Assembly: GCF_000385565.1 (NCBI RefSeq)
Contig: NC_021169.1
Span: forward strand, 620,001 to 684,000
Direction: 5' to 3'
Source: Archaeoglobus sulfaticallidus PM70-1
Lineage (GTDB): Archaea > Halobacteriota > Archaeoglobi > Archaeoglobales > Archaeoglobaceae
Length of the DNA: 64,000 bases
Shown: positions 1 through 64,000 of the stretch, in pieces
Layout: each line of letters opens with the position of its first letter
Position numbering within the stretch: the first letter of the stretch is position 1
Made by a program: the position numbers and the translations under genes
The notes under the pieces: generated by a model
The model's database searches: none
Told to the model about the DNA's origin: nothing
What the model saw: only the letters and a program-made list of their open reading frames with translations

Positions 1-2
1 TT

Positions 3-317
3 GTAGAGAACTATTTTCGGAAGATTGGCGAGAGGAAACCCTCAGATTTTTTTGAGATCTTCAAGGAGATAACCAATGAGGCGGAAAACAACATTGTGTG
101 CGGAAATACGATAGTCAAAGCCTCTCAGAAAAGAAACAGAGATGGTGGTGTGGTAATAGCCGAGCTGAAAGGCTCCGGCCTTATAAGTCCGTTTGCTGGG
201 TGCGGAAACGCTTTCCAGAGCTACGGGAAAAAGTATCAGTCCCCTGTCTATGAGATCAACAGGTTCGTCAGACTGCTTATTGAGGGATATAAGTCAAAAG
301 CAACAAGGCAAAAATAA
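3..317 (+). CDS. C-terminal part of an unidentified protein (5' truncated)
   Basis: The frame is open from the window edge to a TAA at 315-317, so the start lies outside the window. A GTG at 96 is possible, but the uninterrupted frame upstream encodes plausible protein (VENYFRKIGERKPSDFFEIF...), so I read this as the last 104 residues of a longer gene. The visible part is soluble and mixed alpha/beta in character, with a Gly/Cys/Phe-containing stretch (SPFAGCGNAFQSYGKK) and a basic tail. I do not recognise the family. It converges on the coiled-coil gene 12 bp downstream. Confidence 0.6.
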   Translation, partial: VENYFRKIGERKPSDFFEIFKEITNEAENNIVCGNTIVKASQKRNRDGGVVIAELKGSGLISPFAGCGNAFQSYGKKYQSPVYEINRFVRLLIEGYKSKATRQK

Positions 318-329
318 ACAAAATAAAAA

Positions 330-1190
330 TTAGATAAGTCCTGCTCTTTGGAGGAGCAGCAGATCCTCGGTTTCGAGCTTCTCTCCTCTCTTGAACATCT
401 CGTAGATTTCCTTTGCCTTCCTTATAAGCTCTTCCTTCTCCCTGTCAACCCTGCTTCTCGCCTGCTTGGCCTTCAGAGCCTTTATGACCTTGTCGAGATC
501 TTTTAGATCCTTCCTGTGTTTGATTATCTCATTATGTATTCTGTCGGCTTCCTTCTTGCTGTTAACGAACATCTCGTGCATCTTGTCAGCTTCGCTCCTC
601 TTTTCATCTATCTCCTGGAAAGTCTTCGTCATCTCAGCGTGGTACTTATCAGCCTCCTCGACGAACTCCATCATCTCCTGATGGATCTCTCTGACCTTCT
701 CTTTCAGCTCTTTTATTCTGGCAATCAGCCTCTTAAACTCCTCGTGCCTCTCAAGCTGATACTTCCTTTCTTCAAGCTCCTTCTTCAGCTTGGCAATCCT
801 CTCAACCAACGCCCTCTCCTTGTCTATTGTAAGCACCGCAGTCTGCTGTCTGAACTCGAGCCTCCTTATTTCTTTCTCTATTTCTGAGAGTGGTCTGCCG
901 CCCTTATCTATCGACTTTCTGAGCTTGTCAAGCTCCCTGTAAAGCTTGTCAATTTCTCTGTTCAGCGAATTCTTCTTCTGCTTTAGTTCCTTCGCCTTCT
1001 TGTTGTTTTCATCTCTCTTTTCCTTGATCTCCTTAACCTTCGCAAGAAGCTCTCTGACAAGAGAATTCAGCTCATCCCTCTTATCTGCATATTCTCTCGC
1101 AGCTTTATTCAGCTCATCCCTCTTTTTCGTAAGCTCTTGAACCTCTTTTTCCAACTGTTCCTTCCTCTCCATTAGTTTTTCCAGCATCAT
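330..1190 (-). CDS. Archaeal coiled-coil protein (COG1340-like)
   Basis: The 286-residue protein is almost wholly charged heptads of Lys, Glu, Arg and Leu, with no Pro-rich breaks until about residue 100 (GGRPLSEIEKEIRRLE). It is therefore predicted to be one long helical coiled coil with a short hinge and a C-terminal cap (FKRGEKLETEDLLLLQ). This matches the uncharacterised archaeal coiled-coil family COG1340, which has no firm function; structural or chromosome-associated roles have only been guessed. The gene is single, and two adjacent ATG codons could serve as the start. The 225 bp upstream carries a TATA-like box and a perfect palindrome, so it may be regulated. Confidence 0.75.
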   Translation of the reverse strand: MMLEKLMERKEQLEKEVQELTKKRDELNKAAREYADKRDELNSLVRELLAKVKEIKEKRDENNKKAKELKQKKNSLNREIDKLYRELDKLRKSIDKGGRPLSEIEKEIRRLEFRQQTAVLTIDKERALVERIAKLKKELEERKYQLERHEEFKRLIARIKELKEKVREIHQEMMEFVEEADKYHAEMTKTFQEIDEKRSEADKMHEMFVNSKKEADRIHNEIIKHRKDLKDLDKVIKALKAKQARSRVDREKEELIRKAKEIYEMFKRGEKLETEDLLLLQRAGLI

Positions 1191-1268
1191 GCTCTCACAA
1201 CAGCTATCTTTGTTGTATCATTAAGATGAGTGTGGGATCAGCATACAGCCAATCCCCCGAAACACTTC

Positions 1269-1292
1269 CCCTATCGATAGGGATTTAAATTT
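1269..1292 (-). promoter_or_regulatory. TATA-like box with adjoining 14-bp palindrome
   Basis: Read on the minus strand, an A/T box (AATTTAAAT, about 1283-1292) is followed directly by the perfect palindrome CCCTATCGATAGGG (1269-1282). A start of transcription about 25 bp downstream would leave the palindrome between TATA and +1, a common place for archaeal repressor sites. The leader to the ATG at 1190 would be about 65 nt. The operator role is inference. Confidence 0.45.
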
Positions 1293-1416
1293 TTCTTTAA
1301 GGTTAATCGCAATACCCTCTGCTTTTTATATATTTTTCTGAACGGTGTCTTTGCATATCGAAATCTACATTATTTAAGATTATTTTGTGATGCTGAATAT
1401 GTGCTTTGAACTACGG

Positions 1417-1986
1417 TTATGTAGCAGCCTCGATCTCTCTGGACAGCTTTCGCATGTAGTACAGAAAAATCAGGATAACTGCAAAGGGCGTGATCACGGC
1501 TGTCAGATTGAACCATGAGGGTAGAGATCCATGCAAGGCCCCTTCATATATTCCCCACTCAAGCAGTAGCATGTATGCTGATAGAGTAACTCCCAGAGCC
1601 AGCAGAGCATCGAAGTATCTGTTAACCCATAGACCTCTCTGCTCAGAAGGAATCCTGTGGATGTTCGCAAAGAAGGCTGGCAGGTTTATGAGGTATGGGT
1701 ATTTGTTTATCAGCGTGAAGCGGTACCTCGTTATTACCAGAAAGATTGCAGGAAGTGGGCTGAATGCTAGTGGCAGAATCAGATATACCTCTTTTTTGCC
1801 GTATGATGTCGGTCTCCCCTGAGCATCGAAGTGTGTTGGAACCATATCCGGAAGGGTGAGGTATGCGTGTATTCCCAGAACCCACATCGTGATCAGGAGC
1901 ATCAGGAGAGATAATGCCATAATTCTTCCTTTGAAGGATAGCGGTTCTGGGTTTGCAAGGTTGTTTGAGTTCACAGCTGGATTCAT
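1417..1986 (-). CDS. DUF1648-domain membrane protein
   Basis: The 189-residue protein has about four hydrophobic segments (residues 20-40, 70-90, 125-145, 155-175). Between the first two lies the DUF1648 signature, with the P-x-H-F-D-x-x-G-x-P pattern seen here as PTHFDAQGRPTSYGKK. DUF1648 occurs in SdpI-type immunity and related bacterial and archaeal membrane proteins; substrate and role are unknown. There is no partner gene. It lies 47 bp downstream of nothing transcribed in the same direction except valS, which is read away from it toward higher coordinates' start, so co-transcription with valS (ending at 2034) is possible. Confidence 0.7.
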   Translation of the reverse strand: MNPAVNSNNLANPEPLSFKGRIMALSLLMLLITMWVLGIHAYLTLPDMVPTHFDAQGRPTSYGKKEVYLILPLAFSPLPAIFLVITRYRFTLINKYPYLINLPAFFANIHRIPSEQRGLWVNRYFDALLALGVTLSAYMLLLEWGIYEGALHGSLPSWFNLTAVITPFAVILIFLYYMRKLSREIEAAT

Positions 1987-2033
1987 AGCTGATTCATGCC
2001 GGGCTCATGATTTCAGTTCAAAAATATAAAAAA

Positions 2034-4643
2034 TTAGATCTCCACGAGCACTATCACACCTTCAACCTCCAACACCTGCACATCCTTCCCGGCGAAAACT
2101 CTCTCCTCAACAGCATCAAACCAGTCCTTTTCGAGAAAGATCTTTTCTCCATTTACTTCGATTTCGTAGCCCTCTTCCAGAAGTTTTCTCATTTCTTTCT
2201 CTCCAAAGCTGTTAACAGCTTTGATGATCTCTTTCGCTTTGTCCCTGAATTTTGGCCCTATGATGCTATACTTGGGCTTCAACTGCTTGATTCTGGTCTC
2301 AATGGATGGAAACTCCTTGAGAATTTCCACTTTGCTGTTCACAGCCCCAGCAATATCTCTTGTATCGATTTCCTTTTCCGTATAGATCATCACGGATTTT
2401 AGCGGAGCATTTAGAGCCATATTTCTGTCGTGCTTCAGCTTCCTTATCTCTGAGATTATCCTCCTCATCAGCTCTCCTCTTTCTTCAGCATCGTCATCTA
2501 TGAACTCCTCCTCAACCTCCGGGTAGCTCTGTTTATGTACGCTCTCGTTTCCTGATTCTGTTGCTTTGCAGAATATGTTCCAGCACTCCTCAGCGAGGAA
2601 TGGTGTGAAAGGTGCGAGCATTCTTATGAGTGCTGAGATCGTCTTGTAGAGTGCGTATTTAGCCCCAACCTTCTCCTCCTCACTCCCAGAATACAGCCTG
2701 CTCTTCACGATCTCCAGATAATCGTCAGCCAGATCGTACCACGCAAAACCCCTTATCGCCTTCAGCGTCTCATCGAACCTGTATGAGTCCATGGAGTTTA
2801 TTGCCTTCTCGATAACTCTGTTCAGCTTGGAGAGGATCCACCTGTCTGCAAGCCTCAGCTTTTCAGCATCCTTACTGTCTGGCTTATATCCCTTGAGGTG
2901 GTTGACCGAGAACCTGAGTATGCTCCAGAACTTCTGCTGGAATCTGCTCGCAGAAACTACTTCTTTCCATGTGAATATCACATCGCTACCTGTCGAGCCA
3001 CTGGCTGCCCACTGCCTCAGAGCATCGGCACCGTACTTCTCGATAACCTCTTCAGGAGAGATTATGTTACCCAGGCTCTTGCTCATCTTTCTTCCATCTT
3101 CTCCCAGCACCATCCCGTTTATGACGATCTCATACCAAGGTATCTCGTCAGCAAGAGCTAGGGATCTGAGTATTGTATAGAACGCCCATGTTCTTATGAT
3201 ATCATGCCCCTGAGGTCTAAGATGGGTGGGATACTCTTTATGCTCATAGGGCCATCCGGTAATTGCCAGAGGGGTTATGCTCGAATCCATCCATGTGTCC
3301 AGGACATCGTCCTCTCCCACGAACTCAACTGAGCCACAGGATGGGCATGGAATCTTTGGATAATCCTTTGTCGGATCTACTGGCAGCCATTCCTCCTTTG
3401 CAACCAGAATCTCTCCGCATTTCTTGCAGTACCAAGCTGGAATCGGGGTTGCGAAAATCCTCTGCCTGCTTATGACCCAGTCCCACTCCATGCCCTCTAC
3501 CCATCCAACGAGCCTGCTGAACATGTGCTCTGGGATCCACTTTATCTTTCTCGCTCCATCTAGGATCCTGTCATGCTCTATCCTGACGAACCACTGCTCC
3601 TCGGCAATTATCTCCACAGGAGTTTTACATCTCCAACATGTGCCAACATTGTGGTCTATCTCCTCTTTCTTCAGAACTCTGCCTTCCTTCTCAAGATCCT
3701 CAAGTATTTTTTGTCTGGCTTCTCTAATTGAAAGCCCCTGATATCTTCCGGCCTTCTCATTGAGTCTCCCATCCCTGTCAAGAATCATTCTGAGCTCCAG
3801 ATCGTGCTTCTTCCACCACTTGACATCCTGTCTGTCTCCAAAGGTACAGATCATCACGATCCCGGTTCCAAACTCGGGATCGACCTCCTCATCGGCAATG
3901 ACCCTCACCTTGTACTCGGTTGTCGGAACTGTAACCTCTTTTCCAACGATATTTTTGTACCTCTCATCATCCGGATGAACAGCGAGAGCAACACATGCAG
4001 GAATCAATTCTGGACGAGTAGTAGCGATAACAACATCTTCATCGAACTTTATGTAGTTCAGCATTGTCTTCCCAGACTTGTATTCAATCTCAGCCAGTGC
4101 TATTGTTGTCTGACATCTCGGACAGTGAATTACTGGGTGGTAAGCTCTGTAGATCAGTCCTTTGTCGTACATCCTCACGAATGAAATCTGGGTTTTCTTG
4201 AAGTACTCTGGATACATTGTTATGTACTCGTTGCTCCAGTCGATGGAGAAACCCATTCTCTTCATGGTCTCTCTCATTTTCTTTATGTTTCCCTCGGTAA
4301 ACTCAACGCACATCTTCCTGAAAACGTCTCTCGGAACATCGTTCTTGCTTATTCCATGCTTTTCCTCGACCTTCACCTCAGTTGGAAGCCCATGACAGTC
4401 CCATCCCTGAGGGAACATGACTTCATATCCCCTCATCCTCTTGTATCTCGCGATAAAATCAATATAACACCAGTTGAGGGTGTTTCCAATATGAAATGAT
4501 CCGGTTGGATAGGGAGGAGGCGTATCGATTATGTAATGTGGTTTTCTGGAATTCCAGTCAAAATAGTACATTGATTCATCCCACAAATTAAGCCATTTCT
4601 TTTCAATTTCAAGAGCCCTGTATTCTTTTTCAATTTCTTCCAA
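2034..4643 (-). CDS. valS: Valyl-tRNA synthetase
   Basis: This 869-residue class Ia synthetase charges tRNA-Val. The HIGH-type motif is HIGN at 51-54 and KMSKS is at 519-523. The editing (CP1) domain spans roughly 180-340 with the TTRPEL signature at 208-213. Cys pairs at 174/177, 336/339, 406/409 and 433/436 are probable zinc knuckles. The tRNA-binding C-terminal domain ends in a short hydrophobic strand; the Val-RS C-terminal coiled coil of bacteria is absent, as is usual for archaea. The ATG at 4643 gives a normal N-terminus with no extension. It may be transcribed with the FAH gene upstream (gap about 56 bp). Confidence 0.97.
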
Positions 4644-4699
4644 GCTCTCACCTCGCTATATTCCCTTACAAAGAGAGTTTTTAAATATTACTTCATTCA

Positions 4700-5437
4700 T
4701 TACTTCATATTTATCGCGTAATTTCTCAACACTCCGATCCCCTCAATGTGAACCTCAACAACATCTCCATCTCTCAGCGGGCCAACGCCTGAAGGAGTTC
4801 CGGTGGCGATAACATCTCCTCTTTTGAGGGTCATTATCGATGAAACGAACTCCAAAAGTCTGAATGCATCGAAAACCATGTTGGATGTATTGGATGCCTG
4901 AACGACCCTGCCGTTGAGGTATGTTTTTATCTCTAAATTTCTTGGATCCAAGTTACTCACAACATATGGCCCGAGAGGGGCGAATGTGTCGAAAGACTTG
5001 CCCCTTGTCCACTGCCCGTCTTTCATCTGCAGGTCTCTTGCCGTAACATCGTTGAAGCATGTGTAGCCTAAGATGTAATCTTTTGCATCATCATACGAAA
5101 CATTTTTGCACTTCTTTGCAAGAACTACTGCAAGCTCTCCTTCATAGTCTACTCTCTCCGACATATTCGGGAGTATAATCGCATCTCCATCGCCTATGAC
5201 TGCTGTATCTGGCTTCATGAATATTATCGGCTCGTCGGGAACATCCTTTCCGAACTCCTCTGCGTGGTCACGGTAGTTAACCCCGACGCAAATGAGCTTT
5301 GATGGTTTAACCGGAGGAAGAAATCTGACGGCTTTTATGGGAATTCTCTCCCCATCGAAGATTATTACCTCGTTTTGAACATCGAAATACCCTTCGTTGA
5401 TTTCTCCCTTGAAAAGGAACCTTCCGTAGGCGATCAT
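4700..5437 (-). CDS. Fumarylacetoacetate hydrolase (FAH) family protein
   Basis: The 245-residue protein has a short N-terminal domain and the FAH catalytic core. Visible family motifs are the lid strand [15 protein letters not shown] (about 43-57), the metal ligands in [10 protein letters not shown] (about 93-102), the DVTARDLQ motif near 130 and the C-terminal [13 protein letters not shown] (about 204-216). Relatives hydrolyse or decarboxylate beta-diketo acids or act as oxaloacetate/fumarylpyruvate enzymes. The substrate cannot be told from sequence, and no catabolic cluster is nearby. It reads in the same direction as valS. Confidence 0.85.
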
Positions 5438-5511
5438 GATTTGCGAATTGCTGTGGGAGTATATTACCGTTATGTTGTAAACTTAATGATTTCGTGATTT
5501 CATCTGGCCGA

Positions 5512-6570
5512 TTACCTCAGATTAACAATCTGAAAACCCATATTTCTCAATACCCATCCTATATGTCTTCTTCTGCATTTTTTCCAGTCTCTCTGATCCC
5601 CCACAACCAGAACCGGGCCTTTTGAGAAAGAGTCTATGACAGATGTGACAGCTTTTATGAACTCTCCGGAGTAAACCTCCTCAAAATCGATGCCATTCCT
5701 TGCAACCTCTAAGCCAATGTCTGGGAAATCGGAATCCACTTCGAAGATGTTTTTTATGCGGTATCTTTCAACTATATGTTCAAGATCACGATCACTTTTG
5801 CCTTTAATCCCTGTCATGTATATTTTCATCTCAAGGAGGTTTCTGGCTAACTCATTTCTGAACATGTCTTCCTTCAGGAATTTTACCTTGTCAATCTCTT
5901 TAACTCTGCCAAACCAGTAGATAACGAACCCATTCCCGAACATCTCGAGGTATTTTGAGAACTGCTTTTTCCAGTAAACCCAGTGTATCCTGAAATCTCC
6001 AAAGAGAGCTTTGCTCTCAATCCATCTGATCTCTTCTCCGGCTATGTTAACACCATCCGGGAAGTAGAAGTCTGGGGTTTTTGAGAACTCCTTCCTCAGA
6101 TCCTTCTCGGTTTTGAACTCGATATCTCTGGATTTGAGCCACTCCTCAAGTATTTTTTCTCCAAGATCTCCCCTCACATACTGATTTTTTATTGCGAAAG
6201 GAGAGTAGATGTAATCTGTAAAGATTGACTTCCAGGTCTCCCTTCTAAGATCTTCATCATCAATATTATTCGGATTTAAGAATGAGTTTCTAATCTCCTT
6301 TTTCGAGTACTCGAGAGCTTTCAGGAGTATCCTAATTTGCATTGTTGGGGTGAGCCTGAACCATCTCGGGAACCTCTTCTCCCTCTCCCAGAAATCTGCG
6401 AGTTCTTCTGCTCTGCTGATCATTTTGCCGTAATTAACCTTTACCTCATCAACCTTCTTTTGAGATAGTATCGAAAAGAGCATACCTCGGTAGTATCTCT
6501 CATTTCTCAAATCCGATAGATTCCTTAAATTTTTTCTCAGCTTCAGGTATTCTTCGTGTGTTATCTCCAA
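5512..6570 (-). CDS. TPD-domain nuclease-like protein (CDIN1/C15orf41-like)
   Basis: The 352-residue protein has an N-terminal helical part (1-130) and a PD-(D/E)XK-like core: G-E near 134-138, T-P-D at 165-167 and W-I-E-S-K at 183-187. Asp167, Glu185 and Lys187 are the likely catalytic triad. The TPD-plus-WIESK pattern is that of the family containing human CDIN1 (C15orf41, mutated in congenital dyserythropoietic anaemia type I), whose archaeal members are little studied. About 130 residues follow the core and I do not recognise them. The upstream gene at 6600-6884 is only 29 bp away, so the two are probably one transcript. Confidence 0.7.
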   Translation of the reverse strand: MEITHEEYLKLRKNLRNLSDLRNERYYRGMLFSILSQKKVDEVKVNYGKMISRAEELADFWEREKRFPRWFRLTPTMQIRILLKALEYSKKEIRNSFLNPNNIDDEDLRRETWKSIFTDYIYSPFAIKNQYVRGDLGEKILEEWLKSRDIEFKTEKDLRKEFSKTPDFYFPDGVNIAGEEIRWIESKALFGDFRIHWVYWKKQFSKYLEMFGNGFVIYWFGRVKEIDKVKFLKEDMFRNELARNLLEMKIYMTGIKGKSDRDLEHIVERYRIKNIFEVDSDFPDIGLEVARNGIDFEEVYSGEFIKAVTSVIDSFSKGPVLVVGDQRDWKKCRRRHIGWVLRNMGFQIVNLR

Positions 6571-6599
6571 TCTCTCACCTTTTCATATCTTATTTTTCT

Positions 6600-6884
6600 C
6601 TATTCTTCTCCTATTTCTTCTCCTCTCAGCGAGTAAACAAAAAGCACCCTGACCCTGCCTTTCCTCAGCCCCGCGTACTTCGTACTCATCTTAATTTTGA
6701 ATCTGTAGTTCCTCTTCAAATCCGAAATGAACTTTCTGGCATCATTTACATCTGAGAAGTAGACATCATACCCCTTCTTCGCCTTTTCTATCTCGAACTC
6801 AAATCCCTTCCTTTCAAGAACCCTCTGTAAGTTAGTGAGGGGCAGGTTTCTGAGCTGCAGAATTGCAGGGTGCTTTACTTCCAC
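6600..6884 (-). CDS. Small basic protein resembling one domain of archaeal NMD3
   Basis: The 94-residue protein starts at GTG 6884, about 27 bp after a TATA-like box. Residues 35-80 ([18 protein letters not shown] then [20 protein letters not shown]) recall the beta-alpha-beta stretch of NMD3, the 60S/50S subunit factor, in which D-x-Y-F-s ... A-x-x-f ... L is followed by a klvG-x-r-x-G-k-x-y strand. The Cys-rich zinc ribbons of full NMD3 are missing. The match is by eye and weak. It is the first gene of a probable operon with the TPD nuclease. Confidence 0.45.
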
Positions 6885-6907
6885 GATTTTAAATTGGCTT
6901 TGGTGTT

Positions 6908-6943
6908 AAAAAGTCTTACTCTAAAAGCATGAAATTTTTTATA
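6908..6943. promoter_or_regulatory. Divergent promoter pair between 6884 and 6966
   Basis: The 81-bp gap holds a minus-strand A/T box (CTTTTTAACA, about 6908-6918) some 28 bp before the GTG at 6884, and a plus-strand box (TTTTTTATAA, about 6934-6943) some 25 bp before the ATG at 6966. Both spacings fit leaderless transcription. Confidence 0.5.
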
Positions 6944-6965
6944 ACCTCCAGCAAAACTCTACTGA

Positions 6966-7592
6966 ATGCAGGGAGAGAAGCTTCTGAGAACCGAGTTCAA
7001 TATAAACTATATTAATGTTGCATCAAGGAAAAATGAAGTGGAGCACTGCATAGTGAGGCTGATAATCTCCACACTGGCAACTCCCGCTGAGATAGCAGGG
7101 ATTACAAAGAAAGATATTCGGAGATATCGGGATTTTCATACGGTTAGGCTCAGGAGTGGCAGGAAGGTCAGGGTATCTCCACTTGATAAGAGGACTTACG
7201 ATCTCCTTACGAGGATATCAGCCGATAAATCCTCCTCTCAGCAAATTTTCCCTCTGGATGAGGATGAAATAGATGAGATTGTTAAAAGAAACTCCCCTCC
7301 CGGAAGTGTTTACAGCGCATCCGGGCTGAGAAAGGCTGTCATGGATATTATCGCAGACAGCATCTTCTTCGAGGTTGAGGAGGATATATCATCCATCAAA
7401 GATGTGGATAGGCTGTATGCTGTATTTCATGACACGAATCCTATCTACTCAGGAGTGTGGGATTTAGAGGATGATGAGGATCTGCTGGACTTTTTAGCCT
7501 CATTTGAAAAGTACATTGGCGAGAAAAGCCTAGAAGAGATTTCTGAGATTATATCAGAACCGTTTGAGAGGCTGAGGAACTTGAAGGTTTAG
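6966..7592 (+). CDS. Degenerate tyrosine-recombinase-like protein
   Basis: The 208-residue protein begins about 25 bp after a TATA box. Residues 28-75 follow the layout of the tyrosine-recombinase catalytic domain: a helix, a x-E-I-x-x-I turn, D-I, then a basic beta strand (HTVRLRSGRKVRVSPLDKRT). Where an active enzyme has G-L-R, the sequence reads LATPAEIAGI, so the first catalytic Arg is absent. A later GLRKAVMDI (about 121-129) resembles the second Arg motif, but no Tyr nucleophile motif is obvious. The acidic C-terminal half is unfamiliar. It is probably a non-catalytic derivative or DNA-binding protein; the assignment is tentative. Confidence 0.4.
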   Translation: MQGEKLLRTEFNINYINVASRKNEVEHCIVRLIISTLATPAEIAGITKKDIRRYRDFHTVRLRSGRKVRVSPLDKRTYDLLTRISADKSSSQQIFPLDEDEIDEIVKRNSPPGSVYSASGLRKAVMDIIADSIFFEVEEDISSIKDVDRLYAVFHDTNPIYSGVWDLEDDEDLLDFLASFEKYIGEKSLEEISEIISEPFERLRNLKV

Positions 7593-7665
7593 CTGAGTTG
7601 AAAGTTTGGAGGTAAACGCTCACACTTTAGCACGCTTTAATGTCCCATTCTTTACCATAGCTAGC

Positions 7666-8874
7666 ATGGATTTTCTGCCGCTGGCGGTAGGCATACTGCT
7701 TGGTATTGTGAGCGGTTTACTGCCGGGCATTCACAATAATACCTTCTCTGCACTGATGATCTCCAACATTTTCATTCTGACAGAATTTTTCGAGCCTGAA
7801 GAGATAGCGTTAATTATATTCGCGAATTCGATAACCCACACATTTTTAGATATTCTACCAACGGTGTTCATCGGGGCTCCTGATGAAGATACAGCAGTAT
7901 CCATTCTCCCGGCACATGCGATGCTGCTCGATGGGAGGGGTTTTGAGGCTGTAAGCATTTCGGCTTTTTCGAGCCTGATATCCTATGTTTTATCGATTCC
8001 AGTATTTTTTGTCCTGCTTAATCTTAGTCTTAAGGGAATTTTGATGGAGTTAACAGCTCCATTCTTGATTCTGGTAGTGATTCTGCTCATTCTATCTGAA
8101 AGAGAGGATAGGTTTGCCGGATCGCTAAACAGGGTTCTCAGGATGTCTGAAGCTCTGGCTATTATTCTGCTTTCTGGAGTGATTGGGTATATCGCCTTTA
8201 AGTACTCCTTCCTCTTTGAGGTTAGGGCAGGAGGAAATATCTTCATACCAATGATGATCGGATTCTTTTCGATTCCGGTTCTGATCCAGAGCAGAAAGAC
8301 ATCTATCCCCGATCAGAGAATAGAGCTGGCAATTCCGGGGAGAAGAGTTTTTCATGGATGTGCTGGAGGATTTCTGGTATCGATGTTTCCGGGAGTCAGT
8401 TCCGGGATTGCGAGCGTGATTTCGTCATTCAGCAACAGAAAAGAGGAAGAGTATATAACTTCTGTTTCCTCAGCCAACACATCTAATGCCCTGCTCTGCT
8501 ACGCAATCTTTTTCTCTATGGGATTTAAGAGAAGTGGAGCGGTTGATGCTTTTAGCAGAATCGTAAGCGATCTCGATTATGGCGAGATCAGGAATTTAAT
8601 TCTTCTCGGAGCAATCGTTGTGGTGATAGCATTTTTCGTTACAATTCTGCTCGGGTACATATTTTCCAGGGTGTTGAGGGAGGTTGATACACACAATCTC
8701 TCAAAATTGCTCATAGTATTTCTTGTAGCCTACACATATTTCATGACTGGGACTTACGGAATCCTGTTTTTGATAACATCTACTATTGTTGGATTGCTTG
8801 CTGCGAAACTTGGGGTGAGAAGGATCAACTGCATGGGTTGTGTGATACTCCCAAGCATTTTGTTGAGAGTCTAA
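7666..8874 (+). CDS. TctA-family (COG1784) archaeal membrane permease
   Basis: About 402 residues with some ten hydrophobic segments. The N-terminal GIVSGLLPGIHNNTFSAL and the repeat-like GGFLVSMFPGVSSGIASV are the paired G-x-x-P-G-x-x-(s/n) motifs of TctA permeases, and ITHTFLDILPTVFIGAPDE also fits the archaeal subfamily. Bacterial TctA works with TctB and a periplasmic TctC to take up tricarboxylates; no TctB or TctC is present here, so the substrate is unknown. I chose ATG 7666 because the protein then starts at the first membrane segment. An in-frame TTG at 7606, 13 bp after the upstream stop, would add 20 residues. It ends 2 bp from the convergent regulator. Confidence 0.75.
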   Translation: MDFLPLAVGILLGIVSGLLPGIHNNTFSALMISNIFILTEFFEPEEIALIIFANSITHTFLDILPTVFIGAPDEDTAVSILPAHAMLLDGRGFEAVSISAFSSLISYVLSIPVFFVLLNLSLKGILMELTAPFLILVVILLILSEREDRFAGSLNRVLRMSEALAIILLSGVIGYIAFKYSFLFEVRAGGNIFIPMMIGFFSIPVLIQSRKTSIPDQRIELAIPGRRVFHGCAGGFLVSMFPGVSSGIASVISSFSNRKEEEYITSVSSANTSNALLCYAIFFSMGFKRSGAVDAFSRIVSDLDYGEIRNLILLGAIVVVIAFFVTILLGYIFSRVLREVDTHNLSKLLIVFLVAYTYFMTGTYGILFLITSTIVGLLAAKLGVRRINCMGCVILPSILLRV

Positions 8875-8876
8875 AT

Positions 8877-9200
8877 CTAAACGATGTCCTCGTCTCTCAA
8901 TATTTCGCAAATCCTGCAGATGTAGTCAACTTCGTCATCTATAGAGAATTCTCCCTTAATGAGCTTTTCAATCAGTTCGTTGATCACCTCACTTGCCCTC
9001 TCGGATCTTTCAATCATCTGGATTCCAGTCAGTCCCCTTTTGCTGCTCATATACTGTGATACAGCTGATTGTGTTAAACCCAGAAGCTTTGCAACATCCT
9101 TCCTCTTCAACCCATAATTTTCAATAAGTTCTTTTGCAATTTTAGCTCTTAAAGCTGGAAGTATGTTTTTCACAATAACCATACAGGGTGGTTTGCTCAT
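8877..9200 (-). CDS. HTH transcriptional regulator (COG2522-like)
   Basis: The 107-residue protein has a Cro/C1-type helix-turn-helix at about 27-55 (LKRKDVAKLLGLTQSAVSQY). After it comes a GLTGIQMIERSE linker and a helical C-terminus ending in a short Cys-containing segment (YICRICEIL). This is the small archaeal predicted-regulator family COG2522. A minus-strand box near 9213-9225 (CTTTATTTATT) lies about 20-25 bp upstream of the ATG, so the mRNA is probably leaderless. It converges with the TctA-like gene, and its targets cannot be told. Confidence 0.75.
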   Translation of the reverse strand: MSKPPCMVIVKNILPALRAKIAKELIENYGLKRKDVAKLLGLTQSAVSQYMSSKRGLTGIQMIERSERASEVINELIEKLIKGEFSIDDEVDYICRICEILRDEDIV

Positions 9201-9785
9201 TATAACAATTTTGCATCTTTAATAAATAAAGGTTTTGTTCTTTTTCTTTTTGACTATATATTCAAGTTTTTAGAAGTTTGGATTTTACACCCTCCGATAT
9301 TTTTACAGATCTCTCACGCATGAAATTTATTTAGTGATTTATCAATATGTTTTCGTACGGATTTTTATTCATTTTGTAATACACAGTCATATTTTTTCAT
9401 AGGATCATAAATATTTTTACTTAATTTATATATTTGTTTAATGCTCTGTGAACTTATATTATATAGTTTCACCTACAGAATTGTCTGTTCATTTTCCGTG
9501 ACAACTAACATTTGCTGCGTAACTCAACTCGGAGATCAGCTCTGGGTTATTCCCCATATAAATAACATCATTCCCAACATCAATGACATCTACTTCGGTT
9601 TAATCGGATACGAATTATCCATGCGATAGCCACTTTCTCTGGATCATCAAACCTTGATTCAATCATTCTTAAATCGACAATATCTTAGTCCGATAGATTT
9701 GATGTATCCAGCGCGGAGCAGCCAATAACAGCGTAATAACCTTCGATTTGCGTCACAAGGGAAAACACACTCAACTCAGAAATCA
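9201..9785. other. AT-rich gene-free interval of about 600 bp
   Basis: Apart from the promoter of the regulator at its left end and that of the DUF2202 gene at its right end, I see no convincing gene. A 62-codon frame at 9441-9629 has poor codon use, no Shine-Dalgarno site and low-complexity, Ile/Asn-rich content. I found no tRNA fold, tandem repeat or insertion-sequence end. Composition is more A+T-rich than in neighbouring genes. Confidence 0.5.
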
Positions 9786-9789
9786 GAAA

Positions 9790-9820
9790 GCTTTAAATTT
9801 GAAGAAATACTATAATTTCT
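9790..9820 (+). promoter_or_regulatory. Promoter with inverted repeat before the DUF2202 gene
   Basis: A TATA-like box (GCTTTAAATTT, about 9790-9800) is followed at 9803-9820 by AGAAAT-ACTATA-ATTTCT, a 6-bp inverted repeat around a 6-bp spacer that would overlap the transcription start. A Shine-Dalgarno-like GGTGAT follows at 9838-9843. Confidence 0.45.
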
Positions 9821-9847
9821 ATAGGATAAAGGATTATGGTGATAAAA

Positions 9848-10624
9848 ATGAAGAAGTTTGGAAAAAACATCTGGATCGGGCTAATCTTAATCGGCATGGT
9901 TCTTGTATTAACAAGCGGATGCGTTCAGAAAACTCAGGAGACTGCACCTGCTGAAACTCAGACACCAACACCGGTTCAAACAGGCATGGGTAATGGAATT
10001 GGGGTTGGTCATGGAGTAGGACAAGGGCAGGGCGCTGGACAGCACGGGAACAGTGGCATGGGAAACGGTAACATGGGTAGCATGGGCAGTACAATAATGG
10101 CAAATGTTGAAACCCTTCCACGGCAGAACCTCAGCCAGGATGAAATCGATGGAATAATGTACATGCGTGAGGAGGAGAAACTGGCGAGGGATGTCTATCT
10201 GGCTCTCTATGACAAGTGGGGACTTCAGATCTTCAGCAACATTGCCAGAAGCGAGCAAATGCACATGGATGCCGTGTTAGCCCTAATCAAAAAGTACAAC
10301 CTGACAGATCCGGCTAAGGATGTGGGTGAGTTCACCAATCCACATCTGCAGGAGCTTTACGACAACCTTGTGGAGCAGGGAAGCAAGTCAGAGGTTGATG
10401 CCCTGAAGGTTGGTGCCTTAATTGAAGAAGTTGACATAAAAGACCTCAAGGACTGGCTTGCAAAGAACGACAATGAGGATATCGAACTCGTCTATGATAA
10501 CCTCATGAGAGGTTCTGAGAATCATCTGAGGGCTTTCACATCAGTTCTCAAGAACTATGGTGTCACCTACGAACCACAGGTGATAAGCGAGGATGAGTAT
10601 CAGGAGATAATAAATGCGAGATAA
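9848..10624 (+). CDS. Secreted DUF2202 ferritin-like lipoprotein
   Basis: About 258 residues. The N-terminus is a lipoprotein signal: basic MKKFGKN, a hydrophobic core, then LTSGC with Cys near residue 23. A Thr/Pro stretch and a Gly/Met/His/Asn-rich linker (about 45-83) follow. The C-terminal 160 residues are a DUF2202 domain, a four-helix ferritin-like fold: DEIDGIMYMREEEKLARDVY gives the Glu pair, SEQMHMD the E-x-x-H of the next helix, and GSENHLRAF the last E-x-x-H. Metal binding is inferred from that family. The ATG at 9848 is preferred over 9836 because GGTGAT lies 4-5 bp before it. The gene appears monocistronic. Confidence 0.85.
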   Translation: MKKFGKNIWIGLILIGMVLVLTSGCVQKTQETAPAETQTPTPVQTGMGNGIGVGHGVGQGQGAGQHGNSGMGNGNMGSMGSTIMANVETLPRQNLSQDEIDGIMYMREEEKLARDVYLALYDKWGLQIFSNIARSEQMHMDAVLALIKKYNLTDPAKDVGEFTNPHLQELYDNLVEQGSKSEVDALKVGALIEEVDIKDLKDWLAKNDNEDIELVYDNLMRGSENHLRAFTSVLKNYGVTYEPQVISEDEYQEIINAR

Positions 10625-10688
10625 AGTCAAAATAAAGCTTAATTTTTCTTTCTATTTTAAAGCAATTTAAAAGCAAAAGATCAAAAGC

Positions 10689-11468
10689 TCAAAATCCAAG
10701 TACATCATCCATTGTATATATTCCCGGTTTCTCAACCCTGCTTATCCACTTCGCCGCCTGAATAGCTCCGGATGCGAATGCCTGCCTGCTCAATGCTCTA
10801 TGGGTTATCTCAATTCTTTCACCATTGCCGAAATAGAACACCGTATGCTCACCAACCACATCTCCGCCTCTTATCCCAAAAATACCTATTTCCTCTCCTC
10901 TCGGACTCAATCCACTTCTTTCGAACTTTAATTCCCTTTTTATTCCTTTTTTCTCCAGAATGTCTTTTATCAGTCTTCCCGCTTTCAGAGCGGTTCCGCT
11001 CGGAGAATCCTTTTTAAACCTGTGGTGGATCTCGACTATTTCTATATCGTAGCTGGATAGATAAGGTGTTGCGAATTCGAGGATCTTCCAGAAGATGTTC
11101 ACCCCAATGCTGAAGTTCGGAGATATAACTGCAGGAACGGATATAACGCTCTCGATCTCATGCCACTGTTCTTCGTCAAATCCTGTAGTTCCAACAACAA
11201 GCTTAACTCCTTTCTCACAGGCTTTTTTTATGTTCTTAATCGAAGAGTCTGCCACAGTGAAATCTATCAGAACATCTGCATTTAGCTCATCGATATTGTC
11301 TGAAATAATCACACCGGTTTTACCAACTCCTGCAACCTCTCCTGCATCTTCACCAACTCTCTGAACATCGAAAGCCTGAACAAGCTTGAGCTCTGGATCG
11401 CTCACGGTATTTGCTACCAGCAGCTTGCCCATTCTTCCAGCTGAACCAGCAATTGCTATCGAGATCAT
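10689..11468 (-). CDS. dapB: 4-hydroxy-tetrahydrodipicolinate reductase
   Basis: The 259-residue enzyme reduces hydroxytetrahydrodipicolinate with NAD(P)H in lysine biosynthesis. It shows the N-terminal Rossmann motif IAGSAGRMGK (6-15), the substrate motif VEIHHRFKKDSPSGTAL (near 145-161) with the catalytic His-His and Lys, and GGDVVGEHTV (about 200-209). The start overlaps the end of dapA by 4 bp (ATGA), so the two are translationally coupled. Confidence 0.95.
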   Translation of the reverse strand: MISIAIAGSAGRMGKLLVANTVSDPELKLVQAFDVQRVGEDAGEVAGVGKTGVIISDNIDELNADVLIDFTVADSSIKNIKKACEKGVKLVVGTTGFDEEQWHEIESVISVPAVISPNFSIGVNIFWKILEFATPYLSSYDIEIVEIHHRFKKDSPSGTALKAGRLIKDILEKKGIKRELKFERSGLSPRGEEIGIFGIRGGDVVGEHTVFYFGNGERIEITHRALSRQAFASGAIQAAKWISRVEKPGIYTMDDVLGF

Positions 11469-12334
11469 AACAAATCGAGGGATTTCAAAACAGCCTTCAG
11501 CTTCTCGGTCTTCTCCTCATTCAGTTCTACGAGAGGCAATCTGGGCTTTCCTGCGGCCAATCCCATAAGGTTCAATGCCTTCTTGACAGGTATTGGATTC
11601 GTGTCGATAAACAGAGCGTTGAACAATGGAGTTAGCCTGTGGTGGAGCTCCCTTGCAGCGGTCATATCCCCCTCAACGAACTTATTGTACATCTCCTTCA
11701 TAAGATGCGGGGCTACATTCGCAGCAACGCTGATAACTCCTGTTCCCCCGAGGCACAGGACTGGCAGCGTGAGAAAATCGTCTCCTGACAGCACGGTAAT
11801 CTCTGGAACGGTTCTTATTATGTCTGAAATCTGCTTCAGATTCCCGCTTGCCTCCTTTATGGCTGCAACATTCTCGATTTCTGCGAGCCTCTTCACGACA
11901 TCTGGCGTTAAGTTTATGCCGGTCCTTGATGGAACATTGTAAACTATTATCGGGATCGAAAGCTCGTCGCTCAAAGCCTTGTAATGCAAATAGAGTCCAT
12001 CAGGATTGGGCTTGTTGTAGTAGGGTGTTACAAACATTGCTGCATCCGCGCCAGCCTTCTCAACTTCCTTCCCGATATAAAGGGCTTCTCTTGTTGAGTT
12101 GGATCCCGCTCCTCCTATCACCGGCACCTTTGAAACCTCGCAGACATATCTGACAACCTCTATATGCTCCTCGTAGCTGAGTGTCGCAGCCTCACCGGTC
12201 GTGCCAGCAGGAACGACAGCATCGACATGCTTTTCCAGATACTCTAAGTTTCTGTCGATTCCCTTGAAATCTACGCTCAGGTCTTCCTTGAAAGGGGTTA
12301 TAAGGGCTGGAATAACACCCTTAAACTCATGCAT
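11465..12334 (-). CDS. dapA: 4-hydroxy-tetrahydrodipicolinate synthase
   Basis: The 289-residue class I aldolase condenses pyruvate with aspartate semialdehyde, the first committed step to lysine/diaminopimelate. [17 protein letters not shown] (about 41-57) holds the pyruvate-binding Thr-Thr; Tyr in [11 protein letters not shown] (near 133) and the Schiff-base Lys in [11 protein letters not shown] (near 162) are in the expected places. Its start overlaps the 3' end of rps17e by 8 bp and its end overlaps dapB by 4 bp, so the three genes form a tight operon. Confidence 0.95.
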
Positions 12335-12533
12335 TTAGATAACCCCTTCTGACCCTTCTCGTTATATATCCAGCAACCCTATTTCTGACAGTCTTGCTCT
12401 TTATATCGGCATATTCTGCAACGAGCTTCTTGTTTTCCTCAAAACTCTCCGTAAACATGTCCGGATATCTCTTTAACAGCTCAAGAGCGATAACCTTGAT
12501 GTACGCAGGCTTTACCGTTCCCATCATCAACAC
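12327..12533 (-). CDS. rps17e: Small-subunit ribosomal protein eS17
   Basis: The 68-residue frame starts at a Met cluster ([20 protein letters not shown]); the ATG before Gly-Thr-Val is the usual start. [20 protein letters not shown] near the C-terminus is the eS17 signature. This protein occurs in archaea and eukaryotes, not bacteria. It heads the dapA-dapB operon with an 8-bp overlap. Confidence 0.93.
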
Positions 12534-12658
12534 CTCTTCAAAGCAATTGATAATTCTTTATTTAAGTTTTGCGTGGAGGTTATGAATTACATCCTCTGCC
12601 ACGCACTCAGACAAGGATATTCCCAAATTTTTTATCCCTTCGGTTTGATACTGTCAGT

Positions 12659-13018
12659 ATGGAGATAAAGAGGGAGTTGCTTGAGCTGATGCTTGCAGTG
12701 GCGAAAGAGAATCATCCAAATGAGATTGTTGCACTGATCACAGGGAGAAAAGGGATTGGAGAAGAGTTGATCTTCCTGCCCTTTGAAAGCGGTGAGACGA
12801 TGGCCATAATCCATACCGATATGCTCCCGCTCGGGATGAAGATTCTTGGAAGCTTTCACAGCCACCCAAGGCCAATTCTGGAGCCATCTCAGGCGGATCT
12901 CAGCATGTTCTCGAGGATCGGAAAGTTCCACATAATCGTAGCATACCCCTATGATAAAAAATCATGGAGGTGCTTCGACAGGTATGGAAATGAAATTGAG
13001 GTGAAAATCCTGGATTGA
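12659..13018 (+). CDS. JAMM/MPN+ metalloprotease
   Basis: Starting at ATG 12659 gives 119 residues; the frame is open further upstream, but that part is not protein-like. The JAMM zinc motif is complete: Glu22 (NEIVALITG), His67 and His69 (SFHSHP), then Ser77 and Asp80 (PSQADLSMF). The size and motif match AfJAMM, the Archaeoglobus homologue of the Rpn11/CSN5 deubiquitinase catalytic fold. Such enzymes may remove ubiquitin-like SAMP proteins. A T-rich stretch (AAATTTTTTATCC, about 12625-12637) about 25-30 bp upstream could be the promoter. Confidence 0.9.
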   Translation: MEIKRELLELMLAVAKENHPNEIVALITGRKGIGEELIFLPFESGETMAIIHTDMLPLGMKILGSFHSHPRPILEPSQADLSMFSRIGKFHIIVAYPYDKKSWRCFDRYGNEIEVKILD

Positions 13019-13053
13019 ATGTTGAATTTATTGGATAGGGAATCAACTCAGGA

Positions 13054-13605
13054 TCACATCAAGCCCAGAGCAGATAGTTCATCCGCGATCTTTTCAACAG
13101 CAAGCCTTGCATCTTCTGGACCCTTTCCACCGGTAACTACCATCTTGCCCGAACCGAAAATCAACACAACGACTCTTGGCTTGTTGAGCCTGTAAACAAG
13201 TCCCGGAAACTGCTCTGGCTCATACTCAATGTTCTCAAGTCCAAGTCCAATGGCGATGGCGTTTAGGTTCAAGTCAACACCCAGATCTGCTGAAGCGACA
13301 ATATTCTGAACCTTAACTTCTGGCTCGAGTATCACATCGATACCGAGCTTGCTTATTATCTTGACCACCTGTCTTACAGCTCTATTGGCATCCTCAACAC
13401 TCTTCGATCCTGTGCAAACTACCTTACCACTCCTAAAAATCAGAGCTGCGGCTTTAGGATCTTTTGTTCTGAGTACAAGCCCTGGAAACTGCTTTGGCTT
13501 GTATTCTGCATCCTTAATCTCCCGTGCTATCTTATTCAGGTCTATATTCTCACCAATCTGAGTGGATGCAACAACATTCTCTATCTTTATTTTGTAATCT
13601 TTCAT
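13054..13605 (-). CDS. tbp: TATA-box binding protein
   Basis: From ATG 13605 the protein is 183 residues, the normal archaeal size; an upstream extension to 13668 runs through the promoter and is not real. Two imperfect direct repeats of about 90 residues form the DNA-binding saddle, each with the core I-x-N-V/I-V-A-S and K-Q/P-x-Q-F-P-G-L-V. The highly acidic tail of some archaeal TBPs is lacking. A Shine-Dalgarno site (GGGGGA) lies 6 bp before the ATG. The gene is divergent from the DUF1405 gene, with both TATA boxes in the 61-bp gap. Confidence 0.96.
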
Positions 13606-13627
13606 TTCAATTCCCCCACATAGGGCA

Positions 13628-13647
13628 TTATATAAACTATATAAATA
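13628..13647. promoter_or_regulatory. Shared divergent TATA region of tbp and DUF1405 gene
   Basis: The stretch TTATATAAACTATATAAATA contains two TATA elements readable on either strand. The element at 13638-13647 is about 25 bp before the DUF1405 ATG (13667); read on the minus strand the same element gives a 12-nt tbp leader. Confidence 0.6.
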
Positions 13648-13666
13648 CCTTTGCTTATTCACAACC

Positions 13667-14275
13667 ATGGTTGTTCAAAAAATTCGAAAGATGCGAGAGA
13701 TACAAGAGATGCTGTACAGCAGGAAACTCATGCTCTTCATCGTAATTGCCAACTTGATGGGTGCGGTTTATGGATATTATTACTACAGATATCAGCTAAT
13801 GGCAAGTCCCGAGTACTTCTGGATTTTGATCACGGACTGCCCGAATGCGAGCCTGTTCATAGCTGTGGCTGTAACTTTAATACTGATTGGCAGGAAGAGT
13901 GATGACTTTTCTTTCTTCTCTTCAGCGAATCTGTTCAAGTATGGGTTATGGACGATGAGCGTTCTGATATATCATAAAGCATACTTTTTCTCAGGAGGAA
14001 GGTATATCCTCTATTCGTTTATTTTTGTAACTCACTTCCTGCTCTTTGTTGAATCATTCTGGTTGATAAGCTTGGCTGAGAATGTGAGCAGGAAAGGCCT
14101 GATGCTGACTGTTCTGTGGATGGTCCTGAACGATTTCTCGGATTACATTCTGAATACCCATCCATACATTCCTGAGAGTGGTATCGAACTGGTGGCAGCA
14201 TATACGGTTATTCTTTCAGCTGTCAGCATTCTGTTGATGAAGCGTTTTGTTGGTCGGGCTTTTTTGCATCCCTAA
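13667..14275 (+). CDS. DUF1405 membrane protein
   Basis: The 202-residue protein has about six hydrophobic segments. [13 protein letters not shown] (33-45) is the DUF1405 signature, G-x-x-Y-G-x-x-x-Y-x-x-Q-L. The family occurs in Gram-positive bacteria and archaea, with unknown function. The ATG at 13667 lies about 25 bp after a TATA element, so the mRNA is probably leaderless. The last 60 bp overlap the convergent acyltransferase gene. Confidence 0.8.
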
Positions 14276-14764
14276 CTTTTTTATAACTCTTGCCGGGACA
14301 CCTCCTGCGAGTACATTTGGTGGGATGTCTGAGTTAACGAGGCTGTGAGCTGAGATTATTGAATTATCTCCGATCTCAACTCCAGGAAGAATTGTGCAGT
14401 TAGCTCCTATCGTGACATTCTTTCCTATCCTGACTTCTCCAACTCTCAGCTCGTCAATAAGAAATTCGTGGGCGAGTATGACTGTGTTGAAACCGATTAT
14501 CGAGTTATTTCCTATCTCGATTAGCTCTGGGAAAAATATGTCCAGAGTGGACTCAAGACCGAAGGATACATTATTTCCAAGCTTTACACCAATCCTTCTC
14601 AAAAGCCAGCATTTCAGTGATAGAGATGGAAGGATTCTGCAAATTGCGATTATGATGTAGTTTAACGCCACGATAAGGGGATTCTTGGCTTTCGTCCAGT
14701 ATCTGAGGGAGTTTTTATCGCTGCATTTTATGAGCGTTCTTGTTTTTCTCTGAGCCATGGGCAT
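14216..14764 (-). CDS. Left-handed beta-helix acyltransferase (hexapeptide repeats)
   Basis: From ATG 14764 (AGGA 6 bp upstream) the protein is 182 residues. An N-terminal amphipathic/hydrophobic segment (NPLIVALNYIIIAICRILP) precedes hexapeptide repeats from about residue 68 to 160, with a typical gap before VRIGKNVTIGANCTILPGVE and the C-terminal [15 protein letters not shown]. These features define the LacA/NodL/WbbJ-type acetyltransferases. The acceptor (a sugar or lipid) is unknown. The C-terminal tail is encoded antisense to the DUF1405 gene. Confidence 0.8.
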   Translation of the reverse strand: MPMAQRKTRTLIKCSDKNSLRYWTKAKNPLIVALNYIIIAICRILPSLSLKCWLLRRIGVKLGNNVSFGLESTLDIFFPELIEIGNNSIIGFNTVILAHEFLIDELRVGEVRIGKNVTIGANCTILPGVEIGDNSIISAHSLVNSDIPPNVLAGGVPARVIKKLGMQKSPTNKTLHQQNADS

Positions 14765-15014
14765 TCTTGTTCCTGTTTTTAAAGAAGTTTTTCGGTGGCA
14801 GGGTGTCAAGCAAGGGATGGAAAGGGATGGATTTCGGCAACCTTTAAAGGGTGCTGAAGAAAATTGAGATTGAGCTTTAAGGTGTGCAAGGTGATTGAAT
14901 TTTGGTAAGCTGTAGGTTGTTACTGAAAAGGTCTCGCTTTTGCTTTGATATGTCAAGATCCATCGACGTTTCAGCCATCAATACTCTAAAAGCTCTCAAA
15001 AACAGTCAAAACCC

Positions 15015-15929
15015 TCAATCCCTGAAAGGCACATCAACTTCCATAAAATCATGTGCAACTACAACATCATCAAAAATCTCTCTGGCTTCTTCAAGCAGGG
15101 GTGATTGATCCTTTGAGTATCTTGCACTTATATGTGTCAGAATCAGCATTTTAACATTCGCTTTAGATGCAATTTCAGCACACTCCTTTGCGGTAGAGTG
15201 CTTCGTCTCGATCGCCCACTCCATTAAATCGCTGGTGAAGGAGGCATCGTGTATAAGCAAATCAGCATTTCTGGAGATCTCGAGCGTGGTCTCGCAGGGC
15301 CTTGTATCTCCGCTATAGATGATCTTTCGCCCCGGTCTGGGTTTTCCAAGTACCATATCTGGAGTTATAAGCTTACCATCTACTTCAACGCTCTCCCCTC
15401 TCGCCAGCTTTGAATACAGTGGCCCTGGAGGAATTCCAAGCTCTTCAGCCTTCTTTCGATTAAACTTCCCCCTCCGGTCGTTCTCTATAAACGCATATCC
15501 ATAGCTCTCAACGATGTGATCAGTTCTGAAAGCCACAACTCTGAACCCATCGAACTCGAAGACAGAATTGTCTTTCACATCCTTTACCTCTATTTCATAT
15601 TCTATGTTATTGTAGCCGAACATCTCGAATAGTTTCCTGAGAAAAATCGCATTGGGGGAGTGTATTGTCAGTTTATCCTTTCTGTCGTTGAGCGATAGGG
15701 TCTCTATTAACCCAAAGATCCCGGCGAAATGGTCTGTGTGGAGATGGGTTATGAATATGTTGTTCAGCCTCCTGAATCCAGTCTTTGCTATCATCATCTG
15801 CCTTTGCGTACCCTCTCCACAGTCAAAGAGTACTTTCTCGCCATTGTAATTTATCAGAATGGACGAGGGATTTCTATCCACACTCGGAATCGTACCAGAA
15901 GTTCCGAGAAAAACGACCTTGAGAAACAT
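15015..15929 (-). CDS. rnz: Ribonuclease Z (tRNA 3' endonuclease)
   Basis: The 304-residue metallo-beta-lactamase-fold enzyme removes the 3' trailer of tRNA precursors. It has the zinc motif H-L-H-T-D-H at 62-67 (FITHLHTDHFAG), the exosite-region PPGPLYSKLARGE (about 166-178), YSGDTRP with the bridging Asp, and a C-terminal TH-S-AR (LTHISARYS). The tRNAs in this window do not encode CCA, so 3' cleavage followed by CCA addition is needed. It follows rps10 after 47 bp on the same strand. Confidence 0.95.
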   Translation of the reverse strand: MFLKVVFLGTSGTIPSVDRNPSSILINYNGEKVLFDCGEGTQRQMMIAKTGFRRLNNIFITHLHTDHFAGIFGLIETLSLNDRKDKLTIHSPNAIFLRKLFEMFGYNNIEYEIEVKDVKDNSVFEFDGFRVVAFRTDHIVESYGYAFIENDRRGKFNRKKAEELGIPPGPLYSKLARGESVEVDGKLITPDMVLGKPRPGRKIIYSGDTRPCETTLEISRNADLLIHDASFTSDLMEWAIETKHSTAKECAEIASKANVKMLILTHISARYSKDQSPLLEEAREIFDDVVVAHDFMEVDVPFRD

Positions 15930-15976
15930 AACTTTGCTTTAATTGCTTTAACTGTCCAGTACTTTAAAAAAGAAAA

Positions 15977-16297
15977 TCAGGTTTCGAGAACAATCTCGAT
16001 ATTAACATCCTTTGGAACCTGTATCCTCATTATTTGCCTCAAAGCTCTCTCATCCGCTGCGATGTCTATAAGCCTTTTGTGAATCCTCATTTCCCAGTGG
16101 TCGTAGGTCTCTGAACCCTCGCCGTCAGGAGCCTTTCTGACGGGAACCACCAACCTCTTGGTTGGTAGCGGCACAGGCCCACTAATTTCAACCCCTGTTT
16201 TTCCTGCGATCTCCTTGATCTGGTTGCATATTCTGTCGAGATCACTTGGATTGAGTCCTGAAAGCCTTATCCTTGCCTTGTATCCCTTAATTGCCAT
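15977..16297 (-). CDS. rps10: Small-subunit ribosomal protein uS10
   Basis: At 106 residues it is near the archaeal norm of 102. [20 protein letters not shown] is the loop that inserts into the 30S head, and the C-terminal [19 protein letters not shown] is typical. It lies 31 bp downstream of EF-1alpha, the usual archaeal order, and is probably co-transcribed with it. Confidence 0.96.
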
Positions 16298-16328
16298 AAG
16301 AGACCCTCAAAAAAAGAAATATAGAAAA

Positions 16329-17600
16329 TTAGACCTTCTCAGTCAGATCGAGAACCATTCCAGCAGCAACGGTCTGACCCATGTCTCTGATGGCAAATCT
16401 GCCGAGCGGTGGAATCTCCTTGACCTTCTCGATGACCATTGGTCTTGTTGGCTCAAGCTTGACTATTGCTGCATCACCAGTCTTGAGGTACTGTGGGTAC
16501 TCTTCCTTGGCCTGACCGGTCCTTGGATCGATCTTCTTCTGCAACTCTACAAACCTGCATGCTACCTGTGCTGTGTGGGCGTGAACAACCGGTGTGTAAC
16601 CAACTGTAATTGCTGTTGGGTGCTGAAGGACAACAATCTGTGCGGTGAAGTCCTTGACGACTGTTGGTGGGTTGTCAACATGTCCGCAGACATCTCCTCT
16701 CCTGATCTCGTTCTTGCTAACACCCCTGACATTGAAACCGATGTTATCTCCTGGCTCGGCCTGTGGGATCGGTTCGTGGTGCATCTCAATGCTCTTTACC
16801 TCTCCTTTCGAGCCACCGGGCTGGAATATGACCTTATCACCGACCTTCAGAATACCTGTCTCGACTCTGCCTACTGGAACCGTACCGACACCGCTTATTG
16901 AGTAAACATCCTGAATCGGGATTCTCAATGGCTTGTCAACTGGCTTCTCTGGGGCCTTGAGGGCGTTGAACGCCTCGAAGATTGTTGGACCGTTGTACCA
17001 AGGAGTCTTATCGGACTTCTTTAGGACATTGTCTCCGTTGTATGCGGATGTTGGGATCATTGGAACCTCATCTGGCTTGTAACCTACCATCCTTATGAGC
17101 TTTGAGACCTGCTCCTTAACCTCTTCAAACCTCTTCTGATCGTAGTTTACCTTGTCCATCTTGTTTATCGCAACGATGAGCTGGTTTATACCGAGCGTTC
17201 TTGAAAGGAACACATGCTCCTTCGTCTGAGCCTGTACACCATCGTTGGCATCCACAACGAGAATAGCTGCATCAGCCTGTGAGGCTCCTGTGATCATGTT
17301 TTTGATGAAGTCTCTATGCCCTGGACAATCGACGATTGTGATGTAGTACTTATCCGTCTCGAACTTTCTGTGAGCGACATCGATTGTGATACCTCTCTCC
17401 CTCTCTTCCTTGAGCCTGTCCATGACCCAAGCGAACTCGAATGTAGCCTTACCCTTCTCCTGTGCCTCTTTCCTGTACTTCTCTATAATGTGCTCCGGAA
17501 TCTCTCCCGCCTCATAAAGCAATCTGCCAATTAATGTGCTCTTTCCATGGTCAACATGCCCGATCATGGCAATATTGATGTGTTCTTTCTCCTTCGCCAT
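16329..17600 (-). CDS. tuf: Translation elongation factor EF-1alpha (aEF1A)
   Basis: The 423-residue GTPase delivers aminoacyl-tRNA to the ribosome. G1 is GHVDHGKST (14-22), G3 is DCPGH (near 91-95) and G4 is NKMD (near 146-149); switch I has [11 protein letters not shown]. Domains II and III follow at about 225-423. It has its own strong TATA box about 70 bp upstream and a GGAGGAGG Shine-Dalgarno site, which suits high, separate expression from the RNA polymerase/EF-2 genes before it. Confidence 0.98.
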
Positions 17601-17667
17601 AGTACCATCCTCCTCCTAAATTCTTTACAAATCTTCTCCCTATCTTTTCCAATCGGTTTCGATAACA

Positions 17668-17684
17668 GGATATATAAAACTTTC
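17668..17684 (-). promoter_or_regulatory. Promoter of tuf-rps10
   Basis: On the minus strand GAAAGTTTTATATATCC combines a purine-rich BRE-like element with a TATA box in the 116-bp gap between fusA and tuf. Initiation about 25 bp downstream would give a leader of about 45 nt containing GGAGGAGG. Confidence 0.65.
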
Positions 17685-17716
17685 ACTACCCTTCTAATCA
17701 CGCACGATAAAAAAGG

Positions 17717-19903
17717 TTAGGATAGGAAATCCTCTGGCTTCGGTATTTCGAGCTTCAGACCCTTTCTTTTCCTGACTTCCATCACGAAGGATTCAACCAT
17801 TCCCTGTGGGACCTCTTCGAATCCTGAAAGCTCTGTGCTCCATATAGCCTTTCCGGCAGTAGCAGATCTAATGTCTCCAGCAAATCCGAACATCTCCTTG
17901 ACTGGAGCCTTGGCAACGACAGTAACCATATCTCCTTCAGTCTTCATCTCCATGATCTGTCCTCTTCTGCCCTGAATTTCTCTGGAAACACTTCCGAGCA
18001 TGTCCTGCGGGACTGATATGAACACCTTCTGGTATGGTTCAAGCAGTGTTGGCTGGGCCTGCAGTATGGCAGCGAATATTGCCGATCTCACTGCAGGAAT
18101 AACCTGAGCGGGACCTCTGTGCACAGCATCCTCGTGGAGTTTACAGTCAACGAGCTTTACCTTGACACCCATAACAGGCTCTCTCGCCAGTGGGCCAGCC
18201 CTCATAGCCTCTCTGAATCCCTCAAGAATTAACTCCATTGTTTCGTTCAGATACTGGATACCCTTCGTCACGTCCGTGAAGATGTTTCCTTCGTAGTATT
18301 CCTGGATACCAGCAGCCTCCTCTTTTGTGAGTCCGAGCTCTTCGAGGATTCTCCTTCTCTCTTTCTTGTCCATTTTCATATCCACTTTGCCTTCCTTAAA
18401 CGCCTGAATGATCTCTGGTGGGAGCGGTTCAACAACGATGTAGAACCTGTTGTGCTTGTTGGGGCTCTTCCCCTCGACTGTTGGTGATGTGGCTGTTACG
18501 GTCTCTCTGAAAACTACTATTGGCGGTGATGTAACAACCTCGAGGTTCTTGTCTCTCCTTATCTTCTCGACGGTAACCTCGAGATGCAGCTCACCCATAC
18601 CGCTCAGCAGATGCTCTCCAGTCTCCTCATTGAGCGTAACCTGTAATGTCGGATCTTCCTTGGCTATAGCCCTAAGAACCTCGATCAGCTTTGGCAGATC
18701 TCTCGGGTTCTTTGCCTCAATAGCCATCGTAACCACAGGCTCACTGACATGCTTTATTGACTCGAATGGTATGAATCCTTCCTTGTTCGTGCAGGTTGAA
18801 CCAGCCACAGCATCCTTCAATCCAACAACAGCAACTATGTTTCCTGCTGGAATCTCTGGGACATCAACCCTCTTCGGACCCATGAAAAGACCAACATTCT
18901 GTATCCTGTTCTTGGCCTTTCTATCAACAACGAAAAGCTCCATTCCACTCTTTATCGTTCCGCTGAACAGCCTTCCAACGGCAATTTCACCGGCATGCGG
19001 ATCAGCGATTATCTTGGTTATCATTAATGCTACGGGCCCCTTGGGGTCGCATTTAATCATCGCTTTACCTTCTTCGCTCTCGATGTCTCCCTTCCAGATA
19101 ACCTTTATTCTGTCCTTCTGTGCCTGCAATGGATTTGGCAGATGTCTTACGACCATATCAAGCACTACAGTATGGAGTGGCGATTTTTTGGACAGTTCAT
19201 TAACCTTGCCCTCTTTGATGTATTCTGTGACTTCTTTAAATCCTATTCCAGTTTCTTTCATAGCGGGTACACTGACAGCCCACTTATACAGGGCTGAACC
19301 GAATGCGACGCTGCCTTTGGTTACATCCAGTCTCCACTCATCATATCTCTCTGGCTTCATAGCCTTGATCAGCTTGTTAACTTCATTTATTACATCGATG
19401 AGCCTCTTCTGCATCTCCTCCGGGCTGAGTTCAAGCTCCTTTATCAGCCTGTCAACCTTGTTGACGAAAAGAACGGGCTTTACATTCTCCCTCAACGCCT
19501 GTCTCAGGACGGTCTCTGTCTGGGGCATCACACCCTCAACAGCATCAACAACAACTATAGCACCATCAACAGCCCTCATCGCTCTTGTAACATCTCCTCC
19601 GAAGTCAACGTGCCCCGGAGTGTCGATCAGGTTGATGAGGTATTCCTCACCCTTGTAGTTGTGAACCATCGAGACATTTGCGGCGTTGATTGTTATACCT
19701 CTCTCCTGCTCCTGTTCGTCAAAGTCAAGGTAGAGCTGCCTTCCGGCAAGCTCTTCGCTTATCATCCCTGCTCCAGCAAGGAGGTTGTCACTCAGCGTCG
19801 TCTTACCGTGATCGATGTGAGCGACAATACCCATGTTCCTGATCTTCTCAGGCTTGTACATCAATTCCTGAATCTTATCAATCATTTTCTTTGCTCTCGC
19901 CAT
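17717..19903 (-). CDS. fusA: Translation elongation factor EF-2 (aEF2)
   Basis: From ATG 19903 (GGTGG 5 bp upstream) the protein is 728 residues, the normal archaeal length. It catalyses ribosomal translocation. G1 is AHIDHGKTT (near 28-36), G3 is DTPGHVD, G4 is [14 protein letters not shown] near 595-604 carries the His that becomes diphthamide. A GTG at 19912 could add three residues. It follows rps7 almost without a gap. Confidence 0.98.
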
Positions 19904-19914
19904 GGCTACCACCG

Positions 19915-20499
19915 TTATCTTGCACTCTTAGCTACTCTCTCAATTTCTTCCTTCTTTGCTACAGCAAAACTCTTACTGTCGTTATTTGCTGCAGAAATAA
20001 TTTCATCAGCTAAGCATGCTTCTATACTCCTCTTGGATTTGAAGCTCGCTTTTCTGGCTCCCTCAGCTATGTTTCTCAGGGCTATGTCGAGCCTTCTGAG
20101 ACTTGAGGTATCAACTGACTTTGGAACAGCGATACCTCCATACTTCAGCCTGACTATCTCCTCTCTCGGGCCAGCATTAATCAAAGCATCAACCAACACT
20201 TGAAGAGGATTCTTTTTGGTCTTCTTTTCAATAATCTCAAAGGCGGATTTGACGATATTGTAAGCGAGGATCTTCTTACCTGTATTCTTCTCCTTTCTCA
20301 TGACTTTGTTTATTAGCCTCTCAACGATGAAGACTTTCCTCTTTCCGAACGGGATCTTGGAATGCCTTCCATGGGTGTGATAGACATACCTCGGCTCTAA
20401 TGAGATGTAGTTCTTCAGAGCTGGATCACTGATCTCAACCTCTTCGGGATCGTACTTTCCGAAAACGAGCAGTTCTTCTTTCGTAAACCCGTATGTCAT
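19915..20499 (-). CDS. rps7: Small-subunit ribosomal protein uS7
   Basis: The 194-residue protein has the archaeal N-terminal extension and the core motifs [16 protein letters not shown] and [20 protein letters not shown]. It binds the 3' major domain of 16S rRNA. It sits between rps12 (4-bp gap) and fusA, as in the str operons of all archaea and bacteria. Confidence 0.97.
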
Positions 20500-20503
20500 T
20501 TTT

Positions 20504-20932
20504 TCACCTCAGTGGTTTCTCTTTCCTGCCCTTCCACAACTCTTTGAGGGAAACATTGTTCACCTTGATGACCTTGTATCTGATTCCCGGGATGTCACCC
20601 ATACTCCTTCCCATTCGTCCGCCTATCTTTTCCACCACTACTTCATCGTGCTCATCGATGAAGTTTATCGAGCCATCTCCCGGCGTGAATGCTGAGATCT
20701 GCTTACCGTTCTTTATCAGCTGAACCCTCACGGCCTTTCTGATACCTGAGTTTGGCTGTCTTGCCTCAACTCCAAGCTTCTCCAGCACTATGCCCCTAGC
20801 CATCGGTGCACCCTCTAAGGGATCAGATTTCACATTCAGCCTGAGCACTCTCCTTACATACCTTTTATCGCTCCACCTGAACTTCTTCTTTTGCTCAATA
20901 AGCTTCTTCCCTGCGAACAAGCCTCTACCCAT
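20504..20932 (-). CDS. rps12: Small-subunit ribosomal protein uS12
   Basis: The 142-residue decoding-centre protein contains [20 protein letters not shown] (the PNS loop) and [17 protein letters not shown]. It lies directly downstream of the nusA-like gene (13-bp gap) and upstream of rps7. Confidence 0.97.
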
Positions 20933-20945
20933 ATTCGATCACCTG

Positions 20946-21365
20946 CTACTTCACAATTATACTCTCAATATTGTGATGTCTTTTGGCAAGTTCCTTTGCC
21001 TTATTTATGTTTTTACCTCCCTTCCCGATCACAAGCCCCTTGAGCTGGGGGTTCACATTTATTATTGCGATCTTTTTATCATCCTTTTCTTGTATCTTCA
21101 CCGTGATATTGATCGGTTTAAAAATGTTTACTATGAATTCAACTGGATCATCGGAATACTCTACAACTTCTATTTTCTTTCCTATGATTTCTCTTGTTCT
21201 CTCTATATTTATTCCGCCCTTTCCGATTGCAGTGCCCATATCTCCTTTCTTTACAACAAAAACGACCTTATCTTCCTGAACCAGACAATCTTTAACACTC
21301 GCACCCGTTAAGCTCTCAAAAAGGGTTAAAAACCTTATGCTTTCAGTGGATAATTTGAGTCCCAT
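20946..21365 (-). CDS. nusA: NusA-like protein (archaeal, two KH domains)
   Basis: The 139-residue protein consists of two KH domains with the loops GKGGINIERTREII (about 64-77) and GKGGKNINKAKELA (near 113-126). It lacks the N-terminal RNA-polymerase-binding and S1 domains of bacterial NusA. Its place between rpl30e and rps12 is conserved in euryarchaea, which suggests a role in transcription termination or antitermination, not shown by the sequence itself. Confidence 0.93.
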   Translation of the reverse strand: MGLKLSTESIRFLTLFESLTGASVKDCLVQEDKVVFVVKKGDMGTAIGKGGINIERTREIIGKKIEVVEYSDDPVEFIVNIFKPINITVKIQEKDDKKIAIINVNPQLKGLVIGKGGKNINKAKELAKRHHNIESIIVK

Positions 21366-21422
21366 TCTCTCATCCTCTTTTAATCGTTAATCAAATTTCA
21401 AGCATCTCAAACAAAACAAAAA

Positions 21423-21710
21423 TTAGATTATGTTGAGAATCTCTGATTCTCCTGGCTCTATTATTGCAAGCATTGAAACGCTGAACGGCTTTCCACATGT
21501 GGCTCCGAGATCAATATTTGTGCCGTTGTAGGTGATCACCGGAATCTCAAACTGCTTCAATTTCTCAGCAATCTCTTCCGGGCAGTTGTTTGCCATTATC
21601 ACGAGCTTTGCATCACCCTTTTTCAGAGCCTTGATCGTTCTTTTCGATCCCAAATACACTTTTCCTGTGTTTAAAGCTCTTCTCAAAGCCTTATCCACAT
21701 CGATCTTCAT
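21423..21710 (-). CDS. rpl30e: Large-subunit ribosomal protein eL30
   Basis: The 95-residue protein has the L7Ae/L30e fold signature: GSKRTIKALKKGDAKLVIMA and YNGTNIDLGATCGKPFSVS. eL30 members bind kink-turn RNA. It lies between rpoA2 and nusA (16 and 57 bp), as in other archaea. Confidence 0.95.
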   Translation of the reverse strand: MKIDVDKALRRALNTGKVYLGSKRTIKALKKGDAKLVIMANNCPEEIAEKLKQFEIPVITYNGTNIDLGATCGKPFSVSMLAIIEPGESEILNII

Positions 21711-21726
21711 TTTTCATCCCTCCGAC

Positions 21727-25499
<3,773 letters not shown>

Positions 25500-25538
25500 A
25501 ACCACACCTCTTAACACATCTTATGTCTTATTCTCCCT

Positions 25539-27350
25539 TTATGCCTTATCTCCCAGAACAAGCCTTGGAGCAATCATCATTGACTTGAGCTCATCAAGCA
25601 GAAGCTTGAATGCATAGCTCATCTCGACCTTGTGTATGTTGCTGTCATCATCGCAGACATAGCAGTACGCGCTACGCTTTCTGTAGTCGTAGGTTGCCAC
25701 ATGTCCACAGTTTCCGCAGACATAGACCTCAACCTTGTCGGATTCCTCGAGCAGCCTGTCTTTCAGCAGTATCGCTGCACCATGTCCTATCAGAACATCC
25801 CTTTCCATCTCTCCAAACCTCAGACCACCCTTTCTGGCTCTCCCCTCTGTTGGCTGTCTCGTCAGCACCTGAACCGGGCCTCTGCTTCTCGCGTGTATCT
25901 TGCTCGAAGCCATGTGGTAGAGCTTCTGGTAGTATATAACACCAACGAATATGTCCGCGGTGAACTTCTTGCCTGTGATGCCGTCGTACATGACTTCCTT
26001 GCATGTATGTGTAAAGCCATACTTCTTCAGTGCTGCTCTCAGATCTTTCTCCTTCTCTCCGTAGAATATGGTCGCATCAACCCTCCTACCCTCTAAGGAT
26101 CCGACCTTACCTCCAATCATCTCAAGCACATGTCCTACAGTCATTCTTGATGGAATAGCATGCGGGTTGATTATCATGTCAGGAACTATTCCGCTCTCCG
26201 TAAACGGCATATCTTCTTCAGGAACTATTAAACCGATAACTCCCTTCTGTCCGTGGCGTGAAGCGAATTTGTCTCCAAGCTCTGGGATTCTGAGGTCTCT
26301 AACTCTAACCTTCGCCAGCTTCGATCCACTCTCCGACTGGGCGAGGAACACTCTATCAACGATTCCCTTCTCGTTACTCCTCATCGTGATCGAGGTCTCC
26401 CTTCTCTTCTGAGGAGATATACCTAGCTCTGTTGGCTCCTCCAGGAATCTCGGTGGTGAGGTTTTGCCTATCAGAACATCATCCGGGCCAACTTCTGTTT
26501 CAGGAAAAACGAGTCCATCCTCATCAAGGTGAGCATAAGCCTCGGCACCTCTAAAGCCCGAGATATCTGCTCCGGGAATCTCGAACTTGTCCTCCTGCCC
26601 ACCAGGATACCTCATCTCCTCAGTCTCATAGGTTCTGAAGAAGTGGCTCCTTCCAAGTCCCCTCTCTATGCTTGCCTTGTTGAAGATCAGAGCATCCTCG
26701 ATGTTGTATCCCTCGTAGCTGATAACGGCAACTACAAAGTTCTGGCCTGCAGGCCTCTCATCGAACTTTATCTCTGATTGTGTATCAGTTCTGACTATGG
26801 GTATCTGCGGGTAGTGAAGCAGGTGACCTCTGGTGTCAGCCCTCCAGTGAAGATTGGAGTAGGGTATGCCGAGGCTCTGCTTTATCATCGCAGCACCCAT
26901 CGTGTTTCTTGGTGATGCATTGTGCTCCGGGTATGGGATCGATCCGGTACAGATTCCAACAATCAAAGCCGGATCGAGCTCCAAATGTGTGTGTTCAGGG
27001 GTTAACTCTTCTTCGTTAACAGCGATATATGCGTTCTCCTCTTCTTCAGCATCCAGATACTCTATAACACCAATGCTGACAAGATCCTCGAAGCTAATCT
27101 CTCCCCTCTTCAGAAGTTCGATGTGCTCTTCCTTGACTGCCGGTTCGCCATTTCTCACAACTATCAGCGGTCTTCTCGCTCTTCCAGCATCCGTATTTAT
27201 CCTAACCTCGTTGGAGTCGGCATAATATACGACATTAACCTGAGTTGATATCTTTCCAGCCCTCCTCAATCTTCTTATATGTTCGGCAAGCTTTTTGCCA
27301 TCCTCATGAAATCCTATCAGGGCTCCATTTACATACACTCTCGATTTCAT
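25539..27350 (-). CDS. rpoB1: DNA-directed RNA polymerase subunit B'
   Basis: The 603-residue protein is the C-terminal part of the second-largest subunit: hybrid-binding and wall domains with [33 protein letters not shown] (near 355-367) and a C-terminal zinc site [16 protein letters not shown] with YCYVC. The split into B'' and B' occurs in Archaeoglobales and most methanogens. AAGGTGAT lies before the ATG. Confidence 0.97.
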
Positions 27351-27379
27351 AAAATCACCTTGATATGATCAAATTATGA

Positions 27380-28909
27380 TCAAACCCTCCTTATTGGTTC
27401 AACACCAAGCTCGTACAGCGTGCTTATAACTTCTTTCTCATCGGTTCCGACGCTAACCTCAGCATACTGGGCGAAGTTCTTAACCAGTCCACAGTTTGGA
27501 CCTTCTGGTGTCTCGCTTGGACAGATCCTTCCCCACTGGGTTGGATGCAGATCTCTTGCCTCGAAGTGGGGTTGCGATCTCGAAAGCGGAGATATGACCC
27601 TCCTCAGGTGTGAGATGATTGAGAGATAGTTGTGACGGTCTATGAGCTGTGAAACACCCGTCCTTCCTCTAACCCAGTTACCTGTGGCCATTGGATGCAT
27701 TATCCTGTCTGTGAGCACATCACTTCTCACTGCAGTGCTCATTTTGAGCGGTCTCCCCCTGACTTTAGCCCTCTCAAGCTGATACTTGACATCCTTTATT
27801 AGCCTCAAAAATGCAACTCTGAATATCTCTTCCATCAAATCTCCTGCGAGCTTGAGCCTCTTGTTGGCGTAGTGGTCTTTGTCGTCCTCTCTTCTCAAGC
27901 CCAATGCCAGCTCAAGCACAGCTTCAGCCATCCTTGCGAGGAAGAAGGCTTTAGCTCTCCTGCTCTCTGGAGTTGTGCCCAGATGGGGCAGGAAGTACTG
28001 GTCTATCACCTGATTTGCCCTGTTTATCTTGTACTCTTTGCTCTGTCCTGGAGCTACCTTCTTTCCAATGAGCTCTATCGCCTGCTCCTGAGTTTCAACT
28101 TCGGCATCCTCAAGGTTCTCGAGCAAGAACTTCATTATCTCGGGATCCTCACTTACCATCGTGACTATTTCCTGATCTGTTTCAACACCCAGAGCCCTCA
28201 TCATAGTTACAAACGGAATTGTCTTTGGAAGCTGAGGGAAGGAAACCTCCAGAATATCTCCCTTGCTCCTTTCCACAACAACAAGAGCCCTGTATCCAGA
28301 CCTCTGGCTGAATACCTTTGCTATCTCAATACTCTCTCCATATCTCTCCTCTTTTTCAAGCAAAATCTTGTTGGGAGCGAGATCTTCGAGGGTCATTAAA
28401 GCCCTCTCACTCCCGTTGATTATGAAGTAGCCACCGGGATCGAGAGTATCCTCACCAAGAAGTGTTAATTTCTCCTCATAGGTTGATAGAATCGGATATC
28501 TCAGCTTCTCAAGAGCCTCGTCGATGTTGTCCGGGTGTAAATTACACTTCTCGGACTTTACCATTATCGGCATCATTCCGATTGTTACAACCTCTTCGTC
28601 AAGCTCCCTGCCCTCGTCGATAACCTGTGTTATCAGCTGTATTTTCGCTGCATAGGTTAAATTCCTCAATCGAGCGGTTGATGGAACTAATGGAGGTTCT
28701 GAACCATCAGCTTCCCTTATTATTGGTTTATCCACCCAGATCTTGCCCAGTTTTACATATGTATCTGGGATATCAAGTTCGATAATCCTCTGTTCATCTA
28801 TCACTCTCTGCAAACCCTCTTCGATAAATCGGTTGAATGAGTCTATCTGATGTTTTACAAGCCTCTCATGGGTGAAATAAGCCCTTGCAAGAACTCTTCT
28901 TTCTAACAT
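27380..28909 (-). CDS. rpoB2: DNA-directed RNA polymerase subunit B''
   Basis: The 509-residue N-terminal part of the second-largest subunit comprises the protrusion, lobe and fork. HPTQWGRICPSETPEGPNCG near the end is the fork-loop signature shared with bacterial beta. ATG 28909 is preferred; GAGGTG lies 5 bp before it. It follows rpoH after about 120 bp and precedes rpoB1 by 29 bp. Confidence 0.97.
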   Translation of the reverse strand: MLERRVLARAYFTHERLVKHQIDSFNRFIEEGLQRVIDEQRIIELDIPDTYVKLGKIWVDKPIIREADGSEPPLVPSTARLRNLTYAAKIQLITQVIDEGRELDEEVVTIGMMPIMVKSEKCNLHPDNIDEALEKLRYPILSTYEEKLTLLGEDTLDPGGYFIINGSERALMTLEDLAPNKILLEKEERYGESIEIAKVFSQRSGYRALVVVERSKGDILEVSFPQLPKTIPFVTMMRALGVETDQEIVTMVSEDPEIMKFLLENLEDAEVETQEQAIELIGKKVAPGQSKEYKINRANQVIDQYFLPHLGTTPESRRAKAFFLARMAEAVLELALGLRREDDKDHYANKRLKLAGDLMEEIFRVAFLRLIKDVKYQLERAKVRGRPLKMSTAVRSDVLTDRIMHPMATGNWVRGRTGVSQLIDRHNYLSIISHLRRVISPLSRSQPHFEARDLHPTQWGRICPSETPEGPNCGLVKNFAQYAEVSVGTDEKEVISTLYELGVEPIRRV

Positions 28910-29033
28910 CACAACACCTCTTCAAATTTTATAATTCCACAAGCACAGCTAAGCATGAAAAAATCAGTCGAGTTTCCACACTTCCGAAATCCGGATTTTT
29001 TAAACATTATCCAATCTTGGTTCAGCCTTAAGC

Positions 29034-29276
29034 CTAGACCACAAGCCTGTATGCTATTGACTTGCCCGCCGTGGGACTTTCCCTTTCTACTCTCACAATA
29101 TCCCCAACTTTTGCCCCAATTTCCTGTGCTATCGGATCGGTAACCTTGATTTTCGGTAACTGCTCTTTCTCTATATTCAGTATCTTGAGAATCTTTTCTG
29201 CCTCTTCTTTTGATAGCACTTCATGTTTTGGAACGAGTATGTGATCCTGCAGACTGATCTTGGTCATATTAATCAC
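29034..29276 (-). CDS. rpoH: DNA-directed RNA polymerase subunit H
   Basis: The 80-residue homologue of the C-terminal domain of eukaryotic Rpb5 shows HILVPKHEVLSKEEAEKIL, PKIKVTDPIAQEIGAKVGD and the terminal SIAYRLVV. It heads the protein-coding part of the polymerase operon. Only 22 bp separate its ATG from the 3' end of tRNA-Lys, too short for a separate promoter. Confidence 0.96.
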   Translation of the reverse strand: MINMTKISLQDHILVPKHEVLSKEEAEKILKILNIEKEQLPKIKVTDPIAQEIGAKVGDIVRVERESPTAGKSIAYRLVV

Positions 29277-29298
29277 TCCCTTGATAAGTTGAAAGGAG

Positions 29299-29372
29299 CG
29301 GGCTCGACGGGATTTGAACCCGCGACCAACGGGTTAAAAGCCCGTTGCTCTGCCTGGCTGAGCTACGAGCCC
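29299..29372 (-). tRNA. tRNA-Lys (anticodon TTT)
   Basis: The 74-nt cloverleaf on the minus strand pairs acceptor GGGCTCG with CGAGCCC, followed by discriminator G. The anticodon stem is ACGGG/CCCGT around loop CTTTTAA, and the T loop is TTCAAAT. There is no intron and CCA is not encoded. It lies 22 bp upstream of rpoH on the same strand. Confidence 0.96.
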
Positions 29373-29405
29373 ATTCTCTTCAAGGCTCTCTAAGCAGAGA
29401 TACAC

Positions 29406-29425
29406 TGAATATAAATCTTTTTCCG
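29406..29425 (-). promoter_or_regulatory. Promoter of tRNA-Lys and probably the rpo operon
   Basis: On the minus strand AAAAAGATTTATATTC gives a purine-rich BRE and a TATA box centred near 29413, about 40 bp before the tRNA-Lys 5' end. No other TATA box can fit between the tRNA and rpoH. Confidence 0.6.
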
Positions 29426-29497
29426 TAATGCATTTTGTTGTCATCGGTTTTTAAATTTTGTTCTTGCCTGTGGTGGTTGTGATATACAGTATCATAT

Positions 29498-29902
29498 TTA
29501 TGACTTTGTTGCGATTATTTTCTTCGCGAAGATTCTCTCTATCCTGGAGATTCCATCAAGAAACGCATCCTCTGTCTCCAGAACTTCTATCTCGCAATTC
29601 TCCATTACTATTGCTTTTCTGGCTTTAACATAATCTCCTTTACATCTGTTCTGGATTATTATCTCATCTGAAGTGATGTCTTTGAACTCTGTATTTGCAC
29701 CGATCACGGCTTTTTCACATGTTACACTATTCAAAAAGGAAGACTTCCCGACGATCAATTCTCTGCACTCTATTTTTCCCCATATGATCGAATTTGCACC
29801 AACGATAACTTTCCCATCTACCTTTATGTTTTTGTCTATGAAAGCGTCCTTCCTTACAACTACGAGGTTTTTATTCGGGTCATACATAACCTTCGCGTTC
29901 AT
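29498..29902 (-). CDS. Beta-helix (bactofilin-like) protein of unknown function
   Basis: The 134-residue protein is made of short repeating strands of about 17-20 residues, each with a pattern such as I-x-V-D-G-K-V-I-V-G-A-N and E-L-I-V-G-K-S-S-F, interspersed with Cys and Asn turns. This suggests a small right-handed beta-helix like polymer-forming bactofilins or the capping parts of acyltransferases, though true hexapeptide periodicity is not clear. Its start overlaps the PUA-protein stop by 4 bp, so the two are translationally coupled. Confidence 0.6.
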   Translation of the reverse strand: MNAKVMYDPNKNLVVVRKDAFIDKNIKVDGKVIVGANSIIWGKIECRELIVGKSSFLNSVTCEKAVIGANTEFKDITSDEIIIQNRCKGDYVKARKAIVMENCEIEVLETEDAFLDGISRIERIFAKKIIATKS

Positions 29903-30414
29903 ACCTGATCGAGGTATTTTTTAACACCAGCCCTCACATTAACGGCTATTCCTCTATTAAATAACATCATTTCCGAAGCACACAAAACTGCCTTTCCGGT
30001 AGCCAGCAGGTTATCATCCTCATCCACAACCACAACCTCATCTCCAGCTCTCAAATTTTCATCAACATCAACGACATGCTTGGCAAACACATTCTTTCCA
30101 TCTGCTATGAATTCCGATACCTCATTCGTTACAACCACCCTGTTTCTTGGATATTCGAAGAAGTCCTTTATGCGTTTGGCACCTTCAATGCTGAGACTGA
30201 ACCATCCGGATGATGCTTTGAGCGTTGCTATTCTAATTCCTTTATCTGTTATCTGTCTGATCCTTCCAGTCTTTGGTGAGACTATGAACTTGCAGGTATC
30301 CGGAAAAAGGACTTTGCCAGCCCCTCTGCCGAACTGGTAGTCTGCCATCCATCTAATTTTCCTGAACTTCTCCTCACGGGGTAAAAATTCTGGAGTTTCG
30401 GGCTTTCTCGACAT
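29899..30414 (-). CDS. PUA-domain protein (TGT-associated PUA type, COG1370-like)
   Basis: From ATG 30414 the protein has 171 residues. The N-terminal half (EKFRKIRWMADYQFGRGAG) resembles the domain that precedes PUA in archaeosine tRNA-guanine transglycosylase. The C-terminal PUA domain shows VFAKHVVDVDENLRAGDEVV and the LATGKAVLCASEMM strand-turn. PUA domains bind structured RNA, so tRNA or rRNA binding is likely, but no catalytic motif is present. A TATA-like box (AAATATATTTT) about 25 bp upstream suggests a leaderless mRNA. Confidence 0.75.
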   Translation of the reverse strand: MSRKPETPEFLPREEKFRKIRWMADYQFGRGAGKVLFPDTCKFIVSPKTGRIRQITDKGIRIATLKASSGWFSLSIEGAKRIKDFFEYPRNRVVVTNEVSEFIADGKNVFAKHVVDVDENLRAGDEVVVVDEDDNLLATGKAVLCASEMMLFNRGIAVNVRAGVKKYLDQV

Positions 30415-30465
30415 CTGACTTAATTGACAAATCAAAAATATATTTGCTTTTCGCTGAACATCTCG

Positions 30466-31494
30466 CTAAACTCTGAAAATCCTGTAGTTTGATGCTTTCT
30501 TGAGCCTGTTCATGACAGCTAAACCCAACCCTTTCTCCTCTACCCCTTCTGCAATGATCAAATCAATCCCTCTCCTGTCAAGCTCCCTCAAGGCTGAAAA
30601 GAGGTTTCTGGCAACCTCCTCAACACTCCTGCCGATCTCAACGATCTCAACATCTATATCCTTATATGGTTCAGAATCTGAAACGACAAGCCCAATTTTC
30701 TTATTCGATTTATCAATTAGCTGTCCGGCAGTCTTGATTATTTTGGATACGACATCCTCCCTCTTGCCATAGATGACGATAAGCTCTGCAGAAGGAGCGT
30801 AATGCCTGTACTTCATTCCCGGGGATCTCGGTATTCCCTCATCGAGTTCCGGGATTTTAATATCCACAACCTTTTCAAGCTCTTCAACGCTTAGCCCACC
30901 CGGGCGGAGGAGCTCTACTGGATAGACGGTTGTGTCCACAACCGTCGATTCCAGACCTATGTTCGTTGGTCCACCATCGAGAATTGCATCTATCCTTCCA
31001 TATAGGTCTTCGATCACATGTTCTGCTTTTGTCGGGCTGGGCTTTCCGGCAAGATTTGCTGAAGGAGCAGAAATGGGAACCTCACTAAGCTCGATCAGCT
31101 TTAAGGCTACCTTGTTGTCGGGCATTCTTATTGCAACCGTATCAAGCCCGGCTGTAACCTCTTGCGGTATGCATTCCTTCTTTTTAACAACCACCGTCAG
31201 TGGGCCGGGAAAGAATCTTTTGATCAGTTTCTCAGCAACATCGTTTAGCTCGGCAATGTCTTCTATCATATCCTTATTGCAGACATGGACTATGAGCGGG
31301 TTATCTGCTGGCCTCTCCTTAGCCTTATATATTCCGAGAACAGCCTTTCTGTCAAGGGCATTGGCTCCCAGTCCGTAAACGGTTTCGGTTGGAAAGGCAA
31401 CCAGCCCGCCGTTCTTGATAATCTCCGCTCCCGCCATTATCCTGTCTTCCTCTGGATTCTCCGGGTTCACTTTGATGATTCTCGTTTTTTTCAT
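30466..31494 (-). CDS. Threonylcarbamoyl-AMP synthase (Sua5/YrdC family)
   Basis: The 342-residue protein makes threonylcarbamoyl-AMP from Thr, bicarbonate and ATP for t6A37 modification of ANN-decoding tRNAs. The YrdC domain covers about 15-205, with GGLVAFPTETVYGLGANALD near 29-48, the K-R-P-x-x-x-P loop (KERPADNPLIVH) and SAPSANLAGKPSPT. The Sua5 C-terminal domain follows at about 225-342 after the linker PRSPGMKYRHYAP. Both domains make it Sua5 type rather than TsaC type. Confidence 0.92.
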   Translation of the reverse strand: MKKTRIIKVNPENPEEDRIMAGAEIIKNGGLVAFPTETVYGLGANALDRKAVLGIYKAKERPADNPLIVHVCNKDMIEDIAELNDVAEKLIKRFFPGPLTVVVKKKECIPQEVTAGLDTVAIRMPDNKVALKLIELSEVPISAPSANLAGKPSPTKAEHVIEDLYGRIDAILDGGPTNIGLESTVVDTTVYPVELLRPGGLSVEELEKVVDIKIPELDEGIPRSPGMKYRHYAPSAELIVIYGKREDVVSKIIKTAGQLIDKSNKKIGLVVSDSEPYKDIDVEIVEIGRSVEEVARNLFSALRELDRRGIDLIIAEGVEEKGLGLAVMNRLKKASNYRIFRV

Positions 31495-31586
31495 CTTACA
31501 CCGAATCGACTGGAGGATTTTTGAAGGTTGTGGATTTTAGGTTACTGGCAGATAGTTCTTTATACAATCTTCTATACTTTTTTAGC

Positions 31587-32420
31587 ATGTTCAATGACTG
31601 TCATATACATATTGTTCCGTATGAGTTACTGAAAAAAATGAACGAGAAATTCGCCAAAGCCATAATCTCGAACATGGATCTCTCTAAATCTCCTGAAAAT
31701 CTGATAAAATGTTTGGATGATAGCAACATCGAGTGCGTAGCCATAATGAGCTATCCATCCCCTCACACGAACGGGCTTGGAATGGAGGCGGTTTATTCTG
31801 TTATAGATTACTGCAGAGAACATCGGGACAGGCTGTATCCTTTTGGTAGCATATATCCCCACATGGATCGAAAAGATGCAATTGAACATTTGGAGAAGCA
31901 GTACGATCTTGGAATAGCTGGAATAAAGCTTCATCCAGTTCATCAGTACTTTTATCCAAATGATTACAGTCTTGAAAGCCTTACAGCAAGCTATGAATTC
32001 GCGGTGGATCATGAACTGCCCATCTTGTTCCATACCGGAACGAGCATACTGCCCGGAGCGAGAGTGAAGTACGGGAATCCCATAAACCTTGATGATGTGG
32101 CACTTGACTTTCCGGAATTGAGGATAATAATGAGCCATGGTGGAAGGCCAATATGGATGAGGGAGGCTTTCTTCATTCTGAGGAGGCACGGGAATGTGTG
32201 GTTCGATATAAGCGGGATACCTCCCAAAAAGCTCATGACTGAGTACTTTCCGAGGTTTGAGTTAGTGGCGGAAAAGAGCATTTACGGCAGTGATTTTCCA
32301 AGTCCTGGAGTTAAGGGGATAAAGGAAAATCTCGAACTCTTTTTGAGCTTGGATCTGGATAACAGTATGAAGAAAAAAATAGCCTACCATAACTTCAGGA
32401 AACTCTACAGAGGTGTTTAA
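31587..32420 (+). CDS. Amidohydrolase-family (amidohydro_2) metal hydrolase
   Basis: From ATG 31587, about 25 bp after TTTATACA (leaderless), the protein is 277 residues. The TIM-barrel amidohydrolase metal ligands are visible: H6-x-H8 (DCHIHIV), GIKLHPVHQ, the His in LPILFHTGTS, IMSHGGRPIW and the Asp in YGSDFPSP. The family includes decarboxylases of ACMSD type and hydrolases; the substrate is unknown. It is divergent from the Sua5 gene. Confidence 0.82.
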   Translation: MFNDCHIHIVPYELLKKMNEKFAKAIISNMDLSKSPENLIKCLDDSNIECVAIMSYPSPHTNGLGMEAVYSVIDYCREHRDRLYPFGSIYPHMDRKDAIEHLEKQYDLGIAGIKLHPVHQYFYPNDYSLESLTASYEFAVDHELPILFHTGTSILPGARVKYGNPINLDDVALDFPELRIIMSHGGRPIWMREAFFILRRHGNVWFDISGIPPKKLMTEYFPRFELVAEKSIYGSDFPSPGVKGIKENLELFLSLDLDNSMKKKIAYHNFRKLYRGV

Positions 32421-32491
32421 GGTTGATAGGCCTTTCGCGAACTCCCAGCAATTCAGAAAGCTTTATTACTGTATAGCGAAACATCAGAAAC

Positions 32492-33220
32492 ATGAAGCTT
32501 GACACAACATTTCTCAGAAACTACATGAGGATATATGTTGAGGATGTTGTGGTATTCTGCCATGGACTTCCATACGAGTCTGGATCGGTTACTCAGAAAG
32601 GCTATGATGATATTGCAAAAGACTTCGCATACAGCGGTCTCAACTCTGTAATTTTCGATTTTTCAGGTACAGGTTTGAGCAAAGGGGATTTTAAGATCGA
32701 GAACTGGGTTGAGGATCTGCTTTCAATAGTCCATGAGTTCAAGTCTGTCAGCCTCGTGGGTTTCAGCATGGGTGGGGTTGTAGCAACCTATGTATCAGCC
32801 AATTCTGATAACATCAAAAATCTCGTGCTTGTTGGAGTCCCGTGCTGTGCTGAAACTGTAACTGATGAGATGCTGGTTGAGATATTCGAGCACAACAAGC
32901 TTAAGGGTGTGTTGAGGGGTTTGAAAGACTTTGAATCGTTTAAAGCGAGGATTAAGAGAGATCTGGATCTGTATCAGCCTGTTAACTGGATTGGAGAGGT
33001 GAGATGCCCGAAGCTTATAGTTCACGGAACCTCAGATCAGATCATCCCCTATGAGGATGGGGAGAGGCTGTATGCAGAAGCAAAAGAGCCGAAGTACTTT
33101 TTGAGGGTTGTTAACGGGTCGCATTTCCTGAGGAGGCACAGGGAGGTTATGGGCAAGATAAAGGAATGGATCGTTAAAAAAGAAAAATATGGCAGGGTTA
33201 TCCAGGAAATCGTTGTTTAA
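32492..33220 (+). CDS. Alpha/beta-hydrolase
   Basis: The 242-residue protein has the nucleophile elbow G-F-S92-M-G-G, an oxyanion region (FCHGLPYESGS), Asp in LIVHGTSDQIIP and His in VNGSHFLRRHRE, a complete Ser-Asp-His triad. It is probably an esterase or acyl-peptide-hydrolase-like enzyme; the specificity is not visible. It begins 71 bp after the amidohydrolase, with an A/T box (GCTTTATTACT) near 32460. Confidence 0.85.
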   Translation: MKLDTTFLRNYMRIYVEDVVVFCHGLPYESGSVTQKGYDDIAKDFAYSGLNSVIFDFSGTGLSKGDFKIENWVEDLLSIVHEFKSVSLVGFSMGGVVATYVSANSDNIKNLVLVGVPCCAETVTDEMLVEIFEHNKLKGVLRGLKDFESFKARIKRDLDLYQPVNWIGEVRCPKLIVHGTSDQIIPYEDGERLYAEAKEPKYFLRVVNGSHFLRRHREVMGKIKEWIVKKEKYGRVIQEIVV

Positions 33221-33226
33221 TATGGT

Positions 33227-33877
33227 TTAACCAAGCTTATCGAGGATTTCCTCAATCTGTTTGAAAACTTCATCTATGCTTTTCGTTCCATCGACATTGT
33301 AAACAAGTCCCTTCTTGCTGTAATACTCTATGAGTGGCTCGGTCTGGCTCTTGTAAACCTTCAACCTCTCCTTTACTGTCTCTTCTTTGTCATCATCTCT
33401 CTGATAAAGCTCCCCACCACACTTATCGCACTTGCCTTCCTCTTTCGGCGGGTTGTATATCAGATGATATACTGCCTTACAGTTCTTGCAGGTTCTTCTG
33501 TTCACGATCCTCTTTATGATCTCGTCTTCCGGCACGGATACATTTATCACAGCATCGATTTTCTTTCCCATCTCCTCGAGCATTTTGTCAAGAGCCTCAG
33601 CCTGATTGATCGTCCTCGGAAATCCATCAAGGATGAATCCCTTCTCGCAATCTGGCTGGGCAATCCTCTCTTTGACTATGCCAATCACGACCTCATCAGG
33701 AACAAGTTCTCCCCTGTCCATATATTCTTTAGCTTTCTTTCCGAGCTCTGTTCCTTTGGCTACAGCCTCTCTGAGCATATCTCCAGTTGAAATCTGTGGT
33801 ATGCCGTACTTTGCAACTATCCTCTCTGCCTGAGTTCCCTTACCAGCACCCGGAGCGCCTAACAGAATCAGGTTCAT
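33227..33877 (-). CDS. adk: Adenylate kinase, zinc-containing long form
   Basis: The 216-residue enzyme interconverts ATP+AMP and 2 ADP. The P-loop is GAPGAGKGT (7-15), the AMP-binding part is [10 protein letters not shown] (30-39) and [10 protein letters not shown] (85-94). The lid carries Cys130, Cys133, Cys150 and Cys153, which bind structural zinc. This long bacterial-type form is found in Archaeoglobales, unlike the short trimeric adenylate kinase of Methanococcales and Sulfolobales. A TATA box (ATTTAAAATTT) lies about 25 bp upstream. Confidence 0.97.
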
Positions 33878-34046
33878 GATGGTAAAATGAACTCAAAATT
33901 TTAAATTTTTTCATTTTTGCGATGCATTGCAATAAATTTGTAATCTGCTAAAACCTGTAAAATATTTCGAACAATGCCGTTAATGCTGAGTAACAAATTT
34001 CATCGATTCAGTGTTAAGGTTATACGCCCATGCAAAGCCCACAACA

Positions 34047-34098
34047 TTTATATAGCATTTAATGAAAGGTTTATGGAATTAAAACGCAACAGGAGGAG
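34047..34098 (+). promoter_or_regulatory. Promoter and strong Shine-Dalgarno site of spoVG-like gene
   Basis: TTTATATAG (34047-34055) is followed, after a predicted start near 34080, by AGGAGGAG at 34091-34098. Confidence 0.65.
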
Positions 34099-34107
34099 TT
34101 GAACTTG

Positions 34108-34362
34108 GTGGAAATAACAGAAGTGAGAATCTATAAGCCGAAACAGGAGGGGACTGTCAAGGCATATGCGACAGTCTCTCTAGATAATGAGTTTGTTGTG
34201 AAGGGTTTGAAAATTCTGGAAGGAGAAAATGGGCTTTGGGTTGGAATGCCAAGCAGGAGAACCAAAGAAGGGACTTTTCAGGACATATTCCACCCGGCAA
34301 ACAAGGATGCGAGAGAAAAAATTGTAAATGCTGTTCTTGAAGCATATAGGGAACAGCTTTAA
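34108..34362 (+). CDS. spoVG: SpoVG-family RNA/DNA-binding protein
   Basis: From GTG 34108, 9 bp after AGGAGGAG, the protein is 84 residues; TTG at 34105 or 34099 are alternatives. EITEVRIYKPKQEGTVKAYA, LDNEFVVKGLKILEG and MPSRRTKEGTFQDIFHPAN are the complete SpoVG family pattern. In bacteria SpoVG is a site-specific nucleic-acid-binding regulator. Archaeal copies are scattered, so its role here is unknown. The gene stands alone, with its own promoter and a T-rich downstream stretch. Confidence 0.9.
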   Translation: MEITEVRIYKPKQEGTVKAYATVSLDNEFVVKGLKILEGENGLWVGMPSRRTKEGTFQDIFHPANKDAREKIVNAVLEAYREQL

Positions 34363-34404
34363 TACGGATAATACGGCTTTACCAATAATTAAATTCTGAA
34401 AAAT

Positions 34405-34441
34405 TTATTTTGTTTTTTGTTTGTTTTGTCTGCTTTGTTTG
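34405..34441 (+). terminator. Poly-T terminator-like tract
   Basis: Several T runs (TTTTTTG, TTTGTTTTG, TTTGTTTG) follow the spoVG-like gene with no hairpin, as archaeal terminators often do. Confidence 0.4.
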
Positions 34442-34444
34442 CAG

Positions 34445-34774
34445 TTATATGAATGTTGGTGGAGTGCCTATCGTTATATACACAGCTTTTCTGTCACCAA
34501 TGTTCTTCATTTTATGTGGTATATTGGACGGATGCCAGATAACATCTCCAGCTTCCATTGTGTAATGGATGTTCCCAACCTTACACTCTATCTTCCCTTC
34601 AAGCACGATTCTGACCTCTTCTCCTTCATGCGTATATTCTTCTGTTTCCGCTTTTGGATCGAGTTCAGATTTTATTACAACTATGTTGCTCGATTTGGCT
34701 TTAATTCGGTAAGTTATTCCATCCAGTACTTTCTTGAAAATATCTTCACCGGATTTCACAAGAACAGCCATCAT
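34445..34774 (-). CDS. Cupin-fold protein
   Basis: The 109-residue single cupin domain has motif 1 as EYTHEGEEVRIVLEGKIE (His and Glu ligands in place) and motif 2 as GDVIWHPSNIPHKMKN. The second-motif pattern and size suggest a small binding or isomerase protein; no substrate can be given. A box reading GACTTATATCC on the minus strand about 25 bp upstream makes ATG 34774 or 34771 a leaderless start. Confidence 0.82.
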   Translation of the reverse strand: MMAVLVKSGEDIFKKVLDGITYRIKAKSSNIVVIKSELDPKAETEEYTHEGEEVRIVLEGKIECKVGNIHYTMEAGDVIWHPSNIPHKMKNIGDRKAVYITIGTPPTFI

Positions 34775-34846
34775 CAAAAAAGATTAGAATTTTTTAGGAT
34801 ATAAGTCTGTCGATGTTTAAATGAAAAATATAAAACAGCTATAATT

Positions 34847-36274
34847 TCAGGCTGGCTTAACTTCAACATTGTATTTGCTACCGTCGATTTCAACCTCGAA
34901 CTTGCCCTCAACCTTGCCCGTTGAGGGGAATGGCTCTTCCTCGATCTCTCCTTTCAGGAACTTAAGCCCTGTCTGCGGGAAGAGAGCATACAGCAGCACA
35001 TTTTCGTCAGTAGCTGGTATGCCCATCTCTTCCAGCTCTTTTTTCCTCTTTTCAAATTCCGGTTCGAGCAAGTCAGCCGGTCTGCAGTCTATGGGCTTTT
35101 CATCTCCAAGGATTTTCTTGATTATATCTTCCTTTATCGGAGCGGGAGTTCTTCCGTACATTCCTCTAACTAGGTCTTTGGTCTCTTTGGTAACAACCTT
35201 GTACCTTTCACCAACCAGCACATTGACAACAGCCTGAACACCGACTATCTGGCTCGTTGGAGTAACCAGCGGTGGATAGCCGAGATCCTCTCTGACTTTG
35301 GGCACTTCTTTCAGAACCTCCGGGAGTTTGTCGAGGGCATTCTGCTCCTTAAGCTGGTTTATCATGTTGGAGAACATACCACCGGGTATCTGATAAACAA
35401 GCACACCTGTATCTGGTATTGTTGAGAGCGGGTCGAGATAGCCAGAGTACTTTTCCCTGATTTTCATCATGTAGTCCCTGATTTCCATCAGAACCTCCAG
35501 ATCAACTCCTGTCTTGTAGCCCATCTCTTCGAGGGCATAGACCATGCTCTCTGTTGGTGGATGGCTGGTTCCCATGCTCAGTGGGGACATACATGTGTCA
35601 ACCATGTCTGCTCCAGCCTCAACGCTCTTCAGCAACGCCATCGAAGCCATTCCGCTGGTGTAGTGAGAGTGAACATTTATTTTAATACCGACTTCCTTTT
35701 TTATTGCCTTGACAAGCTCGTACGCAACCTTTGGAGATAGTAGTCCAGCCATATCCTTGATGCATATCGAATCTGGTTCGAAAACTGCCAGTTCCTTTGC
35801 TATTTCTATGTACTTCTCTATCGTGTGGACTGGAGAGATTGTGTAGCATATTGTTGCCTGCACATGGGATGATGTTCTTTTTGCTGTTTTGATGGCGGTT
35901 TCGAGGTTTCTTACATCGTTCAAGGCATCGAAAATCCTGAAGAAGTCCAGACCGTTTTCAGCGGTCTTCAAAACGAATTTCTCTACAATGTCATCCGGAT
36001 AGTGGCGGTAGCCAACAACATTCTGACCCCTTAGCAGCATCGATATCCGAGCATTCTTCACCCTCTTTCTGATCTCCCTCAACCTTTCCCAGGGATCCTC
36101 GTTCAGGAATCTGTGGGCAGAATCAAAGGTAGCTCCACCCCAGACTTCGAGAACGCTTATTCCAGACTCGTCAAATTTCTCCACGATTGGCAGGATATCT
36201 CTCGTTCTCATTCTTGTAGCGAGAAGAGACTGATGTCCGTCTCTCAGTGTTAGATCAACGATATCGACCCTCAT
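34847..36274 (-). CDS. pycB: Pyruvate carboxylase subunit B / oxaloacetate decarboxylase alpha, without biotinyl domain
   Basis: The 475-residue protein is the carboxyltransferase. DLTLRDGHQSLLATR (7-21) gives the metal-binding Asp, SICIKDMAGLLSP the carboxylated Lys, and NVHSHYTSGMA the metal His pair. The PYC_OADA domain follows (about 290-440). Full-length forms go on through a Pro/Ala linker to an A-M-K-M biotin domain; this one stops about 30 residues after the linker start (VEGKFEVEIDGSKYNVEVKPA), so the biotin carrier must be another protein, which is not in this window. It probably makes oxaloacetate from pyruvate. Confidence 0.9.
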   Translation of the reverse strand: MRVDIVDLTLRDGHQSLLATRMRTRDILPIVEKFDESGISVLEVWGGATFDSAHRFLNEDPWERLREIRKRVKNARISMLLRGQNVVGYRHYPDDIVEKFVLKTAENGLDFFRIFDALNDVRNLETAIKTAKRTSSHVQATICYTISPVHTIEKYIEIAKELAVFEPDSICIKDMAGLLSPKVAYELVKAIKKEVGIKINVHSHYTSGMASMALLKSVEAGADMVDTCMSPLSMGTSHPPTESMVYALEEMGYKTGVDLEVLMEIRDYMMKIREKYSGYLDPLSTIPDTGVLVYQIPGGMFSNMINQLKEQNALDKLPEVLKEVPKVREDLGYPPLVTPTSQIVGVQAVVNVLVGERYKVVTKETKDLVRGMYGRTPAPIKEDIIKKILGDEKPIDCRPADLLEPEFEKRKKELEEMGIPATDENVLLYALFPQTGLKFLKGEIEEEPFPSTGKVEGKFEVEIDGSKYNVEVKPA

Positions 36275-36412
36275 GAAAATTCACCTCTTGAAAGTTATTT
36301 TGCAAATATTAATTTTTTTCTTTTTTATTTTTCCTTATAAAATGTCAGGCATGGATTATCTTGTTCTGTGTTGGAGAAAAGATTTATCTTCATGAAATTG
36401 TCTTAAGCTAAG

Positions 36413-37300
36413 GTGGCAGAAAGTTCGGCTGAAAATCTGCGTGGAGTGCATGTTCTCGCATTACTCATCACTATGTTAATCTGGGCAGGGTCCTTCGTGT
36501 TTATCAAGATCAGCCTCAGGGAAATTGGGCCGTTCAATCTGGCATTCTACAGATTTATTCTGGCATCACCGGCTTTACTTCTAGTTGTTTATTTCAGGAA
36601 GAAGTTTCAGCTATTGGATGCGAAAGATATTCCGAAGATACTCGTTCTGGCTATTACAGGAGTTACCCTGCTTTATGCTGTTCAGTTCGTGGCTTTGGTA
36701 TATACCACTGCAACCAATTCATCGATACTCATCAACAGCTCAGTAATTTTCATAGCAATCATGTCTCTCTTTCTGGGTGAGAGGTTCACAAAGCTGAAAG
36801 CTTTTGGGATATGTCTATCGTTTATAGGTGTTGTGCTTATAGTATCCAATGGAAAACTGGAGTTCTTCAGCAGCAAGACCTTTATCGGGGATATGCTGAT
36901 AATTTTCGACGGGTTTTTGTGGGCAATATACACAATACTGGGTAAGAGTTTGCTTGAGAAGTACAATCCCGAGGTTTTGACAGCCTATGCCTTTGCGTTA
37001 GGGTCGATTCTGCTAGTTCCTTTTGCGGTCTATGAGGGTTTCTCAAATCCCATAACATTCAGCACAACGGTCTGGATTTCTTTGCTGTATCTTGCTCTGT
37101 TATGCTCGGTTTTTGCCTATGTGATGTGGTACTCTGCATTGACAGCCATGGATGCAACAAGGGTTGCAGTTTTTGTTTACATAGTTCCATTCTTTACAGC
37201 AATAATGGCATTCTTCGTGCTGGGAGAGAGGTTAGGGGCTTTTACGGTACTGGGAGGAATTCTGACTATTGCAGGGTTGTATTTAACTGAGAGGTATTGA
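36413..37300 (+). CDS. EamA/DMT-family transporter
   Basis: The 295-residue protein has ten hydrophobic segments arranged as two EamA repeats (about 14-140 and 155-293). The segment LLITMLIWAGSFVFIKISL and the AVFVYIVPFFTAIMAFFVLG end of the second repeat are typical. The substrate may be an amino acid or metabolite and is unknown. It starts at GTG 36413, with no good Shine-Dalgarno site; TTTATCTTCATG about 30 bp upstream may be its A/T box. Confidence 0.85.
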   Translation: MAESSAENLRGVHVLALLITMLIWAGSFVFIKISLREIGPFNLAFYRFILASPALLLVVYFRKKFQLLDAKDIPKILVLAITGVTLLYAVQFVALVYTTATNSSILINSSVIFIAIMSLFLGERFTKLKAFGICLSFIGVVLIVSNGKLEFFSSKTFIGDMLIIFDGFLWAIYTILGKSLLEKYNPEVLTAYAFALGSILLVPFAVYEGFSNPITFSTTVWISLLYLALLCSVFAYVMWYSALTAMDATRVAVFVYIVPFFTAIMAFFVLGERLGAFTVLGGILTIAGLYLTERY

Positions 37301-37301
37301 T

Positions 37302-37958
37302 TTACCGATTTACTGGTTTGTGTGGTTTATTCGAATTTTCTATCAGATTCAAAAGTTCCTCAGCACTCTTTTCCGGATTTTCAGAAAAGGCTATGGCCGA
37401 GATAACTGCAACCCCCGTACAGCCAGCTTTCAAAACTTCTGAAACATTTGAGTGGTTTATCCCGCCAATAGCCACCACTGGAACCTTTACTGCAGAACAA
37501 ACCTTTTTTAGTCCATCTATGCCTATAACCTCTCTCGCATCCTCCTTTGTGGAGGTTGGAAAAACCGGCCCCACTCCCAGATAGTCCGCATATTTCTCAG
37601 CTTCAAGAGCCTCGCTCAGATCTCTCGCGGAAACACCAAGAATCATTCCGGGAAATTTTTCGTCGATCAAGCTTCTAATCGCTTTTGCGGGAAGATCTTC
37701 CTGTCCGACATGGATGCCATCAGCTTCAACAGATATTGCTATATCGAATCTGTCGTTAACAATGAACAAAGCTTCGTAATCATAAGTTAGCCTTCTCAAT
37801 CTCTTGGCAATCCCGTATATCTCTCTTGCAGGAAGCCTCTTCTCTCTAAGCTGGATCGTTTTAACTCCGGCCTTCAAAGCCATCTCTGCAACCCTTTCGT
37901 GACCATGAGATCTTCCATCGGTTATGAAGTACAGCCTGATCTTCTCAGCAAAGCTCAT
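37302..37958 (-). CDS. thiE: Thiamine-phosphate synthase
   Basis: The 218-residue TIM-barrel enzyme joins HMP-PP and thiazole phosphate. TIQLREKRLPAREI (about 34-47), FIVNDRFDIAI, DGIHVGQEDLPA and GVGPVFPTSTKEDA are the family's phosphate- and substrate-binding strands. It stops one base beyond the convergent EamA gene and lies 4 bp downstream of the phosphoesterase gene, so it may be co-transcribed with it. Confidence 0.94.
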   Translation of the reverse strand: MSFAEKIRLYFITDGRSHGHERVAEMALKAGVKTIQLREKRLPAREIYGIAKRLRRLTYDYEALFIVNDRFDIAISVEADGIHVGQEDLPAKAIRSLIDEKFPGMILGVSARDLSEALEAEKYADYLGVGPVFPTSTKEDAREVIGIDGLKKVCSAVKVPVVAIGGINHSNVSEVLKAGCTGVAVISAIAFSENPEKSAEELLNLIENSNKPHKPVNR

Positions 37959-37962
37959 CGTC

Positions 37963-38613
37963 TCAGATACTCCTAAAATTTTTAAAATCTTTCACATTTT
38001 TAAGCTCGAAAGAATTGCTGTTCATGTCCCACACTGCAAAACTACCAGATATTACTGACCCAGGATTCAAAACAAGCGTTCCGTTCTTGTACATACCTTT
38101 TGCCTCGTGTATGTGCCCGCAGAAAATGTAATCGAATTTTTCCATGATCGATCTGATCACCTCACAACCAGCGTTAATACCGCTATAGGTCATATCCAGT
38201 ATCCCTTTTGGCGGGCAATGAGATATCAGGATGTTTCTCTCTCCATAAATGAAGTTTTCAACGAAGCTCCACATTTCCTCGTTAGAATACTCTGAAGGGG
38301 TCAGAAATGGTGTGTAGTTCGACCCTCCAACTCCATGGAGTGTGTAATTCTCGAAGGGCAAGCTTTTGCAGTGCAGGTTTATCATTCCGGATTGTTCGAT
38401 GTAATCTATTGCCTCCTCAGGATCGCAGTTGCCATGCACACAGTAGCATTTCAGGCCGACCTCGGATAGAATCTCTGAAATCACGAATACATCTTCTGCC
38501 CTGAAATCACTTAGGTCTCCACAGATAAAGCAGCAGTCCACATCAACACTCTCAAGAATCCTTTTAAGCACATCAAATCTGGAATGTATGTCAGATAGTA
38601 TCAGAACCCTCAT
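37963..38613 (-). CDS. Calcineurin-like metallophosphoesterase
   Basis: The 216-residue protein shows the two-metal set: D-x-H (SDIHSRFD, 7-14), G-D (CGDLSD), G-N-C-D (HGNCDPEE), SHCPPKG and G-H-I-H-E (CGHIHEAKG). It resembles the archaeal phosphodiesterase group of MJ0936 type. The substrate is unknown. It lies 19 bp from the beta-CASP gene, same strand. Confidence 0.88.
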   Translation of the reverse strand: MRVLILSDIHSRFDVLKRILESVDVDCCFICGDLSDFRAEDVFVISEILSEVGLKCYCVHGNCDPEEAIDYIEQSGMINLHCKSLPFENYTLHGVGGSNYTPFLTPSEYSNEEMWSFVENFIYGERNILISHCPPKGILDMTYSGINAGCEVIRSIMEKFDYIFCGHIHEAKGMYKNGTLVLNPGSVISGSFAVWDMNSNSFELKNVKDFKNFRSI

Positions 38614-38632
38614 TCAAGTTCTCAGTTTGTGG

Positions 38633-39859
38633 TTAGTCTGTTACATAAACCTCTCCATTTGAGGGTGCAAAAGCGTCGATTCCAATCTCGTCCCTTATCC
38701 AGTTGGCGAAGTCTTCGGTGTTTTCTCCATGTACTGTAAAGACTATTTCCACACCCTTGTCTGCTGATAGTCTGACAAACTCCTTTAACTGCGAGTCTCC
38801 TGCATGGGCAGAGAAATCGTACTGCTCCACACCCATTTTGAGCTTGACCATTCTGTGTCCGAGGTTTATGACTCCTCTATTTAAAGCCAGATCACCATTT
38901 GTCCCCTCAACTTGGTATCCTGTGAGTATTATCTTGGACTTGTCGTCATTGTATAGCCTCGATATGTAGAACAATGCCGGGCCGCCATTTAGCATACCTG
39001 CAGTAGTGACAACAACGGAAGGCTCTTCAAGTATCTTCTCTCTTTTACCTCTCTCGACAGTTATTGCATTTTTTATTGCTCTTCTCAATTTTTTAGCGTT
39101 TCTAATGTAGCTTGGATACCTCTCAATTATTCTGGAGACCTCCTTGCCCATGCCGTCGAGATATGGAGATATGCCGTATTTGTCGAGAATCATCAGAACT
39201 TCTTGGCTTCTTCCCACAGCAAAGGCCGGGACTATTGCGTGTCCACCTCTGTCAAGGGTATCTATAATCGATTCCACGAATTTCTCCTCAAGCTTTTTCC
39301 TCTCTGGATGCTCAGTTCCGAAATATGTGCTCTCAACTATTAGTATGTCTGTCTCTGGAAAATCCATATCAGCTTTCACGAGCAGTCTCGTGTCTTCGAG
39401 CTTTATATCCCCAGTGTATAGTATGTTTATGTCTCTTGATAAGTGTATGCTCGCACTACCTGGAATGTGTCCGGCGTTCAGAAATGTGATCTCCCATCCA
39501 TCAACCTCAAACGGGTCGTTATAATCTACTTCAGTAATGCTGCTCTCAAACTGTATAAATTCTCTTTTGCCGTATGGTGGGTTATCCATTATGTTCATTG
39601 AGTCTTTGAGCAGTATGTGAGAAATCTCTCTTGTTGGAGGGGTCATAAACACATCTGGGTTGTAGTACATAAGGTTTGGAGCAACACCTACATGGTCGAG
39701 GTGACCATGTGATATTATCACAGATTTCGGCGCAATGCCATTTATCGGATACTCTGGCGGATCGGATGGCTTTAACCCATAATCAAGGATTATAGAGTCA
39801 ACTAGCACAGCAGATCTCCCAACTTCTCTGCAGCCTCCGTTAAAGCTAATTATGGTCAT
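38633..39859 (-). CDS. Beta-CASP metallo-beta-lactamase ribonuclease (aCPSF2-like)
   Basis: The 408-residue protein has motif 2 as SHGHLDHVG (about 50-58), motif 3 as GHIPGSAS, motif 4 as YTGDIK, the beta-CASP region with VVTTAGMLNGGPALFY (motif B area) and the final His in VFTVHGENT. It lacks the N-terminal KH domains of aCPSF1, so it belongs to the short aCPSF2 group. It is probably an RNA 3'-end or decay nuclease. It reads away from the rRNA operon. Confidence 0.87.
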   Translation of the reverse strand: MTIISFNGGCREVGRSAVLVDSIILDYGLKPSDPPEYPINGIAPKSVIISHGHLDHVGVAPNLMYYNPDVFMTPPTREISHILLKDSMNIMDNPPYGKREFIQFESSITEVDYNDPFEVDGWEITFLNAGHIPGSASIHLSRDINILYTGDIKLEDTRLLVKADMDFPETDILIVESTYFGTEHPERKKLEEKFVESIIDTLDRGGHAIVPAFAVGRSQEVLMILDKYGISPYLDGMGKEVSRIIERYPSYIRNAKKLRRAIKNAITVERGKREKILEEPSVVVTTAGMLNGGPALFYISRLYNDDKSKIILTGYQVEGTNGDLALNRGVINLGHRMVKLKMGVEQYDFSAHAGDSQLKEFVRLSADKGVEIVFTVHGENTEDFANWIRDEIGIDAFAPSNGEVYVTD

Positions 39860-39942
39860 TCCTCTAACTTACTTCATCTGTCAATAAATATATTTCGGTA
39901 TCCTGATATAACCAGTTTGATATAATCTACTCTCGGGCAAAA

Positions 39943-39975
39943 GCCTTAAATATCCACCCGGTACGAGATATAAAA
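39943..39975 (+). promoter_or_regulatory. rRNA operon promoter P1 (and possible P2)
   Basis: AAAAGCCTTAAATATCC supplies a BRE-TATA (TATA 39945-39953). A second A/T box, GATATAAAAC, lies at 39967-39976. Just downstream is a 6-bp inverted repeat CACCTC-A-GAGGTG at 39976-39988. Confidence 0.7.
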
Positions 39976-40027
39976 CACCTCAGAGGTGAGGTAGTGGTAA
40001 GCCAAAGTTGAGTTGAAGTGGCTCAGC

Positions 40028-40044
40028 AAAAGGCTTATAAATCA
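40028..40044 (+). promoter_or_regulatory. rRNA operon promoter P3
   Basis: CAAAAGGCTTATAAATC has the same GCTTATAAAT core as the spacer promoter near 41801. Predicted initiation is near 40065, before the 16S leader helices. Confidence 0.7.
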
Positions 40045-40078
40045 CAAAGACACAATAAACATTTACCAAAAACCCATG

Positions 40079-40249
40079 AACCGCAGAACCGGCAAGTGCC
40101 CTGATGTGGGCGTAAGCCTGAGATGAAGGGCTGGGTTCCCCTCTGCGGTAAATCGAATGAGGACCACAGAGTGGTTCTGTGGTCTGAGGTGGGCTTGAGT
40201 AGGATTGATCCGGTGGGCGAAGAGGCGTATTCACCGCTCTTCCCCCGCA
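40079..40249 (+). other. 16S leader with processing structures
   Basis: The leader contains ACCGCAGA (40079-40086) able to pair with TCTGCGGT near 40142-40149, a hairpin GACCACAGA...TTCTGTGGTC (about 40162-40183), and the 5' arm of the 16S bulge-helix-bulge (40189-40219). The arm pairs with 41758-41788: a 13-bp outer helix, 4-bp GGAT/GTCC centre, 3-nt bulges TGA (40206-40208) and AAA (41773-41775), then an inner helix. Confidence 0.75.
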
Positions 40250-41741
<1,492 letters not shown>

Positions 41742-41757
41742 AAGGTGTTTCAGCCTC

Positions 41758-41788
41758 CGCTCACCGGAGTCCAAATACTCAAGCCCAC
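41758..41788 (+). other. 3' arm of the 16S bulge-helix-bulge stem
   Basis: CGCTCACCGGA + GTCC + AAA + TACTCAAGCCCAC pairs with 40189-40219 as described for the leader. The geometry, two 3-nt bulges separated by 4 bp, is that recognised by the archaeal splicing endonuclease. Confidence 0.75.
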
Positions 41789-41795
41789 GGAAGAG

Positions 41796-41810
41796 TAACG
41801 CTTATAAATT
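41796..41810 (+). promoter_or_regulatory. Promoter in the 16S-23S spacer
   Basis: TAACGCTTATAAATT carries a TATA box at 41801-41809, about 25-30 bp before the 5' end of tRNA-Ala (41834), the right place to start a tRNA-Ala/23S transcript independently of 16S. Confidence 0.55.
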
Positions 41811-41833
41811 CATCGAATTAAACTCGATCAGCT

Positions 41834-41906
41834 GGGCTCGTAGCTCAGCTGGGAGAGCGCCGCCTTTGCGAGGCGGAGGCCTCGGGTTCAAATCCCGACG
41901 AGTCCA
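41834..41906 (+). tRNA. tRNA-Ala (anticodon TGC)
   Basis: The 73-nt tRNA pairs acceptor GGGCTCG with CGAGTCC, has discriminator A, anticodon stem CCGCC/GGCGG around TTTGCGA, and T loop TTCAAAT. Its place between 16S and 23S is usual in euryarchaea. CCA is not encoded. Confidence 0.97.
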
Positions 41907-41972
41907 TTATATGATGCACCCGGTGATGAAAAAGTCATCGGGGAAGGGTTGATGCCTATACGGCATGTGAAG

Positions 41973-42005
41973 CCATGTAAAGGTCCACTTCCCCAGGTAC
42001 ATACT

Positions 42006-42010
<5 letters not shown>
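41973..42010 (+). other. 5' arm of the 23S bulge-helix-bulge stem
   Basis: This arm pairs with 44950-44985. The outer helix is CCATGTAAAGGTCCACTTCC with GGAAGTGGACCTTACATGG. The centre is GTAC (41997-42000) with GTAC (44958-44961), flanked by bulges ATA (42001-42003) and ATG (44962-44964). The inner helix is CTGGGACC/GGTCCCAG. Confidence 0.75.
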
Positions 42011-44955
<2,945 letters not shown>

Positions 44956-44985
44956 AGGTACATGCTGGAAGTGGACCTTACATGG

Positions 44986-45117
44986 TTTCTCGATTTATTT
45001 GTTTAGATTTTTGGTTCTGCTTTTTAGCTGTTTTAAGTCATTTAAAACCTTATCTTGCTTATAGGTTTGATTAAAAGCTAAATGAAAAGCTTAATCAGCT
45101 CAATCTCTCTAGCTCAA
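44986..45117 (+). terminator. T-rich end of the rRNA operon; no 5S gene
   Basis: The sequence after the 23S stem has T-rich runs (GATTTATTTGTTTAGATTTTTGG near 44992) that probably terminate transcription. I looked for a 5S rRNA here and in the rest of the window and found none. Confidence 0.5.
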
Positions 45118-45894
45118 TCAATCGATCTTTCTGCCAACAACGAGAAATCCTGAGTGCCAGACTCTCGTTGAAGGTCTTGTACCAGCTCTCTTGTGCTCGT
45201 AATCTATTTTTACAATCTCAAAGCTTTCAATGTCCTGAAAATTGTTGTTAAGCATCGCAAAGTATGCATCTCTCGTAGCATCTATATATGGATTGTAAAC
45301 CACAAGATATCCGGAATTTTTGAGGAGTTCTCTGGCTTTGGGAATGAACTTGTCATCATCCTTCATATCCAGAACTATGAGATCAAACTTTATCTTTATG
45401 CTGTCTGCTAGGCCGAATATGTCTCCCACTATCTGATGGATATTTTTCAGTCCTGCAAGTTCGAAGTTTTTTCTCGCAATCTTGGCAAAATCCTTTCTTT
45501 TTTCTACAGTTACAACAAAACCATCTCTGCAAAAGTAAGCCAAGTAGGCAGAGAGAACACCACTCCCAGTCCCGCAGTCGAGGATTGCGCTGTCAGGCCT
45601 TAAACCGGTAAAAGCTATTATCGCACCTATATCTTTGGGCATTATCGGTGTTGGGCCCTTTCTGAAGTGCTTAAAAAAGTCAGAAAGACTGAATGGCCGA
45701 ACTTTGAACTTGAAGCCTAGATGTGTCTCGACCTCATCACCATAATTCAAATCTTTCAGCTTGGATAGGTCAATAACTCCTTTATGAGTGTGGAATTCTC
45801 CTTCAAAAGAGTTTATAATGTAGCTAGTTTTGCCTGAAAAGATTACGAGAGGCAGGCTTACTTTTGAGGTAGCTTCTCCAGTTTTTTCAGTCAT
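45118..45894 (-). CDS. trmI: tRNA (adenine-57/58-N1)-methyltransferase TrmI
   Basis: The 258-residue protein has an N-terminal beta domain and a Rossmann methyltransferase: PKDIGAIIAFTGLRPDSAIL then DCGTGSGVLSAYLA (motif I), VVTVEKRKDFAKIARKNFE, and FDLIVLDMKDD (motif IV). This architecture is that of archaeal TrmI, which makes m1A in the T loop of tRNA. It begins 5 bp after the NAC stop, so the two are co-transcribed. Confidence 0.87.
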   Translation of the reverse strand: MTEKTGEATSKVSLPLVIFSGKTSYIINSFEGEFHTHKGVIDLSKLKDLNYGDEVETHLGFKFKVRPFSLSDFFKHFRKGPTPIMPKDIGAIIAFTGLRPDSAILDCGTGSGVLSAYLAYFCRDGFVVTVEKRKDFAKIARKNFELAGLKNIHQIVGDIFGLADSIKIKFDLIVLDMKDDDKFIPKARELLKNSGYLVVYNPYIDATRDAYFAMLNNNFQDIESFEIVKIDYEHKRAGTRPSTRVWHSGFLVVGRKID

Positions 45895-45899
45895 AATAT

Positions 45900-46229
45900 T
45901 TATCCCTGCAACCTCATCAGAGCCTCGGCTAGATCACCATTACACTCTTCAAGGGCTTTTCTGGCATCCTCTTCGCTTACATTGGCCTGCTCCATTATGA
46001 GTTTAATATCATCTTCGCTAATCTCTGCCCTTCTCTCAATCCTTTCATAGTTTCCGGAAATCTGGAAGGTCTCAATCCCTTTTGCAGAAATCTTGATAAC
46101 AGAGGGATTTTTGAAAATCATCTCTTCCCCTCTGGTTTTTATAATTACTTCTTCGGCCTCAATTTCCTCCATGTCTATACCCATCTGTTTCATCATCTTT
46201 TTCATCTGTTTGGGATTCGTAGGAAGCAT
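45900..46229 (-). CDS. nac: Nascent polypeptide-associated complex protein (NAC)
   Basis: The 109-residue protein has an N-terminal basic segment (PKQMKKMMKQMGIDMEE), the NAC beta domain (EEVIIKTRGEEMIFKNPSV) and a C-terminal UBA domain (DIKLIMEQANVSEEDARKAL). Archaeal NAC forms homodimers at the ribosome exit tunnel. A minus-strand TATA-like box near 46250-46262 suggests a leaderless mRNA for this gene and trmI. Confidence 0.95.
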   Translation of the reverse strand: MLPTNPKQMKKMMKQMGIDMEEIEAEEVIIKTRGEEMIFKNPSVIKISAKGIETFQISGNYERIERRAEISEDDIKLIMEQANVSEEDARKALEECNGDLAEALMRLQG

Positions 46230-46386
46230 GATCTGGTGTTGGAGTTGTATGTATTAATAACTTCTGGTTCTGGAATCGGTGTCTGGAATGTAATTGCGAT
46301 AGTTACAGTAGTTGCAGGTATAAGCAGATAAGCAGGAATAAGCTACAATTTAAGCTACAGTTTTTAACCAGATTGAAGTGCTGGAT

Positions 46387-46425
46387 AGATTCAACAAATT
46401 GATTCAACAATAAAGATTCAAGAAT
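46387..46425. repeat. Short imperfect direct repeats of GATTCAA type
   Basis: AGATTCAACAAATTGATTCAACAATAAAGATTCAAGAATA contains three GATTCAA units 13-15 bp apart. Between 46320 and 46360 are similar short repeats of ATAAGC-A. They lie downstream of the inositol synthase gene and may just be slippage. Confidence 0.4.
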
Positions 46426-46448
46426 AAGAAAAAGAAATTAACTGTTAG

Positions 46449-47618
46449 TCATTCAAGGGATTTATACCAGCTAACAAGTTCCTCGAATTGCTTGTGAGTG
46501 TTGACGACATCGATCTCCATCGGACTCTTGAAGAAGAATCCCAGCTCTTTTATCACTCCATGCTGACCCTTTCTCTTTGCAAAGAGCAGAAATCTTGCCA
46601 GATCGAGTATGAGTGGAGCGGCAACTATCGCATCTATCGCATCCCATATGAAGTACATCTTCATCTTGGTTCCAAGAAAGCCCTCGAAGTGTATGAAGTC
46701 AAATGCCGTCTTGTTGTCAACCAGGCTCGGGAAGTACTCTATTTCAGTGATGCTGTATGGTGACTCTCCAAGGATCTTCTCAAGGACACTATCCTTGCTT
46801 ATGACCTTGCTCTCCTTGTTATCCTTGTGGCTCAGCACCTTTCCGTCGTAGTCTCCTAGTATGTTGTATCCCATCCATCCAAGCACCCTCAGGTTCCTGT
46901 AGGCGAACATTGGTGCGAGCGTTGTTTTTACGAGAGTTTCACCAGTTTTTCCATCATTTCCAGCATGTGGTGTTTTTGTTTTCATTGCAAGCTCCTTCAA
47001 CGCTGGCAGGTTTGAGCCGATGCTTGGAGTAAAGTTGGCATAGGGCAACCCTAACTTTAATGCCGAGTAGGCATAGATCATGCTCGCGGATATATGCTCC
47101 GTTCTGTTCTCATCTATCGCCCTCTCGAACCCATCAAGCGTTCCGTGATATTCTTCGCTGTACTTCTGCAAAGGCTCCGTTGAAGCTATGTTTATAACAA
47201 CGGTTTCATCATCTGCAAATTCCTTCATATCTGATGTCACCATATCAACAATCTCTCTCAGCGTGTAACCCTCGTCCTCCAAGGTCTTTATCTCTCCGAG
47301 CTCTTTTAAACCACTTCCACAATTCAGGGCTGTTCCTGTTTTAGCCTCAATCTTCTCAAGCTCATCTTTTACATTCTCAATGAGGCTGAAATCGAAATGT
47401 CTGTTGAGATTCCAGTGCTCGAGGATAGCATCATACGCATTTTTCTTGATCCTGATCTCATGACCGCCAAATTCGAATTTATTTATCTCCATTAATTTAT
47501 CGAAAACAGGTAGATCTGATACAAGTCCTCTGGTTTGAAAGCCCTTCTCGATGTTCTTAGCACCTACCATGGCCGTGGTAGATACTATTCCATATGCACC
47601 GATGACCCATATCTTCAT
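46449..47618 (-). CDS. ino1: Myo-inositol-1-phosphate synthase
   Basis: The 389-residue enzyme converts glucose-6-phosphate to inositol-1-phosphate. The N-terminal NAD motif is MKIWVIGAYGIVSTTAMVGA; conserved parts are GNDGKTGETLVKTTLAPMF (catalytic Lys region), GWMGYNILGDYDGKVLSHKD and SLVDNKTAFDFIHFEGFLG. Length and sequence closely match my memory of the Archaeoglobus enzyme (about 392 residues). The product feeds inositol phospholipids and the heat-induced solute di-myo-inositol phosphate. Confidence 0.95.
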   Translation of the reverse strand: MKIWVIGAYGIVSTTAMVGAKNIEKGFQTRGLVSDLPVFDKLMEINKFEFGGHEIRIKKNAYDAILEHWNLNRHFDFSLIENVKDELEKIEAKTGTALNCGSGLKELGEIKTLEDEGYTLREIVDMVTSDMKEFADDETVVINIASTEPLQKYSEEYHGTLDGFERAIDENRTEHISASMIYAYSALKLGLPYANFTPSIGSNLPALKELAMKTKTPHAGNDGKTGETLVKTTLAPMFAYRNLRVLGWMGYNILGDYDGKVLSHKDNKESKVISKDSVLEKILGESPYSITEIEYFPSLVDNKTAFDFIHFEGFLGTKMKMYFIWDAIDAIVAAPLILDLARFLLFAKRKGQHGVIKELGFFFKSPMEIDVVNTHKQFEELVSWYKSLE

Positions 47619-47781
47619 AATCGCACCTCCTGAAATTGCTGTTGGCTTAGAATTACTAAACCCCTCTTTCTTTTTATTCTAAAACGATTCAGCATAAATA
47701 TCTTGCGTTAATTTTGTTGATTGTCGTATAGCAGATCGATAATTACCAAAAAGTTTTTAAAATTCCTGCATACTTCAGATT

Positions 47782-48483
47782 ATGGATGCTGAGAGACTGC
47801 TGATAGACAAAATATCAGGAGATATAATCTTTTCCAGCAATCCCGGCAAAACCATAAAGAAGTGGAGAAACATTTTTGAGGTCTCTCAGAAAGAGATTTC
47901 TGAGAAAATTGGAGTATCTCCATCTGTTATTAGTGATTATGAAAGTGATAGAAGAAAATCTCCGGGAATAGCATTCATAAGGAAGATAATCTCGGCTCTC
48001 ATAAGCATAGACAAAGAGAGAGGATACAAAACTCTCTCGAAGTACAAGGACTTTCTGAGCGGATTCGATCTGGATGTGATTATAGATATGATGGAATACG
48101 TGCAGACCATTAACTTCGATGATTTTGTGGAGGCGATAGATGGACAACCTCTTAACAGCTACAGAAAGAATGTCAATGGTTACACGATAGTTGACAGCAT
48201 AAGTGCAATCCTCAAGCTGAGCTCATATGATTTCTACAAGCTGTATGGGTTCACATCCGAAAGGGCGTTGATCTTCACGAAAGTATCTTCTGGCAGGTCT
48301 CCTATGGTTGCCGTTAGAGTCTCTGCCTTTAAGCCAGCTCTGATCGTCCTTCACGGATTGAAAGCGGAGAATGTTGATGAAATAGCCCTGAAAATATCTG
48401 AGGTTGAAAAGATTCCACTCATCGTTTCAGAAAAATCGGTTGAGGATATGATAAAGAGTTTGAGGAGGATTGGAAATGGTTAG
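47782..48483 (+). CDS. Archaeal HTH regulator (COG1709-like)
   Basis: The 233-residue protein has a Cro/C1 helix-turn-helix at about 35-60 ([20 protein letters not shown]), with a long C-terminal domain ending in a Rossmann-like strand ([20 protein letters not shown]), typical of COG1709. A TATA element (TTTTTAAAATT) about 25 bp upstream suggests a leaderless mRNA. It overlaps the HMG-CoA synthase gene by 8 bp, so it may regulate that operon; a metabolite ligand for the C-terminal domain is an inference. Confidence 0.85.
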
Positions 48484-49519
48484 TACCGGTATAGTATCAT
48501 ATGGAACCTATATCCCAAAATTCAGGATCAAGGTTGAAGAGATAGCAAGGATCTGGGGAGAAGTGCCTGAGAACATAAAAGCCGGGCTTGGTGTTCAGCA
48601 AAAAAGTGTTCCGGATATTGATGAGGATACAGCAACGATCTCCGTAGAATGTGCCAGAGAGGCGGTGGAGAGAGGCAAAATAAACCCCAAGAAAATTGGA
48701 GCCATATTTGTGGGGTCTGAGAGCCATCCGTATGTTGTCAAGCCTACAGCAACGATTGTTGGCTCTGCAATTGGTTGTGGCAACTTCTTCCACGCAGCAG
48801 ACTTTGAATTCGCATGCAAGGCGGGAACGGCTGGCATCCAGACATGTATGGCCATGGTGAAGTCCGGGATGATCGAGTACGGACTTGCTATAGGTGCAGA
48901 CACAAGCCAGAGTGCACCCGGAGACCCGCTTGAGTATTCTGCATCGGCAGGAGGATCGGCATTTATAATAGGTAAAGAAAATCTGATAGCGGAGTTTGAG
49001 GACACGCTGTCGTTCACTTCCGACACACCGGATTTCTGGAGAAGGGAGGGACAGCCATATCCAAGTCATGGAGGCAGGTTTACCGGATTGCCGGCTTATT
49101 TCAGACATGTGGTGTCAGCAGCGAAAGAGATTATGGAGAGGAACGGATACAGACCCTCAGACTTCGCCTACGCTGTTTTTCACATGCCAAATGGTAAGTT
49201 CCCTGTGAGGGCTTCGAGGATGCTTGGCTTCAGCAGGGAACAGACCGAACAGGGACTGGTTGTGAGGAGGGTTGGAAACACATATTCAGGCTCCTCGCTT
49301 CTGGGATTCTCTGCAGTTTTAGATGTTGCTAAGGCTGGAGATAAGATATTGCTGGTATCTTTTGGCTCTGGAGCGGGAAGCGATGCGTTCATAGTGAATG
49401 TGACCGATGCAATAGAGAGCTTTCCGAGAGAGCCAAAGGTCTGGGACAAGATTGAAAGCGGAGTGTATGTGGACTACAGCAGGTATCTGAAGCTGAGAAG
49501 AAAGATTAAGATGAAGTGA
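48476..49519 (+). CDS. hmgcS: Hydroxymethylglutaryl-CoA synthase
   Basis: From ATG 48476 (GAGGAGG 7 bp upstream) the enzyme has 347 residues; TTG 48470 is less likely. It condenses acetyl-CoA with acetoacetyl-CoA at the start of the archaeal mevalonate pathway. The acyl-accepting Cys is C114 in [11 protein letters not shown]; Glu82 (VGSESHPYV) and the His in [11 protein letters not shown] complete the active site. It is translationally coupled to the regulator and followed by the thiolase after 9 bp. Confidence 0.95.
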
Positions 49520-49528
49520 GGTGGTTGC

Positions 49529-50692
49529 ATGCAGAGAGTGGCGATTGTTGGGGTTGGACAGAGCGAGTTCGGAGAGCTGTGGGATAGGGGATTCAGGGAC
49601 ATCGTGCTGAAGGCTGGAAGTGAGGCTTTGGACGATGCCGGGCTTGAAGGAAAGGAGATAGAGGCAATATATGTGGGCAATATGAGCGGTGGGAGGTACC
49701 TTGAGCAGGAGCACATTTCGGCATTGATAGCTGATTACTCCGGATTGGCTGAGCTTGGAATTCCTGCTACGAGGGTTGAAGCTGCTGATGCGAGCGGTGG
49801 TCTGGCTTTGAGGCAGGCTTTTCTCGCAGTAGCATCCGGAGTTCACGATGTTGTAATGGCTGCTGGAGCTGAGAAGGTCACGGATGTCGGCTCTGAGATG
49901 ACGGCGGACATAATGTCATCTACCGCAGACAGGGAGTGGGAGGGATTCGTGGGGGCGACAATTCCCGCACTGTACGCGATCATGGCGAGAAAGCACTTTG
50001 AAAAATATGGCACCACAGAGGAGGATTTAGCACTGGTCAGCGTCAAAAACCACAGAAATGGAGCGTTGAATCCAAAGGCTCAGTACAGGAGGGAGATTAA
50101 GGTTGAGGATGTGCTGAACTCTCCCAAGGTTGCTGAACCTCTCAAGCTCCTCGACTGTGCGCCGCTGAGCGATGGAGCCTGTGCGGTAATTCTCGCCAGT
50201 GAGAAGGTTGCGAGGCAGATTACCGACAACCCGGTTTTTATATCTGCAAGTGCTCAGGCGAGCGATTATCTGGCGATTCAGAACAGGAGGGATATAACCG
50301 AGATGAGGGCTGTGAGAGTAGCTTCAGAGAAGGCGTACAGGATGGCCAGGGTCGAGCCAAGGGACATCGATGTTGTCGAGGTGCATGATTCCTTTACGAT
50401 TGCCGAGATAATGGCTTATGAAGACCTCGGATTCGCTGAGAAGGGTAAAGGAGCGGAGCTTATAAGGGAAGGTGTAACCTCCCTTGAAGGCTCTCTGCCA
50501 GTCAACACTGGAGGGGGATTGAAGGCATGCGGACATGCGGTTGGAGCTACGGGGATAAGGCAGGCGATAGAGATAACACTTCAGCTGAGAGGAGAGGCTG
50601 GCAAGAGGCAGGTTGAGTGCGAGAGGGGGTTATCACTGAACATAGGCGGGACGGGAGCGACAGCAGTTGTGACAATCTATGAGAGGGGGTAG
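49529..50692 (+). CDS. Archaeal thiolase-fold protein with Asp at the nucleophile position
   Basis: The 387-residue protein belongs to the SCPx-type archaeal thiolases that make acetoacetyl-CoA in complex with HMG-CoA synthase and DUF35. The His motifs VEVHDSFTIAE (near 284) and GGLKACGHAVGATG (near 337) and the C-terminal NIGGTGATAVV are present. The nucleophile motif, normally A-A-C-A-S-G, reads AADASGG, with Asp at residue 87 (GAT codon). The HDCF Cys is also Ser. Thiolase activity as usually understood is therefore doubtful, though operon position and other motifs are intact. GAGGTGG precedes the ATG. Confidence 0.88.
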   Translation: MQRVAIVGVGQSEFGELWDRGFRDIVLKAGSEALDDAGLEGKEIEAIYVGNMSGGRYLEQEHISALIADYSGLAELGIPATRVEAADASGGLALRQAFLAVASGVHDVVMAAGAEKVTDVGSEMTADIMSSTADREWEGFVGATIPALYAIMARKHFEKYGTTEEDLALVSVKNHRNGALNPKAQYRREIKVEDVLNSPKVAEPLKLLDCAPLSDGACAVILASEKVARQITDNPVFISASAQASDYLAIQNRRDITEMRAVRVASEKAYRMARVEPRDIDVVEVHDSFTIAEIMAYEDLGFAEKGKGAELIREGVTSLEGSLPVNTGGGLKACGHAVGATGIRQAIEITLQLRGEAGKRQVECERGLSLNIGGTGATAVVTIYERG

Positions 50693-50700
50693 GTGGTATA

Positions 50701-51099
50701 ATGCTTCCGAGGTTCTGGAGGAAGATAAAGTACAGGTATGATATTGTTGGCACAGTATGCGAGAACTGCGGGTCGAAGTTCTACCCACCAAGGAACTTCT
50801 GTCCGATTTGCAGGAGGAAGGGGAAGATAAGGGAACAAACTTTCAGTTCGAAGGGCAGGATTTTGAGCTACACCGTTGTTCATGACGCTCCGGATGAATA
50901 CAAGCTGGCGAAGCCATATATCGTTGCTCTGATAGAGCTCGACGATGGCGTGGTTCTGACATCGCAGGTTGTTTGCGATCCGCAAGAGGTGCATATTGGA
51001 ATGAGGGTTAAAAAAGCCTTCAGGAAGTACTACGAGGATGGAGAGAGTGGGATAATCTACTACGGAACGAAGTTCGTGCCGGATGATGGCGAGGTGTGA
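50701..51099 (+). CDS. DUF35 (OB-fold with zinc ribbon) protein
   Basis: The 132-residue protein has a zinc ribbon with C-x2-C pairs (VCENCGSKFYP, FCPICRRKG) and an OB fold (SSKGRILSYTVVHDAPD). It is the third part of the archaeal thiolase/HMG-CoA synthase complex, where DUF35 dimers bind CoA and channel acetoacetyl-CoA between enzymes. It starts 8 bp after the thiolase stop. Confidence 0.93.
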   Translation: MLPRFWRKIKYRYDIVGTVCENCGSKFYPPRNFCPICRRKGKIREQTFSSKGRILSYTVVHDAPDEYKLAKPYIVALIELDDGVVLTSQVVCDPQEVHIGMRVKKAFRKYYEDGESGIIYYGTKFVPDDGEV

Positions 51100-51127
51100 T
51101 GGGGAATCTTGAACTTTGGCTATTTAT

Positions 51128-51715
51128 TTATTCAAATTTCTTGAGGACGTATTTGATTATGTCCAGATCAACATTGAAGTCGTGCCTTTCCTTCAAAATC
51201 TCTTTTATTCTTTCAGGATCCTCATTTTGCAGTTCATTTTTCTCTATGAGGTCTCTTGCATCCTCATAGCAGCTCCATGGATACACGATCCACATCCACT
51301 CCTCGTTCAGATTTGCGTAGAAGTCTGGCTGGAATTTCGATGTTCGTTTGTGATCCACTACGGCTATTCTTACTTCTTCAGCGTTCAGTTCTTTGATGTG
51401 CTCTTTTGCCAGAAGAACGGTCTCTCCAGTGTCTGTTACATCGTCAACGATCAGAACTTTCTTTCCTGTTAGATCTACATTCAGCTTCTGCACTATTCTT
51501 GCCTCATTTTTTGTGGCAACTCTGCCCCAGTGGACAGCCTTAATGCTGTATAGCTCCCTAACATCGAGAACATCGCATAAAATTCTTGCTGGAACCCAGC
51601 CACCTCTTGCAATTGCGACTATGACATCAGGGCTAAACGATTCAGCAATTTTTACGCCGAGGTCTATGCACGATCTGTATATGTCGTTCCAGTTATATGT
51701 GATGCATCTGAACAT
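51128..51715 (-). CDS. Purine/xanthine-type phosphoribosyltransferase (COG2236-like)
   Basis: From ATG 51715, about 27 bp after a TATA box, the protein is 195 residues. VIVAIARGGWVPARILCD and KKVLIVDDVTDTGETVLLAK (the PRPP loop) identify the family. The base specificity (guanine, xanthine or hypoxanthine) cannot be read from sequence. The C-terminus (DFNVDLDIIKYVLKKFE) extends beyond the core. Confidence 0.87.
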   Translation of the reverse strand: MFRCITYNWNDIYRSCIDLGVKIAESFSPDVIVAIARGGWVPARILCDVLDVRELYSIKAVHWGRVATKNEARIVQKLNVDLTGKKVLIVDDVTDTGETVLLAKEHIKELNAEEVRIAVVDHKRTSKFQPDFYANLNEEWMWIVYPWSCYEDARDLIEKNELQNEDPERIKEILKERHDFNVDLDIIKYVLKKFE

Positions 51716-51821
51716 CTGTCGGTCTAACACAGGTTTAACTTATAATAATTTCTGTTCTCTGTGGTAATCTTTTATTAGGCCAAAAAGTATAAAAAACGGA
51801 TAAAAATTAAATAATGGAGAG

Positions 51822-53087
51822 ATGGCAAAAGCCTCACTGGAAAAACTTTATAAATTTTCCACCGAAAAGAACTTTGGGGAGATGCGAACTGTAAAAGACC
51901 TTCTGAAAAATATAAAAGATACCTCGGAGATAGTAGTCGATCTCGCCTATTCGGCAATTCTTTTCGACAGCGAGGACATAGCGGAAGAGGTTCTCGATCT
52001 TGAAAATGTTTTATCAGATCTGCTGAATCAGATAAGGATCGTAACGATTCTTTCAGCGAGGAGGGTCGATGAGGCGGAATCGGTTTCGACCTTGCTGAAG
52101 ATAGCTGGAGCGGCACAGAAGATAGGCTCTGCTGCTGGAGATATAGCGTTGCTGGTTTTGAGGGGGTTCAAGCTCCCGAAGGATGTTATCAACCTTATAC
52201 TGAGATATTCTGAGGAAACAGTTGTAAAGGCCGTGGTCTCTGAAAACAGCGAGATAGCGAACAAGACTCTTGGTGAAGTGAGGCTTCACACAAGAACGGG
52301 AATGAGGGTCATTGCAATAAAAAGAGAATTCGACTGGATATTTAATCCTGATAGGGATACAAAAATACTCAAAGGTGATGTTCTCTTCGCGAGAGGGGAT
52401 ATATCCGGGAAGCCGTACTTCTACGAACTCGTAACCGGAGAGAGAATTGAGATTCCGGTAGAGGATACCGAGCTTGAGCTTGAGGAAATTGATAGAGCTG
52501 TGGATATTCTGATAGAGATGAAAGATCTATCTGAACTTGCAGTAGATCTCAGCTATTCATCGCTAATATACGAGAATGAGGACATAGCAAATGAGGTGTT
52601 CTATCTGGAGGAAAAAGTGGATAATCTCAAGTTCGAACTCAAGCACTGGGTTCTGAAAAGCTCGAAGAAAGTAGGCGATGATAAGCTAAGGGATCTCATA
52701 GCAATTCTTGAGCTGGCAACAGCTTCAGAATACATAGCCGATTCTGCGAGAGAGATAGCAGAGATAGTTTCGGATAAGATGGATCTACATCCAGTGTTCT
52801 TCCAGGCTATGAAGGAAGCAGATGAGGTTCTGGTTATGTTTGAGGTTGGAGACAACTGTGAGCTTGACGGCAAAACGCTCGGGGATGCGAGGGTTGAGAC
52901 CAGGACTGGAATGCATATAATGGCTATAAAGAGACGGAACAGGTGGATATCAAGGCCTAAAGCCGGAACAAAGCTTGAAAGTGGAGATATGATAATCGCA
53001 AAAGGCACTAGAGAGGGAATGGACTTGCTGAGGAAGATGTGTGTTACAAAGCTCACTCAGAGGAACTCCAGTAGAGCAAATCTTTAA
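51822..53087 (+). CDS. Tandem PhoU-TrkA_C protein (COG3273-like)
   Basis: The 421-residue protein is a tandem duplication: two PhoU-like helical parts (about 25-130 and 235-335), each followed by a TrkA_C/RCK_C part (about 145-215 and 345-410). Parallel motifs are SEIVVDLAYSAILFDSEDIA / SELAVDLSYSSLIYENEDIA and RTGMRVIAIKRE / RTGMHIMAIKRR. Such proteins are thought to sense a ligand and control potassium channels or other transporters, but no transporter is adjacent. A TATA box (TATAAAAAA) lies about 30 bp upstream. The 3' end overlaps the convergent MBL gene by 35 bp. Confidence 0.85.
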   Translation: MAKASLEKLYKFSTEKNFGEMRTVKDLLKNIKDTSEIVVDLAYSAILFDSEDIAEEVLDLENVLSDLLNQIRIVTILSARRVDEAESVSTLLKIAGAAQKIGSAAGDIALLVLRGFKLPKDVINLILRYSEETVVKAVVSENSEIANKTLGEVRLHTRTGMRVIAIKREFDWIFNPDRDTKILKGDVLFARGDISGKPYFYELVTGERIEIPVEDTELELEEIDRAVDILIEMKDLSELAVDLSYSSLIYENEDIANEVFYLEEKVDNLKFELKHWVLKSSKKVGDDKLRDLIAILELATASEYIADSAREIAEIVSDKMDLHPVFFQAMKEADEVLVMFEVGDNCELDGKTLGDARVETRTGMHIMAIKRRNRWISRPKAGTKLESGDMIIAKGTREGMDLLRKMCVTKLTQRNSSRANL

Positions 53088-53931
53088 ACTCTCCTTTTAT
53101 TAAACCTTTGTTGTGCAGGTAGCTGAGATAGGCTTTTATCGTGGATAGCATCAGATAGTACTCTGAAAAGCTTTTTAGTCCTATCCTGAAGTTTTTGCAG
53201 ACATCTCTTAATATCTCCTCAGTCGTCTTTCCTTTTGCGATCGAGATAATAAACGATTCAACCTCTTCGATAACTTTTCTGTTGGCTTCAACAAGCTGGA
53301 TAATGTCTTCTGTCTTTTCAGCATGAGCTGGAATATAGCAATCAAAGTTGCTGTTTTCAAGGAATTTTAAGCTCTCCTTCTGGGATTCTATGTCCATGAA
53401 GAGAGGGATTTTGTATTTTTTAATCACCCTCTCAGAGAACACCGAATCAGCACAGAACAGAACTCCATCTACACCAATCCCTGCCTGATTTGGGGAATGA
53501 CCTTTAAGCGATATGACATCCAGTTTTAGGTTCTCGAACTCGATTTCATGGCTGACGATATGATCTACCCTTGATGGCTTTGCCATGATGAACTTAACCG
53601 TAAGCTCTCTCACGGGATGGGCTGAGAACAGGTAAAGGGGCTCGAGGTAGGGACTCTGAATTATGCCTGATTCGATACTTGTAGCATAGACTCTTGCATC
53701 AACTTTTTTCAGGATGTAGCTGTTTCCTCCAAAGTGATCTGCATGAGAATGAGTGTTAAAAATTCCTGAGATTTTTAGTTTATGGTTGCTCATGAGTTTG
53801 AATATCCTTCTTCCGACTTCTTCATCCAAGCCGGTATCGATTAGGAAAGCTTTTCCTGAATCGACTATGACGCCAATGTTTACAGGGTTTGGTATGTAAT
53901 ATACATTTTCTGTGACTCTTTCAAGCTTCAT
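53053..53931 (-). CDS. Metallo-beta-lactamase-fold hydrolase
   Basis: The 292-residue protein has the zinc motif H-S-H-A-D-H (FNTHSHADHFGGN, about 60-72), the third His in ISLKGHSPNQAGIG, Asp in LFCADSVFS and His in YIPAHAEKTED, a complete glyoxalase-II-like metal set. A 100-residue helical C-terminus follows. Its ATGA overlap with mfnB (53928-53931) means the pair are translationally coupled. Confidence 0.87.
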   Translation of the reverse strand: MKLERVTENVYYIPNPVNIGVIVDSGKAFLIDTGLDEEVGRRIFKLMSNHKLKISGIFNTHSHADHFGGNSYILKKVDARVYATSIESGIIQSPYLEPLYLFSAHPVRELTVKFIMAKPSRVDHIVSHEIEFENLKLDVISLKGHSPNQAGIGVDGVLFCADSVFSERVIKKYKIPLFMDIESQKESLKFLENSNFDCYIPAHAEKTEDIIQLVEANRKVIEEVESFIISIAKGKTTEEILRDVCKNFRIGLKSFSEYYLMLSTIKAYLSYLHNKGLIKGEFKDLLYWSSSE

Positions 53932-54638
53932 CCACTCATTTCTTTCATTAGTCTCTCTACCAGTTCACTCTTTATCTTGGATTGCCTCCCGCTCTCGCAG
54001 ACGATAGTTCTTACTCCAATGATGTCTGGAGAAATTTTCTTGAGAACTGGCAGATGCTCCCAGTTTATCGATCCAGCCAATGCACAGAACATGCCGTTCT
54101 CCCTTGCCGTCTCAACGAACTCCTGCAGCTGAGGTTCTTTGAGGTGGTCGAAGAGGGTCAGTCCATCCTTTATGGCTGTATCGATCATTATCCCGTCAAC
54201 TTCTGCCATCTGTCCGGCTTCCGGTAAATCAAACGGAGATATCGCATTTATCCTGTGGAAGTCTGCATAGGCCGCTCCAACAACCTTCTTATCTGCATCA
54301 AAGTCCTTTACAGACCTGGTGACATTCTTCAAAATCTCGTAAGCCTGCTCTTTGTTTTTAACGCCATACAGACCAACCTTTATGTAGTCCGCACCAGCCA
54401 CAGCAGCCCCAAGTGCGGCGAGGCTTGCTGTACCGGGTTTAAAATCTAAGTCGCCTGTGGTTGCACTGAGCTCTTTTCCCTCCTTTTTCACTATCTCTCC
54501 AATCTCCTTAATTACCCATGGAAAATTGGCTCCGAGTGAACCTTCTTTGGGATTTTTGACATCGATAATGTCTGCTCCACCCTTTAAGCATTCATAAGCT
54601 TCATCAATACTCATTGGACTAACGAGGACTCGTATCAT
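53928..54638 (-). CDS. mfnB: (5-Formylfuran-3-yl)methyl phosphate synthase
   Basis: The 236-residue protein (DUF556, MJ1099 type) makes the furan ring of methanofuran from two glyceraldehyde-3-phosphates. IDEAYECLKGGADIIDVKNP, SLGANFPWVI, ELSATTGDLDFKPG and AGADYIKVGLYGVK are family patterns; the Lys residues in IDVKNP and YIKVG are in the expected positions for Schiff-base chemistry. Methanofuran carries C1 units in methanogens and Archaeoglobales. GTG 54641 is an alternative start. Confidence 0.93.
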   Translation of the reverse strand: MIRVLVSPMSIDEAYECLKGGADIIDVKNPKEGSLGANFPWVIKEIGEIVKKEGKELSATTGDLDFKPGTASLAALGAAVAGADYIKVGLYGVKNKEQAYEILKNVTRSVKDFDADKKVVGAAYADFHRINAISPFDLPEAGQMAEVDGIMIDTAIKDGLTLFDHLKEPQLQEFVETARENGMFCALAGSINWEHLPVLKKISPDIIGVRTIVCESGRQSKIKSELVERLMKEMSG

Positions 54639-54740
54639 CACTGATGCAAAAATTTATGGGTATTTATATGTGTTGGTTTATGATTTTTATAAATCACACT
54701 CAAACTAAAAATTTTAAATGTGTGTTGAGCTTGTTGGGCT

Positions 54741-55424
54741 ATGAAACTTTACTTTGTGATGGACATTAAAAATGGCATCGTTGTTAGGGGTGTTAAGGGG
54801 GACAGGGAGTCATATAAGCCGGTAGATCTCGAAAGCTTGGTTGTGAAATCGTCAATCCCGGTACAGGTGTTCGATGCTGTAAAACCAAAGCATCTTTACA
54901 TCGCGGATCTGAACAGGATAATGGGAATGGGAGACAATCTCAAAATCATTGAAGAACTCGGAAAAAAGGCGGAGATTATAGCTGACTGCGGTTTTAAATC
55001 TCCTGAAGAGGTGCATGGTGCTGGATTTACACCTGTCCTCGGAAGTGAGACATTCGATTTGAAGAGGCTTGAAGAGATCAAGGAGAGGGAGGTTGTAGTA
55101 AGTCTGGACATAATGGATAGTTTTGTTGATGCGTCTGGAAGCTTCGAAGAAATAGATGAGGCTGTGAAATTCCTGAATTCTTTCAGGCTTAAAGGCCTGA
55201 TCGTCCTGACCATAAGGAGGGTTGGAACCTCTTCCTCTCTCGACTGGGATCTAATAGGCAAGATTTTGGGCATATCTGACAATCCCGTTTTTGCAGGAGG
55301 GGGGATAAGGGATCTGCAGGATGTCATGAAGGCAAAAGATATCGGGCTGGATGGTGTGCTCGTTGCTACTGCAGTCCACAACGGAAAAATACCGCTTGAA
55401 CTCATCAGAAACGGAGAGGTTTGA
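54741..55424 (+). CDS. HisA-related TIM-barrel protein (COG1411-like)
   Basis: The 227-residue protein resembles HisA/HisF in outline (MKLYFVMDIKNGIVVRGVKG, DAVKPKHLYIADLNRIMGMG, FAGGGIRDLQDVMKAKDIG, DGVLVATAVHNGKI) but differs from the true HisA at 56911-57636 in this window. It matches the group of HisA-related proteins (COG1411) found in methanogens, Archaeoglobus and some methylotrophs, often near C1-cofactor genes. The reaction is unknown. A TATA box (AAATTTTAAATG) is about 25-30 bp upstream. Confidence 0.8.
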   Translation: MKLYFVMDIKNGIVVRGVKGDRESYKPVDLESLVVKSSIPVQVFDAVKPKHLYIADLNRIMGMGDNLKIIEELGKKAEIIADCGFKSPEEVHGAGFTPVLGSETFDLKRLEEIKEREVVVSLDIMDSFVDASGSFEEIDEAVKFLNSFRLKGLIVLTIRRVGTSSSLDWDLIGKILGISDNPVFAGGGIRDLQDVMKAKDIGLDGVLVATAVHNGKIPLELIRNGEV

Positions 55425-55478
55425 GTTAAGCTCTGACTGAAAGGTAAATTTTTTATCCCCTCAAACAGATTGAACTTC

Positions 55479-56309
55479 ATGAAAATCCTGTCTGGACCGG
55501 CGTCTCCTTTTCTTGGCAAGAAAATAGCTGATGTGCTTAAAGCAGAAATAGCTCAGGCTGAATTCAAGAGATTTCCTGATGGTGAGCTTTATGTGAGGGC
55601 AGAGAGCAGCGATGTGGTGGTTCAGAGCATATGCTCAAACGATGATCTGGTATACCTCATACTAATGCTTTCGGCAATAGAAAATTCCGAGAAAATTGCT
55701 GTTATCCCCTATTTTGGATATGCAAGGCAGGACAGAAAGTTTCAGGATGGAGAGGCTGTTAGCATAAGGGAGATCGCCAGAATAGTTGAGAGCTATACCG
55801 ATAAGATAATCTCGGTCAACCTGCACAGCGAGATAGCGAAGCGATACTTCAAAAATCTGGTTGAGATCGATGCGATGCCTATGATAGGTGGGATGTATAG
55901 AGATAAGGATGTGGTCATGATCTCCCCTGACAAGGGATCGCTTGAGAGGGTAAAGGTTTCAGCAGAGGCTGCGAACTGCGACTACGATTACCTTGAGAAG
56001 AGAAGAATATCTGCTACTGAGGTTGAGATAAGCCCGAAGAACATAGATGTGGAGGGAAGAGATGTAGTCATAGTTGACGATATAATCAGTACAGGCGGAA
56101 CGATAGTCGAGGCAACAAGAATACTCAGGAATATGGGTGCAAAATCGGTATCAGCAGTTTGCGTCCATGCGGTGATGTCCAACTTCGCTTTGAATAAGCT
56201 TTACAGTGCTGGAGTTAAGGAAGTCATTGCAACAGACACGATTGAGAGGATTGTCAGTAGAATTAGCGTCTCAGAACCAATAGCCAGTGAGATAAAGAAT
56301 TTAATTTAG
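55479..56309 (+). CDS. prs: Ribose-phosphate pyrophosphokinase
   Basis: From ATG 55479, with AAATTTTTTATCC about 28 bp upstream, the enzyme has 276 residues, short like other archaeal PRPP synthases. It makes PRPP from ribose-5-phosphate and ATP. ELYVRAESSDVV, VIPYFGYARQDRKFQDGE and VIVDDIISTGGTIVEATRIL (PRPP loop) are visible. PRPP feeds the adjacent his genes and the phosphoribosyltransferase at 51128. Confidence 0.95.
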   Translation: MKILSGPASPFLGKKIADVLKAEIAQAEFKRFPDGELYVRAESSDVVVQSICSNDDLVYLILMLSAIENSEKIAVIPYFGYARQDRKFQDGEAVSIREIARIVESYTDKIISVNLHSEIAKRYFKNLVEIDAMPMIGGMYRDKDVVMISPDKGSLERVKVSAEAANCDYDYLEKRRISATEVEISPKNIDVEGRDVVIVDDIISTGGTIVEATRILRNMGAKSVSAVCVHAVMSNFALNKLYSAGVKEVIATDTIERIVSRISVSEPIASEIKNLI

Positions 56310-56316
56310 TTAGAAT

Positions 56317-56898
56317 TTAATTTAAAACACCTTTCGTGCTCCTGAGTTCATCTCCTCTAATCTTTATTGCCCTTTTAAACGACAACGCAAAAGCCTTGAA
56401 TGCGGACTCCATCATGTGGTGCAGGTTTCTACCTCTCGTGTTAAGGTAGATGTTTATTCCGGATTCTCTCGACAGTGTTTCAAAGAAATGGAGAAAATTC
56501 TCGGCTTTGAAGTTATTTATCTCTCCGTCAATTTCTCCATCAAACCTGAACACGCCCCTTCCGCTAATATCTATGCCACACAGTGTAACACTCTCGTCCA
56601 TTGGAACTATTGCATCTCCAAAACGCTCGATTCCCCTCTTATCTCCAAGAGCCTTCTCTATGGCTGAACCAATCACTATTGCTGTATCTTCCACTGTATG
56701 ATGCTCGTCCACCTCGACATCCCCCTCTGCACTTAGAACAAGCTTAATCTCAGCATGCCTAGCAAAAGTTTCGAGCATGTGCGTGAAAAAGGGTATGGGC
56801 GTTCTTATATCATAACCGGTATCATCTAAATCGATCTCGACCGAGATTTTTGTCTCTCTGGTTTCCCTTGATAGTTTTGCCTGTCTTACCAGCTTCAT
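56317..56898 (-). CDS. hisB: Imidazoleglycerol-phosphate dehydratase
   Basis: The 193-residue monofunctional HisB shows the twin metal motifs DEHHTVEDTAIVIG (about 71-84) and NLHHMMESAFKAFALSFK (near 158-175), and GRGVFRFDG. It lacks the phosphatase domain of the enterobacterial fusion. It follows hisA after 12 bp. Confidence 0.96.
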   Translation of the reverse strand: MKLVRQAKLSRETRETKISVEIDLDDTGYDIRTPIPFFTHMLETFARHAEIKLVLSAEGDVEVDEHHTVEDTAIVIGSAIEKALGDKRGIERFGDAIVPMDESVTLCGIDISGRGVFRFDGEIDGEINNFKAENFLHFFETLSRESGINIYLNTRGRNLHHMMESAFKAFALSFKRAIKIRGDELRSTKGVLN

Positions 56899-56910
56899 CG
56901 TTTCACCACA

Positions 56911-57636
56911 TCAGAATACTTGGAGCTTTACGGCCTCTCTGTAATTCAGTTTTCCAGTATATAAAGCTGATCCTATTATCACACCTTCAGCGCCAGAATC
57001 TCTAATAAATGCAATATCTTCAATGCTTGAAATCCCCCCGGCAACATAGACTGACTTTTCCGAGGCTTTGAGAACATTGGTTAGCTTCTTTCTATCGATT
57101 CCTTTAATCAGTCCTTCAACATCGATGTTCGTGTAGAGGAAAGATACATCCACATCCTCGAACATCCCTATGACATCCAGAGCGCTGAGTGAAGTTTTCT
57201 CTGTCCAGCCCTTTATAGCCACCTTATCTTCTTTTGAGTCCACTGCGATCATTATCCTGCTCGGGTTTGAAGCAGCGATCTCTTTCACGGCATCTGGCTC
57301 TGTCAGGGCGAGAGTTCCCAGAATAACTCTGTCAACATCTGCATCGAGCAAGCTCTCAATTACCCCTGGATCCCTGATCCCACCGCCAACCTGAACCTCC
57401 ACATCGAAGGCTGATAGTATCTCCCTGATCTCTCTTTCGTGTCTGAGCGCCCCTTCAAAAGCTCCATCGAGATCTATGATATGCAGACATTTTGCTCCCT
57501 GCATGATCCAGTTTCTTGCAACATCCAGAGGGTTGTCTATCTGAACAGTAATTCTGCTAAAATCTCCCTGGACAAGCCTGGTCACCCTACCATCCTTTAA
57601 GTCAATAGCGGGGATAACAAGAAATCGTGTTGGCAT
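56911..57636 (-). CDS. hisA: ProFAR isomerase HisA
   Basis: From ATG 57636 (GGGG 6 bp upstream) the enzyme is 241 residues. It catalyses the Amadori rearrangement of ProFAR in histidine synthesis. VIPAIDLKDGRVTRLVQGDF has the catalytic Asp; VQVGGGIRDPGVIE and VYVAGGISSIEDI are the two phosphate-binding loops. It lies between PAN and hisB on the same strand. Confidence 0.96.
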   Translation of the reverse strand: MPTRFLVIPAIDLKDGRVTRLVQGDFSRITVQIDNPLDVARNWIMQGAKCLHIIDLDGAFEGALRHEREIREILSAFDVEVQVGGGIRDPGVIESLLDADVDRVILGTLALTEPDAVKEIAASNPSRIMIAVDSKEDKVAIKGWTEKTSLSALDVIGMFEDVDVSFLYTNIDVEGLIKGIDRKKLTNVLKASEKSVYVAGGISSIEDIAFIRDSGAEGVIIGSALYTGKLNYREAVKLQVF

Positions 57637-57664
57637 GGGAGGCCCCTTCGCTCTCAATCAGCCT

Positions 57665-58900
57665 TTAGATGAACATGACTCCCTTGATCTCTGGCAGTTT
57701 TTTGTCCTTTTTCATTATTTTCTCGATAGCCTTTATGAAGTCCTCTCTCGAGACAATGGTTTTCTCGTTTCTTATGGCGAACATTCCAGCTTCAGTAGCT
57801 ATTGCCTTTATATCTGCACCGCTTGCACCTTCTGTCATTTCTGCAAGCTCTCTGAAGTCAACATCGTCTGCGAGCTTCATTTTCCTCGTATGGATCTTGA
57901 AGATCTGAACTCTTCCTTCGTAGTTTGGCAGTGGAACCTCAATGATCCTGTCGAACCTTCCGGGTCTGAGTATTGCTGGATCAAGGATATCGATTCTGTT
58001 GGTGGCGCCAACGATCTTAACATCTCCTCTGTTGTCAAAGCCATCCATCTCGGAAAGCAGTTGCATGAGCGTTCTCTGAACTTCTCTATCTCCACTTGTG
58101 TCACTTGAAGTTCTCCTTGCGGCTATGGCATCGAGTTCGTCGATGAATATTATCGATGGGGCTTTTTCCTTGGCTAACTGGAAAACCTCTCTGACAAGCC
58201 TTGCTCCCTCTCCAATGTACTTCTGAACGAATTCGCTTCCGACAACCCTGATAAATGTTGCCTTCGTTTGATTGGCAACGGCTTTGGCAAGCAGCGTTTT
58301 TCCTGTACCCGGTGGACCATAGAGCAGAACACCTTTTGGCGGTTCTATGCCAACCTCTTCGAACAGCTTTGGTTTTAGCAATGGCAGTTCAACAGCCTCT
58401 CTGATTTCCTCGATCTGTTTGTTTAACCCACCTATGTCGCTGTAGGAAACATCCGGCTTATCATAGATCTCAAATCCATAGACGGATGGATCTTTTGGAG
58501 GTGGAAGCACGCTTATAATGGCCAGTGTCTGCTGGTTCATCGAAACCCTTGCGCCGGGTTTCAGGTCTTCTGGATTTATGTTCTGGGATGTGTGGACAAC
58601 AAATTTAGGTCCAGTACTGCTTTTAACAACAACCTTACCGTCTTCAAGAACATCTGAAATTACTCCAACGATGAGAGGGGGTGAGCGTAATCTTTCGATT
58701 TCACTTCTCAATCTTCTTACTTCTCTTTCATATCGTATTCTTTCTGTTTCGACAAATCTTTTTTCATCTTCAAGTCTTTTATAGAGGTTCTTAAGCCTGA
58801 CATATTCTTCTTCGAGCTGTTTGAGTCTGTCGATTAAGTATTCCGACAGATCCACATTCTTTTCCTTTATCGATTTTGTTCCTCCTTCTTCCATGCTCAC
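57665..58900 (-). CDS. pan: Proteasome-activating nucleotidase
   Basis: From GTG 58900 (GGAGG 7 bp upstream) the ATPase has about 411 residues. The N-terminal coiled coil (about 10-65) is followed by an OB domain and AAA+ module: Walker [15 protein letters not shown], Walker [18 protein letters not shown] with [14 protein letters not shown]. It unfolds substrates for the 20S proteasome. The C-terminus reads GVMFI, so the HbYX docking motif has Phe in place of Tyr. TTG 58915 and ATG 58894 are other possible starts. Confidence 0.95.
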
Positions 58901-59062
58901 GATGTGGGCCTCCAATATATACTATAATGTGTTCTGGTATAAGAAATTATTGGATTTTACTCTCATTGAGAAAAAGCGGAATTCCTTTTGGTTTTTGGAA
59001 TTCCTCTCTATTTTTTATTATAATAATCAAAAAAATTGAGAATAAAAAATAATAGGGTTTTT

Positions 59063-59266
59063 TCAGGTTTTGAGAGCCAGCTTGATATCTTCAGCCTTAA
59101 CGGTCTTTCTACCGGCGTGCTTCGCAACTTCAACAGCCTTCTTGGATATTTCAGTGGCTTTGTCCTCAAGTATCTCTACCATTTTTGCAACAGCATCAGC
59201 GCTAACTCTCTTAGCACCAGCATTTCTAATTAGTCTCTCAACTGGGGCGGCAGGCAATTCAGCCAT
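59063..59266 (-). CDS. Archaeal histone
   Basis: The 67-residue HMf-type histone fold starts [20 protein letters not shown], with [20 protein letters not shown] as helix 3 and loop 2. GAGGTGA lies upstream, and a TATA box is at 59307-59320. It is monocistronic and probably highly expressed. Confidence 0.97.
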
Positions 59267-59304
59267 TCATTTTCACCTCCTTCAGTAATACTGTGTCTTA
59301 TTTC

Positions 59305-59322
59305 ATGTATATATATTTTTCC
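59305..59322 (-). promoter_or_regulatory. Histone gene promoter
   Basis: On the minus strand GAAAAATATATATACAT combines an A-rich BRE-like part with a TATA box; predicted initiation near 59285-59290 leaves a short leader that contains AAGGAGGTG. Confidence 0.6.
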
Positions 59323-59324
59323 AC

Positions 59325-59818
59325 AGAACTATGCTGTAATGACTTTATTTTGGTAGATACCTCTCTGAAAAATTTAGCTTGGCAAATAAGTTTGAATGAA
59401 ATGCCCATGCTTAAATTCTGATAAACATATTATTATGTAAAAATAAATACAACTACTCACAAAATCAAGGACGAATCTGATATATGTGGTAGGCCTTTTT
59501 TTGGCTTATGGGTAATAATAATTTTAGATGAGTCGGTAGGATTGTTTGGCCTATTTTTTGGTTTGGGAATTATAATCTGTTGGAGGGTTATTTTTTGATG
59601 GATCTCATAATAGTGGATTCTTTTTTGTTCCGTAAGCCAATTTGAGAATACCTATCTTTAGGTCTTTATCTTGATTTGCTGCAGTATTTCCAGCACTATC
59701 TACTCCTTTAATGAGTTTAATTATTTTTCCTTGTCTGCAGTGGTTGTTTTTAGGTGGTTTAGTTTTGAAAGAACATATGTTGGCATTTGTTGGTATTCAA
59801 CTATATCAAATTCAAAAA
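59325..59818. other. AT-rich gene-free interval of about 490 bp
   Basis: Stop codons are frequent in all frames. The only notable open piece is a 38-codon plus-strand stretch (about 59480-59596) that reads as a hydrophobic peptide with no start codon. I see no tRNA, repeat array or stable hairpin. It may be a relic or simply spacer. Confidence 0.45.
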
Positions 59819-59927
59819 CGCCGGGGGTGGGATTCGAACCCACGCGGGCAGAGCCCAGTGGTTATCCACCTTTAATTACTCTGCCCACTGTTAGCAGACC
59901 ACCGCCTTACCACTCGGCAACCCCGGC
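59819..59927 (-). tRNA. tRNA-Ser (anticodon GCT) with an intron of about 28 nt
   Basis: The class II tRNA pairs acceptor GCCGGGG with CCCCGGC, discriminator G, D arm GCC/GGC, variable arm TGGGCTCTGCCCGC and T arm GTGGG/CCCAC. The anticodon stem GTGGT/ACCAC is interrupted after CTGCTA by an insert placed at about 59864-59891, the canonical 37/38 site. Mature length would be about 81 nt. Boundaries are uncertain by 1-2 nt because I inferred them only from stem pairing. Confidence 0.85.
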
Positions 59928-59948
59928 TCAGACTATTAACTGCTTTGA

Positions 59949-59965
59949 GTTTTTTAAAGGTTTTG
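59949..59965 (-). promoter_or_regulatory. tRNA-Ser promoter
   Basis: On the minus strand AAAACCTTTAAAAAACT places a TATA-like box about 28 bp before the tRNA 5' end. Confidence 0.5.
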
Positions 59966-60152
59966 GGTATAAAAGCTTTTGAGTTGTTTCTCGTTTAGCT
60001 GGTTTGACTAGTTAGACAATACTACATCTCCAGATTTAAGTACAACTTCAAACATCTAAACCATATCAAACCTATTCGTTTAGGAATTAAAACATCTAAC
60101 GTGAGAAAAATTTATGAAGTATTTCTAAACCTCTTACAGGAAGTGATGTTTC

Positions 60153-60503
60153 ATGGGAAGGAGGTTAACAAAAACGATAATTGATGTATTACTGCTGACC
60201 GGACTGATCATAATGGGTATAACAGGGTTAGGAATGTATCTTGCCCCATCCGGAAGAGTTGCCAGAGAAACGCACTGGACATTTTTGGGGCTGGATAAAA
60301 GCACTTTGGGAGATGTTCACACATACTTTGGCTTCGTGATGGTCGCGATTGGTGTTATACACCTGACATTAAACTGGAAGCCCCTGACCTCTCTGCTAAA
60401 GAACCTAAAAAACAGCGGATCAGATATGGCAAAAGTTGTGCTGACACTCATGCTCGTGATAGCAGGTGTATTTGTTTATCTGAATACTCTGGGTAGAGCG
60501 TAG
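60153..60503 (+). CDS. DUF4405-like small membrane protein
   Basis: The 116-residue protein has three hydrophobic segments (10-30, 55-75, 92-112). Conserved His residues lie in RETHWTFLG, LGDVHTYFGFV and IGVIHLTLNW, as in DUF4405, which resembles a cytochrome-b-like bundle that may bind haem. Function is unknown. The start has AGGAAGTG about 6-8 bp upstream, and AAATTTATGAAG near 60107 may be the TATA box. The downstream neighbour on the other strand is the decayed gene. Confidence 0.7.
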   Translation: MGRRLTKTIIDVLLLTGLIIMGITGLGMYLAPSGRVARETHWTFLGLDKSTLGDVHTYFGFVMVAIGVIHLTLNWKPLTSLLKNLKNSGSDMAKVVLTLMLVIAGVFVYLNTLGRA

Positions 60504-60518
60504 GTAGCATAATGGAGG

Positions 60519-61325
60519 CTAAAACATCATAACCCACCCATCAATTTCAGACTTGCTATCGCGAGCTATCCTCCCAGTGTTGAAACTACACAGTATATAC
60601 TCCTCCTGAACCCTCCATCCGGGTTCTGGAGTGAGCATATCAATTCTTTTGTTTTTTATGCTCCTGTATCTACACCCAAGAGTATCAAAAATAGAAATGT
60701 CATAGCATGTATCTTCAAGATAGGTGATATCCACAAGGTTTGTGAATCTACAGAATGTTGACATTTTTTACAAAAGACACAACTTTAGATATGTTTTTCT
60801 GATCTTCCAGCATTGAAACGCAATAGAATGTTTCTCTAGGATTGGGTTCGTTCCCAAATCCAATGCCTTATGAAGCCCATAACAAGGTCCTTTACTTTCT
60901 ATGCACATCACATTCAAGCATCTTTAATGAGGGTGCAGGCATGTAAACCCCCCTTAACAAATTCGGTGATTCGAAGGAATGTGTTGCAGTGGTGCCAACC
61001 TCAAAAATGAAAATCCTGGTTTTTGATACCCTCATCAACCTCTTCAATCTCTCCAGCAGAAAAACTCCAAAATCTATCTTCACCAAGCAGTTTCAAGCAC
61101 TTGAAGGTGTAGGATATCGAGCACTCTCCTTGCCCCGGAGGTGCTCGGCTAAACCATTATCCTCAATTTTCTCACCAATAGCGTCCAGAATGTAGAGCGC
61201 ATAGTATGTCTCCGGCAGCGAAGGTGGATTGTAGAACGAGAAAACCACCTTTAACTTTCCTTGCCATGACGAAGCGCTTCAGTCTTTCAACTCTCAATGT
61301 CCTCTATGTCCAGCACCCCCAGTAG
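60519..61325 (-). pseudogene. Frameshifted prenyltransferase/squalene-cyclase-type repeat protein
   Basis: No long frame exists, but fragments in different minus-strand frames follow one another with a common pattern. From the 5' side: LRVERLKRFVMARKVKGGF (about 61235-61295), then one base out of frame FSFYNPPSLPETYYALYILD (about 61180-61245), YTFKCLKLLGEDRF (about 61065-61115), PNPRETFYCVSML (about 60810-60850) and VDITYLEDTCYDISIFDTLG (about 60670-60735). P-x-L-x-E-T-Y-Y-A-L-x-I-L-x-x-L-G is the repeat of alpha/alpha-barrel prenyltransferase-like proteins common in Archaeoglobales. The last 81 codons (60519-60764) stay open. Identification is by eye. Confidence 0.5.
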
Positions 61326-61360
61326 CTGAACACAATAACTGAAATTTCGAGAATCAGGAA

Positions 61361-61370
61361 TATTTAAATT
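61361..61370 (+). promoter_or_regulatory. Promoter of the aIF2-alpha operon
   Basis: AATATTTAAATTC sits about 27 bp before the ATG at 61393, which suggests a leaderless mRNA. Confidence 0.55.
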
Positions 61371-61392
61371 CTCTTACCATGATTGAAGAAGT

Positions 61393-62202
61393 ATGGCAAA
61401 AAAATCAGATGAAAAGTTTATCATAAAAAGATCAGGATATCCCAGTAAAGGTGAAATCGTTATTGGTACTGTCACAAGGGTACTGGATTTCGGAGCTTTT
61501 GTTTCTCTAGATGAATATGAAAATCGTGAAGGGCTTGTTCACATAAGTGAGGTTGCACCGGGATGGATCAAAGACATCAGGGATCATGTCAAAAAAGGCC
61601 AGAAGGTTGTATGTAAGGTTCTAGACACAAATCCGAAAAGGGGACACATAGATCTATCGATAAAGGATGTAAACGAGAGGCAGAGAAGAGAGAAAGTTCA
61701 GCAGTGGAAGAGTGAACAGCGAGCATTCAAGTGGTTGGAGATTGCCGGAGAAAAGGCAGGTGTATCCAAGAAAGAGCTTTTTGAGGTGGGTAAAAAGCTT
61801 CTCAAAGAATATGACACGATTTACGGAGTTTTTGAAGATGTGTTTTATGAGGGGCATAAGGCGATTTTGGATATTGCCGGAGAAAAACTCGCTAAAGCCA
61901 TAGAGGAAATAGCCAAAGAGAATATAAAACCGCACAAGGTTGAGATCAGAGGTATCTTCCAGCTGAAAAGCAATGCTCCGGATGGAATAGAGAGAATAAA
62001 ATCCGCATTGCTGGAGATAAATAACCTAAGCTTAGATGGTGTGAACATAAAGATAGACTATGTTGGAGCACCGAAGTACAGAATAATTGTTGAAAGTGAA
62101 GACTACAAAACTGCGGAGAAAGCCCTCAAAAAAGCCGTTGATAAGGTTCTCAAGAAGATTAAAAAGCTTGGAGGGGAGGGAACATTCGAGAAGGAGGTCT
62201 AA
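61393..62202 (+). CDS. eif2a: Translation initiation factor aIF2 alpha subunit
   Basis: The 269-residue protein has an N-terminal S1 domain (GEIVIGTVTRVLDFGAFVSL ... HISEVAPGWIKDI, about 18-90), a central helical domain and a C-terminal alpha/beta domain that binds the gamma subunit (IDYVGAPKYRIIVESEDYKT). It is part of the aIF2 heterotrimer that brings Met-tRNAi. It is followed by nop10 after 9 bp. Confidence 0.96.
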   Translation: MAKKSDEKFIIKRSGYPSKGEIVIGTVTRVLDFGAFVSLDEYENREGLVHISEVAPGWIKDIRDHVKKGQKVVCKVLDTNPKRGHIDLSIKDVNERQRREKVQQWKSEQRAFKWLEIAGEKAGVSKKELFEVGKKLLKEYDTIYGVFEDVFYEGHKAILDIAGEKLAKAIEEIAKENIKPHKVEIRGIFQLKSNAPDGIERIKSALLEINNLSLDGVNIKIDYVGAPKYRIIVESEDYKTAEKALKKAVDKVLKKIKKLGGEGTFEKEV

Positions 62203-62211
62203 ATCGATACC

Positions 62212-62391
62212 ATGAAATCGAGATTAAGGAAGTGCAGGAATTGTGGGAGATATACCTTAAAGGAATCCTGTCCGGTTTGTAAACAAAAAACTATCTCCCC
62301 AATTCCACCAAAATTCTCGATTGAAGATAGATATGGAAAATACAGGAGAAAACTCAGAATGGAGAAAGGATTTTTTAGCTTTAAAGATTAG
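62212..62391 (+). CDS. nop10: H/ACA RNP protein Nop10
   Basis: This 59-residue protein shows a zinc ribbon, C8-x2-C11 (KCRNCGRYTL) and C20-x2-C23 (ESCPVCKQKT), then PIPPKFSIEDRYGKYRRKLR, the extended part that binds Cbf5. It is a core part of the H/ACA pseudouridylation complex. Its place between aIF2-alpha and PAC2 is conserved in archaea. Confidence 0.95.
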   Translation: MKSRLRKCRNCGRYTLKESCPVCKQKTISPIPPKFSIEDRYGKYRRKLRMEKGFFSFKD

Positions 62392-62403
62392 GAGGTGATT
62401 TTA

Positions 62404-63183
62404 ATGCTGAAAAAAGTAGATGTGAGGTTTTTCAAATCTCCTGAGGAATTTGGTTTGAAAGATCCGGTAATGATTGAAGGATTACCGGGGATAGGGCATG
62501 TAGGAAAGCTGGTTGCCGATCATCTTGTTAAAGAGCTGAAGGCTGAGAAGGCTGTGGAAATCTACTCGCATTACTTCCCACCACAGGTTATGGTTGAAGA
62601 GGATGGAACAATAAAGATGCCCAAAAACGAGGTCTATGTCCACAAAGCAAATGATGTTGCTCCGGATTTGGTCATCCTCGTAGGAGACTTCCAGAGCATA
62701 AGCAACGAAGGCCATTTTGAGCTTGTTAATGCATATATCGACATCGCAAAGAAATTCGGCGTTAAAAGGATATTCACTCTTGGCGGTTACGGAATAGGAA
62801 AGCTCGTTGAAGAGCCGTATGTGCTCGGGGCAGCCAACGATCCCAAGCTCATCGAGGAACTCTCACAGTACGACATACAGTTCGAGAAGGGTGAGCCTGG
62901 TGGGGGAATAATCGGTGCTTCCGGGTTAATCCTGGGCGTTGCACAGCTTGAAGGAATAGAGTCTGCCTGTCTTATGGGAGTGACTTCTGGCTACATGGTC
63001 GATCCGAAAAGTGCCAAGGCCGTTCTTGAAGTTCTGATGAAAATGCTGAAGATAGATGTGAGCGTTGAGGCTCTCGAAGAGAGAGCCAGGGAGATGGAGA
63101 GGATCATAGCCCACATAAGGGAAATGCAGGAGACCACAATCCAGCAGTGGAAGAGCGACGAGGATTTGGGTTACTTCAGATAG
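62404..63183 (+). CDS. PAC2-family proteasome assembly chaperone homologue
   Basis: From ATG 62404, with GGAGGTGA 5 bp upstream, the protein has 259 residues. IEGLPGIGHVGKLVADHLVK (about 24-43), PDLVILVGDFQS, GGYGIGKLVEEPYVLGA and GEPGGGIIGASGLILGVAQ are the PAC2/PbaB-type motifs; the C-terminus is helical and charged. Archaeal members are thought to help proteasome or other ATPase assembly. It is the third gene of the aIF2-alpha operon. Confidence 0.9.
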   Translation: MLKKVDVRFFKSPEEFGLKDPVMIEGLPGIGHVGKLVADHLVKELKAEKAVEIYSHYFPPQVMVEEDGTIKMPKNEVYVHKANDVAPDLVILVGDFQSISNEGHFELVNAYIDIAKKFGVKRIFTLGGYGIGKLVEEPYVLGAANDPKLIEELSQYDIQFEKGEPGGGIIGASGLILGVAQLEGIESACLMGVTSGYMVDPKSAKAVLEVLMKMLKIDVSVEALEERAREMERIIAHIREMQETTIQQWKSDEDLGYFR

Positions 63184-63201
63184 CTTACTTCAGATAACGG
63201 T

Positions 63202-63924
63202 ATGATCAAGGTTGGTTGCTGTGGCTTTCCAACCCCGATGAACAAATATTTCTCATTTTTTGATGTTGTTGAAGTGCAGAAGACTTTTTACGATTTTCCG
63301 AGAATCGACAGCATTAAGAGATGGAGAGAGAAAACTGATAGCATCAACAGAGATTTTGAGTTCATAATTAAAGCCAATCAGCTAATAACTCATCCACCTT
63401 CCAGCCCGACATACAAGAAATCGAAGCTGAAACCAAAAAATTCAGGTTTCTTCAGGATGGTTGAGGAGGTTACTGAAGCTTTGAAGAAGACTGTTGAAAT
63501 CGCAGATATACTGAGGTGTGACAAAATCCTGTTTCAGACTCCACCCTCGTTCAAACACTCGAGCGAGAACATAGAGAACATGGAAAGGTTCTTCACAGCC
63601 ATGAAAAACTATGGAAAATTCAGAATCATACTTGAGCTGAGAGGTTGGAAGGAGGCTGAAATACTGGATGCACTGGAAAGGCTATCCAGCTTCAGCCCGG
63701 TACACTGTGTTGATCCTTTCCGTTCCAGGCAGCTGAGCGGAGAGTTTCAGTACTTCAGATTGCATGGGAGGTATGAAAGCAACAGGATAATTTATTCTTA
63801 CAAGTACAGCAATTCAGAGCTTTCATCTCTCAAAAAACTCGTTAAAAAAGGGTATGTGATGTTCAACAACAAGTATATGCTGGAGGATGCAATGAGATTC
63901 AAAGAGATACTTAACTCTGACTGA
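63202..63924 (+). CDS. DUF72 (YecE-like) TIM-barrel protein
   Basis: The 240-residue protein has the DUF72 pattern: MIKVGCCGFPTPMNKYFSFF, DVVEVQKTFYDFP, FEFIIKANQLITHPPSSPTY, ILFQTPPSFKHSSENIEN, and the C-terminal FQYFRLHGRYESNRIIYSYK. The function of the family is unknown. It lies 18 bp after the PAC2 gene and is probably in the same transcript. Confidence 0.9.
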   Translation: MIKVGCCGFPTPMNKYFSFFDVVEVQKTFYDFPRIDSIKRWREKTDSINRDFEFIIKANQLITHPPSSPTYKKSKLKPKNSGFFRMVEEVTEALKKTVEIADILRCDKILFQTPPSFKHSSENIENMERFFTAMKNYGKFRIILELRGWKEAEILDALERLSSFSPVHCVDPFRSRQLSGEFQYFRLHGRYESNRIIYSYKYSNSELSSLKKLVKKGYVMFNNKYMLEDAMRFKEILNSD

Positions 63925-63927
63925 ATG

Positions 63928-64000
63928 TTAGCCCCTCTTCGACTCACCATGAACGATTGCGGATGCAACCATGTGGGCTAACCTGAGCGGCTCCGGGATC
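63928..64000 (-). CDS. C-terminal end of an unidentified protein (truncated by window)
   Basis: The minus-strand frame is open from the window edge to TAA at 63928-63930 and reads ...IPEPLRLAHMVASAIVHGES followed by KRG. This looks like the end of a real globular protein, convergent with the DUF72 gene. Twenty-three residues are too few to name a family. Confidence 0.5.
   Translation of the reverse strand, partial: IPEPLRLAHMVASAIVHGESKRG

Follow-up and report, generated by a model that had tools for sequence, protein, structure and literature searches.

The archaeal complex of thiolase, HMG-CoA synthase (HMGS) and DUF35 protein is interpreted as a channel by which the unfavourable condensation of acetyl-CoA is drawn forward, and thiolases in general carry a nucleophile cysteine. 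In the solved complex from Methanothermococcus, the DUF35 protein reportedly bridges thiolase and HMGS, and an active relay from thiolase to HMGS is said to have been proposed. One passage of a published account has residues from each of the three proteins binding the CoA in this structure (6ESQ; PMC6392133). The mevalonate operon of Archaeoglobus sulfaticallidus PM70-1 holds the same three genes side by side, with a thiolase that lacks the nucleophile cysteine.

The mevalonate operon of the window

The window is the whole stretch of DNA analysed, 64,000 nucleotides of a genome assembled as one contig of 2,076,931 bases. The genes of the operon and its upstream neighbour are as follows.

47782 to 48483, + strand: HTH_3 transcription regulator gene, upstream of HMGS and overlapping it by 14 bases
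48470 to 49519, + strand: HMGS (TIGR00748, 532.8 bits)
49529 to 50692, + strand: archaeal SCP2-type thiolase homologue without the nucleophile cysteine, 387 amino acids, starting 9 bases past the HMGS stop
50701 to 51099, + strand: DUF35 protein with zinc ribbon and OB fold (Pfam PF01796/PF12172), 8 bases past the thiolase

Both HMGS and DUF35 genes adjoin the thiolase gene, whose frame is open over its full length. The HMGS active site is intact, with Glu84, His238 and Cys116, the last being the residue (Cys114 in Methanothermococcus numbering) that the first-pass annotation had rightly called unchanged, and all four cysteines of the DUF35 zinc ribbon are present. The HTH_3 gene is a candidate regulator of the operon, and an HTH_3 regulator was detected beside the operon in 36 of 36 Archaeoglobaceae loci and in many other archaea. 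A few kilobases upstream of the operon lies an rRNA operon (16S, tRNA, 23S; 40250-44942, + strand); the open reading frames listed at 44039-44808 fall inside its 23S gene and are spurious.

Active-site substitutions in the thiolase

The window protein has the thiolase fold, as an AF2 model (pLDDT 96.2) superposes on 6ESQ chain A at 0.8 A over 383 residues (Z 67.3, 49% identity). It scores 576 bits against the NCBIfam subfamily PRK06064 (cut-off 420) and 560.8 bits against the equivalog NF053570 (AcCoTHIOL_METTL; cut-off 600). Positions of note are listed here.

49787 to 49789, + strand: Asp87, codon GAT, at the position of the nucleophile cysteine
49877 to 49879, + strand: Val117, as in 36/36 Archaeoglobaceae; the Cys thiolases compared all have Met (36/36)
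50159 to 50161, + strand: Ala211, as in 35/36 Archaeoglobaceae; the Cys thiolases compared all have Ser (36/36)
50384 to 50392, + strand: His286-Asp287-Ser288, the HDCF motif with its acid/base Cys replaced by Ser
50417 to 50419, + strand: Tyr297, where Cys thiolases mostly have Ile or Leu
50522 to 50524, + strand: Lys332, invariant in Cys and Cys-less forms, in the retained loop before the GH motif
50534 to 50539, + strand: His336 and Ala337; the catalytic His is kept, and Cys thiolases have Pro at 337

In the alignment with the Methanothermococcus thiolase of 6ESQ (378 bits, full length), VEAACASG has become VEAADASG, in agreement with the codon, and the earlier reading of aspartate for the nucleophile at residue 87 is borne out by both. 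Serine for the HDCF cysteine was also read correctly (codon 288 is TCC, within E-V-H-D-S-F); this is the weaker feature, since the acid/base position is Ala or Ser in 16 of the 57 thiolases that have Cys87 as well. The statement that the His motifs are intact stands for His286 and His336, but overlooked the change of Pro337 to Ala beside the latter. The window protein therefore lacks the nucleophile cysteine of archaeal thiolases (Cys85 in 6ESQ) and the HDCF cysteine, and retains both catalytic histidines.

Fixation of the loss in Archaeoglobaceae

Asp87 is found in all 36 Archaeoglobaceae orthologues, each from a separate genome (30 GAT, 6 GAC; both are two base changes from TGY), with 65-83% identity and HMGS adjacent in every case. 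The comparison that the first-pass annotation had proposed, with the thiolase of the solved complex and with Archaeoglobales orthologues, places Asp opposite the 6ESQ cysteine and throughout Archaeoglobaceae. Archaeoglobi outside Archaeoglobaceae keep the cysteine (L020, L118, L121, L124, L125), and it is also present in the remaining HMGS-adjacent thiolases sampled from the phylum. A comparison with 36 Cys thiolases gives seven positions at which Archaeoglobaceae have a different fixed residue (T12S, C87D, M117V, S211A, C288S, I297Y, P337A), most of them at active-site motifs, and found no fixed difference in Archaeoglobaceae HMGS or DUF35. Position 288 is Ser or Val in the 36 orthologues, never the acid/base Cys, while Asp87, His286 (36/36) and the N-x-G-G motif are near-invariant.

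A relocated nucleophile was rejected, as no Cys position is invariant among the 36 orthologues (C210 is Cys in 29/36 and C334 in 32/36). A nucleophile cysteine elsewhere in the protein was the refutation offered for the original claim, and the claim survives it.

Recurrence across archaea

HMGS loci were gathered from Thermoproteia and from the phylum to which the Thermoplasmatota-type archaeon L080 belongs, and the neighbouring thiolase was read; lineage names other than Archaeoglobi are those that we infer. Among 178 HMGS-adjacent thiolases, a set that includes that of the window and counts some genomes twice via two collections, position 87 is Cys in 57 and another residue in 121 (91 Asp, 11 Glu, 8 Gly, 6 Thr, 4 Ser, 1 Gln). 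The Cys-less proteins occur in Archaeoglobaceae, Sulfolobales-type Thermoproteia and Thermoplasmatota, and none of the 121 has Cys at position 288. His336 is kept in 57/57 Cys-plus thiolases and lost in 35/121 Cys-less ones. What had been treated as one odd protein is instead a state fixed across a family and recurrent in archaea. On an HMGS tree of 95 rows, which does not include the trait protein, the presence or absence of Cys must have changed 6 times if the best tree is followed and 3 times if only well-supported branches count; these numbers carry no direction, and Cys is taken as the ancestral state because it is present in thiolases generally. No earlier report of Cys-less mevalonate thiolases was found in the literature searched, a body of work without the 2018 publication of the Methanothermococcus structure.

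Conservation and rate of evolution

No operon examined has lost an HMGS Cys/Glu/His residue (57/57 Cys-plus, 120/120 Cys-less), and nearly all have DUF35 as a neighbour, with its zinc cysteines kept. In a 73-row thiolase alignment, the columns invariant in both kinds are E84, G113, K116, H175, P204, D215, G216, E284, D287, G306, N326, G329, G330, K332 and G335. This set excludes C87, H336 and N371, which indicates that in Cys-less lineages the catalytic positions can change freely while other conserved positions are held. The Cys-less lineages other than Archaeoglobaceae appear, from such patterns in their sequences, to have kept the parts for binding and assembly and to have lost catalysis.

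The median ratio of thiolase to HMGS distance, calculated over pairs that are not independent, is 0.98 in Archaeoglobaceae and 0.88, 1.05 and 1.23 in Cys-plus clades, with higher values in the other Cys-less clades, namely 1.65 in Thermoplasmatota, 2.45 in the Sulfolobaceae-like and 2.58 in the Desulfurococcales-like clade. HMGS divergence is similar across the clades compared, at 0.27 in both Archaeoglobaceae and the Sulfolobaceae-like clade. A pseudogene-like decay in rate, seen in the other Cys-less clades, was thus rejected for the Archaeoglobaceae thiolase. The ratio of change at motif sites to that at other sites is 0.27 in Archaeoglobaceae, 0.12-0.18 in Cys-plus clades and 0.41-0.49 in other Cys-less clades, where motif sites are positions picked by hand and "pocket" refers to those positions, without measured distances. 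Together with the overall rate, this indicates that the pocket is still under selection in Archaeoglobaceae, whether because it binds acetoacetyl-CoA in the shared site or because its reaction has changed.

Other thiolases in the same genomes

Across the 95 genomes on the HMGS tree, Thiolase_N searches detected another thiolase in 60 of 63 Cys-less genomes compared to 7 of 32 Cys-plus genomes (Fisher p 1.5e-13, with relatedness ignored). This association is clustered on the tree, and the well-supported branches provide 3 independent pairs (on average 2.3 agree with the expectation and 0.0 oppose it), which are not significant alone. One genome (G212, L225) was left out of the table, as its second thiolase is a contig-edge fragment. 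The second thiolases that were fetched have Cys, mostly with NEAF/GHP/CxGGG motifs; those of many-thiolase Archaeoglobaceae and of some Cys-plus genomes were counted and not read. No high-quality Archaeoglobaceae genome lacks a further thiolase, and all of these that were read have Cys. Beside the operon thiolase, Archaeoglobaceae genera g5 and g6 have only a canonical one, and genera g8 and g12 only a second one of SCP2 type.

Three of the 63 Cys-less genomes are exceptions in which no other Cys thiolase was found. G260 is a fragmented assembly. G107 (L208, L309, L342) and G122 (L278, L308, L343) are Thermoproteia with HMGS and HMG-CoA reductase, and the only other thiolase found in them is Ser-type and ST0096-like (NTSGSGG), followed in G107 by a DUF35-like gene; the G107 contig read, at 1.32 Mb, is the whole genome.

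A group of Thermoproteia has HMGS without a neighbouring thiolase (L192, L194, L200-L202, L204-L206, L209, L210, L212-L214, L217, L219, L276, L277), with DUF35 directly after HMGS in about half of these loci. In the five read from this group (L314-L318), a thiolase elsewhere keeps Cys, with its own DUF35 in two. Thiolase paralogues with unusual motifs were also seen in L028-L029 and L005-L006 (GTASGG in L029, VGGGTG in L005/L006), some of them beside DUF35.

Probable role of the Cys-less subunit

The Cys-less thiolase is probably a retained CoA-binding and assembly partner, with acetoacetyl-CoA coming from another thiolase. The loss of Cys-type thiolase chemistry in the window protein is strongly indicated by its sequence, and the subunit would no longer perform Cys-dependent Claisen condensation and thiolysis. 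It would be kept as a partner of HMGS and DUF35 for assembly and, by homology with Methanothermococcus, would contribute its part of the CoA-binding cleft that feeds acetoacetyl-CoA to HMGS; homology to 6ESQ and the conservation of K332 and neighbouring residues suggest such an assembly with a shared CoA site. Acetoacetyl-CoA would be made by another Cys thiolase, the canonical NEAF/GHP/CxGGG type that is present in most genomes or, in the two Archaeoglobaceae genera that have no canonical one, the second SCP2-type thiolase present there. A further effect of losing the cysteine would be that acetoacetyl-CoA in transit is no longer open to thiolysis by the complex.

External supply combined with a retained binding and assembly role is the best supported account because both mechanism cysteines are gone throughout Archaeoglobaceae with no invariant replacement, because HMGS catalytic residues and DUF35 are intact in Cys-less operons, because Cys-less genomes carry another thiolase, and because canonical and second SCP2-type thiolases replace each other among Archaeoglobaceae genera. 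It also draws on PhlC and CtSal, homologues that show such cysteines to be essential, on the drift of residue 87 and the loss of His336 in other Cys-less lineages, on PhlABC as a mirror case and on TbSLP, which crystallised with acetoacetyl-CoA. The first-pass annotation had expected acetoacetyl-CoA to come from another thiolase, and the further thiolases of the high-quality Archaeoglobaceae genomes agree with this; its idea of a non-catalytic partner gains support from the recurrence of Cys loss in other archaea alongside another Cys thiolase. Against this account, the Archaeoglobaceae thiolase shows no overall relaxation, Asp87, His286 and N-x-G-G are stricter than assembly alone predicts, G260, G107 and G122 have no other Cys thiolase that we could find, and the co-occurrence is clustered, with only three independent pairs.

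A rival account is a repurposed catalyst, in which Asp87, together with His336/His286 in an oxyanion site that has been retained, would serve as a general base, as in citrate synthase, for enolisation, aldol chemistry or decarboxylation of an acyl-CoA. Different chemistry was also the alternative offered by the first-pass annotation. Asp87 is universal in the family, Asp or Glu occupies the position in 102 of 121 Cys-less operon thiolases, both catalytic histidines persist, and the rate of evolution does not exceed that of catalytic homologues. Taken together, C87D, C288S, P337A, M117V and S211A resemble a coordinated change of the pocket, without counterpart in HMGS or DUF35, and other thiolase-fold partners of DUF35 became aldolases (Ltp2 and Sal bind DUF35 domains). 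We nevertheless consider this unlikely: no substrate or pathway gap demands a new reaction, residue 87 drifts elsewhere to Gly, Ser or Thr with loss of His336, and the Asp/Glu counts are inflated by two large clades. An aldolase of the Ltp2/Sal type was rejected, as the catalytic Tyr of the known YDHF/YDCY motif is absent and HDSF stands in its place. A specific form, in which Asp87 and His336 would run a new acyl-CoA reaction coupled to HMGS, by base-catalysed enolisation or acyl-aspartyl transfer, is doubtful, and we know of no Asp87-based acyl-CoA chemistry in the thiolase superfamily.

It is improbable that the subunit still makes acetoacetyl-CoA, whether through Asp87 as nucleophile (an acyl-aspartyl anhydride) or by condensation without an acyl-enzyme. 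In favour of this reading, the protein retains His336, His286, N371 and G373-G374 and evolves at a normal rate; however, the acid/base Cys is gone too, and to our knowledge no thiolase-superfamily enzyme uses an Asp nucleophile. All high-quality Archaeoglobaceae genomes, moreover, keep another thiolase. In the homologue PhlC, changing the cysteine to Ser or Ala (C88A/S) abolishes activity (PMC6392133).

A takeover of acetyl-CoA condensation by HMGS, leaving the thiolase subunit only to hold the acceptor acetyl-CoA, would suit an operon that stays together and the three Cys-less genomes in which no other Cys thiolase was found, but it is very improbable, as HMGS active-site residues are unchanged, and compensation by HMGS or DUF35 was rejected because neither has a residue fixed differently in Archaeoglobaceae. 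A sequencing, assembly or annotation error behind Asp87 is scarcely conceivable and was rejected, given GAT or GAC in 36 independent genomes, two base changes from TGY, in a frame that is open and full length.

If the nucleophile was lost in several lineages, Archaeoglobaceae and Sulfolobales-type archaea among them, active channelling cannot explain the conservation of the complex there, and a CoA-binding and assembly role, if that is what remains, must suffice to keep it. In Cys-less lineages, the first step of membrane-lipid synthesis is then probably misassigned by annotating the operon protein as "acetyl-CoA acetyltransferase", and the real first-step enzyme would have to be sought elsewhere in the genome. 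G107 and G122, with HMGS, HMG-CoA reductase and no Cys thiolase found, and one of them a single contig, are a direct test case.

Comparison with known systems

The closest relative is the Methanothermococcus complex (6ESQ), which has the same three families, a thiolase that superposes closely on that of the window and the same HMGS catalytic residues. Its Cys85 is Asp87 here, its HDCF Cys is Ser288 and the Pro after its catalytic His is Ala, and a relay via a Cys acyl-enzyme would not be usable by the Archaeoglobus thiolase.

Several thiolase-like proteins have likewise departed from the nucleophile cysteine. ST0096 of Sulfolobus tokodaii (4YZO) is an archaeal thiolase-like protein with Cys replaced by Ser, but it belongs to another paralogue group, and the Ser-type proteins resembling it in this analysis are not encoded next to HMGS, one having its own DUF35-like gene downstream. 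Trypanosoma TbSLP has a thiolase-like fold and binds acetoacetyl-CoA (5AB6) or malonyl-CoA (5AB7); it has no DUF35 partner and about 28% identity to the window thiolase. The Sal-like class, including TbSLP, does not share the thiolase Cys residues, and CtSal, with Gly at the nucleophile position, cannot thiolyse (PMC12329534). Ltp2-ChsH2(DUF35) and Sal-Shy(DUF35) (6OK1, 9MYR) resemble the window protein as DUF35-bound thiolase folds without thiolase-type nucleophile chemistry, but have YDHF/YDCY motifs and act on steroid side chains, whereas the window protein has HDSF, no Tyr and an HMGS neighbour.

The PhlABC acyltransferase (5M3K) combines a thiolase, an HMGS-like protein and DUF35, with one dead partner kept for assembly (PMC6392133). 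There the HMGS-like PhlA is dead and the thiolase PhlC is active with Cys88; the Archaeoglobus operon would be the reverse.
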